The position numbers were made by a program, and so were the translations under genes. Under the pieces are notes generated by a model. It worked only from the letters and a program-made list of their open reading frames with translations, was not told where the DNA came from and made no database searches. A DNA stretch of 64,000 nt from Sipunculus nudus (Eukaryota > Annelida > Sipuncula > Golfingiida > Sipunculidae). The stretch's first letter is position 1, and the number at the start of each line of letters is the position of its first letter. The stretch covers positions 76,484,643-76,548,642 of the forward strand of contig CM049307.1 in the NCBI GenBank assembly GCA_026874595.1. Direction: 5' to 3'. Positions 1-64,000 of this stretch are shown here, piece after piece.

Positions 1-650
1 CACTTAAGTTGACAGTGTCAATTAAAATCGTGCTTCATTTTTTTTATAAATAAATTATAAGGTTCAATCGTGTTGACCTCAATGAGTAGGTTTTCAGTTC
101 CCCCGTGTGGATATCACCAATCCTACATACCTCACACCTCCAAGATGCACTTGGATTCCTGTATTCTTAATTCTTGTTCACATTTCTTTTGCTTTCCTCC
201 ATATATAATGCATTTTCAACGTCAAAGTCACTGGTATGAGAACTATTCATGCAAATAATCATTAACCCTTTTGTGTTTCTCCCCAGCCTATGTCTTTTTA
301 TTGTTTTAAATAGTTTTGTACACCGAAGCCTCCGCTCACATGTTGCATTCCGAAGTGAAAAAACCAAAGTCAGTTTGACTAGTTTCAGGAAATCTGGAAA
401 CAGATCTTTCCCCTCTTCTCCGGAGGTGCCCTCACGTCTTAGTTTCTCATGTGCGCGTATATGCGTGGAATATCGCTAATATGATGTGTCCGTTAGCGTG
501 TGTGCGTATATGCGTGAACTCGGGGGGAATCGAGGACGTCACTTCCGCATCCTGGAAGGCCTACTCGATACACTGTACAAATATATACGTCTGACACATG
601 GTGTCACCACATTTTCCCACTATAAATAAATAATATTAAATATATATAAT
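1..650. other. No gene seen
   Basis: AT-rich DNA with short ORFs on both strands, none with a recognisable motif or coding character. The only local structure is a short near-repeat of a GCGTATATGCGTG-like motif around 452-515. I see nothing else to annotate. Confidence 0.6.
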
Positions 651-654
651 ACAA

Positions 655-738
655 ACTTATATGGCTGGTCAAATAAAATTAGTCATACCTTATTTTTATT
701 CCTATTGATATTTATTGATAAGTAGTCCTGCCTGCGTT
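655..738 (+). repeat. Half copy of a palindromic MITE
   Basis: The stretch containing GGTCAAATAAAATTAGTC, ACCTTATTTTTAT and AGTAGTCCTGCC matches one arm of the palindromic element at about 17,340-17,545 (GTCAAATAAAATGTGGTTCACC, TGTGGTCCTGCC). Only one arm is present here, so this is a decayed or half element. It has no coding capacity. Confidence 0.5.
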
Positions 739-1039
739 CTGTGTAGGATGAAAATATGACAAATCAAACAGCTCTTAACAAAAAATTAAAATAACTTCAT
801 GAACATTAATAGGATAAAGCGTCAACAGTGGTCGCGTGTTTGAAACAAACAGCTATTAATACAAATGCAAATGACAGTTCTAAGAAATTCTGTATTGATA
901 ATCTTTGTCTTTTCATGAGTGCTAAAACCACAGTAGCTGTGAACACATAACTGACATGTACATTATGGATATATAAGACCTTTTGCAACTTCTGTGTACG
1001 ACGCAACAGGCAATACTCCTCTGTCAAGAAAAGGTCTAT

Positions 1040-1500
1040 CGCCAACAGAAAAGACATGCGAATCCTGCAAGAGAAAGTGCCATTTGACAGTTCTAGCATC
1101 GACGATCTGTCCTTCATGCAGGAAAAAGATAGGTTTGAGAGATAGATCTTTCTTCAAAGGCATAAATCTGTCATTAAAAGTGATCATATGCTTGATTCAA
1201 ATGTGAACATCAGGGGTTTATATATCTGGAGAGAGCAAACTACTTGGAGACCACATATGTTCCAGTCACACCTACATTGATTTGTTTGCATATTTTAGGG
1301 ACATTTGATTCCTGTTAAATTAGGATTTCGACTTACGACAGCTGGGCTATAAGCACAAATTGGTTAACCATTCGGAACAATTTGTTAATGAAGACGGGAG
1401 TAACACGCAGAGAATAGAGAATGTGTGGAGCAACTTAAAGTCAAACTTAAGAAAATGACAGGGACAAATGAGGACCTTCATTATTATTTATCATTAAATT
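1040..1500 (+). pseudogene. ISXO2-like (IS1595-type) transposase remnant, core deleted
   Basis: Two separated pieces of one transposase family are read on the plus strand. At about 1,050-1,204 a zinc-ribbon-like head has CESC, CPSC and then GLRDRSFFKGINLSL, the cysteine pairs followed by the 'R-x-FF-x-G-x-x-L-x-L' segment typical of the N-terminus of these enzymes. At 1,330-1,458 a 42-codon piece reads LGYKHKLVNHSEQFV, then NTQRIENVWSNLKSNLRK and TGA. This is the C-terminal 'VNHS..FV...T..IE..W..LK' block holding the final catalytic acidic residue of the ISXO2 domain. The roughly 120 bp between them do not encode the catalytic core, so the gene is internally deleted and dead. Family assignment is from motif recall only. 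Confidence 0.6.
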
Positions 1501-1639
1501 AATATAATAAATTAATATATGTTTATATATCATAATAAGAAAGATAATGGGGCCTATTTCTAGTAGTATATCGGCCTCCAATATTATTTAAAATAGGAAT
1601 TGTTAATTAATGGGAAATTTGTTCAAATAGACACATTTG

Positions 1640-3260
1640 ATTATTGTATAAACGAGCACAACATCCACACGCAGACGTGGGATCTGCAAGTCGAAAGAGG
1701 CTCGGAACCACGTGTCTCTTGAGACAGCTGAGGGAAGCGGTGCAAGTGGATGGCATCAGCGTTTCCAGGACATCCCTGCACCGCTTCCTTAAGAATAGTG
1801 GTTTTGTGTTAAAAGTACTTTGTTATATAAAAATAAATAAATTCAATATTGGATTATTGTTGTGCCATTCAAAGGGTTTTAATAATGTTCCCTTTTGTAA
1901 ATAACCCAACCAGGAAAAAATAAATAACACTCTGTTGGTGAAATACAATGCATGTTATTTGCTTAAGATTGAAAAATAATATCTGGATTGGAAGAGTTGC
2001 AATGAGCTGTGTATTAAACACATGCAGGCCCGCGTGGTATAATGTAATGCATAAAAAATAAATGATGTAGGTTTTCAAAAGACTGAATATAAACATTCTG
2101 TTCTCCATGGTCGACTGGTGTATTACATTAAAATACTAAAATGGGGATGTGAATGCTGGGAAATGGGTTTTCAGAAGAAGGGATTTGATCTCGCCGTTAT
2201 GAAGATGGAGAAGGTTGCCTTTTGTCGGGCCAGCTACCTCCGTGATGTGAGGAGATACAGGAGGGAGAGTAGGCCGGTAGTGTACATGGACGAAACCTTG
2301 CTGAACACCGGCCACTGCCCTGGGAGAGAATGGATAGATAGGCGAGTTACGTTAACAGCGAGTTACGTTGTTAACATAAGCCATTTAATTAGTTTCCCGA
2401 ACAAATATATATCGTATAATTATATATGATTTTGTCATGACACGTGTCATGAATATAGTGAAATATATGTAAATTTGATTATTAGAATATGAAAATTTCA
2501 AATGTGAGTATATTTCAATCATGCAATTACAGCATGAGAAACACTGTAAGGTTAATATTGGGACAATCACAGTACAGGAAGAGGGAGGAAGTTCGAGGGA
2601 CGAGCTGGCAGAGGAGAGGGGATTATAATAGTCGATGCTGGGACGAAGGATGGTTTTGTTCAAGGGTCAGGGCTTGTTTTCAGTGACTTCCCGACTACCA
2701 TGAGGACACAAGTTCAACGAGTGGTTTAAAGAATACACATTATTTACCAAAAAAATATAAAATCGGCGGGCGACTGTTTAAATTTTTTTTTTTACGTTCT
2801 TAACATATACTCAAGTCTTTGAGTATAAATAAGTTAACGAGTGGTTTAAACTGTGAACGTTTTCTATAAAAAATATTAAATTGGCGTGCGACTGTTTAAA
2901 GTTAAGTTTTATGTTCTTAAAAATACTCAAGTATTTGATTATATAAAATTTGCTAGTATGCATATTTTATGTCCTTTAAAAATGTCCCGTTTATTTACAT
3001 GCATGACAACATAAAAATAACGCGAAAATGAGCGGCGCATTCATATAAGGAATTACATTAAACATACAAACTTTAAACATTAAGTATCTGATGAATATAG
3101 TAAATGAAGTGTAAACTTTGAAGGTTCAACTTCTGCCTTATATGCCGTCAAACAGTGTCATCGCCTAGACGACACATCTTACCACTCAATGAAAGAAGAT
3201 AAACCTTCGACCAGTAAGAGCAATCTCCAAGAGTGGCTGCGTGAACGAAGCATGTTATAT
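1640..3260 (+). pseudogene. Tc1/mariner-type (DDE) transposase relic in four pieces
   Basis: Four collinear plus-strand pieces follow a known invertebrate DDE transposase plan. About 1,690-1,815 reads RQLREAVQVDGISVSRTSLH and KNSGF, a helix-turn-helix-like N-terminal part. About 2,220-2,340 reads RASYLRDVRRYRRESRPVVY followed by MDETLLNTGH, the block around the first catalytic Asp (the MDET motif). About 2,600-2,690 reads LIIVDAGTKDGFVQGSGLVF. About 3,140-3,240 reads NSVIVLDDTSYHS and SNLQEWLRE, the block around the second catalytic Asp. The gaps (about 1,816-2,115, 2,345-2,550 and 2,720-3,130) are AT-rich and carry stops. They may be decayed introns or insertions, and the last contains a tandem duplication. 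The final acidic residue is not visible. Inactive. Confidence 0.65.
2717..2950 (+). repeat. Tandem duplication of about 118 bp
   Basis: AACGAGTGGTTTAAA occurs at about 2,717 and again at about 2,836. Each is followed by a similar AT-rich block containing GCGACTGTTTAAA and ACTCAAGT. The unit starts inside transposase-like coding sequence (FNEWFK in frame), so a piece of the relic was duplicated after or during its decay. Confidence 0.65.
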
Positions 3261-3600
3261 CATTGCATAAATAAAGTATACTGCGAAATATTAATCGAGA
3301 ATATAAAGGGTAACATTATACACTCCCAGCAAATAAAAATTAATCACTTTTCTGCTTTTCTCGTTCTCCATCCATAAAAACAAGCAGGCTGTGTGCGGTA
3401 ATATCCACATTTTCTGGCCTATTTATAGAAAAGCTCCAAGGGATAACTTTAGTTTATAAAGGACAGATTGGTGATGAGGCTCCTTTCATGGTTTCCTGTT
3501 ATAATATTTATTTTTGAAATTGGAATTATATATATTTTAATGTTTTATCAAAATAACATGTTAAAAAAACTACTTCCGGTACGCTGATGGTAATGGACGT
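3260..3600. other. No gene seen
   Basis: AT-rich spacer between the transposase relic and the LINE. The LINE 5' end may lie near 3,570, where the base composition changes (ACTTCCGGTACGCTGATGG), but there is no firm boundary. Confidence 0.5.
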
Positions 3601-4473
3601 TAATTTGACGACAGCTCGCTTCGTCAAAGACAAGTAGTGACCCAAATTTGTTAAAACGCGAAATTCTCACTCAACCAACGGAAAAACTACCAACCGAGTA
3701 AAGATCATCAACATCCAGGACCATTTATTACATAAATCAACCAAAAAGGCAATAAATCCATGCCTAGTAACGTCCCCAACAATCAGATGAGTCGCTGTCT
3801 TGCTGACCCCAACTATCGTAGACTTGTATTCTTTTCATAGTTTCACCATGAACCTCAATCTTTGAACATAATATTGTGGAACTATAAAGAAAAGTCTCCA
3901 CCACAGAGGGGAAACTGTCAAGAATGGAAGGCAATTATGAAGAACTAGAAAAAGGATACCGCAACTTGGAGCTTTGATGCGATAGAAAGACAATCCAAAA
4001 TGAAAAATATCATAATCGATGGACTATTTTAATCTTCGGATGATAAATCCCAAAGAACAGGTGAAGAAACTATTTGAAAAAAAATGGATATGGACATAAA
4101 AAATTAAAAATTGACGAAGTACCAAGAATAAGGGGGGAAAAAAGAACTGGGAAAAACAAGAAAAGTCTGGGTGAAATTGACAAACCATCAGACCAAAGCT
4201 AAAATTTATAAAGTAGGAGCTCAGAAGAGCCAAATAAAGCAGAAACTCAGAAGAGCCAAACCGGAAAACTAGTCAATTTACATCAACAAAGATCTGACTA
4301 AAGAACAACAGGATATGTTTTTTAAAACACTAAAGCGAAAGAACATAATATCTAATCAGTATGGACATTTAATGGGCAAGTATATGCCAAAGAAGACGTA
4401 TTGGGTACTCCCATATTAATCAAAAGCGAATCTATACTTGAAAATAGTATATTAAATTCTTGGACCTAACGAC
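3600..4473 (+). mobile_element. LINE (non-LTR retrotransposon), 5' part with ORF1 remnant
   Basis: A decayed ORF1 of a non-LTR retrotransposon. From about 3,915 the frames give a short helical stretch, then KNIIIDGL, MDMDIK, VKLTNHQTKAKIYKVGAQKS at about 4,170-4,229 and IYINKDLTKEQQDMFFK at about 4,281-4,331. These are typical of the RNA-binding ORF1 protein of L1/CR1/Jockey-group LINEs (the 'K.KIYK.R..L' and 'Y.N.DLT..Q' blocks). Frameshifts separate the pieces. The sequence stops at the CCAG that duplicates at 11,715-11,718. The ORF1 frame (GPNDPG) resumes on the far side (Q-stop-QAWQQVYNGMTFDP), so this is the left half of the element continued at 11,719. Confidence 0.7.
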
Positions 4474-4477
4474 CCAG

Positions 4478-4575
4478 GGCCTGTATCTCGAAGCTATCGG
4501 AAGCGTAACGAGAGCTTAACGAACTCGGATTCTATTCGTTAATCTTAACTAAGGTATCTCGAAGCTTTCGTTAGT
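4478..4575 (+). repeat. Left inverted terminal region of the 7.2-kb element
   Basis: Two copies of GTATCTCGAAGC (about 4,483 and 4,551) with CGAGAGCTTAACGAA between them. The arrangement is mirrored at 11,600-11,714. Confidence 0.7.
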
Positions 4576-4732
4576 TAATTACCTTCGCTATTGGTCCTTT
4601 TTTCCTCTCGTTAATAACGGACGGTCTGAGGCATCCGTTAGGGCTTCGGTTACTTACACTTTACATTTCCTAGGTAAATTGGGAGCAATTATACATGCCT
4701 GATACAAGCAAGATCTCTCTCTTTCTCTTCTT

Positions 4733-4738
4733 CTTCCC

Positions 4739-4770
<32 letters not shown>

Positions 4771-4781
4771 TCCTCACCCTC

Positions 4782-4812
<31 letters not shown>
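4733..4812. repeat. (CT)n and (AT)n microsatellites
   Basis: A pyrimidine tract (C-run then CT repeats, about 4,733-4,771) is followed by (AT)n at about 4,785-4,812. Apparent ORFs across it are low-complexity artefacts. Confidence 0.9.
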
Positions 4813-4818
<6 letters not shown>

Positions 4819-5111
4819 TTTGTTGAGGGTATATGGGATAGGTTGACAGCTTCAAACATCATTTTGAAAGACAATTCACTGTGGAATTTTAAAGTAGAAC
4901 CTTTCTCAGGGTTTCTTCAGTTTTGTTTAAAAAGAATATAACAGTTCAGCCTTTAAAAAATAAACTTCAAATTTAGTTCCTTAAACGTTTATCTTTTTTT
5001 CGTGTCATAAGTAAAATGATTTTATATTTATTTTTGCTCCGCTGACCATATTATGCAAAATATACGTGTTTTACGTAGTTTGCACCAACATTATAGTATT
5101 ACAGACTGTTC

Positions 5112-5150
5112 AAGTCACCTGAGCGTCATGGCCGATGGATCACTTTTGTT
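5112..5150 (+). repeat. Isolated tail of the hairpin-headed element family
   Basis: AGTCACCTGAGCGTCATGGC followed by CGATGGATCACTTTTGTT matches the conserved tail (AGTCAGCTGAGCGTCATGAC, CCATGGGTCACTTGTT) of the family at 30-35 and 47-52 kb. No head or internal units are seen next to it. Confidence 0.5.
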
Positions 5151-5248
5151 AAATCGAAAATTTTAAATTTCAGATTGACTTAGAAACATTTTATTTGATA
5201 AACCCACTTTCAAAGGATACTTTCTTATATGGTTAAAAAATACCAAAC

Positions 5249-5542
5249 CTATTTCATGATAAAGGTTTCATATTCAAAATTTGTAAACTGTAATCTTAAA
5301 TATGGTGTGTGATACCTGGAAGCCTCTGTGTGTGAATGGTCCCTGTCCTGGGGTAGCCCACAACCCAAATTTTCATTCACGTGTTCCGCCAGTTCTTTAA
5401 TGCAAAAGTACCCGTACACTTGATTGTATTCACGTATTTTGTCCATATTTCTCAGGTTCATTCGTGCATAAGTTAATATACGTCTGCGAATATTCTCGGG
5501 AAAAAAGCCTTTGTGGATGCTCATGATAAGGCAGAACCACAC
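5249..5542 (-). CDS. Unrecognised 97-codon ORF
   Basis: A continuous minus-strand frame with non-repetitive composition, including NMDKIREYNQVYGYFCIKEL and AEHVNENLGCGLPQDRDHSH. I do not recognise a domain. It lies inside the 7.2-kb inserted element, so it could be a scrap of that element's coding region or chance. No membrane segment or signal peptide. The mixed amino-acid use is better than in neighbouring AT-rich ORFs, which is the only support. Confidence 0.25.
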   Translation of the reverse strand: MWFCLIMSIHKGFFPENIRRRILTYARMNLRNMDKIREYNQVYGYFCIKELAEHVNENLGCGLPQDRDHSHTEASRYHTPYLRLQFTNFEYETFIMK

Positions 5543-5549
5543 AAAAAAC

Positions 5550-6070
5550 TAACATTCTAAACATTACCGAGGTGCACTTAAACATTCATGATTGTGTCAT
5601 ATATTATAACAAGGCCTACAGGCATAATGCGAACATATGCAATGGGATATACATTAGTTATAATGGTTTCCTGATTACATGCTTGACCAATAAATGAAAT
5701 GTTCTTGATTGTTTTTAAGATTAATCACGTATACATATAAAAAGTACTAAAACATTGCTGTATACAGATGCAAAATTTCAGGCTGATATGTCAAATACCT
5801 GCTGAAAAGTAAGCAGGCATATACGCTGCGCAAATCTGGCGCCACAGGTCTTGTGTCAGACTGATATGTCAAATCTCTCAACTAAGGAATCATTCATAGT
5901 AGGTTGAAATTTTTTTTATACAGATCTAGGGGTTCCGACCATGGAAACAGCCCAAAAATAAAATAAACAGTAATTTTTTTAAAACACAAACAAAATAAAA
6001 CTTAAAAATTATGAAGAAGAATAGCACGTATTATTTTCTCAGATGATTAAATTTATACAGTAGTGTATAA
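5550..6070. other. No gene seen
   Basis: AT-rich interior of the 7.2-kb element. GACTGATATGTCAAAT-like phrases recur at about 5,783 and 5,860 (GCTGATATGTCAAATACC, ACTGATATGTCAAATCTC). Nothing else stands out. Confidence 0.5.
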
Positions 6071-6077
6071 ACCTATA

Positions 6078-6130
6078 CGTATGCTGCATATGCAGCTTGT
6101 TTCGATCGCTCAGGGTAGCGAGTGAAAACG

Positions 6131-6184
<54 letters not shown>

Positions 6185-6329
6185 CAAGTTATAGTCTGGT
6201 CATTTTACTTGATTTTTAAGCCAAACCTGAAACATATTGCAACAGAAAGAATTTTTGCTGTATTATGAACAGGAAATACATATGCTGCATATGCAGCTTG
6301 TTTCGATCGCTCAGGGTAGCGAGTAAAAA

Positions 6330-6393
<64 letters not shown>

Positions 6394-6486
6394 CAAGTTA
6401 TAGTCTGGTCCTTTTACTTGATTTTTAAGCCAAGCCTGAAACATATTGCAACAGAAAGAATTTTTGCTGTATTATGAACAGGAAAT
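6078..6486 (+). repeat. Tandem duplication of ~203 bp, each copy with an (AT)n tract
   Basis: The block from TATGCTGCATATGCAGCTTG through an (AT)n tract (6,134-6,182) to ATTATGAACAGGAAATA is repeated, with a second (AT)n tract at about 6,333-6,391. Flanks of the two copies are nearly identical (one difference is GTGAAAACGCAA versus GTAAAAACGCAT). This suggests a recent duplication followed by separate growth of the AT tract. TGCTGCATATGCAGC is a near-palindrome. The ORFs over it (Tyr-Ile runs) are artefacts. Confidence 0.85.
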
Positions 6487-6804
6487 TCTGGAGAATAACG
6501 TATCACAGTCCCCAAAATTCCTATTTGGGAGAGTCATTTAATTTGATGATTTTAATTGGCTAATTAACTATAAGGTTTTACTTTACTTATCTGTATATTG
6601 TCATATTAAGCTTTGTCTTTACCCCTATGAGGGACCACTTATTTGAAAAATCTCTTCATTACCTATTTCTGAATCTGACTAAGAAGTAAATTTACCAATA
6701 GTAATAATTTCAAGCATATTTTTTAGGGCAGGGCTCAACAATAACATTTGCCCACTCGCCGAAGGGGTTTGAAATGTAGTGAGAACAACTTGCCCCAAAG
6801 TCGA

Positions 6805-7070
6805 AGAGTTGCCAGCTAGGCTTGCGATATATCAGACAATGCCCTTTAATCAGTCCAAGGGCATATCACAAACAGGATAAATCATATAGAAAAAGGAAGA
6901 GGGTTTTTTTTTATATCACGATATGGATCATAAGGGATAGAGGATTATCGACCTCAGGGAATCTTTTTGCATTTAAATGGTGTTCGACCCAAAGTCTATG
7001 AAATGCTAAATAATATATACGGGACCTTTCTAATTCTCCCCTTATAGGAAAGCTTTTTTTATTATGCTAA
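6805..7070 (+). repeat. Inverted repeat copy A (partner at 9,690-9,965)
   Basis: Read forward, this contains CAGGATAAATCATATAGAAA, TATATCACGATATG, CCTCAGGGAATC, GCATTTAAATGGTGTTCGAC and TCTAATTCTCCCC. The reverse complement of 9,690-9,965 carries the same phrases in the same order (CAGGATAAATTTTATAGAAA, TATATCACGATATG, CATCAGGGAATT, GCATTTAAGTGGTGTTCAAC, GCTAATTCTTCCC). The copies are diverged and separated by about 2.7 kb. Confidence 0.7.
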
Positions 7071-7893
7071 CTTAAATAACCTTGTTAAAACATATGAAAA
7101 TTTCAGTTATATTAAAAGTATAACATATTTACGTAATCCTCACATATCACGACTTAATGATGGACTTCTTTAATGGTTTACTGTCATCATCTTCAGTCTT
7201 TGTCAAACATAATTGTTCGACTGCAAAAAGCTGACTTAATTCATGTTAATAATTTAAGGGCATCTGTGTGCCATCGTGGTAACCAATATGACGTCACACC
7301 TTTAACAATTTGATTAAGGTCTGTTAGTGGGCTTAAGTCTCATGTAAGATTTTTGTAAAAAAGACGGTTGGTCTATGTGTTCAAAACTGTGCATCATTAG
7401 CAAGACATACATTAGAATGCCCAAGAATCAAAGGAAAGTTCAAATGAATGCTAGGATTTTCTAACCGTCACAACCATCGAGCACAATATCGGGTACGGCA
7501 AACGGGTTTGATACAGTAACCAAAGACTTTAATATTTAACTTACAGAATATTATTAAAAATCATTCAAGTACACATTATTTTTGACTGTTACCAACAGGA
7601 ACCGGCATTAACAGAAAGGAAGCACACACCCAGAAGACTTGTTCAGAAAAATCGAAGTACCGGTCGTCTACAAAATGTTAATATTTATTCAGTTATTAAT
7701 TGAATATATGAAGCTAAGCTTAATTAATACACCTGTCCTGTTGCATAGACTGATGAAATTAATGTTATGGGTATAATCTGACATTTTAACATTTTGTTGT
7801 TTAATCTGACATTTGTTATATTCAGTTACTGAGTCTATGTGAAGAGTAAATCTGAAAAAAAAAAGATTTATCTATTTAGTCTTGACTGTTCAT

Positions 7894-8379
7894 CAGGGTT
7901 GGAGTCAAATACAGTGTGCCAAATACAAATATAAATACGATAGCTAGTCTCCCCAAATACAAATACAAAAACAAGTGACTGAAGATAAATACAAATACAG
8001 AACATCAAATACAAATACAATTACAAATACGCAATTGTAGGTTATACAGAATGTTTATTTATTTCCAGCACCATAAATATTCATAATGTCTAAGGGAGAA
8101 GTGAAATGCTTGATTTGATGCTGTCTTTAGGGTTGTTCAGAAGTTAGGTAGTAGTTAATTTTTTTTAAATTATGGCAGATATAAATATGTATTTATACAT
8201 ATGTATTTGTACAGTATTTGATCGAATACACCAAATACCTCGAATATTGAGATCAAATACAAATACAAATATTATCATTTTGCACAACACAAATTCAAAT
8301 ACAATATAAATACAAATACTTACTTTGACTGTATTTAAATAAAAATACAAATACTAATACGTATTTGACCCCAACCCTG
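7894..8379. mobile_element. hAT-type MITE with 8-bp target duplication
   Basis: The termini CAGGGTTGGAGTCAAATAC (from 7,894) and GTATTTGACCCCAACCCTG (to 8,379) are inverted repeats with one mismatch. They are flanked by CTGTTCAT (7,886-7,893) and TTGTTCAT (8,380-8,387), an 8-bp duplication with one change. An 8-bp duplication and CAGGG-type ends are the hallmark of hAT transposons. The 486-bp interior has no transposase. Much of it is reiterated AAATAC, echoing the inner part of the terminal repeat. It is nested in the 7.2-kb element and so is younger. Confidence 0.8.
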
Positions 8380-8559
8380 TTGTTCATCTGTCTCATGTGT
8401 ACAATTCACATGCGATGTAATATTTCAAATCAGATACTCATACCCAGTTCCCATTTACATGGCAGGTTGGTTTTATCACTTGATCATATTTATGTTGTAC
8501 TTTCTTATATTTCTGACGATTTTTGGTTAATTTTGACTAAATCTTTCTTCACTGCTCAG

Positions 8560-8640
8560 GATTACCTGTGGGACTCTCTCGATCAACCTTCATTTCATGA
8601 TACACCAAGTCCTAGACTGATTTCAGCTTTGAGTTCTCAG
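8560..8640 (+). CDS. Candidate 81-bp internal exon
   Basis: TTCTTCACTGCTCAG, a good polypyrimidine-AG acceptor with a GACTAA branch-like site upstream, precedes 27 open codons in phase 0 (DYLWDSLDQPSFHDTPSPRL and so on). The frame ends TCTCAG followed by GTTATG, a weak donor. Composition is coding-like and unlike the surroundings. No domain recognised and no partner exon found nearby. It could be a captured or relic exon inside the 7.2-kb element, or chance. Confidence 0.25.
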
Positions 8641-8699
8641 GTTATGTCTTCCTGTTTAATTTATCCCTTTCAACAAGGATGCCTAGATACAAAATCGAA

Positions 8700-9690
8700 T
8701 TATAAGGCTCCACATAAATTTTGTAAGCCATAAATTCCATTAAATTCAAAGCAAACTTTTCCACCGTCCTTCCTGACGGGGAACTGGTCCCCTTGCCAAG
8801 ATTGCCTGCTCATTTTCATTTTTTCCTTATATTATCTTGACAAGATACTCTGCAAATGTTAATTCTAAGGCTTTTGAGTAAAAAAAAGTAAATCAATGAA
8901 CGGTTTTTTTATATTTCTTCCGGAAAAATACACCCGGAATACTAGACCGTATTCACTGACTTCAGACCATGGTTTGTCACATTTAACCATGTTTAATCAT
9001 ATGTAACCTATTTCTGAGGTTTCAGCAAAGATTCTCTATCTATAATAACTTTGCTGGAATATAAAACAGGATATCTATAATTCGGTAGTAACTGATTTGT
9101 ATAAGAGAATGTGAATTCAATTATTTCTTTCCATTGGCTGTAATCAGTATTTGTTCAAGGATAATCCACATACTAGTTACGTTTAGAAAGTAAAGAAAAT
9201 GCCTCGTGAATGAATCTACTTTAGCAAAGAACTGGATATTATTAAACAACAGCTTTTTTTAAAATAATTCCAAGATGAGAATGTAATATGTAATTTTCTG
9301 AACTTTGCTTTGTTTCTAATTGCTTGCTACCAAATACTCTTGGAGCGGTCTGCCTCAAGACAAATATCACAATAAATTGCTAGGACCAGATTATATTTGA
9401 AATATTTCGTGACCTCTTAGTATTGTTTAAAGCATTCAGTTATGAAAAGAGTATATGAATATATATGATTTTAATTTCAGGAAAATATAATTATATAATA
9501 AGATCTACAACAAATAAAGATATATATTTATACATCTATTATTAAGCCCCTCTCCTTTTTTTATTAATGCTTTAATTTGTTTAAATTTACCTAAAAATAG
9601 GAGCACTGACTAAGAGTTGAAGGTAAAAATAAGTAGTGTTATTCTTTAGTCCTGTCTAACTGTTTAGTGTTGCATCCTGTCTCGAAGGTT
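8700..9690. other. No gene seen
   Basis: AT-rich unique-looking DNA inside the 7.2-kb element. No motif, repeat or credible ORF seen. Confidence 0.5.
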
Positions 9691-9965
9691 ACTTTTTTGC
9701 GTACAACAAAACCCTTCAAAGGGAAGAATTAGCAATAAATTGAATTTCAATTGATTGAAATAGGGTTGAACACCACTTAAATGCTATAAATTCCCTGATG
9801 TTGAAAACCCTATATCCCTCATGATAGGCCTACATATCGTGATATAAAACATCCCCTGCTCCCATATTTCTATAAAATTTATCCTGTATGTGATACTTTC
9901 TTGTACTCTCATAGGGGCATAATCTGATTTATCGCAGGCCCAGCTGGGAGGCCTAAAGGCGGTTT
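9690..9965 (-). repeat. Inverted repeat copy B (partner at 6,805-7,070)
   Basis: Reverse-complement partner of the block at 6,805-7,070; see that entry for shared phrases. Homology ends near AGCTGGGAGGCC at its outer side. Confidence 0.7.
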
Positions 9966-11290
9966 CACACCGGATGGGTCCGAACGAATGTTACGTCCGA
10001 ACAAAATTTGCTATCCGAACGAAAAAAAATAGAACGTTATTTTTTGTCGTTCGTATCGGAAAAGAATGGCGCTTTTCACCTTCAACACAAAAGAGCTGGA
10101 ACATTTATAATCAGACTTGTTCATTAGTACGTTACCTATTTAATATATAATACTGTACAACAAAGAAATGTTGTTTTCTTGTCCACTGTTCTTAAATTAT
10201 GTGATAAAAGAAAAATATAAAAAAAGGGATTATATTTATTGCAATCAAATTTATTTGATTTAAACAGATATTTATAGATTTTTTTAGCTCCAATCATTTT
10301 TTCCCCCATTAAAATCAGACTTCTTTTTATATAATATGTATATTTCCTTGGAGTCCACTTATTTTAATTTACAATCGAAAACAAACATTTACACTTTTAA
10401 ACCAGGTTAAGATATAATATTTCCTGGTAAATTCTAATTCTTTGCAATTTATTACAGTTATTCTCTGAAAGGGGGGAGGGATGATTACATTGATCATCCC
10501 CCTAGCCCCTCTCCCCTTATATTGACGTCCCTGAATATAAGTCAGCTGTATAAGCGATATGTACACAAATAAGCAACATTATCCAGGACTTGGTGTACAT
10601 TACCTAACCCCTCCCACGAAAATAAAATGCTCAGCGATAAATTAAGAAAGAAAAAATCATGAAACAATAATATTTTTATTATTACAAATATATTATTTTT
10701 AGTTAAACATTTTGCATATAAACAGAGGGTTTCAAATCTTTGGACAGACTGTTCTAAATCATATTAGCAGATTTGAAAATCAAATACAAATCAAACTAAA
10801 CTAGTGATTCAAACTTTAATTTAACTTGAAATGCATGAGTTTCAATGGAATATGTTCTGTGGAAACAACATATTGCACTAATATTTTTAAAGGCATGTTC
10901 AAGTGGGAGTCTGGGTCCAGTCAGTGGTATAAATATATGTCACCTGTGAACTCATGACTATAGACTCGGGTACCAAGCAAGGCCCAATAACTTTCAATTA
11001 TACAGTCAGTACACCCAGAGGTAAACTTTTTAAAATTATCAAATTAAATAACTTTTTCCCGTTATATATATAAAATATTATTCTTAAGTATTTTCTGAAT
11101 AAAATGCAGTTGGTTTTTTTTTGTTACTATTTGTTCCGAGTTCAACCCCATTTTTACTATACGAGTAACCGATGGGGGAATTCCAAAGTTTGAGTCAGTG
11201 ATAGGGTATTCCTCTGGCAGATGACTTCTCAACTCCTACGTACAGCTCTATACTATAGGTCCGATTTTGCTGCATGAGCACTGCATACGC
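9960..11290. other. Possible single transposon end, then featureless DNA
   Basis: GGCGGTTTCACACCGGATGG (about 9,960), followed by TCCGAACGAA repeated with variation, looks like one end of a TIR transposon ('TTTCACACCGG' type). I do not see its partner within the next kilobase. The rest is AT-rich without features. Confidence 0.35.
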
Positions 11291-11599
11291 ATACGTAATT
11301 AATGGAATCACAGGCGTTTTCTAGATGCATTACGCTTACCTACGCATACGTACCGCACACGCACATATGGACTGCTAGCTTCATAAGGGAAAGCCGTAGG
11401 GCCAACATGCTTTATAGTGAATACAGGCATTGCATTGCGTGCTGAACTTAATACTATTTTTAGTAACACTGGGACACTTTTTAGGGATGAGCCGTGGAAA
11501 AACCGCTTAGCGAACCGTTTAAATAAAGTTCGGAAGCACATCAAACGGAAAGGTTATGGTGAGTTTACGAGTGAATTCCGACTGCTTTACTAACCCTTT

Positions 11600-11714
11600 A
11601 CGAGAGCTTCGAGATACTCTAGTTAACCGCTCGTTTTGTCAATCGCTTTGCAATAGTTAGGCTCTCGTAAATGAATATAACGAACAAATAAGCGAACGCT
11701 TCGAGATACTGGCC
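11600..11714 (-). repeat. Right inverted terminal region of the 7.2-kb element
   Basis: Contains AGCTTCGAGATAC at about 11,605 and GCTTCGAGATACTGGCC at 11,698-11,714, the mirror image of 4,478-4,575. Confidence 0.7.
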
Positions 11715-11718
11715 CCAG

Positions 11719-14700
11719 GTCAATAACAGGCATGGCAACAAGTCTACAATGGCATGACCTTTGACCCAGAGAATTACCCGGAACCGGATGTGCCCAAGAC
11801 ACAATCGTGAACGTCTAACTTCAACGAACTTTATCACACACCGTGTTTTCCGTGGACCTTCTCACTATACCTTAACTTTATCTTTACAACCAACAACCCT
11901 TTTAATATCCACCCAACTTCACAGAGCTGTCACCGAACTCTAAGGAGAATACATCAATTTTATTTTACAAAATATCTAAAATACTCTTTACTGTTAAAGC
12001 AACTTTTCAGACTTCACTGAACGAACTTGCTACCACCCATGACAAAATAACTAAACACAAATGGGTACACATAATATTTATTATACTCAAGCTTTCCTAT
12101 CACTGTAATTGCTTAGGAACATAAGTAATTCTGTGGATTATTCTATCCGGAGATATATAAACAAACCTGGTCCGAACAGAATACAAAAACCATTTAGTAT
12201 TTACCACCCCAACGTACGTAGTTTAGTTAATAAAACTGACCAATTAATAGCAGAAACAGAAGACTTGGATGGAATAGGTTTCACTGAAACACATCTAGAT
12301 GACACTATCAGTAATGAACAAATTACAGTGTACCCATAAGGAAAGATAGGAATAGACATGGTGGAGGCATCGTAGTGTACATTAAGAATGGTATATACTT
12401 AAAAAGACGTCCAGACCTTGAATCATATGAATTTGAAACAATCTGGTATGAAATATTGAAATTAAAGTCTCTTTATTGTGTTAAATAAACTACAAATCCC
12501 CAAACCATACAGTCGATAAATGGATAATGATAAAGGAATACTTGACAGAATTAACATCAACTCCTCTCCTCACACATATGATTACTGGCGACCTCGACAA
12601 TCATCATCTAATTGACAAACCGCAACCAAATCTATAATTAATAATCTTAACCTTACCCAATATATTACTCAACCTTCCAGGAGAACTAACAACAGCAAAT
12701 CTTCATTGGATGTTATTATTAGCAATGTTGGCGATAACATATTTCAAACAGGCATTTTCCCCCAGACATTATAGTGACCACTGTAGCATATTTGCAAAAG
12801 TTGACAGGTTTTTAAATATGATTCCAACCTCAAGATTTAAATTATGAAATACTCTCAAGGCAATTACGATGAAATGAATAGACTTCTTGCACAAACCAAC
12901 TGGAATAATTTAATATCAAAAGATATTGAAAATTCATATAACAATTTAATCTAAATAATTAATTTCATAGCCCACAAATGCATACCACACAAATGGGTGA
13001 CCACTCAACCAAAATACAAGCCTTACTTGGTTTACTTATGATTTATAAATACTCCAAAGAAAATTTCTACGATTAAGAAACAAAGCAATGAGAACAAATA
13101 CAGAAGATCACTGGAATAATTACAAAAACTTAAGAAATATATTCAATCATTAAGTGTGGAAAACAAAAATTAATTATCCACTCGAACTAGCTTATAAACT
13201 GAAAGAAAATCTACACAACAAACTAAATGGTGGAAAACCGTAAACTCCCTATAAAAAGGGAACCAGTCTCAATCTTCACCTCCCTTAGTAAACAAAGATG
13301 GAACACTAGCAAACCAGTTGCCAAAGTAGAAACCCTCAATCAGCAATTTATCAAATAATCTGTCATCAATGAATCAGCTATACCAATCCCCCCTCTTGAA
13401 ACGTATAAATAAAAGCACGCTTAAAGATATTGTTTTTGAAATTACAGAATTCCGGAATTTATTCAACTTATTTGACTTAAACAAAGCACCAGTCCAGACA
13501 AAATCCACCCATATATTTTAAATAAATGTGCTAACAAATTAGCATATCCTATCACCCTAATTCTTAATATTTCATTTCATCACTCTTCACTTCCTTCAAT
13601 ATTGAAAAAGGCAATTATCAAACAAATATACAAAAACAGGAATTAAATCTAAACCGACAACTACAAGCAAATCTCTCTAACCTGTTGCATATGCAAAATC
13701 ATGAAAAAACAATATTCAAACATTTTTCAAAAGTAATAATATAATAACTCCTCACCAGTCTGGCTTCATCCCATTCGACTACTGCGAACCAACAACTGTA
13801 AAAAACTAAAACAGATCTGTATCACTCCTTAATCCTTGAACTCGAACTTAATAAAGAAGTCAGAGCTGTCTACCTTGACATGGGCAAGGCTTTCGACAAA
13901 GTAAGGCATAGAGGCTTACTCAACAAGCTAGAGTCCCAAGTCATTCGGGGGCCTAGAACTCGAACTTGATTAAGAAATCAGGGCTGTCTACCTTAACATG
14001 AGCAAGGATTTCGACAAAGAATGGCATAAAGGCTTACTCAGCAAGCTACAGTCCCGAGACATTCGAGGAAAGTTACTCCCTTTACTCTCATAGATATAAA
14101 GAGTAATCATTGACAACTCAGCATCCGAGAGGGGTGCACTTATGCCGGAGTACCCCAAGAATCAATCTTCGGGCCACTCTTATTATAATATTTATTAAGG
14201 AATGACTTGACCTGCCATGTCAGGTTCTTTGCAGACGATACCATGATTTTCCTACCTGATGACAATCCAACAATTGCAGCCAAAATAAATATTGATGATT
14301 TGAAAAGGATATATATATAACCGGTCAAAAACATGGTTAGCTACCTTCAGGGCTAACAAAACTGAATCCATAATATTCTCTAGAAAAAAATAAATCAGTT
14401 TTATAATTTAGAGCTAGTTTTAAATAATGTAAAGACAAAAACCTCTTCTTGTCACAAACATCTGGGATAACATTCCAATACAATGGTAAATGGGATGAAC
14501 ATATTCATCATATAACTACTAAAGCCAACCAAAGAATGATCATACTAAGAAAATGTAAATTCCTACTAGATCGTCAGACTCTGCAGATCATTTTTTTCAG
14601 CTACATAAGACCTATTCTTGAATACGCCAACACTGTTAGGTCTTATTTGTCTAACAGTCTTTCAGCTAGAGGCAGCTAGGATAGTAACAGGAGGCGTGAA

Positions 14701-15660
14701 AGGCACAAGCCACGATATACTTTATATGGAAACAAAATGGGCAACACTCAGACAAAGGAGAGAATCAAACCAATTTTGATTTCTTCGCAAAATGATAAAT
14801 AGAGAGGTGCCCTAATATCAATATCATCTTCTTCCCCCAAACTCACTTCACTCGCTCTGACACATTGACGATTTCACCTGTCCTGGCAAGAACTGAATTG
14901 TACTATGATTTCTTCATCCCAAAAACCATCAGGCTTTGGAATGCAGTTTATACCAAAAAAAAAAGATATTTATTATCTTCCAGCTCACTCAAAAGGAAGA
15001 TGCTTGAAAGTATCAGGCACCAAAATTAATAAAACAGCCTCAAGAACACATGCAAGACTCAGGATGAGATGCAGTAACCCTATTTCCCATTAATTCCTCC
15101 ACCTTGTATCTGAAACCAAGTCCTGTCAGTGTGGACATCCAGTGGAGGACGAAAATCACTTCTTCCTACAGTGTCCATAATATTTCACCCATAGGGATAA
15201 GTAACTGTCGAACTTATCTGTTAAAACTTTGTTGTTTGGTGATACCGAAATGAATTAAAAAAAATATAATATCAAATGTCATTATTCATAAGTAAGACAA
15301 ATTGATCCAAAATACAATTAAGTAGACCCATAAACAAACAGGAAAAAATCAGTCAAACTCTGCAGTAAGACACCACAAATACCAAAACATAATCTCCACT
15401 ATATCACATCCAACAACTCAACATCACAGTAAACACACACGATATTAATATAATTAACACTTCTACATTTACAATCTGCAAACAACTCATTATATGCTCC
15501 TCTAAATTTGTCTTCTCTGTGAATTAAAATTTGTCTGTATTGTATGGGATCAGGCAAACCTAAGCCCTCCAGCTTGCGCCCAAATCCCTTTTATACACTT
15601 CTTGTATACCTATATTATCACTGTATGTTTATTGCGTTCTTTAGAATCAATCAAATCTTT
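11719..15660 (+). mobile_element. LINE (non-LTR retrotransposon), 3' part: ORF1 end, endonuclease, RT, 3'UTR
   Basis: Continuation of the LINE broken at 4,473. At 11,719-11,812 the ORF1 tail reads QAWQQVYNGMTFDPENYPEP, then PDVPKTQS and a stop. ORF2 pieces follow in order. An apurinic endonuclease start has FSIYHPNVRSLVNKTDQL and GFTETHLDD (about 12,190-12,305) and GGIVVYIKNG (about 12,362). Reverse transcriptase motif A is VYLDMGKAFDKVRHRGLL (about 13,870), the PQ-SIFGPLL block is near 14,155, and the catalytic FFADDT is at 14,226-14,243. Then come GITFQYNGKWDEHI and YIRPILEYA (about 14,460-14,630), and a C-terminal Cys/His tail CQCGHPVEDENHFFLQC at about 15,126-15,176. The order and motifs fit a Jockey/CR1-group element. 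Many stops and frameshifts make it inactive. The 3'UTR probably runs to about 15,660. Confidence 0.8.
13838..14075 (+). repeat. 118-bp tandem duplication inside the LINE RT domain
   Basis: GAACTCGAACTT occurs at 13,838 and 13,956, and both copies encode RT motif A. The first reads VYLDMGKAFDKV..H.GLL, the second VYLNMSKDFDK...HKGLL. The second copy changes the catalytic motif A Asp-context (YLD to YLN) and also differs at KAFD/KDFD, so the copies have diverged. Confidence 0.8.
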
Positions 15661-16000
15661 CAAACAACATGTTAATTAATGGTAATTGAATATAAAATAT
15701 ATATATAAATTCAATACACTTTGTAAAAGACATTATTTAATTTATTATTAATTATTAACGAATAGTATTATAGTCATAATGATCTTGATTTTTACTTCAT
15801 ACTCTTAATTTAATAATATCAACAATAATGTCATAAAGTAATATAATATATTAGGAATTACGTATTGTAATATGTGTATATCCAAACCTAAACTTATGAA
15901 CTGCATATGGAATGTATATATATATACATATATATCGTGTTATAACTCCGAGTTTCACGCCGTTGCCGGTATCGGCACCCGGGCGATCATCAGATAACTG
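15660..16000. other. No gene seen
   Basis: Very AT-rich sequence with a short (TA)n near 15,917-15,935. No features. Confidence 0.5.
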
Positions 16001-16003
16001 ACG

Positions 16004-16092
16004 CTTGTTAGGAACCCAGCTATAACTGTTCCTTTCTGTAACTTTATAACTGTAGAGAAAGTAACAGTCATAGCTGGGTCCCAAACTTGTTA
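16004..16092. repeat. Hairpin-forming inverted repeat
   Basis: AACCCAGCTATAACTGTT (16,013-16,030) faces AACAGTCATAGCTGGGT (16,063-16,079), a stem of about 17 bp with one mismatch and a 32-nt loop. The outer flanks also partly pair (CTTGTTAGG with CCCAAACTTG). It could be a small MITE or a transcribed hairpin; the sequence alone cannot tell. Confidence 0.6.
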
Positions 16093-16177
16093 AAACTGCT
16101 TTTAGTCAACATACATTTATAAAAATTATTAGGTTACACATATTTAATAAATTTTTAAACCTGAATGTGAAATGACT

Positions 16178-16567
16178 TTAAGCATACGCTTTTTTTTTTT
16201 TATTGTTATTATATACAGACGTATTTTTCCTTATTTGGCGTCTTCCAACTGTTCCTCTGTATCTTTTGTTCAACAATAAGTAGGATTTCATATCATCTTT
16301 GTTTTGCAATTCATTTACGTATACATCTTTGTGGTTTTCCATCCTTTCATCATTAAAACTTTCTGGATAACCACAGGAAAAACAAGTGGAATTCAAATCT
16401 ATAAATAATGGATACAATGTTGCTTCCATCCTTCTCTTAGCCAGTTCATTGAGGTTTCTGATACATGAATCTTCAGTACAAAATTTTGTGAAATAATGCC
16501 TTGTTGGCAAAAGTGTAGCATAAAAATCCTGCCTTTTCGGTCCATGTTTACTTATAGTTCTACGTTA
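16178..16567 (-). CDS. Unrecognised ORF, possible exon
   Basis: An open minus-strand frame of about 130 codons if read from the preceding stop (first Met gives 110). It contains KRQDFYATLLPTRHYFTKFC, RNLNELAKRRMEATLYPLFI, CFSCGYPESFNDERM and a Lys/Asn-rich end encoded by an A-tract. Composition is mixed and coding-like, with a CxxC pair but no clear zinc finger. I do not recognise the family. It may be an exon or a transposon scrap. No good acceptor is evident upstream. Confidence 0.3.
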
Positions 16568-16569
16568 AC

Positions 16570-17330
16570 GGCAGCATTATTATTTTAATAGATAACATCA
16601 CGTGTAAGAAAAAAGTGACATCATAATCACAGCAACATTAAATTATATTTCATGTATGTTGAACTAATGAAAAATATATATACTTATGCCATTTGTTTAT
16701 CCATTCATCCGTTCGTTCCTTCCCATGGAGACATTGACAGCGTACACTGTGAAACGATCCGGATTGCTCTCGAAACTGTTAATCAAATTCCCCATATGAT
16801 TGATCCTGTTGAGATTCCCATCCACTCAATATATAAAATAGGTGCTAAACCGTTCACTTAAAAAAAGGTAAAGAAAAAAAAAAAAAAAAGAAAGAAAGAT
16901 AGCTGCCCGCATTATCCGGTCCCAATGATCAGAATTTTGTGATCATTTTGCGGATTTTTCCAGGCCATGATGTTTCTTTGCTTGTATTGTCTTGTATAGT
17001 TTCCCATAAAACATACCGTTTATAGTTAGTTGATCCGTCTGAAAATTGACTACGAGTGTGACATGTATACATACACATGAAACTCTTTCATATTAATGAA
17101 ATGAAATGAATACAAAGTAATACTTACCATCAAATCATATTAGAGAAAATGACTGAACAGTGGTCAGTAGTACTCACTGTTTATGTTTAATTCAGAACGA
17201 GATTCATTTCAACACTTCCCATTTTCCCATTTTTTTTCACTTTAATCACATCATGTGACCACTTTTAAATATTTACTTACAACTTAAATATCCCTTATTT
17301 TTTCTAGCTTGAATCCTAATTTTTTTAAAC
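16570..17330. other. No gene seen
   Basis: AT-rich with an A/G homopolymer-like tract at about 16,861-16,905. Short ORFs lack coding character. Confidence 0.5.
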
Positions 17331-17339
17331 CCAAGTGAC

Positions 17340-17545
17340 CATATTTTTTAATATATTATAAAATGTAGTCACTTATGGTGTGACCAAAATTTTACCAATA
17401 ATATTGATAAAAATAAGGTGTGACTACATTTCTTTGACCAGCCAAATAATTTTGTACTATATATATAGTCAAATAAAATGTGGTTCACCTTATTTTTGTC
17501 AATATCTCTTGGTTAAAAATGTGGTCCTGCCATTTGATAATATTA
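17340..17545. repeat. Palindromic MITE
   Basis: GGTGTGACCAAAATTTTACC and ATATTGATAAAAATAAGGTG in the left arm (about 17,369-17,425) pair with the reverse complement of the right arm (GTGGTTCACCTTATTTTTGT, TATCTCTTGGTTAAAAATG, GTGGTCCTGCC, to about 17,541). The loop contains a short (TA)n. It resembles a foldback MITE, and an arm of the same family lies at 655-738. Confidence 0.65.
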
Positions 17546-17739
17546 TATATATATTATATTTTATAATATTATATATATATATTTTATATGTGGTTCTCTG
17601 GCTACCTCAACCTCTCTCACCACGATCTTCATCTTCAGCATCTTCTATTTTCGCCTTGAATATCGAAGTGTATTCCGACTCAACCTATCAAACTTTGTCG
17701 TTGCTGAGGGAGCTGGGCCGGATTTCCGGAGACCTGTGT

Positions 17740-17807
17740 TGGCTGTAGCGCCGACTTCACTCTCCGTCAAAAAGACAGCCACGATGATGCCGAACCCACA
17801 GCACCTG

Positions 17808-17810
<3 letters not shown>
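17740..17810 (+). other. Fragment related to ORFs at 22.6 and 23.9 kb
   Basis: CACGATGATGCCGAACCCAC followed by AGCACCTGTCA corresponds to CCATGATGAAGCCGAACCCA and GAGCACTTGTCACA at about 23,967. It is a short homologous scrap cut off by an (AT)n/(GT)n tract. Confidence 0.5.

Positions 17811-17859
<49 letters not shown>
17810..17859. repeat. (AT)n(GT)n microsatellite
   Basis: A compound dinucleotide repeat, AT then GT. Confidence 0.95.
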
Positions 17860-18535
17860 AATAGTAAGTTATGTATGTATGACTCCATTATTGTGAACAT
17901 TTATATATGTAAATACTAAATTAATATATAAATATATAAATACATGTTTATGTGTAAATACAATGTATATACACATAAACATGTATTTATATATTTATTT
18001 GTTTATGGATCAGTTAATTCGAGGCATTTTTTTTTTGTTCAGCCGATTTTAATCCAAGATGACACCCTGGTTAGTTTCCTTACTGGCACAGTTTACAGGC
18101 AATCATTACGGACGATGGACAAAATAAATTTTTTTTAAAAAGACAGCCAGGATGACAGACAGTCCGGACGTTATAAAGTTATAGAGATATTTCAAGTTCC
18201 AGTATATTTCTTAATAATGCGTTTGCTGCTACTGTGCTCTCTCTCTTTCTCTCTCTCTCTCTATAAATATATGTATATAAAGTTTAATGCAGCTCAATTT
18301 AATAAAAATATTCAATTTGCACTCAGATGAAAAAAATGCACCAGTCAACATTTTCCACCGATCACAAGCATGAGCCAGCTCCCAGCCAGTTTTGACATAC
18401 AATGTATCAGCTCTGCATGTATCAATTTGCCAGGCTCAATACCCGGGGCTCAGAAGTATTACTTTTAAATAATGGAATTTGTTACACATGTCACACCTTT
18501 ATCTGTTTTTTTATAATGTAGTCAGAAATTCAGAA
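17860..18535. other. No gene seen
   Basis: AT-rich. Includes GTGTAAATACAATGTATATA with partly inverted ACATGTTTATGTGTAAATAC around 17,942-17,990 and a (CT)n tract at about 18,238-18,262. No gene. Confidence 0.5.
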
Positions 18536-18539
18536 TAAG

Positions 18540-18740
18540 ACAGCACTTCTGCACACGCCGTGCAGTTGACAGGGTCATCTCCCGTGGTGAGCTCCTTCCC
18601 CTTTCCAATTATATGAATTTGACTATTCCTAGCCCATTAAAACACTACAAGAAAAATGAAAATATATTTACAATTAAAATATACAAGGAAGTCTCTGACT
18701 GCCACTGCAGACCCCCTGGGATTTACAGTGTATCCTCGCC
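18540..18740 (+). repeat. Composite repeat, copy 1, outer block (block A)
   Basis: Shares CACACGCCGTGCAGTT, CCTAGCCCATTAAAA, ATATACAAGGAAG and GACTGCCACTGCAGACCCC with 24,415-24,640, in the same order and orientation. Each block A lies upstream (lower coordinate) of a SINE-like unit and then a copy of the broken minus-strand ORF family. Both therefore belong to one large duplicated or dispersed unit. Confidence 0.75.
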
Positions 18741-18744
18741 ATAT

Positions 18745-20425
18745 TAGTGCAGCGTTTCCATGGTCAAATGCTCTATGGTAATACATAGAGATGTGACTAG
18801 GGGGGAATCACTAAAATTTCAAATCCATCAATCTCTTATTTTTACATTTCCCAGATGCAGCTCTGACAATAAAATAATCTGTTTGAATTTTGTTTCTGTC
18901 TTTGTTGGTAACAAAGTTATGGCAAAATTTAAGGTTTTCAGGTAAATGGGTACCGGGAGCATATCTGTCCTGTAAATGGCCGAGTTGGCTCTGGCCAGGT
19001 TTGTGGTCGCCATATTTTGAAATGAATGAGCACAATTTATCTTTTATTCCATGTTACTTTCATCACATTTCATTATATTGTAAAGTTAACATGTTCATCT
19101 TAATTTTTTGTATGGTCATATTAGAAATGTTAAAAAAAATTCAGGCCCCCAAATCAGGCATTTTCCGCAAATTTCAGATATCTCTAATTTTTTTTTGCAT
19201 TTGAGGAAAGGTGAAAAATTCTTCCAAATCCTGTAACAAATATAAATGTTCATCAAGAAAATATATATCGTGACTTATTATTGTCCGTGTTATAGTGATA
19301 TAAGTAAAATTTATTTGGTGTCTAAATGGGACAAGCTTTTAATTTTATCAAAGCTTAAGTTTGCAGATGGGGAGAGCGGTCATCAAAAGACAGCTCTGGC
19401 AAACGCAAAAACCACAAACCATTAAAAACTGAAGGAAATCAATCTCATGTTTCAATAAGCTGTTTATTTAATTAAAAAAGTGAAATGGCATGCATGGTTA
19501 AAAAAATGCAATGGAATAATGTAGCAGTAAAAAGCAAAGAGTCTTTTTTATGTAGAATAAGAAAATTATAAAAAGAGTTCAGCCTCCCCAACACCCCTTA
19601 TAGCTGATCCAACCCCAACTAAAGTAAATGGAGAGTAAACATGCACCAATGACCACATGGAATAGAAAGGTGCAAATCATTTTAATGAAAATACAATTGA
19701 TAAAAGAAGAAGAAGAAAATAAAAGGTTGGCTGAAATCTGATAAATATAAAACAGGAAATTACAAAAAATAACTGTGACAACAAAACTGAAAACAAATCA
19801 TGAGGTTTAACAATAACTAAAATGGCACTGAATGTGTTAAAACAAAAGTTCCTGCTGACTTTCGGCTTGGCCTCCAGAAAAAGAAAAGAAAAACGTATTT
19901 TAGTTTCTTTTCAACTGAATTCATTGAGCATCATAAGTACAGCATTATTCTATACAGCTTGGGGAAGTTTCAAACAAACAAAATATTATATTATCATGTT
20001 AAGCACATATATCAATTACCAAAGATAACTAATGAAACAGTATTAATACATTAAAATGTAATATTGCAATATAAAACAATCACATGCATCAGTTACCAAT
20101 GATAACTAGTGAAAAAAGTATAAATAAGCTGAAGAAGTAATATTATATTATAAAAAAAACATGTATCACTTGGATCCAAGTAAAGAACCTGTCATAGCTT
20201 ATCTGAATGCACCTTACAGGTCCCAAAGGTTGTCCTGGCTAGACTCCACGTAAATGATCCTCAATAAAATAGCAAATGGTTTAAGAAATCCATGAATCCT
20301 TTTGAGTTGTTCCAAGTTCTCTTTATAGTTTGTGTATGGTATATATTCACCCAGTGTCCGGTTCAGATATCAGTATATATTTGTTTGCAGTTCCATTGTT
20401 ATTGTTATATACATATTAAAGTTTG
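18745..20425. other. Insert in composite repeat copy 1; no gene seen
   Basis: About 1.6 kb present in this copy but reduced to about 70 bp in the copy at 24.6 kb. AT-rich with A-tracts. ATATCAATTACCAAAGATAACTA (about 20,008) is echoed by CATCAGTTACCAATGATAACT (about 20,086), a diverged ~80-bp tandem repeat. No credible ORF. Confidence 0.5.
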
Positions 20426-20429
20426 GGAT

Positions 20430-20655
20430 CACAAATTCCACAGACTCGAGTGTCAACATGTTTCAGTTCCAGTGTTTCATTTCCTGATGACCTTGGTATG
20501 ATTCCCGGCCTGGCTGTGGGTTGTAGTAGCCCATCCATTGGAATGCTATTCTGAAGTCCTGATGTTCATGTAGGCCTGGGCAATGGAGTATAGCTTGAAT
20601 CCCAGCATGGCTGTGGCAGTGGGTTGTAGTTGCTATAAGTGTGCAATAGTTCCAA
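20430..20655 (+). repeat. tRNA-like SINE units, copy 1
   Basis: After ACAAATTCCACAGACTCGAG come two diverged units ending TATGATTCCCGGCCTGGCTG and CTTGAATCCCAGCATGGCTG, each followed by a GGGTTGTAGT phrase. GATTCCC/GAATCCC sits where a tRNA-type box B would be. The same array is clearer at 25,246-25,490. Confidence 0.5.
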
Positions 20656-20699
20656 GCATTTTATTAAAAAAAAATAATTTAAGTTATCATAACTCTAAG

Positions 20700-21600
20700 A
20701 TCCTGAGCTGCATAGTCTTCAAAAGGGCATACCATTCAAGATCTTGGTCTTCATACTGAAGTTTAAGTTATGGGTTGTCTGTATTCTGGTTGTCAACCTT
20801 CATCACTTTTCCAGAGCACCAGTATGTATTGTCCTCTTGGTCAACTGTCTTCCCTACTAGTCGCTGAGATTCAAGTTGAAGTAATTCCAGTTCCCCTTTC
20901 CTTAGATCACTCATCAGCGGAAAGCTATACATCCTACCATGTTCACAACCGTACTGGATCTGATGGACATAACGACGGGACCGCCCAGCTGTAGTGGTCT
21001 CCATACTAACCACCCAACCTGCGAACCACTCTTCCTTGTGCCGAACTCTGTTCCCAGTCAGATCAGATGCAAACTGGATTTGTGGAATGGGGGGACTTCC
21101 TACCAGACTAGAGCTGTTTCCTGTTCTTCTTCCCACATAATAATCTGTCTTCTCCACTTGCAGAGCAGTATCATCAGCAAGAACAGACACTAAGCCATCA
21201 ACTGTCTCTTCTTGAACACACTGATGTTCCGTCTACGCAGCCTCATCATTCTCTAGATGTTGCTCCGCAGCTTGCTAACAGACAGGCAACATCTTACAGC
21301 AGACAGGGTGAGCCTAACGTCTGGGTTGAAACAGAAGCCGGCGGTACTTGTTCTGAACTTTACGGGCAAGGCACTGCTGAAGGTCGGAATCCAACTTGGC
21401 TAAGTGCTTTGGTGCGTGAACTGTAGTCCAGAGGCCACCAACATATGTAAGCTTCACAGAGAGATCCTCCTTAATAAAGCGGGTCCGGCGTTCATGATCT
21501 TCCTTCTCCTGCAATGGAACCTTCCGTTTGTGGGAAATGAACTTAGCATGCTCTGCTGCTCTAGCCAGGTTATCACGGGACAGGGTCTCAACACATTTCC
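20700..21600 (-). pseudogene. Multi-copy ORF family, C-terminal fragment (copy 1)
   Basis: Minus-strand C-terminal part of the same ORF family as 25,740-28,741. It reads HERRTRFIKEDLSVKLTYVG, GLWTT and the Lys-rich KVQNKYRRL region (21,514-21,314). After a frame change comes DLTGNRVRHKEEWFAGWVVS, HQIQYGCEHGRMYSFPL and SDLRKGELELLQLE (about 21,080-20,860). This 'K.VRH..E..WF.G.V......Y.IQYD....Y.FPL..DL..G.LE.L' tail looks like a small barrel (Tudor/chromo-like) fold, which is inference. The N-terminal and middle regions are absent, so it is a truncated copy. Function of the family unknown to me. It recurs in invertebrate genomes and behaves like a transposon-borne gene. Confidence 0.6.
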
Positions 21601-21649
21601 TATTCCTAAAAGGCTATGTAAGCTGTGTCAGTTTAGCTTTTTATAATAC

Positions 21650-22340
21650 GGTCGAAATGCTCAGTTTAAATTAAACTGTTTTGAATATAAATTGAGGCCC
21701 TCAGAATTTAAATGGCACCCATCAGAGACATACTTTGGGTAATAAAGTCTGTTTTGATGAAACAGGAAGCCATTTCCTTGGTGAAGCCAAACTCTTTTAT
21801 TTAATAGTATATTCAATATGTTGGCCCTTTTATTAATGTTTTACCGTAGACCTGATTACCCCTGCTTATCAGTGTTCATTGGAGAACTGAAAAAATATAC
21901 AACACACTGGGGGAAAATATTATACTCACTTAAAAATGTCTGAAAACTTAAAGGCTTAATCTACAATAACAGAAGGGGTACCTGAAGAAGAATACAAGTA
22001 ATTTATTTCCAGATCTACAGAGTAAATATGAATCTCTGTATTTTTTAAATGAACAAGATATCTATCAGCGTCTTCAAATATTCTTTTAAAGGTCAGACCA
22101 GAGTAGCCATTAAAACACACCTTAGTGCTATGTAGAAGCCCCAGCTGATGGCTAACTGGTCCATTGACACTTTAACAATAAATGAAAGCCCTTTTAACAA
22201 AAGAATGTCCAAAATGATAACAAAGCAACTGTGACATTGTAAAATATAAAATTAACCTAGTATTCCAATGTTTCTAAATTCTAGTAATTATTCTTGTCCT
22301 TTATATTTATAATAGTTAAATATTACAAATTAGATGTAAA
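21650..22340. other. No gene seen
   Basis: AT-rich spacer with no recognisable repeat or ORF. Confidence 0.5.
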
Positions 22341-22346
22341 AAATAA

Positions 22347-22751
22347 ATGAATGCCCCAAGAATAGGAAAGACTATACTCGACCGCGACGAAGGGTCAAGT
22401 GAGAAATTATTGGAGCGACTACAGCTAGAATCACTCACGAAGTTTGGCTGTTTTATCCATGCATATTTCGCTGGTCAGCGAAATAGTCCCCACTGCGCTA
22501 TTCAGCGAATAGACCGTTTCCAAATAGGAAAAGGGCCCGTTTCTTCCCGACCACGACCCCTAACACATAAATCCTGTAGTTTTGACTCCGCTGAGGTCAA
22601 AAGAAGAAAAACCTCTCTAGACTGCATGATCAAAAACAGTGAAAACAACGTGTCCACTGAGCTGTTAAAACGAGTGAACCATGGAACTGGTCAGGCCATT
22701 TATGTTCAAGTGAAATACATTGGGACTAATCTCACACAGGCAAAAGGTTAA
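22347..22751 (+). CDS. Unrecognised 134-codon ORF, related to 23.9 kb
   Basis: An open frame of non-repetitive composition: MNAPRIGKTILDRDEGSSEK, GQRNSPHCAIQRIDRFQIGK, then DSAEVKRRKTSLDCMIKNSE. The segment SAEVKRRKT..DCMIKN recurs, frameshifted, at 23,895-23,955 (GSAEVKRSKT then DCMIKNND). Basic (KRRK) and Ser-rich, with no membrane segment. It runs directly into the GC-rich palindromic field at 22,750. I recognise no domain. It may be an exon of a nuclear protein or part of a mobile element whose pieces were duplicated here. Confidence 0.35.
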   Translation: MNAPRIGKTILDRDEGSSEKLLERLQLESLTKFGCFIHAYFAGQRNSPHCAIQRIDRFQIGKGPVSSRPRPLTHKSCSFDSAEVKRRKTSLDCMIKNSENNVSTELLKRVNHGTGQAIYVQVKYIGTNLTQAKG

Positions 22752-22754
22752 AGC

Positions 22755-23765
22755 CGCTATCACATATAGCCTACGGGGCCCGTACGGTGAATAAAATCAC
22801 CGTTTCTGGCTATATTCGCACGGTGCCCGCAAGGTACTAACGATTTTCACGGGCGCCGGTTCAGTTTTAACTCGCCGTACGGGCATTGTGGTGCTAAGCT
22901 GGGTGCGCTCAATTCTCCCGGCGTTTTCAACTAACCGTTAGTCCGTTGAAAGGCCATAGACAGCCCGTACGGTCGCCTTTCGGGCACAGGCCGGTATCCG
23001 TGCGGCATCCGTGTGATTTTTCGGGTAATTTTCCTGAATATATCCGTACGGGCACCGTGCGATAGCCTTACGGTATACGTAAGGGCTCGGTGAGATATGG
23101 AAAATTCGAATGGCTGCTGTGCGGGATCTGCACGGCTCCCTTGCGATGTAAATTTTGCCCGTGCGGTGTCCTCACGGTGCCCTGAATCTGAGCTGTTGGA
23201 TATATAAAATACAGCCACATTGTCATTGACATATATATTATAAACAATGAACCTCTGTGCGCTGAAGCCAACTTCTCTGAATGTGTCAAGTGTTTTATTG
23301 AACTTAGAAAATTGATTTGAATAAGTATAGTTCATAGGGTTGGCTCTACAATAAATATAATATCAATAAATGATTTCCAATAATTGTATTTTGTAGCTAA
23401 CGTTAATTATAAAAAGTCGAATCGAGTTATATAAGAAAAACCTTGATTGTTATATACTGAATAATAATATTGGTCTCTATCCTATTTAACCGTTTCCTAT
23501 TCTTTGGCTTAATGTTCAACAGCTATACATATACATATATAGCAGAAAATAACCTTACGGTGGCCGCACTGTCCAAGCGATAGCCGGCCGGGCACCGTAC
23601 GATGTACTTTTTCGTGCATAAGACCCGCACGGTTACCTTACGATATCCGGACGGCCCCCTAACCAACCAGTTTCGGGGGTCACCGTACGGTCGCCTGTGA
23701 TTAGGTGAGTGCAAACAACGTAAGATGAAACATCACACGGTGACCGTACGGTCTCGAAAACTCAT
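22755..23765. repeat. GC-rich field of degenerate CCGTACGG palindromes
   Basis: In otherwise AT-rich DNA, two blocks (about 22,770-23,190 and 23,560-23,755) are dense in CCGTACGG, CGTACGG, CGCACGG and CACGGTGCCC/GGGCACCGT. CCGTACGG is its own reverse complement, and GGGCACCGT/ACGGTGCCC occur on both strands. The blocks are separated by about 360 bp of AT-rich DNA. ORFs across it (Pro/Arg/Tyr-rich) are by-products of the repeat. It may be the arms of a long-TIR DNA element; the boundaries are not clear. Confidence 0.6.
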
Positions 23766-23892
23766 GGCAAGCCGGTTGAAAAAAATCATGTAAAAAAAAC
23801 CTGTGTATATGCGAGCTAGGCATAACCCAGCAACAACAGGGTTTGTCTGCGACAAACGAACGGAGAAAAATGTTAAACATGAAACATGAAGC

Positions 23893-24099
23893 TTGGATCC
23901 GCAGAAGTCAAAAGAAGTAAAACCCTTTTCAGACTGCATGATCAAAAACAATGATTACTACCAGACACCCATGATGAAGCCGAACCCAGAGCACTTGTCA
24001 CATCATGATAATTCTACGCGGCAACAATTTGTAAAAATTGAACCTCCCCAAGAGTCAAAACTTAATGATAATACACTCGGAGATATTGAACCTGAATAA
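23893..24099 (+). CDS. Unrecognised 68-codon ORF, paralogous to 22.6 kb
   Basis: Reads DCMIKNNDYYQTPMMKPNPE, HLSHHDNSTRQQFVKIEPP, ending GDIEPE and stop. Its first part matches DCMIKN in the ORF at 22,347, and CCGAACCCA..AGCAC.TGTCA matches 17,775. Acidic C-terminus. Upstream (GSAEVKRSKT) is in another frame, so one copy is frameshifted. Likely a duplicated exon or element fragment; function unknown. Confidence 0.3.
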   Translation: MDPQKSKEVKPFSDCMIKNNDYYQTPMMKPNPEHLSHHDNSTRQQFVKIEPPQESKLNDNTLGDIEPE

Positions 24100-24322
24100 T
24101 TAAATTCAAATTATAAATAAATTTAATAATTTAATAAAATAAAAATTAAATAAAACAGGCAGTCAGATGGAGACAGCATACGGACGGATCGAGAGACCTG
24201 GTGGGCGGGTTTGACCCGACTGACCTGAGGACGATGCTCTTGTGAAAGTTCAGTTACACAAGTTTAATTACTGTAGTGGGAGTGACGAGTCTCCACACAC
24301 ACACATAGCTAGCCAGCTGCCA

Positions 24323-24324
<2 letters not shown>

Positions 24325-24413
<89 letters not shown>
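24325..24413. repeat. (AT)n microsatellite
   Basis: About 90 bp of AT with one AATA interruption. Confidence 0.95.
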
Positions 24414-24414
<1 letters not shown>

Positions 24415-24417
<3 letters not shown>

Positions 24418-24640
24418 CTACACACCGTGCAGTTAACACTAACATCTCCATTGGTTTGCTACCTCCCTCTGCTTTTTAATGATTTGGGCTATGCCTAGCC
24501 CATTTAAAAACTTACTAGATAAAAATACTGTAGAAATTACAAGCAATCTTAAGAAGAAAAATCAAAATATATATACATTTAAAATACACATGGAAGACTA
24601 TGACTGCCACTGCAGACCCCTTGGGATTTGCAATGTGCCA
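24415..24640 (+). repeat. Composite repeat, copy 2, outer block (block A)
   Basis: Carries CACACCGTGCAGTT, GCCTAGCCCATTTAAAA, AATACACATGGAAG and GACTGCCACTGCAGACCCC, collinear with 18,540-18,740. ACAAATTCCAGAGACTTGAG follows at about 24,708, matching 20,430. Confidence 0.75.
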
Positions 24641-25245
24641 GTTATAATTCAGTGTTGATTGTTAATACATAGAATTGTGTGTAGCTCATTATTACAGTTC
24701 AAGATAACAAATTCCAGAGACTTGAGTGTCAACATGTTTCAGTTACTGATGATCCCATTTCCATTTTGGCATGTCCAGTTCCTTTTCAGATTATCAGCCC
24801 TTCAGTTCCAGGTGTAGATGCCAGCAATGCCAGAAAGATGCTCATATGAACATATGTATACTGGACAGATTACGATGGGCTGGTTTACAGTTGCTTCCAT
24901 TCTGTGTCATTCTTGAATTAATATTTCAGCTAGGAACAGTTGTACCTTGTCGTTAGCATGTAAACTGTATGCAAATGTTTTGTTACATTCTCTCATACGC
25001 CCTAATATGACACGACTCTCTGAAAACAAAGCACAAGACGAGAATAATAACTAATAGTTTTTTTTTTTTTTATTCTAAACCATTCTGCCAAGTGATTGCC
25101 ATTCTTTCAGTAGACTTATCAACTTTACCTAAGTTAACACAGAAAACTTATATAAAAGTACGTATCTTGTTTGAAATTGTCTAATGATAATAAAAAAAAG
25201 TCTAGAGATATTAAATGTTCACATCTGGTGTATAAGAGGTACTAT

Positions 25246-25490
25246 GATAGTGGTAAAAAGCCCGGCTCTCTCCCCTTGTGACCTCGTTTGGGATCCCAGC
25301 ATGGCTGTGGCAGTGGGTTGTAGTGGTCAATCCATCTGAATGATATCCTCAGATCCTGATGTTCATGTGGGCCTGGACAATGGAGTGGTAAAAAACTCGG
25401 TTCTCTCCCCAGGTGACTTGCGTTTGATTCCCGACATGGCTTCTGGCAGTGTGTTGTGGTGGCTATTTGCGCAATAGTTCCCAGCATTAA
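25246..25490 (+). repeat. tRNA-derived SINE-like dimer, copy 2
   Basis: Two units of about 130 bp. Each has AGTGGTAAAAA, a CCGGCTCTCTCCCC or TCGGTTCTCTCCCC block, GTGAC, and GTTTGATTCCC (second unit) or GTTTGGGATCCC (first unit), then GGCAGTG.GTTGT. AGTGGTNA..A and GTTTGATTCCC sit about where box A and box B of a tRNA lie, and a CTCTCCCC loop region falls between. This is the usual layout of a tRNA-derived SINE head. Too diverged to name the tRNA. Confidence 0.5.
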
Positions 25491-25739
25491 TTAAAAAAAA
25501 ATATTTGTCCATGTAAAAATGTTTGTGTTGGTCTAGAAGATGGCTCTGCAGTCATAACATGTATAAAATGTATGCAATGTAAATTGTAAATACAAGTGTG
25601 TACAGTAACAAAGTTTTATAAATAAATGACAATTTAAAATAACAGTAACAATGACCTGAAAAAAAAAAATCCCCAGCTGCATAGTCCTCAAACAGGGCTT
25701 ACCATTCAAGATGAAGGTCTCCATACTGAACTTAAAATT

Positions 25740-28700
25740 GTGAGCTGTCTGCATCCTGGTAAAAATTCATCATTTTTCTAGGCAACCAGTATGTATTGCC
25801 CCCTTCATCTTCAGAGCTATGGTGAAGTCCTCCCAGGTGCACCAGGTGCTGAATTTCCAGTTGAAGTACTTCAAGCTCCCCTTTTCTGAGATGACTCATC
25901 AGTGGAAACTATACCTCCTCCCTTGATCACAATCGACAAGACCGCCCAGCTGTACTTGTCTCCAAACTAACCACCCAACCTGCAAACCACACTTCCTTGC
26001 CATCTTCTTCACAGAGTTGTCTAACTCTTTTCCCAAGCAGATCAGCCGCAGACTTGATCCGTGGAATAAGGGACTTCCTACCAGGCTTGACCCATTTCCT
26101 GTTCTTCTTTCCATACAATAATTTGTTCTTTTTTACATGCAGAGCATCAGCGTCAGCAAGAGTTTTCTCTAAACCATCCACGCAATCAACTGTCTCTTCT
26201 TGAACATACTGATGTTCCGTCTGTGCAGCCTCGATCACTATCTGTAGGTTGGTTCTCAGCCTGCTAACAGACATGCGACATCTTCCAGCAGACAGGTTTA
26301 GCACATCATCTGGGTTGGGACTCTGTAACACTTGCCAGCGGTTCTTGGTCTGAACTTCTAGGGCACGGCGCTGCTGAAGGTCGGAGTCCTCTTTGGCTTG
26401 GTGCTCCTCTGGTGCTTAGACTGTAGTCCAGAGACAACCAACATCTGTTATCATCACAGAATGATCCTCTATAATAACGCGGGTCCGGCGGTCATGAACT
26501 TCTGTCTCCTACAACCGAACCTTCCGTTTCTGTGAAGTGAACTTAGCATATTCTGTTCCTCTAGCTAGGTCATCATGGGGCTGGGTCTCAACATCTTTCC
26601 CCACGGTGGCTATTAAACACCTGTCGCTCAGTCTGTTACTTCCTGTTCAACCACATACCTACATGGCTATTTTCTATACATCAGCATTCCCTCAAAGTTC
26701 ACAGTGTCGAGAGATGGTCGAACAAGGAGGCTCTGGTCCAGGGACGCAAAATAATGGGCAATGCTGTCCTTCTTCACACTGATGGTCTTCCCAGAATTTC
26801 TTGGAAAAAACGGCATGCTCACCATCATCAAGATTTGCTGCCAAGTTGTTCCTACACCCAGCCATAAACTCGTCAGCATCAGCTCGAGTATCTGCCGGGT
26901 GATGACACCAGTCCGTGGATGGTCCCTTTTCAGTGCATCTACTACCTGGTCCTTCTTGACTCCAATGTCTGACATGGTGAGCAGGGGAGATGGATCGTCC
27001 ATCCACTTCTCTATGCATGAAACCAAGCGCTAGTACCTCGCATTCATTCAGCTAAAGTGACCTGGCTCCTCAATGGCCTTCCATAATGGCTCTGTGATCA
27101 CTTTGCTGAAAACTCAAAGGGCACTTGCTCGAACAATAAACGGCCCAACCTAAAAATGCTTGTGCTCATCAAAGAAAGCTCGCAGTATCCCGGAATATGA
27201 AGTTAAATCTATTCCCGATGAACTGCTCTAGAGGCAGGCGGCGAAGTCCCAGCTCTGTCTCCATAAAACACATGAACTGTCCAGTAATCCCTGACTTCTG
27301 ACATCCTCGCTCATGCACACTTTAACAGATGGTCCTGGTTATTCGTGTAGTCCCCGACTCTGCCTTCTCAGGAAGGGATGCAGATTCTACTTTCTGTCGG
27401 ACAAAAACCAAAGTATCCCATACCTTCAGCGTTGATTCTGCTACCATATCCAGATCATAAGGATATGAAGTCCACAGAAAAAGTTGTTCATGTTCAGGAC
27501 TGCCTTCTACTCTTGAGTAGTGAGATGTGAATATACACTTGTCACCTCCTGGAATATCTCGTCTCTGTACTCCTTCAGAAGACTGTTAAATTTCTTATTG
27601 AAAATATTGCGGTCACCCATTGTGTTCTTGATATGCATAACTATCTTATGAACATCCGGATTGTCCTCTGCTGTAGAATCTCCGAAGGTCGCCACCTCAT
27701 GCACAACAGTCTTCTAGGTCTGAAAATGGCTTCACTGCCTCCATCAAACATTTCTCTCATACAAATCGTCAGAGTTCTGCCATCTGGAAGTGAAATGTTA
27801 TACGCACCATGAAAATATTTTGTGGTACCATCACAATGCAGCGTAAGGTTGTATGTCTGCTCCATCACTTCACGTAGATGCATCAGGGCAATACCCCGAC
27901 ATTCCAAAATCATGCGACGGGCAAACGCCTCACATGGAAGTCTTTTACCTGAAATTGGTGAAAGTTTTAAATACACACTACACAGTTATGCGCAGACACA
28001 CCCATGGCTCTTGGTTACATGTAACAGGACTGGACGTTATCATCATACCTATTATGCATAAAAAAACATACCTTGTATCATCCAAAAGTTCTTTCAACTT
28101 GTTTTATTAGCCCAAAATGATAATTCTACAGGAAATCTATGTTCTTCTCAGCTCAGTCTCTTGATATTGTTCGTGGCTGCGGTCTTCACTAGACTTGCGT
28201 AACAACTTGCAAATCCTCATCTGTAAATTAAGCTGCTTTCTTCTTTCCTCTTCTACATGGTCCTGAAGACACCTCTTCCTCTCATTCAGAGTAGTAACCA
28301 ATTTGGCTTGTTCCTGGCACTGTCTTGTCAAGGTGAAGAAATGCTCCTGTAACATGACGCTTCTCTCTCGTCATTACATTGAACTGGGCAAACCTCCTGC
28401 AGTCATTGCATCTCTGATTCTGATTCACTGTAGCGCTAATTCATTCGAGTAATTCCAACCTGCAATGCACGGTTCTTCGAGGAAACGTCCTTGAAACTAG
28501 CCAAGCACATATCCCGATCAGCCTCAGCCTTGTGTAGTGCATCTGTCAGTCTGCTGATTTCAATCCTCTGCTGTCTGATGGTAGACTGCAGATTCTTCAA
28601 ATTCTTATCACTATCCTTGACCAGCTTTTCAAATTTGAAACTAAACAGAGTGGTCGCAAATGCTGTCATTTGAGCTCCACGATCCCGCTTTACACTCTTG

Positions 28701-28741
28701 AAGAGGGCCCTCCTTCTGTCTACCAATTTAGTAATAAGTCT
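25740..28741 (-). pseudogene. Multi-copy ORF family, long broken copy (copy 2)
   Basis: Read on the minus strand from 28,741 downward. It starts with coiled-coil segments (KFEKLVKDSDKNLKNLQSTI; LTRQCQEQAKLVTTLNERKR). Then comes a central domain with LTLHCDGTTKYFHGAYNISL and GRTLTICMREMFDGGSEAIF (about 27,850-27,730), KNTMGDRNIFNKKFNSLLKE (about 27,630), MNNFFCGLHIL (about 27,490) and GNRFNFIFRDTASF (about 27,220). A Lys/Arg-rich stretch and the tail LLGKRVRQLCEEDGKEVWFA followed by GWVVSLETS (26,040-25,940) finish it. The block set 'DGT.K..H / MGDR.....F..LL / NNFFCGLH / GNRFN..F' recurs in many invertebrate genomes in multi-copy ORFs. I do not have an established name for it; a DNA-transposon origin is plausible. 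At least six frame changes or stops make this copy dead. Confidence 0.6.
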
Positions 28742-28744
28742 GCT

Positions 28745-30115
28745 CAGGTTATATGCTGTTACCTGATTGATGTCATAATTACACAGACATCAAACAGCCT
28801 GTTCACCCTTCAATAAAGCCACCTCTTGCCCTGATATATACAATTCTAAAACATTACCATCTGATAAACTAGATAAAATAATAATACCACCTTATGATCC
28901 TGCTTGGCATTCGTCCCAAATCTTCTTTGAGATCCCCAGCATCTTCGCAATATTACCCTGGTGCGTCTATGGTCATACTTCAACAAAAATATCAACAAAA
29001 CCGAAATAAGAATTAAAAAAAAGTACTTATACCAAAATTACATCGGATAAATAACCAAAACAATGTTTATATGTTTGTGTGATTTTTATATAAATATTTG
29101 GACATTTTAAATTAAAACATTATCGACCTGAATAATCTGTGTTAAGTAATGTTCATAGTATCCTTAACATTAACATAATTCTATTAATTAAGTGTTTTCA
29201 CTTGTAGTGAAAATAAAACACATATTAAACTATGACAGTTTGTCATTAAATTTGAAGAAAACTATTACAAACATATATCACTTGTGTCAAAAAGCCCTGT
29301 TTACAGAACAATAGGGGATGCAGGTATGGCTAATGATTAACAGTTGGCCGAGCACAGATATTCCATGTAAACTGTTTGGTGAGGCAAAATAGTGATACTT
29401 AACTGCATTCTTCACTTCTAAGCAGTCATGATTTATTCTTATTTGCCTCATTTGGGCTAAAAACTTAATTATCTTAAATATTTTATATATTTTTTACCAT
29501 CAGTACAACATTTTATTCAATAATTTTGAATTATGCATGGCTAGGTAAAAACTGCCACTGTCATCGATGCCAGTTGAACTTTATTTTTTAATAAAAAAAA
29601 AAATCATATAATTTAAGAAATATAAATAAAAAAGTAATATCCTGATATTTTCAAATCCTAACATTTGTAGGTAACCTGTGCTTAATAATAATGAAAAAGG
29701 GGTAAAGACCGATGTCTGGGAGTGCGTCTTACCTCAGTGTTACAGTGACAGCAGCGGATTCTCCCGCCTCTTGGGCACCAAAACATGATTCGAGAAATAT
29801 ATCCTTTGCGAGTAGAAATAGGCGCGCGTAACAAAAAAAAAAACAAAAAAAAAAAAAAAAAAAACATTGTATTCTATGGAAAAGCTGACAGTCCATCAAC
29901 AAAAATCAACTCCTCGTCTGTGACATTCGATGAATTTTGTAAATAGGATAACTGAACTACTGCAACATTTCCCCGTGTATAATGATCTGAGGGATTCAAA
30001 GAAGGAGTGGGACTTTCAAGAAACCAACACAAACATTATGGGCATTTTTGATTGTATGAATGGCTGTTGCAAGTTTCAGTAACAGATGTAACTAGTCTTA
30101 TTTATTTATTTGATT
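28745..30115. other. No gene seen
   Basis: AT-rich spacer with A-tracts at about 29,585-29,605 and 29,831-29,863. No repeats or credible ORFs. Confidence 0.5.
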
Positions 30116-30118
30116 TTT

Positions 30119-31731
30119 AGCTTAGCTGACTGAAAGTCATCTGAGCTTTTGCGATCACTCTTTGTCCATCTTCCGTCCGTTAACAGGGCACAAATCGTAA
30201 CCGCTTGACCTAAAATCTTCCAACTTGACATCTATGGAGTTCCATGTGTCACTAATGCATTGATCGTCATGATTCCTTGCATGCATATTGATCATGGAGT
30301 GTTTCATTAGTTCCTGCAGACTGGTGGCGGCACCTGTATTTATCCAATTTGTACACATTTTTGTCCCCTGCGCTCCGCGGATGCGGGGGACATTGTTTTG
30401 GGTTTGTCTGTCTGTATGTCCGTCCGTCAGTTTTTTTTTTTCGTTTCCGTGCAATGACTTTCCTTATTTTATCCGATTTAATTCAAATTTAGATCATTGA
30501 TTACTCTCATGCATACCCCGGTCGGGATTGGTTTTGGAGTGCCTATCTAAAAAATATTTCTCTCGAGCTCAAAAACAAAATTCTCAAATTTTAGTCCAAT
30601 TTCTCTGTGTGTTTTAATTTATATGTTCGCCTGCAGATATCTTAACATGTCATAGTGGATTTTGGTCCAATTCTCAAGGTGTTTCAGTTTTTATCTTCGC
30701 CTGCAGATGTCTCCACATTTCATAGTGCATCTGTTTAAGTCTCCATATGTCATAATTTTGGTTGCTTATCAAGCATGAAAGCCAACAAGAGGCCGTGGCG
30801 GGGGACATGATTTCCACGAATTTGCTTGTTTCTCTATTTATGAAACCTTTAAAAAGCATACGTCCATTAACAGGGCACAAATCGTAACCGTTAGACCTTG
30901 TACCCCCCCCCCCCCCGAAGAATAATTAAAACTTTGATACAAAAGCTCCAGTAAATAATACATTAATCGCCATTATTCTTTGCATGCAAATGGGTGAGGT
31001 TATTATCAGTTCCTGTAGACTGGTGGCGCCACCTGTATTTTTTTTCAATTTTTAAACAATTTTTCTAGCTCAGTTGACTGAAAGTGATCACCCTTTGTCT
31101 GTCGTCCGTCAAGCCGGTCGTCCGTTTAAAAGGTACAAATCGTAACCATAAAGCATATAGTCATGAACTTCTCTTCATTCTGAACTATATTCTTTGAGTT
31201 ACAGAGCCTGTTCAAACCGTCCCCCCCCCCCCAAAAAAAAAAATAATAATTTAACACACTAATTGCCAGATTCCTCAGGAACGACTTGATTGATTGTCAT
31301 CAATTTGTTTTGTTTATGGGTCTCTTGGCATGAATGGTGGCGCCACCTCTATTATCATATTTTTTACCTGTATTTTGAGAACACTACGTCTGTTAAATAG
31401 GCTCACAACGTAACCCTAAAGGCTAGAGTCATTAAGCTCTTGCATCTGAGTTCCTCAAAAAATCTCAGATACCTGAAATTAGGTAACTGTGACCTATATT
31501 CTCCAAGTTACGGGGCGTGATTGAACATCCCAGAAATATTGCAACAGGTATATACAAATTACCAGATTTCTCAAGAAAGGCTGGAGTGGTGTGCTTATGG
31601 GTCTTGATGAACTTCAGCTGATATGCATGAATTATGATGCCATTTACATTTTCTGAATTAGTTACCAGTGCAAGGACATATTGTCTACATGTCAGTCGGC
31701 TGAGCCTTATGACCCATGGGTCACTTGTTTT
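30119..31731 (+). mobile_element. Hairpin-headed tandem-repeat element, copy E1
   Basis: Head AGCTTAGCTGACTGAAAGTC followed by ATCTGAGCT (30,119-30,147), then CACTCTTTGTCC and GTTAACAGGGCACAAATCGT units at 30,179 and 30,869. A second, shortened head lies at about 31,067 (AGCTCAGTTGACTGAAAGTG). The tail is AGTCGGCTGAGCCTTATGAC followed by CCATGGGTCACTTGTT (about 31,693-31,728). No ORF. Same family as E2-E4; probably degraded or composite. Confidence 0.65.
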
Positions 31732-31739
31732 TACTGTAT

Positions 31740-32005
31740 TAATGAGTAGAATATATTTTACTTTATGAAATTATATATGTTTTTTGACCAACGCAGTATG
31801 ACAAATAAATTCTTACTACATTTGTTTTTGGATTGCTGTATTTTTATGCCCACCAAGCTATTCTCGTCTACACGTCAACATACAACGAACAGAGGGTCCT
31901 ACGTTATTGCATTGCATACCTACGTAAATTTACATCCCTGAGCCCTTAGAATAATATGTTCCTGTAAAGAAATTCCTTTTTCCATGTAAAAATTACATGC
32001 AATAA
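31740..32005. other. No gene seen
   Basis: AT-rich; nothing recognised. Confidence 0.5.
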
Positions 32006-32009
32006 AAAT

Positions 32010-32042
32010 GTTATTTTACGTCCCAGTTACCCGTAAAATAAC
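32010..32042. repeat. Perfect 11-bp hairpin
   Basis: GTTATTTTACG (32,010-32,020) and CGTAAAATAAC (32,032-32,042) form a perfect inverted repeat with an 11-nt loop. Related ACGTAA/TTACG phrases lie around 31,920-32,120, suggesting a small degraded MITE. Confidence 0.55.
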
Positions 32043-32049
32043 GTGGACT

Positions 32050-32635
32050 ATTTACAACGGACACTTAAAATTACGGTGCATTGTCATGGTACTCGCTGTC
32101 AGGACTATGGATCGTAATTTAACGGACATCCTTCAACAGTGTAATATGTAAATTTTTTATTGTATTGTTTACTCATGTCTGTTTCATCTTTTTGAGTGTT
32201 TGTGTGAGTTTCAGCCGGTTTGGTTTACCGTTTAAAGTGACCTGGACGTCAATTCCTGACAAAAATTTACACGCAGTATAACTGTACAATGATGTCCCTA
32301 TCATATTCCTTAAGAAAACATTAGAAATTTTTATTATAATATTATTAAACTTTTTCCCTTGATAGGTTGTCGAAGTGTGGTTCCATTGTTGATGCACTTT
32401 GTCAACACACCTAACCAATGTTGAGTTATCTAAGGACACTACCCACACTAGTCATTTCTATGAACTGTAGTTATTTAAAGTATTTTTATTTTTTACAAGG
32501 TCTGTAGGTAAACTTTACTCTAAAGAGTGATAGGTCATTACTCATTGTCTTGGAGATTTAATTAGCTTGTTACAGTCATCCAGAGCTCTCACCACGATTC
32601 GCGGATTCCTAGTAACCTTGCAGCCAGCTGAGCAC
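32050..32635. other. No gene seen
   Basis: Single-copy-looking DNA with short ORFs, none recognised. Confidence 0.4.
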
Positions 32636-32862
32636 TGTTACTGCAAGAAGGCACACGTTTAAGAGACTTAAGGAAAGTGAACTACTGAATTGCATGTCAG
32701 CACAACAATTACATTTAAAATAGCAGAAAATGTAATTCGGGGGGGGGGGGTATTGCAAGAAGGCTCACGTTTTAAAGACCTGAGGAAATTATACAACATC
32801 AATATAATACAAAAATTTATTGCAAGTCAACATATAAATAGCATTTAAAATGGAACAAATTT
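32636..32862 (+). repeat. Diverged tandem duplication of ~113 bp
   Basis: TGCAAGAAGGCACACGTTTA (about 32,641) recurs as TGCAAGAAGGCTCACGTTTT (about 32,754). Both copies continue with similar sequence to ATTTAAAATAG/ATTTAAAATGG. A G-run (32,740-32,749) separates the copies. Confidence 0.7.
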
Positions 32863-32864
32863 AA

Positions 32865-33360
32865 CCAGCAAAATGGTACAATAAGTTTACTTTTCTTACA
32901 CAAACCCAGGCTTCATGTGGCAGATTGTGTAGTCGCATTGAGGGGGTACATCTTTTTTTTTTTTGTAAACAGTAATCTGTTATCCAGAGAAACCTGGTCA
33001 TATTTTGTTTTACCCCCCCCCCCCCCTCCCCACCCCCAAATACGAGAAGCCCCGAAGCAGACAAGGTGTTCAGTGTTTCATTCAGTGTTCTTAATTCGAC
33101 CAGCCTTCAGTTAAGGTGCTTTTACATAAGTACGTAGTCCGTTTGCTTAGTCCGCAATATCGCTTTATAGACTTTTTAATTCATTAATTTCCATTCATAT
33201 ATGGTCGAACGAGCGTCATGACCCATGGGTTACTTTTGCTTTGCTGCTTCCACTTATTTCGATGGAATAAAATCTTGCTATTCTTGTTTGCAATGAGCTC
33301 TTCAGTTACTTGTATGTTAGTCAAGTGAAGTTTAAAGGAGAAGAAGGGTTAATTTAGAAT
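32865..33360. other. No gene; isolated family tail
   Basis: A homopolymer T-tract and C-run pair (32,952-32,963 and about 33,013-33,026) and, at about 33,208, ACGAGCGTCATGACCCATGG followed by GTTACTTTTG, a lone copy of the tail of the hairpin-headed family. Confidence 0.55.
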
Positions 33361-33363
33361 TTT

Positions 33364-35612
33364 AGCTCAGCTGACTGTAAGTCATCTGAGCTATAGAGAT
33401 CACTCTTTGTCCGTCGTCCGTCCGGCAATCCGACCGTCCGTCCGTTAACAAGGCACAAATCGTAACCACTGGGCCTGGAATCTTCTTACTTCACATGCAG
33501 GGAGGTCCATGAAAAGTCTTCTTGGAAACCTGGAAGTAGGTCTCTGTTACCCATATTCTTCAAGCTATGGGGCTCCGAAATACCCCCCAGAATAATGAAA
33601 AATTTGATACAACAACTCAAATATCTGATCAACTAATGCATTGATCACCATGATTCTTTGCATGCATATTGATCATGGCGTGTTTCATCACTTTCTGCAG
33701 ACTGATGGCGCCACCTGTATTTTCTCGATTTTTTTTTTACTATTTCTAGCTCAGCTGAATGTAAGTCATCTGAGCTATAGCGATCACCCTTTGTCCGTAG
33801 TCCGTCTGTCCGTCCGTCTGTTAACCTGGCACAAATCGTAACTGCTGGACCTAGAAACTTGTAACTTGACATTCTGAGAGGTCCATAAAAATCTCCTTGG
33901 AAAGCAGAAATTAGGTCTCTGTTACCCATATCCTTCGAGCTATGGGGCTCCAAAGTACCCCCCAGAACAGTCAAAAATTTCATACAAAAACTTCAATATC
34001 TCTAAACACATCACTGATGATTTTTGGCATACATATTGATCATGAGATGTTCCATCGGTTCCTGCAGACTGGTGGCGCCACCTGTATTTTTCAATTTTTT
34101 ACGATTTTTTTTTTTCTAAATTTTTGAGACCTTTAAACATGTGAACATCTGTTAACAGGGCACAAATCGTAAAGACTTCACCTAGAATCTTCATTCTTGA
34201 CACTGAGAGACCTATAAAAAAGTCTCCATGGAAACCAGAAATTAGGTCTCTGTTACCCATATCCTTCGAGCTATGGGGCCCCAAAGTCCCCCCCCCCCCC
34301 GAATAGTTGAAAATTTCATACAACAGCTTCAATATCTCATTAACTACATCACTTATGATCATGATTTGTGGCATACATATTGATCATGAGATGTGTCATC
34401 AGTTTCTGTGGTGGCGCCACCTGTTTTTGTTCGATTTTTTACGATTTTTTTTCTCAATTTTTGAGACTTCTAAAGATATGAACATCTGTTAACAGGGCAC
34501 AAATCATGACAACTGGACCAAGAATCTTCATTCTTGACACACAGCGAGAACCATGAAAAGTCTCCATGGAAACCTGAAATTAGGTCTCTTTTACCCATAA
34601 CCTTTAAGCTGAATGGCTCCAAAATACCCCCAGAATAATGAAAAATTTGATACAAAATCTGCAGTATCTCAATAACTACAACACTGATGTTCATGATTTT
34701 TTGCATACATATTAATCATGAGGTGTTCCATCAGTTTCTGCAGACTAAGTGCGCCACCTATATATTTTTTATCGAATTTTTACGAATTTTTTACTCTATT
34801 TTTTTAGACCTTTAAAGACGTTATCTGTCAACAGGGTACAAATCGTAACAACTGGACCTAGATTCTTCATTCTTGTAATGCAAGGAGGCCCATGAAAAAT
34901 GTCTGTGGAAACCTGAAATTAGGTCTCTGTTTCCTATATCCTTCAAACTGTAGGACTCCAAAGTATAACTCAGAATAATGGAAATTTGATACAAAAGCTG
35001 AAGTATCTGAACAACTAATGCAGAGATGACCATGATTCTTTGCATGGATATTGATTATGGAGTGTTTCATCAGTTTCTGCACACTGGTGGTGCCACCTAT
35101 ATATTTTTCAATTTTTCGAATTTTTTTCTCTATTTTTGAGACCTTTAAGGATGCTGTCATCTGTTAATGTGGCACAAATTGTAACAACTTGATCTAGAAT
35201 CTTCATTCTTGTCATGCAAGGAAACCAATGAAAAGTGTCTGTGGAAACCTGAAATTAGGTCTCTGTTACCCATATCCTTCAACCTATAGGACTCGGAAGT
35301 ATCCCTCAGAATAATGGAAAATTTGATACACAAGCTGAAGTATCTAACAACTAATGCAGAGATCACCATGATTCTTTGCATGGATATTGAACATGTGTTT
35401 TTATTAGTTTCTGCAGACTGGTGGAGCCACCTGTATTTTTTTTTAGTTTACGCATTTTTTCTCTATTTTTGAGATATATAAATATCTTGGATTGTTGGTT
35501 AATCTGTTTGATGCTTCAGTTGAATGGGTATATACTACCATTCAGATGATAAAATTTCCTTTTGCGAATCTCTTCCTAGTCAGCTGAGCGTCATGACCCA
35601 TGGGTTACTTGT
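33364..35612 (+). mobile_element. Hairpin-headed tandem-repeat element, copy E2 (best preserved)
   Basis: The head AGCTCAGCTGACTGTAAGTC plus ATCTGAGCT (33,364-33,392) can fold as a 13-bp stem with one mismatch and a GTA loop. A second head lies at 33,748. Six units, anchored on GTTAACAGGGCACAAATCGT, start at 33,444, 33,820, 34,151, 34,488, 34,827 and 35,163, giving spacings of 376 (with the extra head), 331, 337, 339 and 336. Each unit has TCTCTGTTACCCATAT, a C-run, GAATAATGAAAAATTTGATAC, TTTGCAT.CATATTGATCATG and TGGTGGCGCCACCTGTATTT. The tail AGTCAGCTGAGCGTCATGAC plus CCATGGGTTACTTGTT ends at 35,612. No coding capacity. Architecture resembles bivalve pearl elements or Helentron-derived HINEs (inference). 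Confidence 0.75.
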
Positions 35613-35923
35613 TACATGTAGTGTTTCGTTACCAACAGGATGATATATGTACTGATATCTCTTGTAACACTGAATATTATACACTTGGCTATAGCTTTCA
35701 AGCCCATATTGAAAACAGTAAAATCATCCAAAATATTTTTGTTTCAGTGCACTGTCAAAATAAATGTAGCAGGCGTTCCACTTGTTCTCCACAAAAAGTA
35801 CATAAATCTGTTTCTTCAATGCCTAGCATATATAGGAAATCGTTCCATGAAAGACTCTTGTGTATAAGGCGAATCTGGGAGTACTGCAGTTTAGCTAAAA
35901 TTGTTGTAACCTTGATATACTAA
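35600..35923 (+). CDS. Unrecognised ORFs in two overlapping frames
   Basis: Two plus-strand frames (107 and 75 codons) overlap just downstream of the E2 tail. GTTACCAACAG precedes GATGATATATG, an acceptor-like site, and the shorter frame begins MIYVLISLVTLNIIHLAIAF, which looks like a hydrophobic N-terminal segment. No homolog recognised. With two open frames in AT-rich DNA this is weak. Confidence 0.2.
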   Translation: MGYLLHVVFRYQQDDICTDISCNTEYYTLGYSFQAHIENSKIIQNIFVSVHCQNKCSRRSTCSPQKVHKSVSSMPSIYRKSFHERLLCIRRIWEYCSLAKIVVTLIY

Positions 35924-35929
35924 TGCTGA

Positions 35930-36810
35930 TTGCACCATATATTACCAATATTAATTCAAAATCCGAGTTTATTTCACGTATTTCCATTAGTATCTGTTTC
36001 CATTATTATGCCAATGCACTTTTTCACTGGGTAAAGGCTGAACGAAACACTTAAATATCACATAATGTATCGTAAGACATGAATGAAACCTTTCCGTTTT
36101 TTTTTTCTTAAAGTAAACTATAAATCCTATTTCTATCCGTGCTTTATAAGCTGTTACCTTTTCATTAACCTTAATTTTGGAGTTGTTCCATATAATCAAG
36201 TGATCTAAATCTGAATCATCTTTAAAATTAAATTCACACCAATTTACTAAAGTGTCTTTCCAAAAATAACTGATAAACTGTTACTGAGCACACTGGCCTG
36301 GCAAATGTAGACCATGGTATAGTGATATTACATTTTTTTTTACAAAATTCTTTCAACATCTTTAGAAGACTTTTCTTCTAATCCCCATACCTTTAGAAAT
36401 GTTAATCATTATCTGTTGCTTGTGCATAGACCACTTCAGTTGTAAGTAAGTCTATTTATCACTCTTTAAACCTATCACTTTTCTAAAAACCTAGAGTACA
36501 CTGTTGAAGTGTAATCATCACTCGTCTTAATACTCATATTATAATTAATATTAATTCGTCATTTGTTAAGGCTAATAAAAACAATAAATGCATATATTAG
36601 TATTCCGTGTTTATTTATCTGCATTCAGCTACTCAACAAATTATCAACATTTACACGATCATTTTGCCAGTTTTTTTTAATTATTATTAATGAAAACATG
36701 AGCTAACCAACCATATCATTGGTGTATATAACAAGTACAATACTGGCCCAAGAACTTACGTCTAGTGGAACTCCACACTCTCAAAGTATCACAACTTTTG
36801 TCCCTTTTGA
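35930..36810. other. No gene seen
   Basis: AT-rich spacer; nothing recognised. Confidence 0.5.
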
Positions 36811-36814
36811 TTTG

Positions 36815-37076
36815 TAATACCACTTTCACACGGCATATGCAAACCGGTTTCAAATTTCGAATGCGCATGAGAGCGTTCACACGACAGTCAAAAGCATTTT
36901 CAAACCGTTTTTGCCAAAGCGTTTTGGATCAAGTCCAGGAGGTGGTTTCAAACCGTTTTGAACTTTTTCTACCGAGTTTTCAAGCAGTAACTAAGCGACA
37001 GAGCGTATGCTTGTATTCAAAACTGACTGAAAACGGTTAGAAACCGGTTTGTATTTACCTTGTGAAAGAGGTATAA
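36815..37076. mobile_element. PIF/Harbinger-type MITE with TAA target duplication
   Basis: Ends are TACCACTTTCACACGG (from 36,818) and CCTTGTGAAAGAGGTA (to 37,073), inverted with two mismatches. TAA lies directly outside both ends (36,815-36,817 and 37,074-37,076). A 3-bp TWA duplication is typical of PIF/Harbinger. The 256-bp interior is rich in AAACCGGTTT and CAAACCGTTTT motifs arranged toward both ends. The ORF across it is a by-product. Confidence 0.75.
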
Positions 37077-37079
37077 TAG

Positions 37080-38030
37080 TATTATATGATTTACAGTATC
37101 GAAAGCTTGACTAAAATTGAGAAATTCACATGGTAATATTTCACCAATGGCCAAAGTGAAAAGAAAGATGAATACCGGGTTTCTCCCTAAAACCAAACTG
37201 ATATTTATATAAGTACTTTTGAGAATAATGGAAAAATTCATACAGGTGTATAATTATGAATTAACATATATATTGTCACCACTTTTCAATGAAGTAATCA
37301 CTTTTAACTTGCTTCGGGAATATTCCCTTCTCGGGACAGATTAAAGATATCAGATATTTGATAGTATATACACAAATAAATGAATGCTTCTTTTAACAGC
37401 TTCAGTGGTAATATCATCCAATCTAGCACTGCTGTGTTAAAAAAAAGGATTTCCTATATTGCCAACTAGTTTGAGAATTTAAGAATTTTTCACATTCTTG
37501 GATATATAGGCCAAAGGATTAAGGATGAAATATGTTCAACAAAGTGGAACCTACATTGATGTAAACATAATAAAATCATCAGCAACTATCGTACGACTAG
37601 AGGTATTTAATATATATTAATACTGAAATATATCTAAGTACGCTGTGACTTTTCCATTATAGTATTATTTAATATACAATATAGTATTTTATACAAAAGG
37701 CTCTAAAGATAGATTTATCTTTCCCTATAACATCATTTCATATTTTTTATTAGAGAAATAAACTTAGAGTTAATTAATCACGTATTCCTCACAAATACAT
37801 ATCGAGTTAAAATATTTGCAACAAATATACACATTTTACTCATGTTCATATGGGGGATATGTGGACGAAACAAATAAAAAAAAATACGGGCACTACTGCA
37901 AAGTGGCTGTCTGAAATCGACAAGTGGTGAACAGTTCTCGTATACTAATTCAACAAGATTAAGATTTTGAGAACGGATTCTCTCTGATAGGTATCACAAA
38001 GAAAGAGAACGCCGGTAGTAGTAAAACAGT
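37080..38030. other. No gene seen
   Basis: AT-rich DNA with no recognised feature. Confidence 0.5.
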
Positions 38031-38034
38031 TTAT

Positions 38035-38066
38035 TACACACACACACACACACACACATATATATG
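38035..38066. repeat. (CA)n microsatellite
   Basis: About 26 bp of CA followed by TATATATA. Confidence 0.9.
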
Positions 38067-38069
38067 CAC

Positions 38070-39095
38070 ATTAATGGACACAAATGGCCATTACAAATAA
38101 TAAACAAAAATTAAAAATTTTATATTTTGTAATGGAGGTAAGGGGGTTTAATATTTGCTATAGGTGATTACACTTCATTCTCTACTAGACTTTTGTACTT
38201 TGCCATATCGGCAAATTATATTTTACTGCTAATATTGTTTTTATGAGAATTGTTTCTGTGTGTGTATATATATTTGTCTGCGTGGACGTGCTTACAGTGT
38301 GATTGCAAATGCTTAGACATGAATGTATGGGTGGTCCTGTAGAGGGCCGCTGAAAAGAAATGAGATTTTGGTTAGTTTACGGTCTTATTAAAAAAACATA
38401 ATATACTGGGTCATATTCAATGTGAAGGATGCACAAACTATGATCAGATTATATTTTACAATATTTATTTATATTTTAATCCAACAAGCTCAAGTGTCCC
38501 ACTAAAGGTGCGCACAAGGTGAGAGATACCCTGTCCCCTCAACACTGTAACGCAGAGACTAAGGGCAAGCCACCTTGGTTAAACAACCTTGCAGTGGTCC
38601 CAATGAAGCTATCCAACACATTTCAACATCTTAATATACAAAACATATAATTATAGTATATAGAACATTTCATATGAAGATACACGACATCTGCAAATAC
38701 CGTACAAAATACTGATTAGATTTAATTGAAATGAAAAGAACTTACCTCCGAGGGCTAGGACACGGTACTCACCTGGGGATGCACATGCCAGGTGAACAAT
38801 ACATAGGAAGGGCTTATTACTGATATCAATTAAAACCACACAACAATGAATCACCACACAGGTTAATCAGCATCATATAAAATAACCCATGTAAAAAAGT
38901 GTACAACAAAACAATCACAGTCATGTAAAACAGCACCAGATGTAAATGGAATGCATATAGAAAGCAACATCAGAACTCTGAAGGTATCATATATACAAAT
39001 ATATATAAAAATACATGTCGTAAACATACACACAAAGGTTACAATTATCATATGGTATAAACCATAAAATCTTATCAATAACCACTATTAGATTC
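38070..39095. other. No gene seen
   Basis: AT-rich. A less AT-biased patch at 38,490-38,630 has no open frame or repeat partner in the window. Confidence 0.45.
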
Positions 39096-39107
39096 TTACA
39101 GCTTCCA

Positions 39108-39528
39108 GACCTTAATGCCCCACTTGGTTGACTTACTGTGAATGTAATCCTTAAAAGCAAGCCTACCCGTGAACCCTATCATATCTTTGTCAACACTCAG
39201 TTCTCAGAGAGTTCTCAGTTGAGTGATTAGAGGTCCAAGCTTGAGTAAAGGATACCTGCAATGGCAGAAACAGGCAAATGTAAATACTGATTAATTTTCA
39301 CAAAGCTTGTCTTGGTCATGACAGACGAAATCGAATGACATCTGAGGCAAAGGTCCAGGCTCCTGTAACACCACAGCTGTAACAGACACCTCACACCCAT
39401 AATGATGTTAATGGCAAAAAATGCCCTTACCTCATCCAGGGTCACTGGATGCCAAAAAGGGTCAGCCTTGCCGGGTGCAGTGATCACCAGCTCCGCGTAC
39501 CTGTTCGTATCTGTGCCATATGTTTAAA
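39108..39528 (-). pseudogene. piggyBac-type transposase fragment
   Basis: Minus-strand frame from about 39,525: YGTDTNRYAELVITAPGK, then WHPVTLDEVRAFFAINIIMG, RCHSISSVMTKTSFVKINQY and LHL (to about 39,255). After a short break at about 39,207-39,112 comes ELSVDKDMIGFTGRLAFKDY followed by IHSKSTKWGIKVWKL. NRYA..., 'T..E..AF.AI...MG', 'M.R..F..I..YLH' and 'SVDE.MI.F.GR..FK.Y...KP.KWGIK.W.L' are the first half of piggyBac transposases, including the first catalytic Asp (SVD). The rest is absent. Immediately after KVWKL lies GTAAGA, a consensus donor, so an intron could follow, but no next exon is found. Stops between the two parts make it a pseudogene here. Confidence 0.7.
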
Positions 39529-39529
39529 A

Positions 39530-40330
39530 CAAAAAGTAATAACCAAGGGGGCCGTGCATCCTTCTCCAACTGGTGTCCTGCTCCAGTACGCTCGCTACCA
39601 CAAGCCGGGGTAGTAATTTCACACTCGTTTTTAGACAGCATTGCATTCCAAATCTGCAGCAGTGGTTGTCGGCGGGCGCGAGAGGGTGCCTATGGAGCGG
39701 AAAGGATTAATGTAACTTCTACGTTGGATCTAAATATTCATAATTCTTTCAACAAGTTTTTTGCTCAAATATATTATTGAATGAATCTTGTAAATGTCTT
39801 ATTGTTAATCTCAACTTATTCGTACAAGGGACATAACAAAAAGCAGTTTTAATTCAAAGAATTTTTGGACAACTTCTGTTTTGGGACAACTTCTGTCATA
39901 GTTGTGTCCTTAGAATGCTCCCATTTCTTCTTCCTCATATATAGTAGAACGCAGTACGGTTTTTACTCGACGCACTACGGAGACCAATGTTTCAGCTTCG
40001 CAGCTAGTTACAAGGGTGACACATCCGATTTGCATCAGAGCGTAGATATTTGGAAACCGTTCTTTAGAATAGGCTTATAGCACAGAAAAAAAAGTATTTG
40101 GGCAGTCTGCTTCGTCGTCTTTATTTCCAATCCACCCCCACGACAACCTTCCAGTTCAGTCAGGATTAGTGTTTGGATTTGTGTATTGGTTTGTAGCAAT
40201 CAGACATCATATACCTTTGCGCAAATGCTCGCAATTTAGAACTATACAAATGCAAACAAATTAGGCAAAAAATAATAATATATTTCACAATCCTTTTCTC
40301 GGCAAATGATGCGGGCGGGAGTTTTTGGGG
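39530..40330. other. No gene; possible piggyBac upstream region
   Basis: 39,540-39,720 is less AT-rich (GCGGGCGCGAGAGGGTGCC) and may be 5' sequence of the piggyBac relic on the minus strand. The remainder shows nothing recognisable. Confidence 0.35.
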
Positions 40331-40370
40331 GTTTGTTAGCCGAGGAAAAGTTATCAATGACAAAGGGGCG

Positions 40371-40840
40371 TGACGTCATCACGTCTATCCACCCACCCTA
40401 CATATAGGATCCCAGGGACATAAACAACCCATTATTTTATGCTATGGAGATATGTTTACAAATTTTGTCTCCCGTTGGCAACTCTCCTCTCCCAGTATTA
40501 CATGCATCCGTCCTTAGGATGATGTTTATCCAACCTGGGGCGGAAAATTCGCTAGGAAGAGACGGCTGTTAAATATTGAACGTAATTTCTGACCTGCTAG
40601 CCGGACGCGGTGCTTTGCAACTTAGCCTATCGATTACGCCCGTTCCTTTATTAAGAAAACGCTACATTCGGGTATTCGAATGGCCTCGTTGGTCGTCAAC
40701 TTTTACCATGACAAATGGCACTGACTACAAAACTAGCCTAACTACACGGATATTTTCGGCTATCATCCCGGATTTCACTCAAAATCTGCCATTACCTTGC
40801 GCAATTATGGTCCCGTTGACCATACAAAGGTAAGATAGAT
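40371..40840 (+). promoter_or_regulatory. Candidate promoter and first exon (CRE, TATA-like, splice donor)
   Basis: A perfect cyclic-AMP-response-element palindrome, TGACGTCA, at 40,371-40,378 is followed 23 bp later by CATATAGG (TATA-like, 40,401). A 400-bp stretch of more balanced base composition then ends ACAAAG followed by GTAAGAT, a strong donor at 40,830. An 85-codon frame (40,576-40,833) covers the end but has no recognised motif, so the exon could be non-coding. No downstream exon identified. Inference from signals only. Confidence 0.3.
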
Positions 40841-40911
40841 TCAATAAGCCAATTGTAACCGAACGTACAAGCTTGTGAAACTCATTTAACCTCGGCAATG
40901 TGAATATCCTC

Positions 40912-41275
40912 CATCACCTGTAGACCTGCATAGGTCGCTTTAATTGTGTCTTTTCCTGATTTTACATAAATATAAACCAAGTAAAAGCAACCCCTATTCT
41001 GTTACTCTGTTGACCTTATGTCCAGCTGCCCTGTTGCTGCCATGACAAGTTCCAGTAATTTACAATTAACACTACAGGTGGCGTCTGTGTGCTCAATTAT
41101 AAAATTATTATGTAGTCCTTACCTTTAGTGATAGTGGCGCCCCCTGGAGAAAGAAGTAAACTGTTTACACCGCACAGAAGAAGCAAATACATGAATTAAA
41201 AATTATCACTGAACATTAATAAACGTGATAAAAAAAAAAAAAATTCCTCGACCTGTTGCAGGTCTACATCAGCTG
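40912..41275. repeat. Possible MITE with inverted ends
   Basis: ACCTGTAGACCTGCATAGGTCG (about 40,916-40,937) faces CGACCTGTTGCAGGTCTACA (about 41,248-41,268), giving an inverted pair of TGTAGACCTGCA..AGGTCG. The interior is AT-rich with two TGGCG-containing phrases. Target duplication not resolved. Confidence 0.45.
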
Positions 41276-41279
41276 GTTC

Positions 41280-43240
41280 GCATGATGTAAACAAATCACC
41301 AGTCTGTCAGCGCTCGAACGCTGAAATTGGCGACGAAATATATGTTGTTGGACAATTTATCAATGACCAGTCCTGCCATATATGCCCAAATACAGATATT
41401 AAACTATATACTAATATTAAGAATGTAAAACCCTAACGATATGAACGGTAATTTAATTATACTTTTTATTATCCATTGACAGCCCCGTCAATGAGTAACA
41501 TTTCCACGCGATATCATTTGTTCAAACACCTCTAGCTACAAACATTTTCATAGTAAAACCCGACCCATGTTTGATTAACAAACATAATTGAAAAGGATCG
41601 GTATACCTGTAATATTTGGGAAACCAGGTTCCTCCGTTCCGACCTTCTGTCTGCGAACTCACCAAGTTTTTCACAAATATTACTGATCCTTGCATACTGA
41701 TATTAATCCATATAAAATGGTGAAACTGAAAAAAATTACCCCCGACCCACATTTAATAATATATAGTAAGCTAGCTTATAAAAGGAAACAGTTTCTACCG
41801 TATAATCCCTCCTTAATTATAAAAAAATACCATTTCTTACGAAAATAATAATAACCTTTTTCAGTGGTTGCAAACATTTGTCATCAGTATATGTCTTAAT
41901 TACTTCATTGTCTGAAATACTGGTGAGATAACCAATATAAATTTTTAAAACCTGGTGGATTATATTAAAAATATCAAATGTCTTTATTGAATTTAAGGAT
42001 ATCCCCTTTGAACTGGTATAGGAAACAATTTGTGTGATCCGGATTCATCTTAGGACCTCATGCCTACACACATTTCTGTTCCGTGGCCTGTCATGTAATC
42101 AGTTTGGTTATCTGATAACTGGAGTTATTGTTTGAGTCGATCAAAATGAATAAATTCAGATAATTTAGACAGGACTATAGTTAGTGAATAAGAGTGGGAG
42201 TTATACTTTGTTTACATTCAAACAGTCGTACAATGTCCCTGTTCAGTGGATTTATCAGCGCGTCTGTTTGAACTTGGAAGCTCCAAAAACACTTAAAGTG
42301 TGTGCTAACACTCAGTTACAACACGCACGATGTTCTACGCACCTAGACGCTATGTATGGGGAGCCTGCAAACAAAACAAAGACATTAAGACATGAAACAC
42401 ACGGACAAGTACAAAACACAAATAAACAATAATAATATATGACAAATAGGTTAATATAGTGTATTATAAACTATTTCCGATGTAGTGAGTGACTTTGAAT
42501 AATGTTCCTACATACACAGGGCAGTCAAGCATGTATGCACGCGAGCATATACATGGACGCACATGTACATATGTGACGTGCCTTTATAGACATGAACACG
42601 TACACAATGATCCTGTGTGTCCATGAATGTGGATAACATATATTATAATATTATTATATATAAAGAACTGAAATTTACACACACTATGCTGGCTGAGGAC
42701 GTGCCTGTTGTCGTGCAAAAATTAGAAACTGTGTGCACATGGCACTCACGTCGAACCCATGATTTTGTTACGGTTGATTGCTCCTGAACTAATGGTGCGT
42801 GGCCTGTGTTTGTACATCGGGGCTCAATACCGTCACTAACCCTCCCGTATACCGATAATTACCGTCATTTACCTGGCGGTAACAGTGTCTTTAGCGTTAA
42901 TGCTTAAAATAATGCCAGAGGATCAAATGAACTGCCATTTTTGAGAGCGCATGTAATATTCTACCCTCAACTACGATACTTATTTTATAACAGGTATTAT
43001 TGTTAAGATTATATGAAACTGCATCTAGCTCTTCTTCATCACAGCATACACTTGCATTGAGCAAAGATGTTTATCGTACGACGCCTTCTTTAGTGATACT
43101 TTCGCATCACCTGAATTACACCAAAGGTTTTATATAGAGCATGACATCACAAGTGTGAAGGTCTCAGACTTCACATCTTTAAAAAAATTTGTTCGGTTTC
43201 TGGAGCACATGATCCTTCGAAGAGAATCTGCTTTAGTCTG
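41280..43240. other. No gene seen
   Basis: Mostly AT-rich DNA with scattered short ORFs lacking recognisable motifs. Includes a purine/pyrimidine-alternating ACATGTACATATGTG stretch near 42,560. Confidence 0.45.
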
Positions 43241-43242
43241 CT

Positions 43243-43910
43243 CTTCAAAGTACAGGCACTCGTTTCCAGCACTAAAATGGCCTAGAAACGGTAAACATGT
43301 TGAGTATGGGCGATATACCCATTATGAGAGAACAAGGTAATGAACTCCACCGCTACGCGGGAAAGACAACTTTTTTTCACAAGTCCGAATTCAGGAGAAT
43401 TATCCGCTTTACAAGCATGATCACGCGCCTTTTTGTTGAAAACATCTTTATTTAACTTCCAAAAATAAAAGTTCTCTACACTAACCGCGAATTCCAGAAC
43501 GTTTATTCCAGCTGCGACACCGTCATTTGTCATGTATACATTTACTAGTTGCGGAAGTCGACGTCATCTCGGGCTTAATGTATGTTATGATTATAGAACA
43601 GACGTTAATGTATACAAAACAAGTGACATAATGGTCCTGGTTGTGTTTGCATGCAGTGCCCACTGATTTTCAACTTCATTGACCATTTGACAGTTGTTTG
43701 AATTGTGCACCTAAAAGAGATGTGGAAAACGACTGATACCATGCAGCCAATCACAGACGTCAGCTCAGGGGGATATCCATTCAGTCTTTCCCGCGTAGCG
43801 GTGGAGTTCATTACCTTGTTCTCTTATAATGGGTATATCGCCCATACTCAACAAGTTTACCGTTTCTAGGCCATTGTAGTGCTGGAAACGAGTGCCTGTG
43901 CTTCAAAGCG
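43243..43910. repeat. Long inverted repeat (two ~125-bp arms, ~415-bp spacer)
   Basis: The left arm (about 43,243-43,368) contains AGGCACTCGTTTCCAGCACT, GGCCTAGAAACGGTAAAC and GAGTATGGGCGATATACCCA, ending CCACCGCTACGCGGGAAAGA. The right arm (about 43,786-43,910) is its reverse complement with only a handful of differences. Divergence starts sharply on the spacer side. An element with long TIRs or a recent inverted duplication would both explain it. ORFs inside mirror each other and have no known motif. Confidence 0.8.
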
Positions 43911-43929
43911 TCTACTCTAGTTAAGGTCG

Positions 43930-44715
43930 TATTCAAATAATGGAACACATAGTATCATATTTGGATATGATATGATTCAGATCGCCTGTCTTGTTTTATA
44001 CATGTTCATTCCATCCTTGTCCTTTTCGTTTGTCATATATACTTTATTTCACATATGGTACTTGGATATGATACAGACGTTCTTCTATACTGCTCATTGA
44101 GTTTACAATAATTTGATAGTGGGGGGGGGGGGGGGATACTATGAATCTGTTTGAGACAAATGTACTCACTCTTTGCATTTAACATTACGACATAGCGCGA
44201 CATCTGTTGTGCAGAGTGTACATCACTAATACAATCTTCAACGTAATCGTAGTATCTATATGGCAATAGCGTTAGCCGATTTTTGTTATTTTCCGTATTT
44301 CCTCTGATACCACCGTTCGGATTGCCGTGATTTTCGACATGCATTTGCTCTGGATTTTCAAAGAGATTCCACCCAATTTTATTTGCAATATCTGCGTATT
44401 ACGTGCATTAATTATATTTAAATTTTCCCCCCGTTTTCTTTGTTTTCCAAGGGGCTCTATTTGGGGTTTTCGTGCAATATTCGGTTACTGGCCGGAAATA
44501 ATCCCCATTGGTGATCCCTTCTCAAAAGACAATATAGGGTTATATTGGGATAGGGTCTATTGTTCACAAAGCGATTTTGCATGAGGAAAATGCATAAAAG
44601 GGGATCTTTAAATGAATCATAATTACCGGATATGTTTTGCAAGGGCGGAGCCAGGATACAATGAATAAGAGGGAGGGGAGAGGGCTTTAAACACTTGCGT
44701 ATCCAGAATTTTGAT
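43930..44715. other. No gene; G-run and degraded G-tract repeat
   Basis: A 15-bp G-run at about 44,120-44,134, and at 44,643-44,715 GGGCGGAGCCAGGATACAAT with TGCGTATCCAGAATTTTG, a likely relative of the GCGGATCCAG element at 45,907. Otherwise nothing. Confidence 0.45.
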
Positions 44716-44718
44716 AGG

Positions 44719-44789
44719 TGGGGGGGGGGGGGGGGGGGGGGGGGGGCTAATATTACGTTGGCGTCAGATACTAGTTTTGAAAACTCAAG

Positions 44790-44831
<42 letters not shown>
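44719..44831. repeat. Poly-G run and (TA)n tract
   Basis: About 28 consecutive G (44,719-44,746) and then, 44 bp later, (TA)n at 44,791-44,831. Confidence 0.9.
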
Positions 44832-44834
<3 letters not shown>

Positions 44835-45009
44835 CTACATTATGTATTTCAGTCTATGAAAACATTTTTTTAATTTCAATTATGGACCATGTTAATTGCA
44901 GGTACATGAGGGAGGGTATAAGAGGGGTTTCCCCCTTTCATATGGGGAAATGTTTGAATACACATGTTGAGGTGGACATTAGAGGGAATTTTCATTAAAA
45001 AAAATATGA

Positions 45010-45068
45010 GGATTTTCAGCGCGGCCGATAATTACGTGTGGATTTTCAGCGCGGTAGATAATTACGTG
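45010..45068 (+). repeat. 29-bp tandem duplication
   Basis: GGATTTTCAGCGCGG followed by (C/T)(C/A)GATAATTACGTG occurs twice in direct succession. Confidence 0.85.
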
Positions 45069-45160
45069 CATAATTAATAATTAAATTATTTGCCCTCCTC
45101 TGGCGCCACTTTTGCCTGGTAACACAATGGCCGAGTTGTTCTTTTGGAGTGCGTGATATT

Positions 45161-45164
<4 letters not shown>

Positions 45165-45220
<56 letters not shown>
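45165..45220. repeat. (AT)n microsatellite
   Basis: AT repeat of about 45 bp with a short extension. Confidence 0.9.
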
Positions 45221-45224
45221 TAAT

Positions 45225-45900
45225 TAAATGTACCACATAATATAATGCAACCACGAACTTTTGCGCAGCGGGATTGCTCGACCAAGTGAGTACTCAGTTT
45301 TTGTGCGTTATAATGGGAATGCAATTTTCAAGTACACGCCCAGCGCTACGGTACTACCATGCAAGATAACAGTACCTTACTGACGAATTGACGGGCTCGT
45401 AGGGCAACTTTAAATAGTGATGTTTAACATTAAACATTTTCATATAAAAATGATTTCTTTCATCATATCAACTACTCTGAAAACATTTCCGGTCAATCTC
45501 TTGGCTTTAATAAGATTTTTATGCATCGTATCAAATGTCTAGAGATCTTATGAGTAACATTGTACAACCAGGACAATAAACTAAGAAAGACTTGGACATC
45601 AGAACAAACTGCTCGCCCCAAACCGTAGGTAGCACGGATATTGCTAGTCTGCTTTTAATGGACTGAATCACTAGACAGGCATTGATCAGTGGTGTGTTGA
45701 CATTAAACAGTTTGGCGGGTGATCTGACGTCACAAAATCCCTCAGGATTGGGAAAAAACTCTTTTATGAACATCATGATTACTTATTCAGCGGTCCAACC
45801 ATAAAGTAGTTCCCCATGCTTCACCGACATGGAAAGCTTTTTATAGAATTATAGATGTTAACACAACACAGTCCTCACTTGATATCCTACCATATGACCC
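45225..45900. other. No recognised gene
   Basis: A minus-strand frame at 45,531-45,776 (MMFIKEFFPNPEGFCDVRSP...) has mixed composition but no motif I know; treat it as unassigned. The rest is featureless. Confidence 0.4.
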
Positions 45901-45906
45901 CCAGGG

Positions 45907-46100
45907 GCGGATCCAGGATTTAGGAAAAGGGGGGGGGGTCTAACCCAGAAGGACTAATAAAAATCCTTAAAAAAAGGTCATCAGGTCCGGAAAAGGGGGG
46001 GGGGGTCCAAGCCGCAAAATTACGTCTAAAACCCTTTAAAAAAAGTTGCTTCGGGTGAAAAAGGGGGGGGGGGGGGGTCTGGACCCCCCTCTGGATCCGC
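45907..46100. mobile_element. Small G-tract MITE
   Basis: GCGGATCCAG (45,907-45,916) and CTGGATCCGC (46,091-46,100) are perfect inverted ends. Inside are three A-rich/G-run units with G-runs at 45,929-45,938, 45,995-46,005 and 46,063-46,077, spaced 66-68 bp. The minus-strand ORF across it (repeated TPPPF) is a by-product of this array. Confidence 0.65.
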
Positions 46101-46109
46101 TTGTGACCC

Positions 46110-46960
46110 CACATTTGTATTCAGTATATACTGTGCAGTTAACCAGAACAAAGACTACCTAGACAGTGTATGCGGTATTTCATACAACAAGGATTGACTG
46201 GGTGGCATCACACAGGTTGGTATGAACTTTTATCGAATTCAGAAGCTCAGGTTTATTTTAATTTATGTTTAAACAAAGAGCCACATTTTTAACTTAGCCG
46301 AATGAAATGTATTTAGCCATATTGATCATCCTTTGTCTGTCGCCCGTTGGAAAAAACACGATTTGTAAACGTGCATTGTAGAACTTTTAAGGAGATCCTG
46401 AGAAATCTCCTTTGAAACACACAATTTTTTCTTCGAGCTACTGGGTACAGCATGATTTTTAGAAGACGGAAAGTCACACCCTTCTGAATGTCTAAGAGTG
46501 CTGAGAATATATTTCTGTTGGTTTATAAATCTGAAATCGGACTATCAACATGCAGAATTTAAACGACATTGGCCCTGAAAACTGTTGGTAGTATTAACAT
46601 TCGCATTCGCGCTTGCGCTGTTACCGAGTTGCTGCTGATGTAGGTCTAAACCATTCTAAAGCGTTTGCACGACACTCTAACAAAGCGGATAAAAACAATA
46701 TGCATCCAAGAAGGTTTGAAGCCACCTCGTGAAATAAATTCAAACCGTTCTGGGCAAAGTTTTATGAGTTCCCCGAAGACTGGTAGCAACTCCAGTATTT
46801 TTCAATTTGTGATGCATTTTCCCCATATATTTTTACCTGCAAACTTACAGCATGATGTAAGTTTGTCAGCCGTGGTTTCAACTAGCGCGTCATAAAACCA
46901 AGTGTGTATACATAGAATGACTCTTTTTATCAGGTTCTAAAGACTGTTGGCGCATCCTGT
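46110..46960. other. No gene; degraded family head
   Basis: At about 46,293 TTAGCCGAATGAAATGTATT, followed by ATCATCCTTTGTCTGTCGCC, resembles a very diverged head of the hairpin-headed family. No other feature. Confidence 0.4.
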
Positions 46961-46966
46961 GTTTTT

Positions 46967-48274
46967 TAGCTCAGTTGACTGTAAGTCATCTGAGCTTTAC
47001 CAATCAGTATTTGTCACTCTTTGTCCGTCGTCCGGTCGTCCGTCCGTTAACAGGGGCGACTTGACCTAGAACCTTCTTTCTTGATCTGAAGAGAGGCCCA
47101 TGAAAAGTCTCCTTGGAAACATAAAATTAGATCTCTGTTACCCAACATCTGAGTTATAGGGCTTCGAAGTACGCCCCAGAATAATGAAAAATTTGACACA
47201 AAAGCTCAAGTATCTAAACAACTAATACGTTGATCACCATGATTCTTTGCATGAATATGGAATGTTTCATCAGTTTCTGTAGACTGGTGGCACCACCTCG
47301 ATTTTTTTTGCCCCCGCCACAAAGTGGCCACAAACTGCTGGCGCCACCTGTATTTTTTTCTAATTTTTTTCGTATTTTCCTCTATTTTTGAGACTTTCAA
47401 AGATACGGTCGTCTGTTAACAGGGCACACATTGTAATCATTGGACCTGGAATCTTTTAAGTTGACATCCAGAGGTCCGTGAAAAATATCCTTGAAAGGTT
47501 TTAATTTGGTCTCAATACCCATATTCTCTGAGCTATGTGGCTCAAAAGTACACCCCAGAATAATTAAAAATTTCATACAAAAGGTCCAGTATCTGAACAA
47601 CCAATGCATTGACCACCATGATCCTTTGCATGCATATTGATCAAAGTGTTTCGTCAGTTCCTGCAGAATGGTGGCTCAACCTGGATTTATTTCGAATTTT
47701 AACGAATTTGCCCCCTATTTTTTAAATCTTTAAAGATGCGGTCGTCCGTTAACAGGTCACAAATCGTAACCGTTGGTCCTAGAATCTTCTTACTAAACAT
47801 CAAGGGATGTCTATGAAAAGTCTCCTTTGAAAGGTGAAAATAGGTCTCTGTTACCCATAATCATTGAGCTTTGGAACTTATAAGCACCCCCCCCCCCCGG
47901 AATAAATGAAACTTTGATACAAAAGTAGGGCTCAAATCATAACCATTGGACCCAGAATCCTCAAACTTTACATCATGAGATTTCTTCAAAAGTTCTGCCC
48001 AGAATCTTGAAATGGGTCACTGTGAACTATATACTAAGAGTTTTGTCAAATGTTTGAGAACCCCAGAAATGATGAAAATTACACAGAAATAACCAGATTC
48101 CTCAGAATGCTAGTGTGATTGTCATCAAATTTGGTGTGCTTATAGGTCTTGATGAACTTAAGTTAATATGCATGAACGATGATGCCACCTACATTATCTT
48201 AATTAATGCCTGTGCAAGGACATACTGTCAACATGTCAGTCGGCTGAGCGTCATGACCCATGGGTCACTTGTTT
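46967..48274 (+). mobile_element. Hairpin-headed tandem-repeat element, copy E3
   Basis: Head AGCTCAGTTGACTGTAAGTC plus ATCTGAGCT (46,967-46,995). Units anchored on GTTAACAGG start at 47,046, 47,414 and 47,748. A unit C-run (C11) lies at about 47,888. The tail is AGTCGGCTGAGCGTCATGAC plus CCATGGGTCACTTGTT (48,238-48,273). Between the last unit and the tail lies a block shared with E1 (GATGAACTT.AG.TGATATGCAT; GATGCCA..TACATT), so full-length copies have a conserved 3' segment as well. Confidence 0.75.
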
Positions 48275-48279
48275 ATGTT

Positions 48280-48613
48280 TTGATGCATTTTCCCTATATT
48301 TTGACACTGCCAACTAAAATCGATGGATCGACTGTGATTTCTTAGTATCCTAATATCCTGAAAGCTTGTGTGTTTATTATGTCATGTCCAAGCACCTTTA
48401 TCCTATAAGTCAACTCTGCGGAATTAATTTTCAAAGTTTTTTTTCCCTCAAATTTGACACCCCAGTTGCTTCTGCTATGGATTTAAAAAGTGGCGACTCT
48501 GCCCTCAATCTTCAAGTTCAAATACGCGGAATTTGTTTTATTACGTATTATTATGAACCCCATAACTTTTGAGGTAACACGCACACACGCGCGCACACAC
48601 ACACACACACATA

Positions 48614-48666
<53 letters not shown>

Positions 48667-49085
48667 TTGACACACCAGTTGTGTCTGTAATATTCCCTAA
48701 GGCGCTAAAAAAGCTTGATGATCAAGATCAAATCTTCAAAAATCTTTAATAATTGTGAAGGCTTTTGAATTACTAAAGATTTCCCCCTTACTTTAGGCCA
48801 CTAGTTGTTTCCGCAATTTCCTTTTACAAGGTAAAATCTGGCGACCTTGATCTTGATCAGCAGGATGAAATCAGCCGAATAATAGTTCATCATCTTTAGG
48901 AATTCTTGTGAAAGTGATCACTTATATATCGTCCTTATTCAGTCTTCCGATATATTTTACCCATCACCTTAAGGAAGACTCCTGTCGACTTCAGTTTCGG
49001 AAGGTCAAAGGTCAAGATTACATCTGAAGGTAATCTTAATACGGTTTTTAGATGATAATATTCCTGTTGTGAATATCAAGGCTTA
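48280..49085. other. Microsatellite and unidentified repeat-like DNA
   Basis: (CA)n then (AT)n at 48,580-48,662. TTTGACACCCCAGTTGCTTCTG (about 48,453) and TTTGACACACCAGTTGTGTCTG (about 48,665) flank it, showing a tandem repeat of about 210 bp whose unit also contains AAATCTTCAA-type phrases. No gene. Confidence 0.55.
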
Positions 49086-49088
49086 TAA

Positions 49089-49412
49089 GCTGAGCGTGAA
49101 GGCCCATGAGTAACTTGTTAGTTTTACCTGTCAATGTTACATACTGCTTCGAGCTCGATATGAGATATTTGCTATGACAAAGCATGACACTACATATTAT
49201 ACATGGATTAATATTTCACAGTGTTTCGGCTGTTACCAAGGTATCCACCTTCTGTTTTGATGAGCAAATACAATAAATAATTTACGTTGTTTGAACGCTT
49301 TCAGTAATTTTTAGTAAATGTGAAACAACAATGGCAAGATATCACTTATAAGGGTTACGCTACTTGATTACTGGTGGGTATGAAATTCGGTAAAACAATG
49401 CACAAATGATTA

Positions 49413-49460
<48 letters not shown>

Positions 49461-49595
49461 CGTATACAGGTAGTTTTATTTCATGTACTACAAAACTGTT
49501 TTGTGAGGACAGCTGACCAGCCGGCTGACGCTATAGGTACAAACTGAAGTGATCAGATATGTGGGTGAAGTTATTCATAATAGGTAGGATTAATC
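49089..49595 (+). repeat. Tail-linked 500-bp repeat, copy 1
   Basis: GCTGAGCGTGAAGGCCCATG plus AGTAACTTGTTAGTTTTACC, then TGTTACATAC, GATGAGCAAATACAATAAATAA, ATATCACTTATAA, an (AT)n tract (about 49,411-49,457) and CAGCTGACCAGCCGG..GACTC. The same order recurs at 54,153-54,645 with high identity. Confidence 0.8.
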
Positions 49596-49606
49596 TGGAG
49601 TTTTTA

Positions 49607-52114
49607 GCTAAGCTGACTGAAAGTCATCTGAGCTATAGCGATCACTCTTTTTTCCGGCGTCCGTCCGTCTGTTCGTAAAACCAGCCACAAATCTTAACCG
49701 CTGGTTCTGAAGTCTTCTTACTTCACTTCTAGGGAGGTCCATGAAAAATCTCCTTGGAAACCTAAAATTAGGTCTCTGTTAACCATATCGTTTAAGCTAT
49801 GGGGCTCTGAAGTATCCCGTAGAATAATTGAAAATTTGATACAAAAGCTCAAGTATCTGAACAACTGTTGAATTGATCACCAGTATTCTTTGCATGGATA
49901 TTAATTAATGAATGTTTCTTCAGTTTCTGTAGTCTGGTGGCGCCCCCTGTATTATTTAGAATGTTTACGAATATTTTCTCTTCTTTGAGACCTTAAAAAA
50001 TACGATCATCTGTTAACAGGGCACAAATCGTAACGACTGAACCTAGAATTTTCTTTCCAAAAATGCAGGGAGGTCAATGAAATGTCTTGGTGGAAACATT
50101 AAATTAGGTCTCTGTTACCCATATCCTCTGAGCTATTGGACTCGTAAATACACCTCAGAATAATTAAAAAATTTTTACGAAAGCTCCAATATCTGAATAG
50201 CAAAGGCATTGATCCCCATGAATTATTTGCATGGATATTGATCATGGAGTGTTCCATTAGTCCTAGCAAACTGCTAGCGCCACCTGTATTTTTTTTCAAT
50301 TTTTTCGTATTTTTCCTTTATTTGTGATGTGTTGAAAGAAGCTGTCATCTTTTAACAGGACACAAATCATAACCCCTGGAGTTAGAATCTTTTAAAACAT
50401 GACATCCAGGGAGGTCCATGTAAAGTCTTCATGGAAATCTGAAATTAAGTCTGTTACCCATATCCTCTGACAAATTGGGCTCATAAGTATCCCCCAAAAT
50501 AATTAAAAATGTGATACAAGAGCTCCCGTATATGAACAACTAATGCTTTGATTACCATGATTCTTTGCACGCACATTGATCACGGGGTGTTTCATTAGTT
50601 CCTGCAGACTGGTGGCGCCACCTATATGTTTTTTGAATTTTTACTTCTTTATCTCTATTTTGGAGACTTTCAAATGAAGCTTCATCTGTTGACAGGGCAA
50701 AATTCATCACCTACAATCTTCTTACTTATCATCTAAAATGGTCCGTGAAATGTCTTCATGGAAATCTGAAATTTGGTCACTGTTACCCATAGTTATGGGG
50801 CTCGTAAGTACCCCCCCCCCCCAAATAATTAAAAATGTGATACAAAAACATCCTCGTTCGTTTCCGGAGGACTCCTTTGAGACCCTTGGACCAATCTTTC
50901 CAAAACCCGGCATACTTGTATCTTCCTCTATGTAGTTGTGCGTAAGGAAGACAGGTGGCACCACCTGCATTCCTTTCTGTGCAGTACGAATCTGGGTGTC
51001 TTTTAGATAACAGCCTCTATCTCAAGAGTGGTTCAATGTATTGAACTGAAAATTTGCATGTCTATAGATCTTGGATTTTTCCATCTCGTGTTGCTACTGT
51101 TGGCGCCACCTACAATACATTTTGCGTAGCGTCCATCTGTGCATTTGCCATCTGTTCGACTTAGTGGTTCTTTAATGTATTGGGTTGAGACACTGCATAC
51201 TCAAATATCCTCGACACCTCCAGCTCGTAAACAAGACTGGTGGCGCCATCTGCAGTCGTTTCCCCTATATTTGCTTTTGGTGAAAATTGCTCATATCTCC
51301 TGAGAGAGTAAAGGTATTGGTCTGAATTTGGTATGTTCATCCATCTTTGACATCCAGACAGGGGGTGCCACCTACCCTTTCCGTTGTTGTGGAATAAATT
51401 AATACTCTTTTACACGGCAGATACACGTTGTCGCTTGTCAACTAACTGTTTTCTTGTTAAAAATGTAATAAAAAACTCCAGTATCTGAATAACTTATGCC
51501 CTGGTGGCGATGATACTTTTCCTGCATATTGATCATGGAGTGTTTCATCAATTTCTGTTCACTGTTGGTGCCATCTATATTTTTTCCAATTTTTAGGCAT
51601 TTTCTCTCTATTTATGAGACCAAACGAAATGGTCATCTGTTAACACGGCACAAATCGTAACCGCTCAACCTAGAATCTTCTCACTTGAAATCCAAGGAGA
51701 CTTATAAGAAATCTCCTTGGAAACCTGAAATTTGGTCTCTGTTAACCATATTCGCTGAGTTATAGGGCTCGTAAGTGCACCCAAGAATAATTAAAAATTT
51801 GAGACAAAAGCTCCAGTATCTGAATAACTAATGCTTTGATAGCAATGATTGTTTGGATATATATTGATCATTGAGTGTTTCATAAATTTGTGCAGACTAG
51901 TGGCACTACCTGTATTTCAAATTTTTACACATTTTTTTCTCTATTTATGAGACCTTCAAATGAAGTGGTCATCTCTCCAAAAGCCCACTGTAACCCATTT
52001 CTAAGGACTATTAACAAAATTTTTTATTTTTTCCACTCTAGCAGGCTTTTTGCTCATGGTTCACTATTCCATGAATTCAGCTGAGCGTCATGGCCAATGG
52101 GCCACTTGTTAGGT
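49607..52114 (+). mobile_element. Hairpin-headed tandem-repeat element, copy E4
   Basis: Head AGCTAAGCTGACTGAAAGTC plus ATCTGAGCT (49,607-49,635). Unit anchors at about 49,673 (diverged), 50,012, 50,352, 50,688 and 51,639 (340 and 336 bp between the regular ones). 50,940-51,480 holds a more diverged section with TGGCGCC(A)CCT recurring. The tail CAGCTGAGCGTCATGGCCAA plus TGGGCCACTTGTTAG lies at 52,078-52,112. No ORF. Confidence 0.7.
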
Positions 52115-52245
52115 TTGGTGAGGTTGTTGTTGGGGCCAAGGTGGCTATTGTGTTGAGCAGGTTCACAGGGGATTTGCGCGTTTACTTAACGTTACAAAGC
52201 AGTTGCCTGGCCTTGTGTTTATATGTGGAGGTCAGTTCTTTCAAT
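52110..52245 (+). repeat. 130-bp repeat, partner at 54,650-54,760
   Basis: GTTAGGTTTGGTGAGGTTGT, TTAACGTTACAAAGCAG, TGGCCTTGTGTTTA and ATGTGGAGG.C recur in order at 54,650-54,760. Confidence 0.75.
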
Positions 52246-52288
52246 TGCATCCTAAAGATCTAAATAATGTGCAATATTACGTTTAATA

Positions 52289-53332
52289 TCCAAAGTACAA
52301 TTATATCCCCAGACAAAGTCGGGGGATACTATGGTTTAGGCATGGTCGCGCCGCCGCCGTCTCCGCCGCCGCAGAGATTTCTTTCAGACGAGATAACTAA
52401 AAAAATATTTCACGGATCTTTACCAAACTTGATATGTTTATAGATGTGGGAGAGAGGACGAAGCTCAATTAAAATGAGGTCATGAATTTAATTAGGCGAG
52501 TGACCTTGAACCTGAATTTGTCCATTTTTGGTGAAATATCTCAAGAAATCTTGCATGCATTGATCCAAAATTCTAGTTGACCGAAGATCTTGGGAAGTGT
52601 TGTCATGTACCGGAAACTGGTGGCTCCTCCTAGTATACTTTTTTGTTTTCCTGCCGTTTAATCCCCCCCCCCCCCCCCCCATCATTGCCACTTGACAATA
52701 CTGTGAGCATTATAATTAAAATACCAATGGACTCATTTCTTTCATATCAGGCATATACATAGATATGGGTTTTGGGATGATCTAAATTTAAATTGGGGTA
52801 TGACCTTTCCTATGAGAGTGGCCTGGACCTTGAATATCATCATATATGGTGAAAGTCACAAAAAATCCTTAAATATGTCAATAAGGGATGCAAGGATTGG
52901 AAATCAAATCAAAGGGAACGAAGATCTTGGATAGTGTTGTCATGTACCGGAAACTGGTGGCTCCACATATTATCCTTTTCTTTTTCGCGCCATCAAATAC
53001 CCCAATCACTGCCACTTGACAGTACTTTGAGCATTATAAGTCAAAAACTAATGGACAAATTTCTTTCATATTATGTATATACATAGAAGTAGGTTATGTG
53101 ATGAGGTATATTTAAGTTGGGGTCATGACCTGTCCTATCAGAATGGCCTTGACCTTGAATATTCCCATATTTGTGAGAAAAAAAAATCTTTCTCAAGTTA
53201 ATAGATGGAAGAAACCATGGTGGCCTGTCAAGTGTCAGTATATGTTTTTGCAGATGGGGGTCTATTCTTGAAGGGGAGGAGGGAATTAATTGTCTAGGGA
53301 TATTATGGCACTTAGTGTGCCAAAAAATCTAG
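52289..53332 (+). mobile_element. Helitron-like non-autonomous element
   Basis: It starts TCCAAAGTAC after an A (52,288) and ends in a hairpin (TGGCAC TTAGT GTGCCA), then AAAAAT and CTAG (53,329-53,332), followed by T. A 5' TC, a 3' hairpin plus CTRR, and insertion between A and T are the diagnostic ends of Helitrons. Near the 5' end TATCCCCAGAC-AAA-GTCGGGGGATA (52,304-52,328) forms an 11-bp stem with one mismatch. Two internal units of about 325 bp share CTTGGA(T/A)AGTGTTGTCATGTA, CCGGAAACTGGTGGCTCC and CACTGCCACTTGACA. No helicase, so non-autonomous. A 5' copy lies at 55,020. Confidence 0.7.
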
Positions 53333-53339
53333 TTTGTTT

Positions 53340-53935
53340 ACGAGAGAAAAGGTACCTGGAAAAAAAGATGGACGAATATTAAGAAGAGAGTATTGATTGA
53401 ATGATGCACAAACGTTTAACTTAATATAACTGTTACCTTTAACTAATTCCTAATTTTGAATAAATGACAAATTTTCCACGTATCGGGCCAAGAACAACAG
53501 TCACGGCAGATTTACCTTTAATTCCATTACTTAACCCAGATATTAAAAATACACTGCTTTCTGAATTTCATTTCAGCCATTATTAGGGGATTTAGACAAT
53601 TTAACACAAACTACACCAGAGAGATGGGCTAGTCGTAAGAAGACAGCTACAGATCTTGTTCTTTTTTAAACATATCATTGTTGTAATATATAACAGTAAT
53701 TTCAGAGGAGAGAATTACATCGATGTCCTATTTGATTATTTTGAATGTTATGTTTTGTAATGCAGTGACCATATTATTAAGTCAATTGCCTTTCATTATA
53801 ATGTTCATCAAAAACCAACCTTTGAATATATACTTATTTCACTCAAATATACTCTGGTTGGTTTCATATTCGCGAGGTCAAAAGTTCGCGTTTTGCACAT
53901 TTCCTCTGTTACACAGAATATAACTTTTATTATAT
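53340..53935. other. No gene seen
   Basis: AT-rich spacer; short ORF at 53,723 has no motif. Confidence 0.5.
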
Positions 53936-53939
53936 TATA

Positions 53940-54190
53940 TAATTATATCATATATTATGTGAATAAAATCTAATGTACACAAATACTGTTCGTCAATGGT
54001 AGACAATTGGAAGGATCTGCAATTTTTTAAAATATTTATAAGGTCAATCTCCTTTATTTTCAACTTTGCTTTTAACGACGGGAGCTCTTACTCACGATGG
54101 TTTATTCTAATGGTAATTCCCCTTCCGCAGATATGGTGAAAAGACTAGTTAGTGGGCTGTGCGTCTACGCCCATGAGTCACTTGTTAGTT
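53940..54190 (+). repeat. 250-bp repeat, copy 1 (partner at 55,545-55,820)
   Basis: ATATTATGTGAATAAAATC, TGTTCGTCAATGGTAGA, GGAAGGATCTGCAAT, TTTTAACGACGGGAG and GAAAAGACTAGTTAGTGGGC recur in order at 55,545-55,790. Both end in the CTTGTTAG tail. Confidence 0.75.
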
Positions 54191-54645
54191 TTACCTTTCA
54201 ATGTTACATACGGCTTCGAGATCGATATGGGATATTTGCATTGACAACGTATCATCACTCTACAACTTGCACATGGATTAATATTTCACAGTGTGTAGGC
54301 TGTTACCAAGGTATCCACTTTCTGTTTTGATGAGCAAGTACAATAAATAATATACACTGTTTGGTCGGTTTCAATCATAATTAGTAAATATGAAACAACA
54401 ATGGCCAGATATCACTTATAAATGTTACGTTACTAGATTACTGGTGGGTATAAAATTTCGATAGCATAATGCACAAATTAATATATATATATAAATAAAT
54501 ATATATGTATGTATGTATCGTATACAATTAGTTTTACTTCATGTACAACAGAACTGTTTCGTGAGTACAGCTGACCAGCCGGTTGACTCTTCAGGTGCAA
54601 ACTGAAGTGATCAGATATGCGGGTGAAGTTTGTCATTATTATTGG
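54153..54645 (+). repeat. Tail-linked 500-bp repeat, copy 2
   Basis: Collinear with 49,089-49,595 (GAGTCACTTGTTAGTTTTACC through CAGCTGACCAGCCGGTTGACTC and AAACTGAAGTGATCAGATATG). A third, shorter copy begins at 55,787. Confidence 0.8.
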
Positions 54646-54920
54646 GTTTAGTAGGTTTGCTGAGGTTGTGTTGGGCTGGTTCACATGGGATTTGTGTGAT
54701 TAATTAACGTTACAAAGCAGGTTCTTGGCCTTGTGTTAACATGTGGAGGCCGGATAGTTCGCTTCTATTGTACGGAACTGACTTTCACATATATAATAGG
54801 ACTATATAAATATATAAATAAACTTTGTGGCCCAGGGAATAAGCTCACCAAAGTGTGACCCCTTGGATAATTAGTCTTGTTCTTATTGCAGAACGCTCTT
54901 AAGTGTTACGGGGTGACATA

Positions 54921-55000
54921 GGAGCGGTTCTAGCGAAGCGGTTGGTACGCCAGACTTGTGTGCCACCGATATGGGTTTGAATCCCGGATCGGCCCAGATC
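54921..55000 (+). repeat. tRNA-like sequence (SINE head or tRNA pseudogene)
   Basis: TAGCGAAGCGG followed by TTGGTA (54,931-54,946) fits a tRNA D-arm/box A, and GGGTTTGAATCCC (54,973-54,985) fits a T-arm/box B with paired GGG/CCC, at about the right spacing. The acceptor stem does not close convincingly, so it is probably a SINE head or tRNA relic, not a functional tRNA. Confidence 0.5.
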
Positions 55001-55019
55001 TCTTGTCTTCGTAACAATA

Positions 55020-55535
55020 TCCAAAGTATAATTTTATCTTCAGACAAATTCGGAGGATACTATGGTTAAGGCATGGTCGCTCCGCCGCCGCCGAGTTTTC
55101 TCTCAGAGGAAATAACAAAAAAAATTATTTCATGTATCTTTACCAAACGTGACATGTGTATACATGTGTATGAGGACGAAGCTCAATTAAAACTGGGTCA
55201 TGATTTTTATAAGGTGAATGATCTTGACCTTGAATATGTCCATATTTGGTGTAAATCACAATTCCTAAATATCTCAAGAATTCTTGATTGGATTGATCCA
55301 ATAATCAAGTTTACCGAAGATCTTGGACAGTCTTGTCATATGTACCGGAAACTGGTGATGTCACCTAATATCCTTTTCTTGATTTCGCGCGGTTTTATAC
55401 CCCCACCATTGCCACTTGACTGGCAGCATTATAAGTCTAAACCTAATGGACAAATTTCTTTGATATTATGCATATACATAGATATAGGTTAGGGGATGAG
55501 GTATGTTAAAATTGGGGTCAAAAACTCTCCTATAC
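55020..55535 (+). mobile_element. Truncated copy of the Helitron-like element
   Basis: A|TCCAAAGTATAATTTTATC then CAGACAAATTCGG..GGATACTATGG, GCATGGTCGC.CCGCCGCCG, GACGAAGCTCAATTAAAA, CGAAGATCTTGGACAG and CATTGCCACTTGAC. All are collinear with 52,289-53,110 but with one unit fewer. The 3' end (hairpin and CTAG) is missing; it stops near 55,535, where another repeat begins. Confidence 0.7.
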
Positions 55536-55544
55536 ACAGAGTAT

Positions 55545-55960
55545 AACCATATATTATGTGCATAAAATCAAATGTACACAAATATTGTTCGTCAATGGTA
55601 GAAAATTCGAAGGATCTGCAATCTTTTAAAATAATAATCTGTCAACACACACGATCTATTTTTATTTATGATATCAGTCCTTTAATTTTCAACTTTTCTT
55701 TCAACGACGGGACCTCTCATTCACCATGGCTTTATTCTCGTGGTAATTCCCCTTTCGCGAATATCGCGAAAAGACTAGTTAGTGGGCTGAGCGTCAAGAC
55801 CTGTGAGTCACTTGTTAGTTTACCTGTCAATGTCACATACGGCTTCGAGATCGATATGGGATATTTGCAATGACAAAATAACAAATTACACTACATATTG
55901 TGCATGGATTAATATTTCAAAATATTTTATTACCAAGGTATTCACATCCGATATGGATCA
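55545..55960 (+). repeat. 250-bp repeat copy 2 plus tail-linked repeat copy 3
   Basis: Collinear with 53,940-54,190 and then with the start of 54,153. TTTCGCGAATATCGCGAAA (about 55,753-55,771) is an 8-bp palindromic stem with ATA loop and recurs at about 56,082. Confidence 0.7.
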
Positions 55961-56024
55961 GCAAATGCCAAACAATGAATAATTTACTCTGTTGGACCGG
56001 ATTCACTCATTATCAGTAAAGGTG

Positions 56025-56115
56025 CAACATGGCTTTCAACGACGGGACCTCGAAGGTTTATTCTCGCGGTAATTACCCTTTCGCGAATATCGCGAAAAGA
56101 CAACCACGCTATAAC
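56025..56115 (+). repeat. Short repeat scrap with TCGCGA palindrome
   Basis: TTTCAACGACGGGACCTC and CTTTCGCGAATATCGCGAAA repeat the block at 55,700-55,775. Confidence 0.7.
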
Positions 56116-56250
56116 TTTTTTTGGTTCGCTCTTTGTAATACCGGTTTACGGTTGGAAAAGAGCGCGACGGTATTTTGGCAAATTTTCTTTGTAATGCGCA
56201 TATCTTTAAAGATTACTTTTAACTGTTTCTATATTCTTTTTAATTTTTAG

Positions 56251-56322
56251 AAGCTGACATGTACACCAGAGGAATTAGAACGATGGTTGTCGTCAGTGTG
56301 CTTGTTTTGCAGAGTTGTACCG
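56251..56322 (+). CDS. Candidate first coding exon with signal peptide
   Basis: A long polypyrimidine tract and TTTTTAG acceptor (AG at 56,249-56,250) precede AAGCTGACATG. From the ATG (56,259) the frame reads MYTRGIRTMVVVSVLVLQSC then TG, with a basic start, a hydrophobic core and a small-residue/Cys end. This is a textbook signal peptide shape. The exon would end at 56,322 before GTAGGT, a good donor (phase 1). Downstream exons of a secreted or membrane protein were not found before the retrotransposon, so the gene, if real, continues beyond it. A second frame is also open here, which lowers confidence. Confidence 0.35.
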
Positions 56323-56513
56323 GTAGGTCAAATTGGAAACCTCAAAATATCTTCATTGTTAAAATGGTTTCCACTCTTGCTTCTCAGCGGCATCTTGTGT
56401 TTATTAAGTGAATCTTGACAATTTGACATCTCTGACACCTCTGGCATAACAACAGCAGCGTCCTCCTCTTGCACCACCTCTGAGGCTGTCTGTGTGATCA
56501 TGGCGGCACAAAC

Positions 56514-57289
56514 TTACTCCCTGAGCTGCAAGTATAGCAAAATATTATTATTATTATTATAAGAGGATAAATAAGGAAGACACATAAAGTAAAATTATAC
56601 TCACACTAACAACAGTCCTGGGCCTGACCTCGAGGATGTAGGGTGCAAGAAACTCCAGCGACGACAAAATCCAGCGGTTACTCTCTGTCAGCTCTGGATC
56701 TTCTTGCCTTGACTTGGCTTTTAATGAGACGCTCAAATCTGGTTCGATGGCTCTTGTACAAGATTTTATGAGTCTCAAACTCCTTGCCAAGCTCCTAAGC
56801 ATTCTGACGCCCGAGAGCCTTCTTCCGTGTAGTTTCCTTGTATGACTCGAGTCCCCCTCAGCCTCAGACAGCAGGGCATGGTGTTTCTTCTTCTTCTAGT
56901 CAGGGAGCCAGGTAGGCCAAATTTAAGATGAATTTCAAGTTTATTTTTGGAAACTATAGGAATTAAGCTGTTTATTTATTGAGGTCTGCTCGGGATCTGC
57001 TCCTGCAAAAGGTTTCATATCCAGCGTCAAAGTAAGTCTTTTGGGATAAAAATGAGAATTTTAGTTGAACAGACTTAGGAACACCTTTAAATTATTTATC
57101 TTGAGGGCGTCCAGTCTTACTGTTACCACCAGTCTCAGCAGGGACTTGCTCCTGGAAGCTTCAGCTGCAGATGGGGTGTCTTGGATACACTGGTCAAGCT
57201 GGCCAGGCTCTGCACATTCAGGGGGTAAGAGTGACCTCCTGGCCGCTAGGAGCAGTTTTTCTCTTTGCGTTCTTCTTCCTACGAGACAT
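56514..57289 (-). CDS. Candidate three-exon gene, unrecognised product (one frameshift)
   Basis: Minus strand. Exon 1 is 57,289-57,121, starting MSRRKKNAKRKTAPSGQEV (basic, nuclear-localisation-like), then PECAEPGQLDQCIQDTPSAA and SRSKSLLRLVVT, ending before GTAAGA. Exon 2 is 56,895-56,605, after CTGACTAG: KKKKHHALLSEAEGD, then RSLARSLRLIKSCTRAIEPD, ESNRWILSSLEFLAPYILEV, RPRTVVS, ending before GTGAGT. Exon 3 is from 56,525 after ACTTGCAG: LRE and TAA (56,514). Introns would be 225 and 79 bp. All junctions are phase 0, and exon 2 is exactly 97 codons. Exon 1 is one base too long; removing one C from a C5 run near 57,220 joins the frames, so it is a sequencing error or a recent inactivating change. 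About 156 residues. No domain recognised. Confidence 0.4.
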
Positions 57290-57413
57290 ACTAAGCAAAC
57301 TGAGTGAAGGTTCTTCAAAACTTGTGCAATTGTTGGACAGCTTGCAAACACATTAACAGCTCAGTTTTATGCCTGCCTTATTTCGCTTTGCTGGCTGTAC
57401 GGGCGCAGCGAGG

Positions 57414-57493
57414 TATTTATAGACCTTCGTCAGAGCGCAGCAGCAGCGCCCTGTGACCTCACTGGGCGCAGCAAAAGCGCAGCTCTGACGTCA
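57414..57493 (-). promoter_or_regulatory. TATA box and CRE upstream of the three-exon gene model
   Basis: On the minus strand TATAAATA (57,421-57,414) lies about 125 bp upstream of the model's ATG, and the CRE palindrome TGACGTCA lies at 57,486-57,493. The region 57,370-57,720 is markedly GC- and CpG-rich with repeated GCGCAGC phrases, unlike its surroundings. This fits a TATA promoter with a start site near 57,385. Confidence 0.4.
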
Positions 57494-57770
57494 TAAGCGC
57501 AGCGGCAGCACATTGAAAGCGTGTAAAGAGCTGATTATGGTCGCCGAGGTCTCGGTAGCAGCGTGATGAAGGTGCGCCAGGTCGGCGCCGTGGATTGGAA
57601 GGACGACGTGGAACGGGAAAGCCGATGCTACTCCGTTCACTGGCGCTCGGTCTGTGCTGTAAGGAAGCTTGCACTGCGCTGTAAGGACGCTGATGGCGAT
57701 CGCTTTTCAATCTTACTGCGCTCTTAAATCCAAGGCGACCCCGCGGTGTAAATTTTGTACGTGTTTTTTA

Positions 57771-58597
57771 TGTTATGGAACCTAATATCAACAGATCACG
57801 TATGCGTGAAGAACATAAATTTTGTCATGGAGATAAAAAAATTAGATTCTGTAACACTAGGCAGCGTGACATGTCAAGGGGAATGAATAAAGAAGTCAGT
57901 AGTTTTTTTTTGTTAACAAGTAACTATAATTTATTAAAAAACAACCTTAACATTAAAATACACTAAATTAATACAATTACACAGTACAACAACAGTATAA
58001 CAGCAAATCAGTATAATCACACAGCATAATAAACGAAGTGCACAGTAGCTGGATACCACCACTGTCACAGCGACAAGTCCTTTAAAATATTTAAACTGGA
58101 TGAACAGTTCACACAAATCTCCTCAGAGAATAACAGTCCATTGTAATCACAAAATCAAGCTAATCCAAAGTGATATCCTGGCAGTGATCCGAAGGGCAAA
58201 CTGAAGACTATATAAGATCCGTCACGAATTTAGAAGAAAATCTTGTCACGGAACCTAATATCAACAGATCACGTATGTGTGATGGACATTAATTCTGTTA
58301 AGGAGATATAAAAAATCCGATTCTGCAACACCAGGCAGCGTGAAATGTCTAGGGGAACAAACAAAAGAGTCAGCGGTCCTTTGCAACAAATAACTATAAT
58401 TTATTCCTAAAACAACCCTAACACCTCAATATACCAAAGCAATACACTGACACAGTAAAGCAGCAAATCAATACAATCACACAGTAAAATACAAAATACA
58501 CAGCACCTGGATACCGCCACTGCCACAACGATAAGTCCTTTTAAATGTATAAGCCGGCGAACAGTTCACACGAATTCTCTCGGAGAATAACAGTCCA
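57771..58597 (+). repeat. Two tandem LTR-like units (offset 473 bp)
   Basis: TGTTATGGAACCTAATATCA at 57,771 and TGTCACGGAACCTAATATCA at 58,244 start two collinear units. Both carry AACAGATCACGTATG, GGCAGCGTGA, TAACTATAATTTATT, CTGGATACC.CCACTG and AACAGTTCACAC, to GAGAATAACAGTCCA (58,140 and 58,597). The TGT starts suggest LTR ends. The second unit is contiguous with the gypsy-element LTR. Confidence 0.75.
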
Positions 58598-58652
58598 ATG
58601 TAAAGCTCTTTAAACAATTCAGAAAGTAAACTTGAGACAGACAGCACTAAAT

Positions 58653-59043
58653 TGTAAAGTGTTAGTTATAGTAGAATAATCGGACAGGTTCCGCACGTCT
58701 GTGTCCGCTGGAATATTCCCTCACCTCTTTTTGGCTCTTAAACACAGCCCCCTATATATAACTTCTCGCCCCAAGCCGAGAATTTTCCACTTCTCGAACA
58801 GTCTAAAGAATCTAACACAGCACAAACGTTCAAAGAACATACCAGAACAACGAATGCCGTGTCTCAACATTTTAGGGTTCACATATGAGCTCGCCCCGGC
58901 TCGGCCAGACGAGAAAGCCCCAAGCTAGCATGACAACGAGAGTTCAACAAGTACGGATTAAACTGAGAGTGCAACACGCGGCCAGTCACCGGCGCTAGCA
59001 CTAGTTACGCCCGCGTCACACAATAAAAGAGACATCTGTAACA
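58653..59043 (-). repeat. 3' LTR of the gypsy-type retrotransposon
   Basis: Matches 63,735-64,000 in order: GTGTCCGCTGGAATATT, AAACACAGCCCC, AAGCCGAGAA, TTCTCGAACA, CCTAACAC-like, then the GGCTCG phrase. On the plus strand it runs from TGTAAAG (58,653) to CTGTAACA (59,043). On the element strand the start is TGTTACAG. An alternative left boundary at TGTCACGG (58,244) would make an 800-bp LTR; the right LTR does not contain that part. Confidence 0.65.
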
Positions 59044-59055
59044 CTCCCCCTCCTG
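59044..59055 (-). other. Polypurine tract
   Basis: On the element strand CAGGAGGGGGAG abuts the LTR start TGTTACAG, the expected position for the plus-strand primer. Confidence 0.65.
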
Positions 59056-59174
59056 TAAGAAAAAAGAAAGTTTTCTCAAAAGCTTTCTTTTTGCGATCAC
59101 AATCACTAAATATTTACAACATCTCAAAAATCATCTTATTTACAACCTCACATAAACATCCTGTCCACAACATT

Positions 59175-59700
59175 TCATAAACATCTCGTTAGGCAATCAA
59201 CAAGTACATTGTCTTTCCCTTTAATGTTTGATTTCAAGGTTGTAATCTGTAAGAACAAACTCCATCTCAACAATCTTTGATTTTTACACTTCAACTTGTT
59301 CATGAACGTGAGGGGATTGTGATCACTGAAGACAATGATAGGCTTGACTGATAAAGTAACATAAGCTCTAAAATGTTGCAATGCAAAAAAGCAAAGCTAA
59401 ACATTATTTTTCAGTAGTGGAGTAGTTTTTCTGGTTTGCATTAAACTTTCTGGAGAAATAACAAATTGGGTGATCTATGCCATCATTGCCTTCTTGTAAC
59501 AACGCAGCACCAGCAGCAGTATCACTAGCACCTACAGCTAACTTAAAAGGTACAGATAAGTCTGGAGCTGCTAAAACTGGTGAACTTTGCAGAATTGCTT
59601 TCAAATTCTTAAATGCATTTTCACACTGAACATTCCATACAAAGTTTCGTTTCTTTTTTAACAAATTAGTCAAAGGTTCAGCTACAGCAGAAAAATTTGG
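59175..59700 (-). pseudogene. Gypsy-type RNase H domain (broken)
   Basis: Continues the RT frame: GMAGYYRKFCPNFSAVAEPL, AFKNLKAILQSSPVLAAPDL, then FKLAVGASDTAAGAALLQEG, CYFSRKFNANQKNYSTTEK. After a stop and frame change it continues HFRAYVTLSVKPIIVFSDHN then PLTFMNKLK and KGKDNVLVDCLTR. This is the RNase H connected to gypsy RT. The first catalytic Asp, normally AVDASD, is AVGASD here, so the active site is lost. SDHNPL retains its Asp. Likely last domain of pol; downstream only the polypurine tract and LTR follow. Confidence 0.85.
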
Positions 59701-59749
59701 ACAGAACTTCCTGTAGTATCCAGCCATACCAAGAAAACGCATTATTTGC

Positions 59750-60480
59750 TTTTTGTTTTCTGGTCTCGGAAATGCAGAAATAGCACTTATCTTTGCATCA
59801 ACAGGTTTTACCGGACTCTGCCCTACAGTACGACCCAAAAATGTTACCTGTGCATGACAAAATTCAGATTTAACTAAGTTGACGTGCTTCACTGAGTCTT
59901 TCGAAGAGGTCGCGAAGGATTTGCAGGTGTCGCTGTACATAATGAGGTCATCAATATATGCGTCGAAGCCTTGAATGTCCTTGACAACCATATGGATGAG
60001 GAGCTGAAACGTGGCTGGCGAGTTCTTCATGCCAAACGGCATAACTTTATACTGGTACAGTCCTTGCGACGTCACAAATGCTGATACTTCTTTGCTCTGT
60101 CAGCGGAACTTGCCAGAATCCTTTTAGCAAGTCATACCTGGAAACATATCTGGAGCTACCGACTCTATCAATACAATCATCGATTCCTCGGAATCGGGAA
60201 CGTGTCAGTTTTAGTGACAGAAATCAGTTTTCGATAATCTGTGCACATACGATAACTTCCATCAGGTTTTGGCACAAGAATACATGGTGAACTCCAGTTA
60301 CTGTTACTAGGTTCAATAAAATCATTTTCCAGCAAATACTGAATCTCATCCTGTAGATAATTTTACTTTTCTGGATTCAGTCTATAAGGATGCTGCCTGA
60401 TTGTGTTTGCCTCGCCAACATCGACGTCGTGGCACGATATGTTAGTTCGCGTTGGAATGTCACTAAACAAATATTCATAA
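59750..60480 (-). pseudogene. Gypsy-type reverse transcriptase (frameshifted)
   Basis: Element-strand order: SCHDVDVGEANTIRQHPYRL (about 60,430-60,370), a stop, YLQDEIQYLLENDFIEP, WSSPCILVPKPDGSYRMCTD (about 60,300-60,240), a frameshift near 60,190, SRYVSRYDLLKGFWQVPLT, then GLYQYKVMPFGMKNSPATFQ (about 60,065-60,005), AYIDDLIMYSD (catalytic YxDD, about 59,965) and VTFLGRTVGQSPVKPVDAKI. These are the successive RT fingers/palm blocks of Ty3/gypsy elements, all present in order. At least two frame breaks make it inactive. It lies downstream of integrase on the coding strand. Confidence 0.9.
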
Positions 60481-61755
60481 TTCAGCAGCAGGTTCTTGAG
60501 GTCTTGTTGTTGTTGTGTGGTAAGGTGTGCAAGTTTGGCATCCAGGTTTTATAAGCACGTCTGAGTTTTTTAATGGTACTGTACCACACTGAATGTCTAC
60601 ATCACCCTTACAATCAGTGTCTATTTTAACTGGGTCAGGGTAAGTGTTTACACAATTTACAGCAATAACATTATGTACAGCATGTGATGTGCTATTTCTG
60701 TCATAATATGGTTTCAACATGTTAACTTGGCACAGTTGTTTCTTCTTACGCCTATCTGGTGCAAACAGTATGTAATTTAAATCACTGACTTTCTTGTCAA
60801 CAATGTAAGGACCAAAATGCCTAGCTTGCAGAGGTCTGCCAGGGATGGGAAGTAAGGCAAGGACCTTTTCACCAGGCTGAAACGTCCTATTTACAGTGTG
60901 TTTGTCATACTTTGTTTTCATTTTACTTTGTGCAGATTTTAGATTTGACTTTGCAATCTCACAAGCATTGTGCAGTTTAGTGCGAAAGTCTTAGACATAC
61001 TGCAGTGAACTAAGAGAATCAGGATTTCCACACAAGAGCTTTTCTTTAAGCAGTTTCAATGGAAGTTCAGTTCGCGGTCTATGTCCGAAAACTAGTTCAA
61101 AGGGACTGAAACCAAAGGACTCTTGAAAGGATTATCTGACAGCAAACAGCAATAGGTGGATTCCTTTATCCTAGTATATCCGTGTGTCATAGCAATAGGT
61201 CCTAATCATGTTTTTTTAATGTCTGGTGAAAACGCTCGAGGGCGACCTGACTTTCAGGGTGGTATGGCGAAGAGCTGTACTGTTTTATACCTAGCTCAAG
61301 CATAACTTGCTGGACCAAGCCAGACATAACATTAGACCCTTGGTCAAACTGGACGGATTTTGGTAATCCAAAAGTTGTAAAAACCTTGGTTAGAGCTTTG
61401 ACAACACTTTTGGCATTAATTTTGCGCAATGGTATTGCCTCAGGGAACCTGGTAGATGCGCACATAAGTATCAGCAAGTATTGGGCAATGGTCCAACACA
61501 ATCAACAATAATCCTACTAAATGGTTCTTCGAAAGCAGGAACAGGCCTAAGTGGGGCCTTAGGAGGATTCTGATTGGGCTTACCTACCATCTGGCATGTG
61601 TGGCTTGATTTAATATATTGTACAACATCCTTCCTGAGGTTAGGCCAATAGAAGTGTGTACTAACTTCTGATAAGTTTTTATTTATCACTAAATGGCCAG
61701 ACAAAGGAGCCTCATGTGCCATGCTTTGAATTTTATTGCGAAAGCTTTTGGGCAC
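60480..61755 (-). pseudogene. Gypsy-type integrase, located upstream of RT
   Basis: On the element strand: HEAPLSGHLVINKNLSEVST, FYWPNLRKDVVQYIK and SHTCQMVGKP are the HHCC zinc region (the first Cys appears as Ser: SSHTC). Then FSRIIVDCVGPLP (first catalytic Asp), after a frameshift CASTRFPEAIPLRKI, VQFDQGSNVMSGLVQQ (second Asp), SSPYHPESQVALERFHQTLK (catalytic Glu, about 61,215), FSPFELVFGHRPRTELPLKL, KYDKHTVNRTFQPGEKVLAL and RHFGPYIVDKKVSDLNYI, the GPY/F module of gypsy integrases. The DDE residues are retained but the frame is broken. The same frame region runs on toward the RT at 60,430, so integrase-before-RT is continuous, not a rearranged fragment. Confidence 0.9.
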
Positions 61756-61841
61756 TAACTGAACAGCAGCAACTGAATTCCTTTAAAGGGTAAAGTAGTT
61801 CTTATGCCCAGCGTAATATTCCCAGAAATCAAATCTGACTT

Positions 61842-62132
61842 TTAATGGATACTGTGAAGCGGAACTGAAGTGTGCTTGTCTGAAAACACACCTTTGACAA
61901 GTGCATAGGCACCAGTAAAGGACCTATTAGAAAATAGCAAATTTTTTGCTAACATGAGAGTCTGGCCTGAACCAGTGTTCCTCAAAATTCTAATAGGGGT
62001 AGAATCTGAAAAATCACTTGAAAGTGATAAAAAACCATCATATATGAATGGCTCAAATAACTCCATTTCAGAGTCAGGAGAGGAATCTACTACCTCATCA
62101 AACAAAGAACTGACACTGAAAGTGTCAGTCAT
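61842..62132 (-). pseudogene. Retropepsin-type protease, active-site Asp lost
   Basis: The frame contains TPIRILRNTGSGQTLMLAKN followed by LLF, the retropepsin flap-side block where the family has D-T/S-G. Here the catalytic Asp is Asn (NTGS), so it would be inactive. It is preceded by an acidic, Ser/Asp-rich stretch (VSSLFDEVVDSSPDSEMELF) that looks like a linker after the nucleocapsid, and followed by the integrase. Confidence 0.7.
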
Positions 62133-62139
62133 ATCAGAG

Positions 62140-63690
62140 TCATTTAAAGAATCTACATCCTTTTTTTATCATCAAACCCCTCATGGGAGTCAACAGAGGA
62201 ATTTTGCTCAGCAGAAACAAACTTATGTTTGTCATAAGAGGACCTGGCCACATTTGAAATACTCTCGCAAGAGTCATAAAAGGACTTAGCCTTACTTAGG
62301 GAATACTCCTCGCAGGAGTCTTAAAAGGACCTGCTCTTATTAAATTCCTCGCAGGAATCAACTGAGGTCTTTACCCCGCAAGCTAGGGATTCTTCTTTGG
62401 ATTCAGACGGCACTTGGGCCTCCGTAGCATCAAACTCTTTATTCGAGTCAAAAAAGGAGTTATACCCCTTATTTACATGAAAAGAGCCTGGCTTTGTACT
62501 ATGCTATGCATAGATTTTGAAACAAAACCAGAAGGTTTGCTATTTGGTTTATTCTCAAGTTTCCAGCAGTCAGATATAAGACGACCTTCCTTCTTGCAGT
62601 TATTAAAGATTTTATTTGAAAATGACTGGCCTTGGTTAGACACAGTGGACGTGGACTGAAATGTTGCAATGGACATTGCTCAACTATCAGGACTATTAGT
62701 ACTGGGTGATTGCGCTTTAAACTTCTTCTGACCATACTTATTTACATTCTTGTTTGTGAATGACTGGTTTGATTTGCTATTTTTGCATTTTGTGTGTTAA
62801 TGAATAATCATCAGCTAATTGAGCAGCAATGTCAAGTGTTTCAGGACTTTTCTCATCAGAAAAGTTTTAACATCTGCGTTAATGCAGCGCTTAAATTCTT
62901 CAAGCAAAATCAACTGGCGCAATTTGTCATAATCTTTCATTACATTTTTAAAACTACACCAGCGATCAAACAACTGCTCTTTTGTCCAAGCAAATTCGAC
63001 GTAGGTCTGTTTGCCTCCTGAACTAACTCATAACCTTTTAGGATTATCCGTTTTATCAGGTCATAGTCAGCAGCAGCTTCTACTGAAAGCTCTGTATAAA
63101 TTTCTCTGGCCTTGCCCGTCAATACACTTTGTAACAGCATAGTCCAATTTTCCTTAGGCCATTTTAAATTTTCACCTGTAAGAAATGTTTATCAACCTCT
63201 TTTAATTGAAAAGGTGGGACAAGTCTAATGTGCCTAGTAACATCAAAACTGTGAGTTGGGGCAGCACTTAGACTATGTTCTAGTTTAAGTCTTTCTAACT
63301 CCAGTCGTTTTAACTCAATTTTTTTTCTGTTTCAAGTCTTTCTCTTTCTAACCTTTCATGTTCTTCCCTCCTCTCTCTTGGTTTGTCTAATTCCCTCTTT
63401 TCTCATTGTTTTTCAATTCCAACTGTTTTAATGATAGCTCATGTTGCATTTCTATTTTAATTCTAATTGCATAGGAAGGCTGTCATATTTTGATGTTTCA
63501 ACTGCACTCTTTTCAGTTAAACCTTTGCTGACTAGATCTTGTATGATTTTAGCAATGATATCAGGCTTTCTCAAAGCTTTTTTTTCACACCTAGCACTAA
63601 GTGTTGTCCCAAATGAAACAACTGTTCCTTTGTCAACTGTTCAAGTTGAACAGGGTCGGGATCGTTAACAAATGTCTCCAACACGGCGCC
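62140..63690 (-). pseudogene. Gag of the gypsy-type element (broken)
   Basis: Starts near the putative primer-binding site: LETFVNDPDPVQLEQLTKEQ, LFHLGQHLVLGVKKKALRKP (63,680-63,560), a Glu/Leu/Arg-rich helical region (63,450-63,300), HSFDVTRHIRLVPPFQLKEV (about 63,250), LLQSVLTGKAREIYTELSVE then DYDLIKRIILKGYELVQEAN (63,135-63,030, capsid). A degenerate zinc knuckle follows: CKKEGRLISDCWKLENK (about 62,600-62,560), in which the first Cys and the His of CCHC are replaced. 62,470-62,240 encodes an acidic repeat visible as CTCGCAGGAGTC-type phrases. Numerous frame breaks. No initiator Met is visible at the expected place. Confidence 0.75.
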
Positions 63691-63691
63691 A
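63685..63691 (-). other. Possible primer-binding site
   Basis: TGGCGCC on the element strand, just upstream of the gag frame, matches the usual TGG-start of a tRNA-primed site. Its distance from the LTR edge at 63,735 is too large for a canonical arrangement unless the true LTR edge is at 63,692. Confidence 0.35.
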
Positions 63692-63734
63692 CAACACGAG
63701 ATTACGCCAGCGTACACACTATAAAAAGGGCACC

Positions 63735-64000
63735 TGTAACAATCTATAATTGCCGCACTTATCGGAAAAGGTTCACAACTGACTTACACGCTTCTGTGTC
63801 CGCTGGAATATTTCTCTCCTCTCCCCGGACTCTAAAACACAGCCCCTTATTCATAACTTTCACCTCATGCCGAGAACCCTTTCTCGAACAATCCAAAGAA
63901 CCTAACACGATACACAGTACACACGCGTTACAGGAAACATCTAAACAACATCGCTGTGTTTCTACATATCAGGGTTTACACGTGGGCTTGCCCGGCTCGG
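63735..64000 (-). repeat. 5' LTR of the gypsy-type retrotransposon (cut by window end)
   Basis: Aligns with 58,653-58,918 (see that entry) and would be expected to run about 125 bp past the window. The 40 bp just inside it (63,701-63,741, ending CACCTGTAACA) also match the outer 40 bp of the left LTR (59,003-59,043, ending CATCTGTAACA), which points to a rearranged or tandem LTR here. Confidence 0.65.

What the first reader, a model, noticed from the sequence alone, without database searches (positions are those of the whole stretch)
59175..63690. Ty3/gypsy-type element with integrase upstream of reverse transcriptase
Seen directly: on the minus strand the order is gag (63.7-62.1 kb), protease (62.1-61.8), integrase HHCC-DDE-GPY/F (61.75-60.5), then RT with YIDD (60.4-59.8), then RNase H (59.7-59.2), polypurine tract and LTR. 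Canonical Ty3/gypsy has RT-RNase H before integrase; Ty1/copia has integrase first. Gypsy-like sequence with copia-like order is the hallmark of the Gmr1-like group first described from deuterostomes. A copy in what looks like a mollusc would bear on its distribution. Family membership is inference from motif order.
Basis: partly seen in the sequence, partly recalled or inferred. Interest (0 to 1): 0.75.

Follow-up and report, generated by a model that had tools for sequence, protein, structure and literature searches.

The report
Integrase-first Gmr1-type Ty3/gypsy retrotransposon, degraded copy
This is a decayed copy of an old, abundant jumping gene whose integrase lies before, not after, its reverse transcriptase; such elements are known, but its shell protein carries the SCAN domain that vertebrates later recruited into gene regulators.

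Summary
On the minus strand the order is LTR, gag, protease, integrase (H2C2, DD35E core, GPY C-terminus), RT (YIDD), RNase H, polypurine tract, LTR. It is no local inversion: in 20 of 20 sibling copies fetched from other contigs, integrase lies upstream of RT, and one sibling has integrase C-terminus, RT and RNase H in a single open frame. Both enzymes match Ty3 best, in swapped order. Among the best hits in the same genome, 23 of 23 RT/H2C2 pairs show the canonical order. Two sibling gag frames carry a SCAN domain above Pfam's cut-off; SCAN derives from Gmr1-like gag (PMC3424704). So this is most likely a Gmr1-like element. 'Deuterostome hallmark' is dated: relatives are reported from crustaceans (PMC3587641) and an annelid (PMC8220671). 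A mollusc survey lists no Gmr1 clade (PMC6238403). The host's phylum stayed open; neither mollusc nor deuterostome is shown or excluded. No Gmr1 reference was available for a tree. Verdict: a real new member of a known kind; the interest is the many SCAN-capsid gag hits in this genome.

The parts
63793..64000 (-). 5' LTR, partial and rearranged; it continues to 64136 outside the window
   Evidence: LTR start motif at 64136 identical over 23 bases to that of the 3' LTR; self-alignment; only part of the sibling LTR matches
63164..63331 (-). gag N-terminal charged region
   Evidence: open piece that by eye resembles the N-terminal part of sibling gag frames
62815..63188 (-). gag capsid region with SCAN-like domain
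   Evidence: window piece 63027-62815: SCAN E=0.0022, under the cut-off; sibling frames L022 and L017: 42.5 and 48.8 bits against a cut-off of 27
61842..62165 (-). protease region, active-site motif degraded
   Evidence: motif at 61979; no Pfam hit for this piece; sibling L139 shows gag, a zinc-knuckle-like stretch and a DTG motif in one frame (by eye)
61471..61782 (-). integrase zinc-binding domain (H2C2) and first catalytic Asp
   Evidence: PF17921 2.6e-17
61202..61501 (-). integrase core (rve), D-35-E spacing
   Evidence: PF00665 2.7e-10; spacing 35
60475..60990 (-). integrase C-terminal domain with GPY motif
   Evidence: PF22938 2.9e-7; GPY
59637..60362 (-). reverse transcriptase, YIDD at 59958
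   Evidence: RVT_1 6.9e-12 on 60099-59404; YIDD; the N-terminal piece 60362-60177 gave no Pfam hit but aligns to the sibling RT frame
59175..59636 (-). RNase H (connection plus RNase H)
   Evidence: RT_RNaseH_2 2.5e-23 and RT_RNaseH 3.8e-9
59044..59053 (-). polypurine tract GGAGGGGGAG
   Evidence: directly upstream of the LTR start at 59043
58244..59043 (-). 3' LTR, 800 bp, TGTTACAG...CCGTGACA
   Evidence: start and end motifs; alignment to the sibling LTR
57771..58083 (-). second, partial LTR tail next to the 3' LTR
   Evidence: 83.8% to sibling LTR positions 458-762

Best explanation
A degraded copy of a Gmr1-like Ty3/gypsy LTR retrotransposon family. Family members have LTRs of about 760 bp, a primer-site-like stretch just inside the 5' LTR, and coding order gag (SCAN-type capsid, zinc-knuckle-like stretch), protease, integrase, RT, RNase H, then a polypurine tract and LTR, most simply as one gag-pol frame. 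Inferred cycle: RNA transcribed from the LTR is translated into one Gag-Pol polyprotein. The SCAN-type capsid forms the particle, protease cuts the polyprotein, RT/RNase H copies the RNA from a tRNA primer, and integrase inserts the DNA. The swapped order changes where integrase sits in the precursor, not the chemistry. Shown: anatomy, order, repetitiveness, decay. Inferred: single frame end to end, life cycle. This copy is broken.
For: Domain order in the window. Integrase upstream of RT in 20 of 20 fetched siblings; RNase H downstream in 18 of 20 (no hit in L015, L024); gag pieces upstream in 16 of 20. One 582-aa open frame, L019, with integrase C-terminus, RT and most of RT_RNaseH_2. Best PDB match of both enzymes is Ty3 pol: RT side to chain 583-928 (2.8e-65), integrase side to chain 1087-1447 (3.1e-48), i.e. 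swapped. SCAN in two of two sibling gag frames given to Pfam, 42.5 and 48.8 bits, cut-off 27; 150 of 150 scored genome hits over cut-off, of 2198 first-look candidates. 12 of 13 SCAN/H2C2 pairs have H2C2 1.58-1.74 kb after SCAN, too close for RT in between; the 13th is with a neighbouring canonical element. Only about 130 bases lie between the RNase H frame and the 3' LTR, so no room for env there; fish Gmr elements likewise have one Gag-Pol and no env (PMC11117352, passages).
Against: No Gmr1 reference could be placed in a tree with it. Gag searches against PDB found nothing at E below 0.1 and no SCAN structure; the best were nucleocapsid knuckles, and the window piece gave only chance hits. 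The window's own SCAN piece is below Pfam's cut-off. No target-site duplication was seen for this copy or for L019. No single copy was shown open from gag to RNase H. The 20 siblings are the best-scoring ones, so not a random sample.
Confidence: 0.88

Rival explanations
1. The order arose independently: a different Ty3/gypsy lineage moved integrase upstream, and the resemblance to Gmr1 is convergence.
For: No RT/IN tree with Gmr1 could be made here. A mollusc survey found 16 new Gypsy clades and did not list Gmr1 among those recovered (PMC6238403, section 6).
Against: The gag is SCAN-type, the marker of Gmr1-like gag (PMC3424704, passage; in over 50% of frog Gmr elements only, PMC4131045, passage).
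Confidence: 0.09
2. Local inversion, nested insertion or recombination at this locus created the apparent order.
For: The LTRs of this copy are rearranged.
Against: 20 of 20 siblings on other contigs share the order; an open frame crosses the IN-RT junction (L019); all domains lie on one strand.
Confidence: 0.01
3. A Ty1/copia element mistaken for gypsy.
For: The domain order is copia-like.
Against: Both enzymes match Ty3 best; the integrase has H2C2 and a GPY-type C-terminus.
Confidence: 0.01

Closest known systems
Gmr1-like clade of Ty3/gypsy (Atlantic cod Gmr1; fish Gmr1-4; frog Gmr)
   Same: Integrase upstream of RT, Ty3-type enzymes, SCAN-type gag (reported in frog Gmr), no env downstream of RNase H
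   Different: LTR about 760 bp against 337-518 bp in the fish table; sequence identity to Gmr1 not measured; host not identified
Lamellibrachia LGF3 (annelid) and GyRex4/GyRex5 and other crustacean elements
   Same: Reported as Gmr1 relatives in protostomes
Canonical Ty3/gypsy elements of the same genome
   Same: Same enzyme families
   Different: H2C2 start lies 0.56-0.98 kb downstream of the RT-RNase H hit in 23 of 23 pairs found
Vertebrate SCAN zinc-finger proteins
   Same: Share the SCAN domain, derived from Gmr1-like gag according to PMC3424704 (passage)
   Different: Host genes against a retrotransposon capsid

Membership tests
Ty3/gypsy superfamily | RT and integrase closest to Ty3 type | tested here: met
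   7q5b/4ol8 best for RT and 7q5b best for IN, among solved structures only
Gmr1-like clade | Integrase upstream of RT as a family trait | tested here: met
   20 of 20 siblings; L019 582-aa frame
Gmr1-like clade | SCAN-related capsid in gag | tested here: met
   L022 5.7e-11, L017 6e-13, above cut-off; window piece alone 0.0022, below cut-off
Gmr1-like clade | Single gag-pol frame, no env | tested here: inconclusive
   Pieces from different copies: L139 663-aa frame from gag through protease, L018 554-aa frame through integrase into the start of RT, L019 frame IN-RT-RH. No copy was shown open end to end; no env search was run, but only about 130 bases separate RNase H from the LTR
Gmr1-like clade | RT and IN group with Gmr1 in phylogeny | not testable with these tools
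   No Gmr1 sequence reachable; one viral-contig scan found nothing
LTR retrotransposon | LTR pair, PBS, PPT | tested here: met
   LTR pairs in 14 of 20 siblings within the fetched stretch; primer-site-like stretch at 8 of 10 5' LTR ends found; PPT
LTR retrotransposon | Target-site duplication at this copy | tested here: not met
   Flanks differ; LTRs rearranged, so loss by later change is likely
Ty1/copia | Copia-type RT and integrase | tested here: not met

The most novel reading that the evidence does not exclude
A Gmr1-like lineage with a true SCAN-type capsid is abundant in a protostome (possibly molluscan) genome. The SCAN domain, described as vertebrate-specific among host genes, would then predate the protostome-deuterostome split as a retroelement capsid domain, or have moved between phyla with the element; and molluscs could join the known hosts of the clade.
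Probability: 0.42. Interest if true: 0.5.

Novelty: new member of a known kind. Interest (0 to 1): 0.38.

Why it matters
The Gmr1 clade is the exception to the domain-order rule that separates Ty3/gypsy from Ty1/copia, and the donor of the SCAN domain of vertebrate transcription factors. A large family with both features, in the same genome as canonical gypsy elements, gives a natural comparison for when the order changed and where SCAN came from. Surveys that rest on RT trees alone may overlook it.

Tried and rejected
Rejected: local inversion, Ty1/copia identity. Host identification was tried with Egg_lysin and molluscan haemocyanin, both negative with no control ringing; COX1 (bacterial-type hits plus one short piece on C5 that reads as an animal mitochondrial insert); tektins; a myosin exon; and a globin exon. 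None fixed the phylum. A tektin-4-like exon matched the 8snb chain best (163.9 bits against 142.4 for the next; sea urchin by recall; I know of no mollusc tektin there), and a tektin-3-like frame matched vertebrate tektin-3 best. An annelid haemoglobin-linker search did not complete. Relatives in viral contigs: none in one scan. SCAN structures in PDB: none reached. LTR dating of this copy (K2P 0.200 over 227 sites) is not meaningful because its LTRs are rearranged.
Full report
Observation. Pfam on stop-free pieces of the minus strand puts H2C2 in 61782-61471, the integrase core in 61501-61202, the integrase C-terminal domain in 60990-60475, RT in 60099-59404 and RNase H down to 59175. The E-values, 2.5e-23 to 2.9e-7, rule out chance. 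D-35-E spacing, GPY and YIDD are present, and the protease motif is degraded. The polypurine tract abuts the 3' LTR start at 59043. The 3' LTR ends at 58244 and is followed by a second partial LTR tail to 57771. The 5' LTR begins at 64136 and is rearranged.

Is the order real? The genome (1.43 Gb, 153 contigs) gave 40 scored matches to the integrase region, the window copy itself and 39 others at 90-93% identity, out of 1885 first-look candidates. I fetched the 20 best of the 39, 7 kb each, from ten other contigs. In 20 of 20 the integrase pieces lie upstream of RT on the same strand. The RNase H piece was found downstream in 18 of 20 (no hit in L015, L024), and gag pieces upstream in 16 of 20 (none in L010, L015, L019, L023). 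L019 has a 582-aa open frame with integrase C-terminus (124-158), RT (302-460) and RT_RNaseH_2 (508-578). L018 has a 554-aa frame with H2C2, core and integrase C-terminus, the last just under its cut-off there. Against PDB, the L019 RT part matches Ty3 Gag-Pol at chain 583-928; the L018 integrase matches it at chain 1087-1447, and the end of the same frame matches the start of Ty3 RT. So the parts are Ty3-like and their order is swapped.

Control in the same genome. The 150 best RT_RNaseH_2 hits (of 6977 candidates) and 150 best H2C2 hits (of 6033) gave 23 pairs within 5 kb on one strand; in 23 of 23 H2C2 lies downstream of RT, the canonical order. Repeated distances and frame lengths show that many are copies of a few families, so they are not 23 independent cases. 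The 150 SCAN hits and the H2C2 hits gave 13 pairs: 12 with H2C2 1.58-1.74 kb after SCAN, and one, at -4.6 kb, where the H2C2 pairs with the RT of a neighbouring canonical element. One SCAN hit pairs with an RT hit 3.3 kb downstream. SCAN gag and integrase-first order therefore go together in these pairs. No SCAN-H2C2-RT triple of this type came from the tables; the fetched copies supply it.

Gag. The window's capsid piece hits SCAN weakly (0.0022, below cut-off). Two sibling frames, L022 and L017, hit it over model positions 1-88 of 90 at 42.5 and 48.8 bits (cut-off 27), followed by a zinc-knuckle match that is below its cut-off. In the genome, 150 of 150 scored candidates, of 2198, exceed the cut-off; most were not fetched, so that they are all gag of this family is inference. 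[quoted passage not shown] PMC4131045 (passages) found SCAN in over half of frog Gmr elements and only there. PMC10546077 (passage) lists PF02023 as enriched in Crassostrea gigas; that passage does not link it to elements. Against my reading: phmmer and profile searches of gag reached no solved SCAN structure and nothing at E below 0.1 (for the window piece).

Other anatomy. The sibling LTR is about 762 bp (L019), beginning TGTTACAG and ending CCGTAACA. Among 14 loci scanned for that end, 10 five-prime LTR ends were found; in 8 of 10 it is followed by six bases and then TGGGGGCTC, which I recall as the start of a proline-tRNA primer-binding site; L025 has a variant and L026 lacks it. The tRNA match was not tested. 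The internal region is 5.24 and 5.32 kb in L022 and L017 and 4.57 kb in L019. A 663-aa frame in L139 runs from gag through the protease motif. Fish Gmr elements are 6.1-6.5 kb with LTRs of 337-518 bp, a Gag-Pol of 1506-1634 aa and no env (PMC11117352, passages).

Age. LTR pairs were found in 14 of 20 siblings within the fetched stretches, K2P 0.021-0.117, several on short partial LTRs. No rate is assumed. The window copy is broken and rearranged and cannot be dated this way.

Host. Animal genes are present (tektins, muscle myosin). The phylum is open. Species of PDB chains are recalled, not shown by the calls. The myosin exon scores 194 bits to squid, 193 to a vertebrate cardiac chain, 193 to scallop and 177 to insect. 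The tektin-4-like exon scores 164 to sea urchin and 142 to the best vertebrate chain. The globin exon is closest to cytoglobin (4e-10) and then an annelid globin (1.4e-9). Several partial hits to one myosin region in one gene (C2:44.849-44.852 Mb) suggest alternative exons, which I recall as typical of protostome muscle myosin; this is a lead only. No haemocyanin domain was found, but no control genome rang.

Literature. The clade was named from deuterostomes (Goodwin and Poulter 2002, seen only as a reference). PMC3587641 (passages) called its crustacean elements the first Gmr1-like in protostomes. PMC8220671 (passages) places annelid family LGF3 in Gmr1. PMC6238403 (passages and section 6) lists 21 Gypsy clades in molluscs without Gmr1. 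PMC8556966 (passages) counts Gmr1 among clades present in several phyla and says it was not found in its own annelids. The search for Gmr1 with mollusc words gave 27 papers, 26 listed; by title, and by passages in the five I opened (PMC6238403, PMC8556966, PMC8220671, PMC3587641, PMC2774666), none reports Gmr1 from a mollusc. The search for Gmr1-like gave 10 papers, of which I read passages of three; none is on molluscs by title. Most subscription papers are not in that library. PMC10294476 on bivalves has no occurrence of Gmr1.

Verdict. A genuine integrase-first Ty3/gypsy element, most likely Gmr1-like. It is a new member of a known kind, with added interest from many SCAN-capsid hits in a genome whose phylum is still open.

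Noticed in passing
own genome contigs C60, C61, C62, C66, C72, C74, C75, C89: Nine near-equal hits to terminal oxidase COX1 in long open frames lie on contigs of bacterial type (C61, C62 and C89 are 2.0-3.3 Mb, C60 57 kb; the others' lengths were not seen). The one compared with GTDB (C60) is at most 58% identical to the loci kept, as if the animal carries strains of a bacterium without a close sequenced relative (near records may be left out of that search).
   Followed up: partly
G000:C123, 112 kb (L034, L035): A contig with a further, lower-scoring COX1 open frame of 489 aa; stretches fetched but not analysed.
   Followed up: no
own genome: Many RT_RNaseH_2 hits lie in long open frames with repeated lengths (1304, 1478 aa), so other gypsy families look younger than this one; inference from frame length only.
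   Followed up: no
window 57771-58603: The tail of the LTR is present twice (about 76% alike), a partial second LTR end beside the 3' LTR.
   Followed up: partly
window 20771-21613 and 25930-26415: Two related minus-strand coding fragments (shared VQEETVD and WFAGWVVS stretches) that look like a repeated element; seen by eye.
   Followed up: no
window 39230-39523: An open piece that by eye resembles a PiggyBac-type transposase fragment; recalled, not tested.
   Followed up: no
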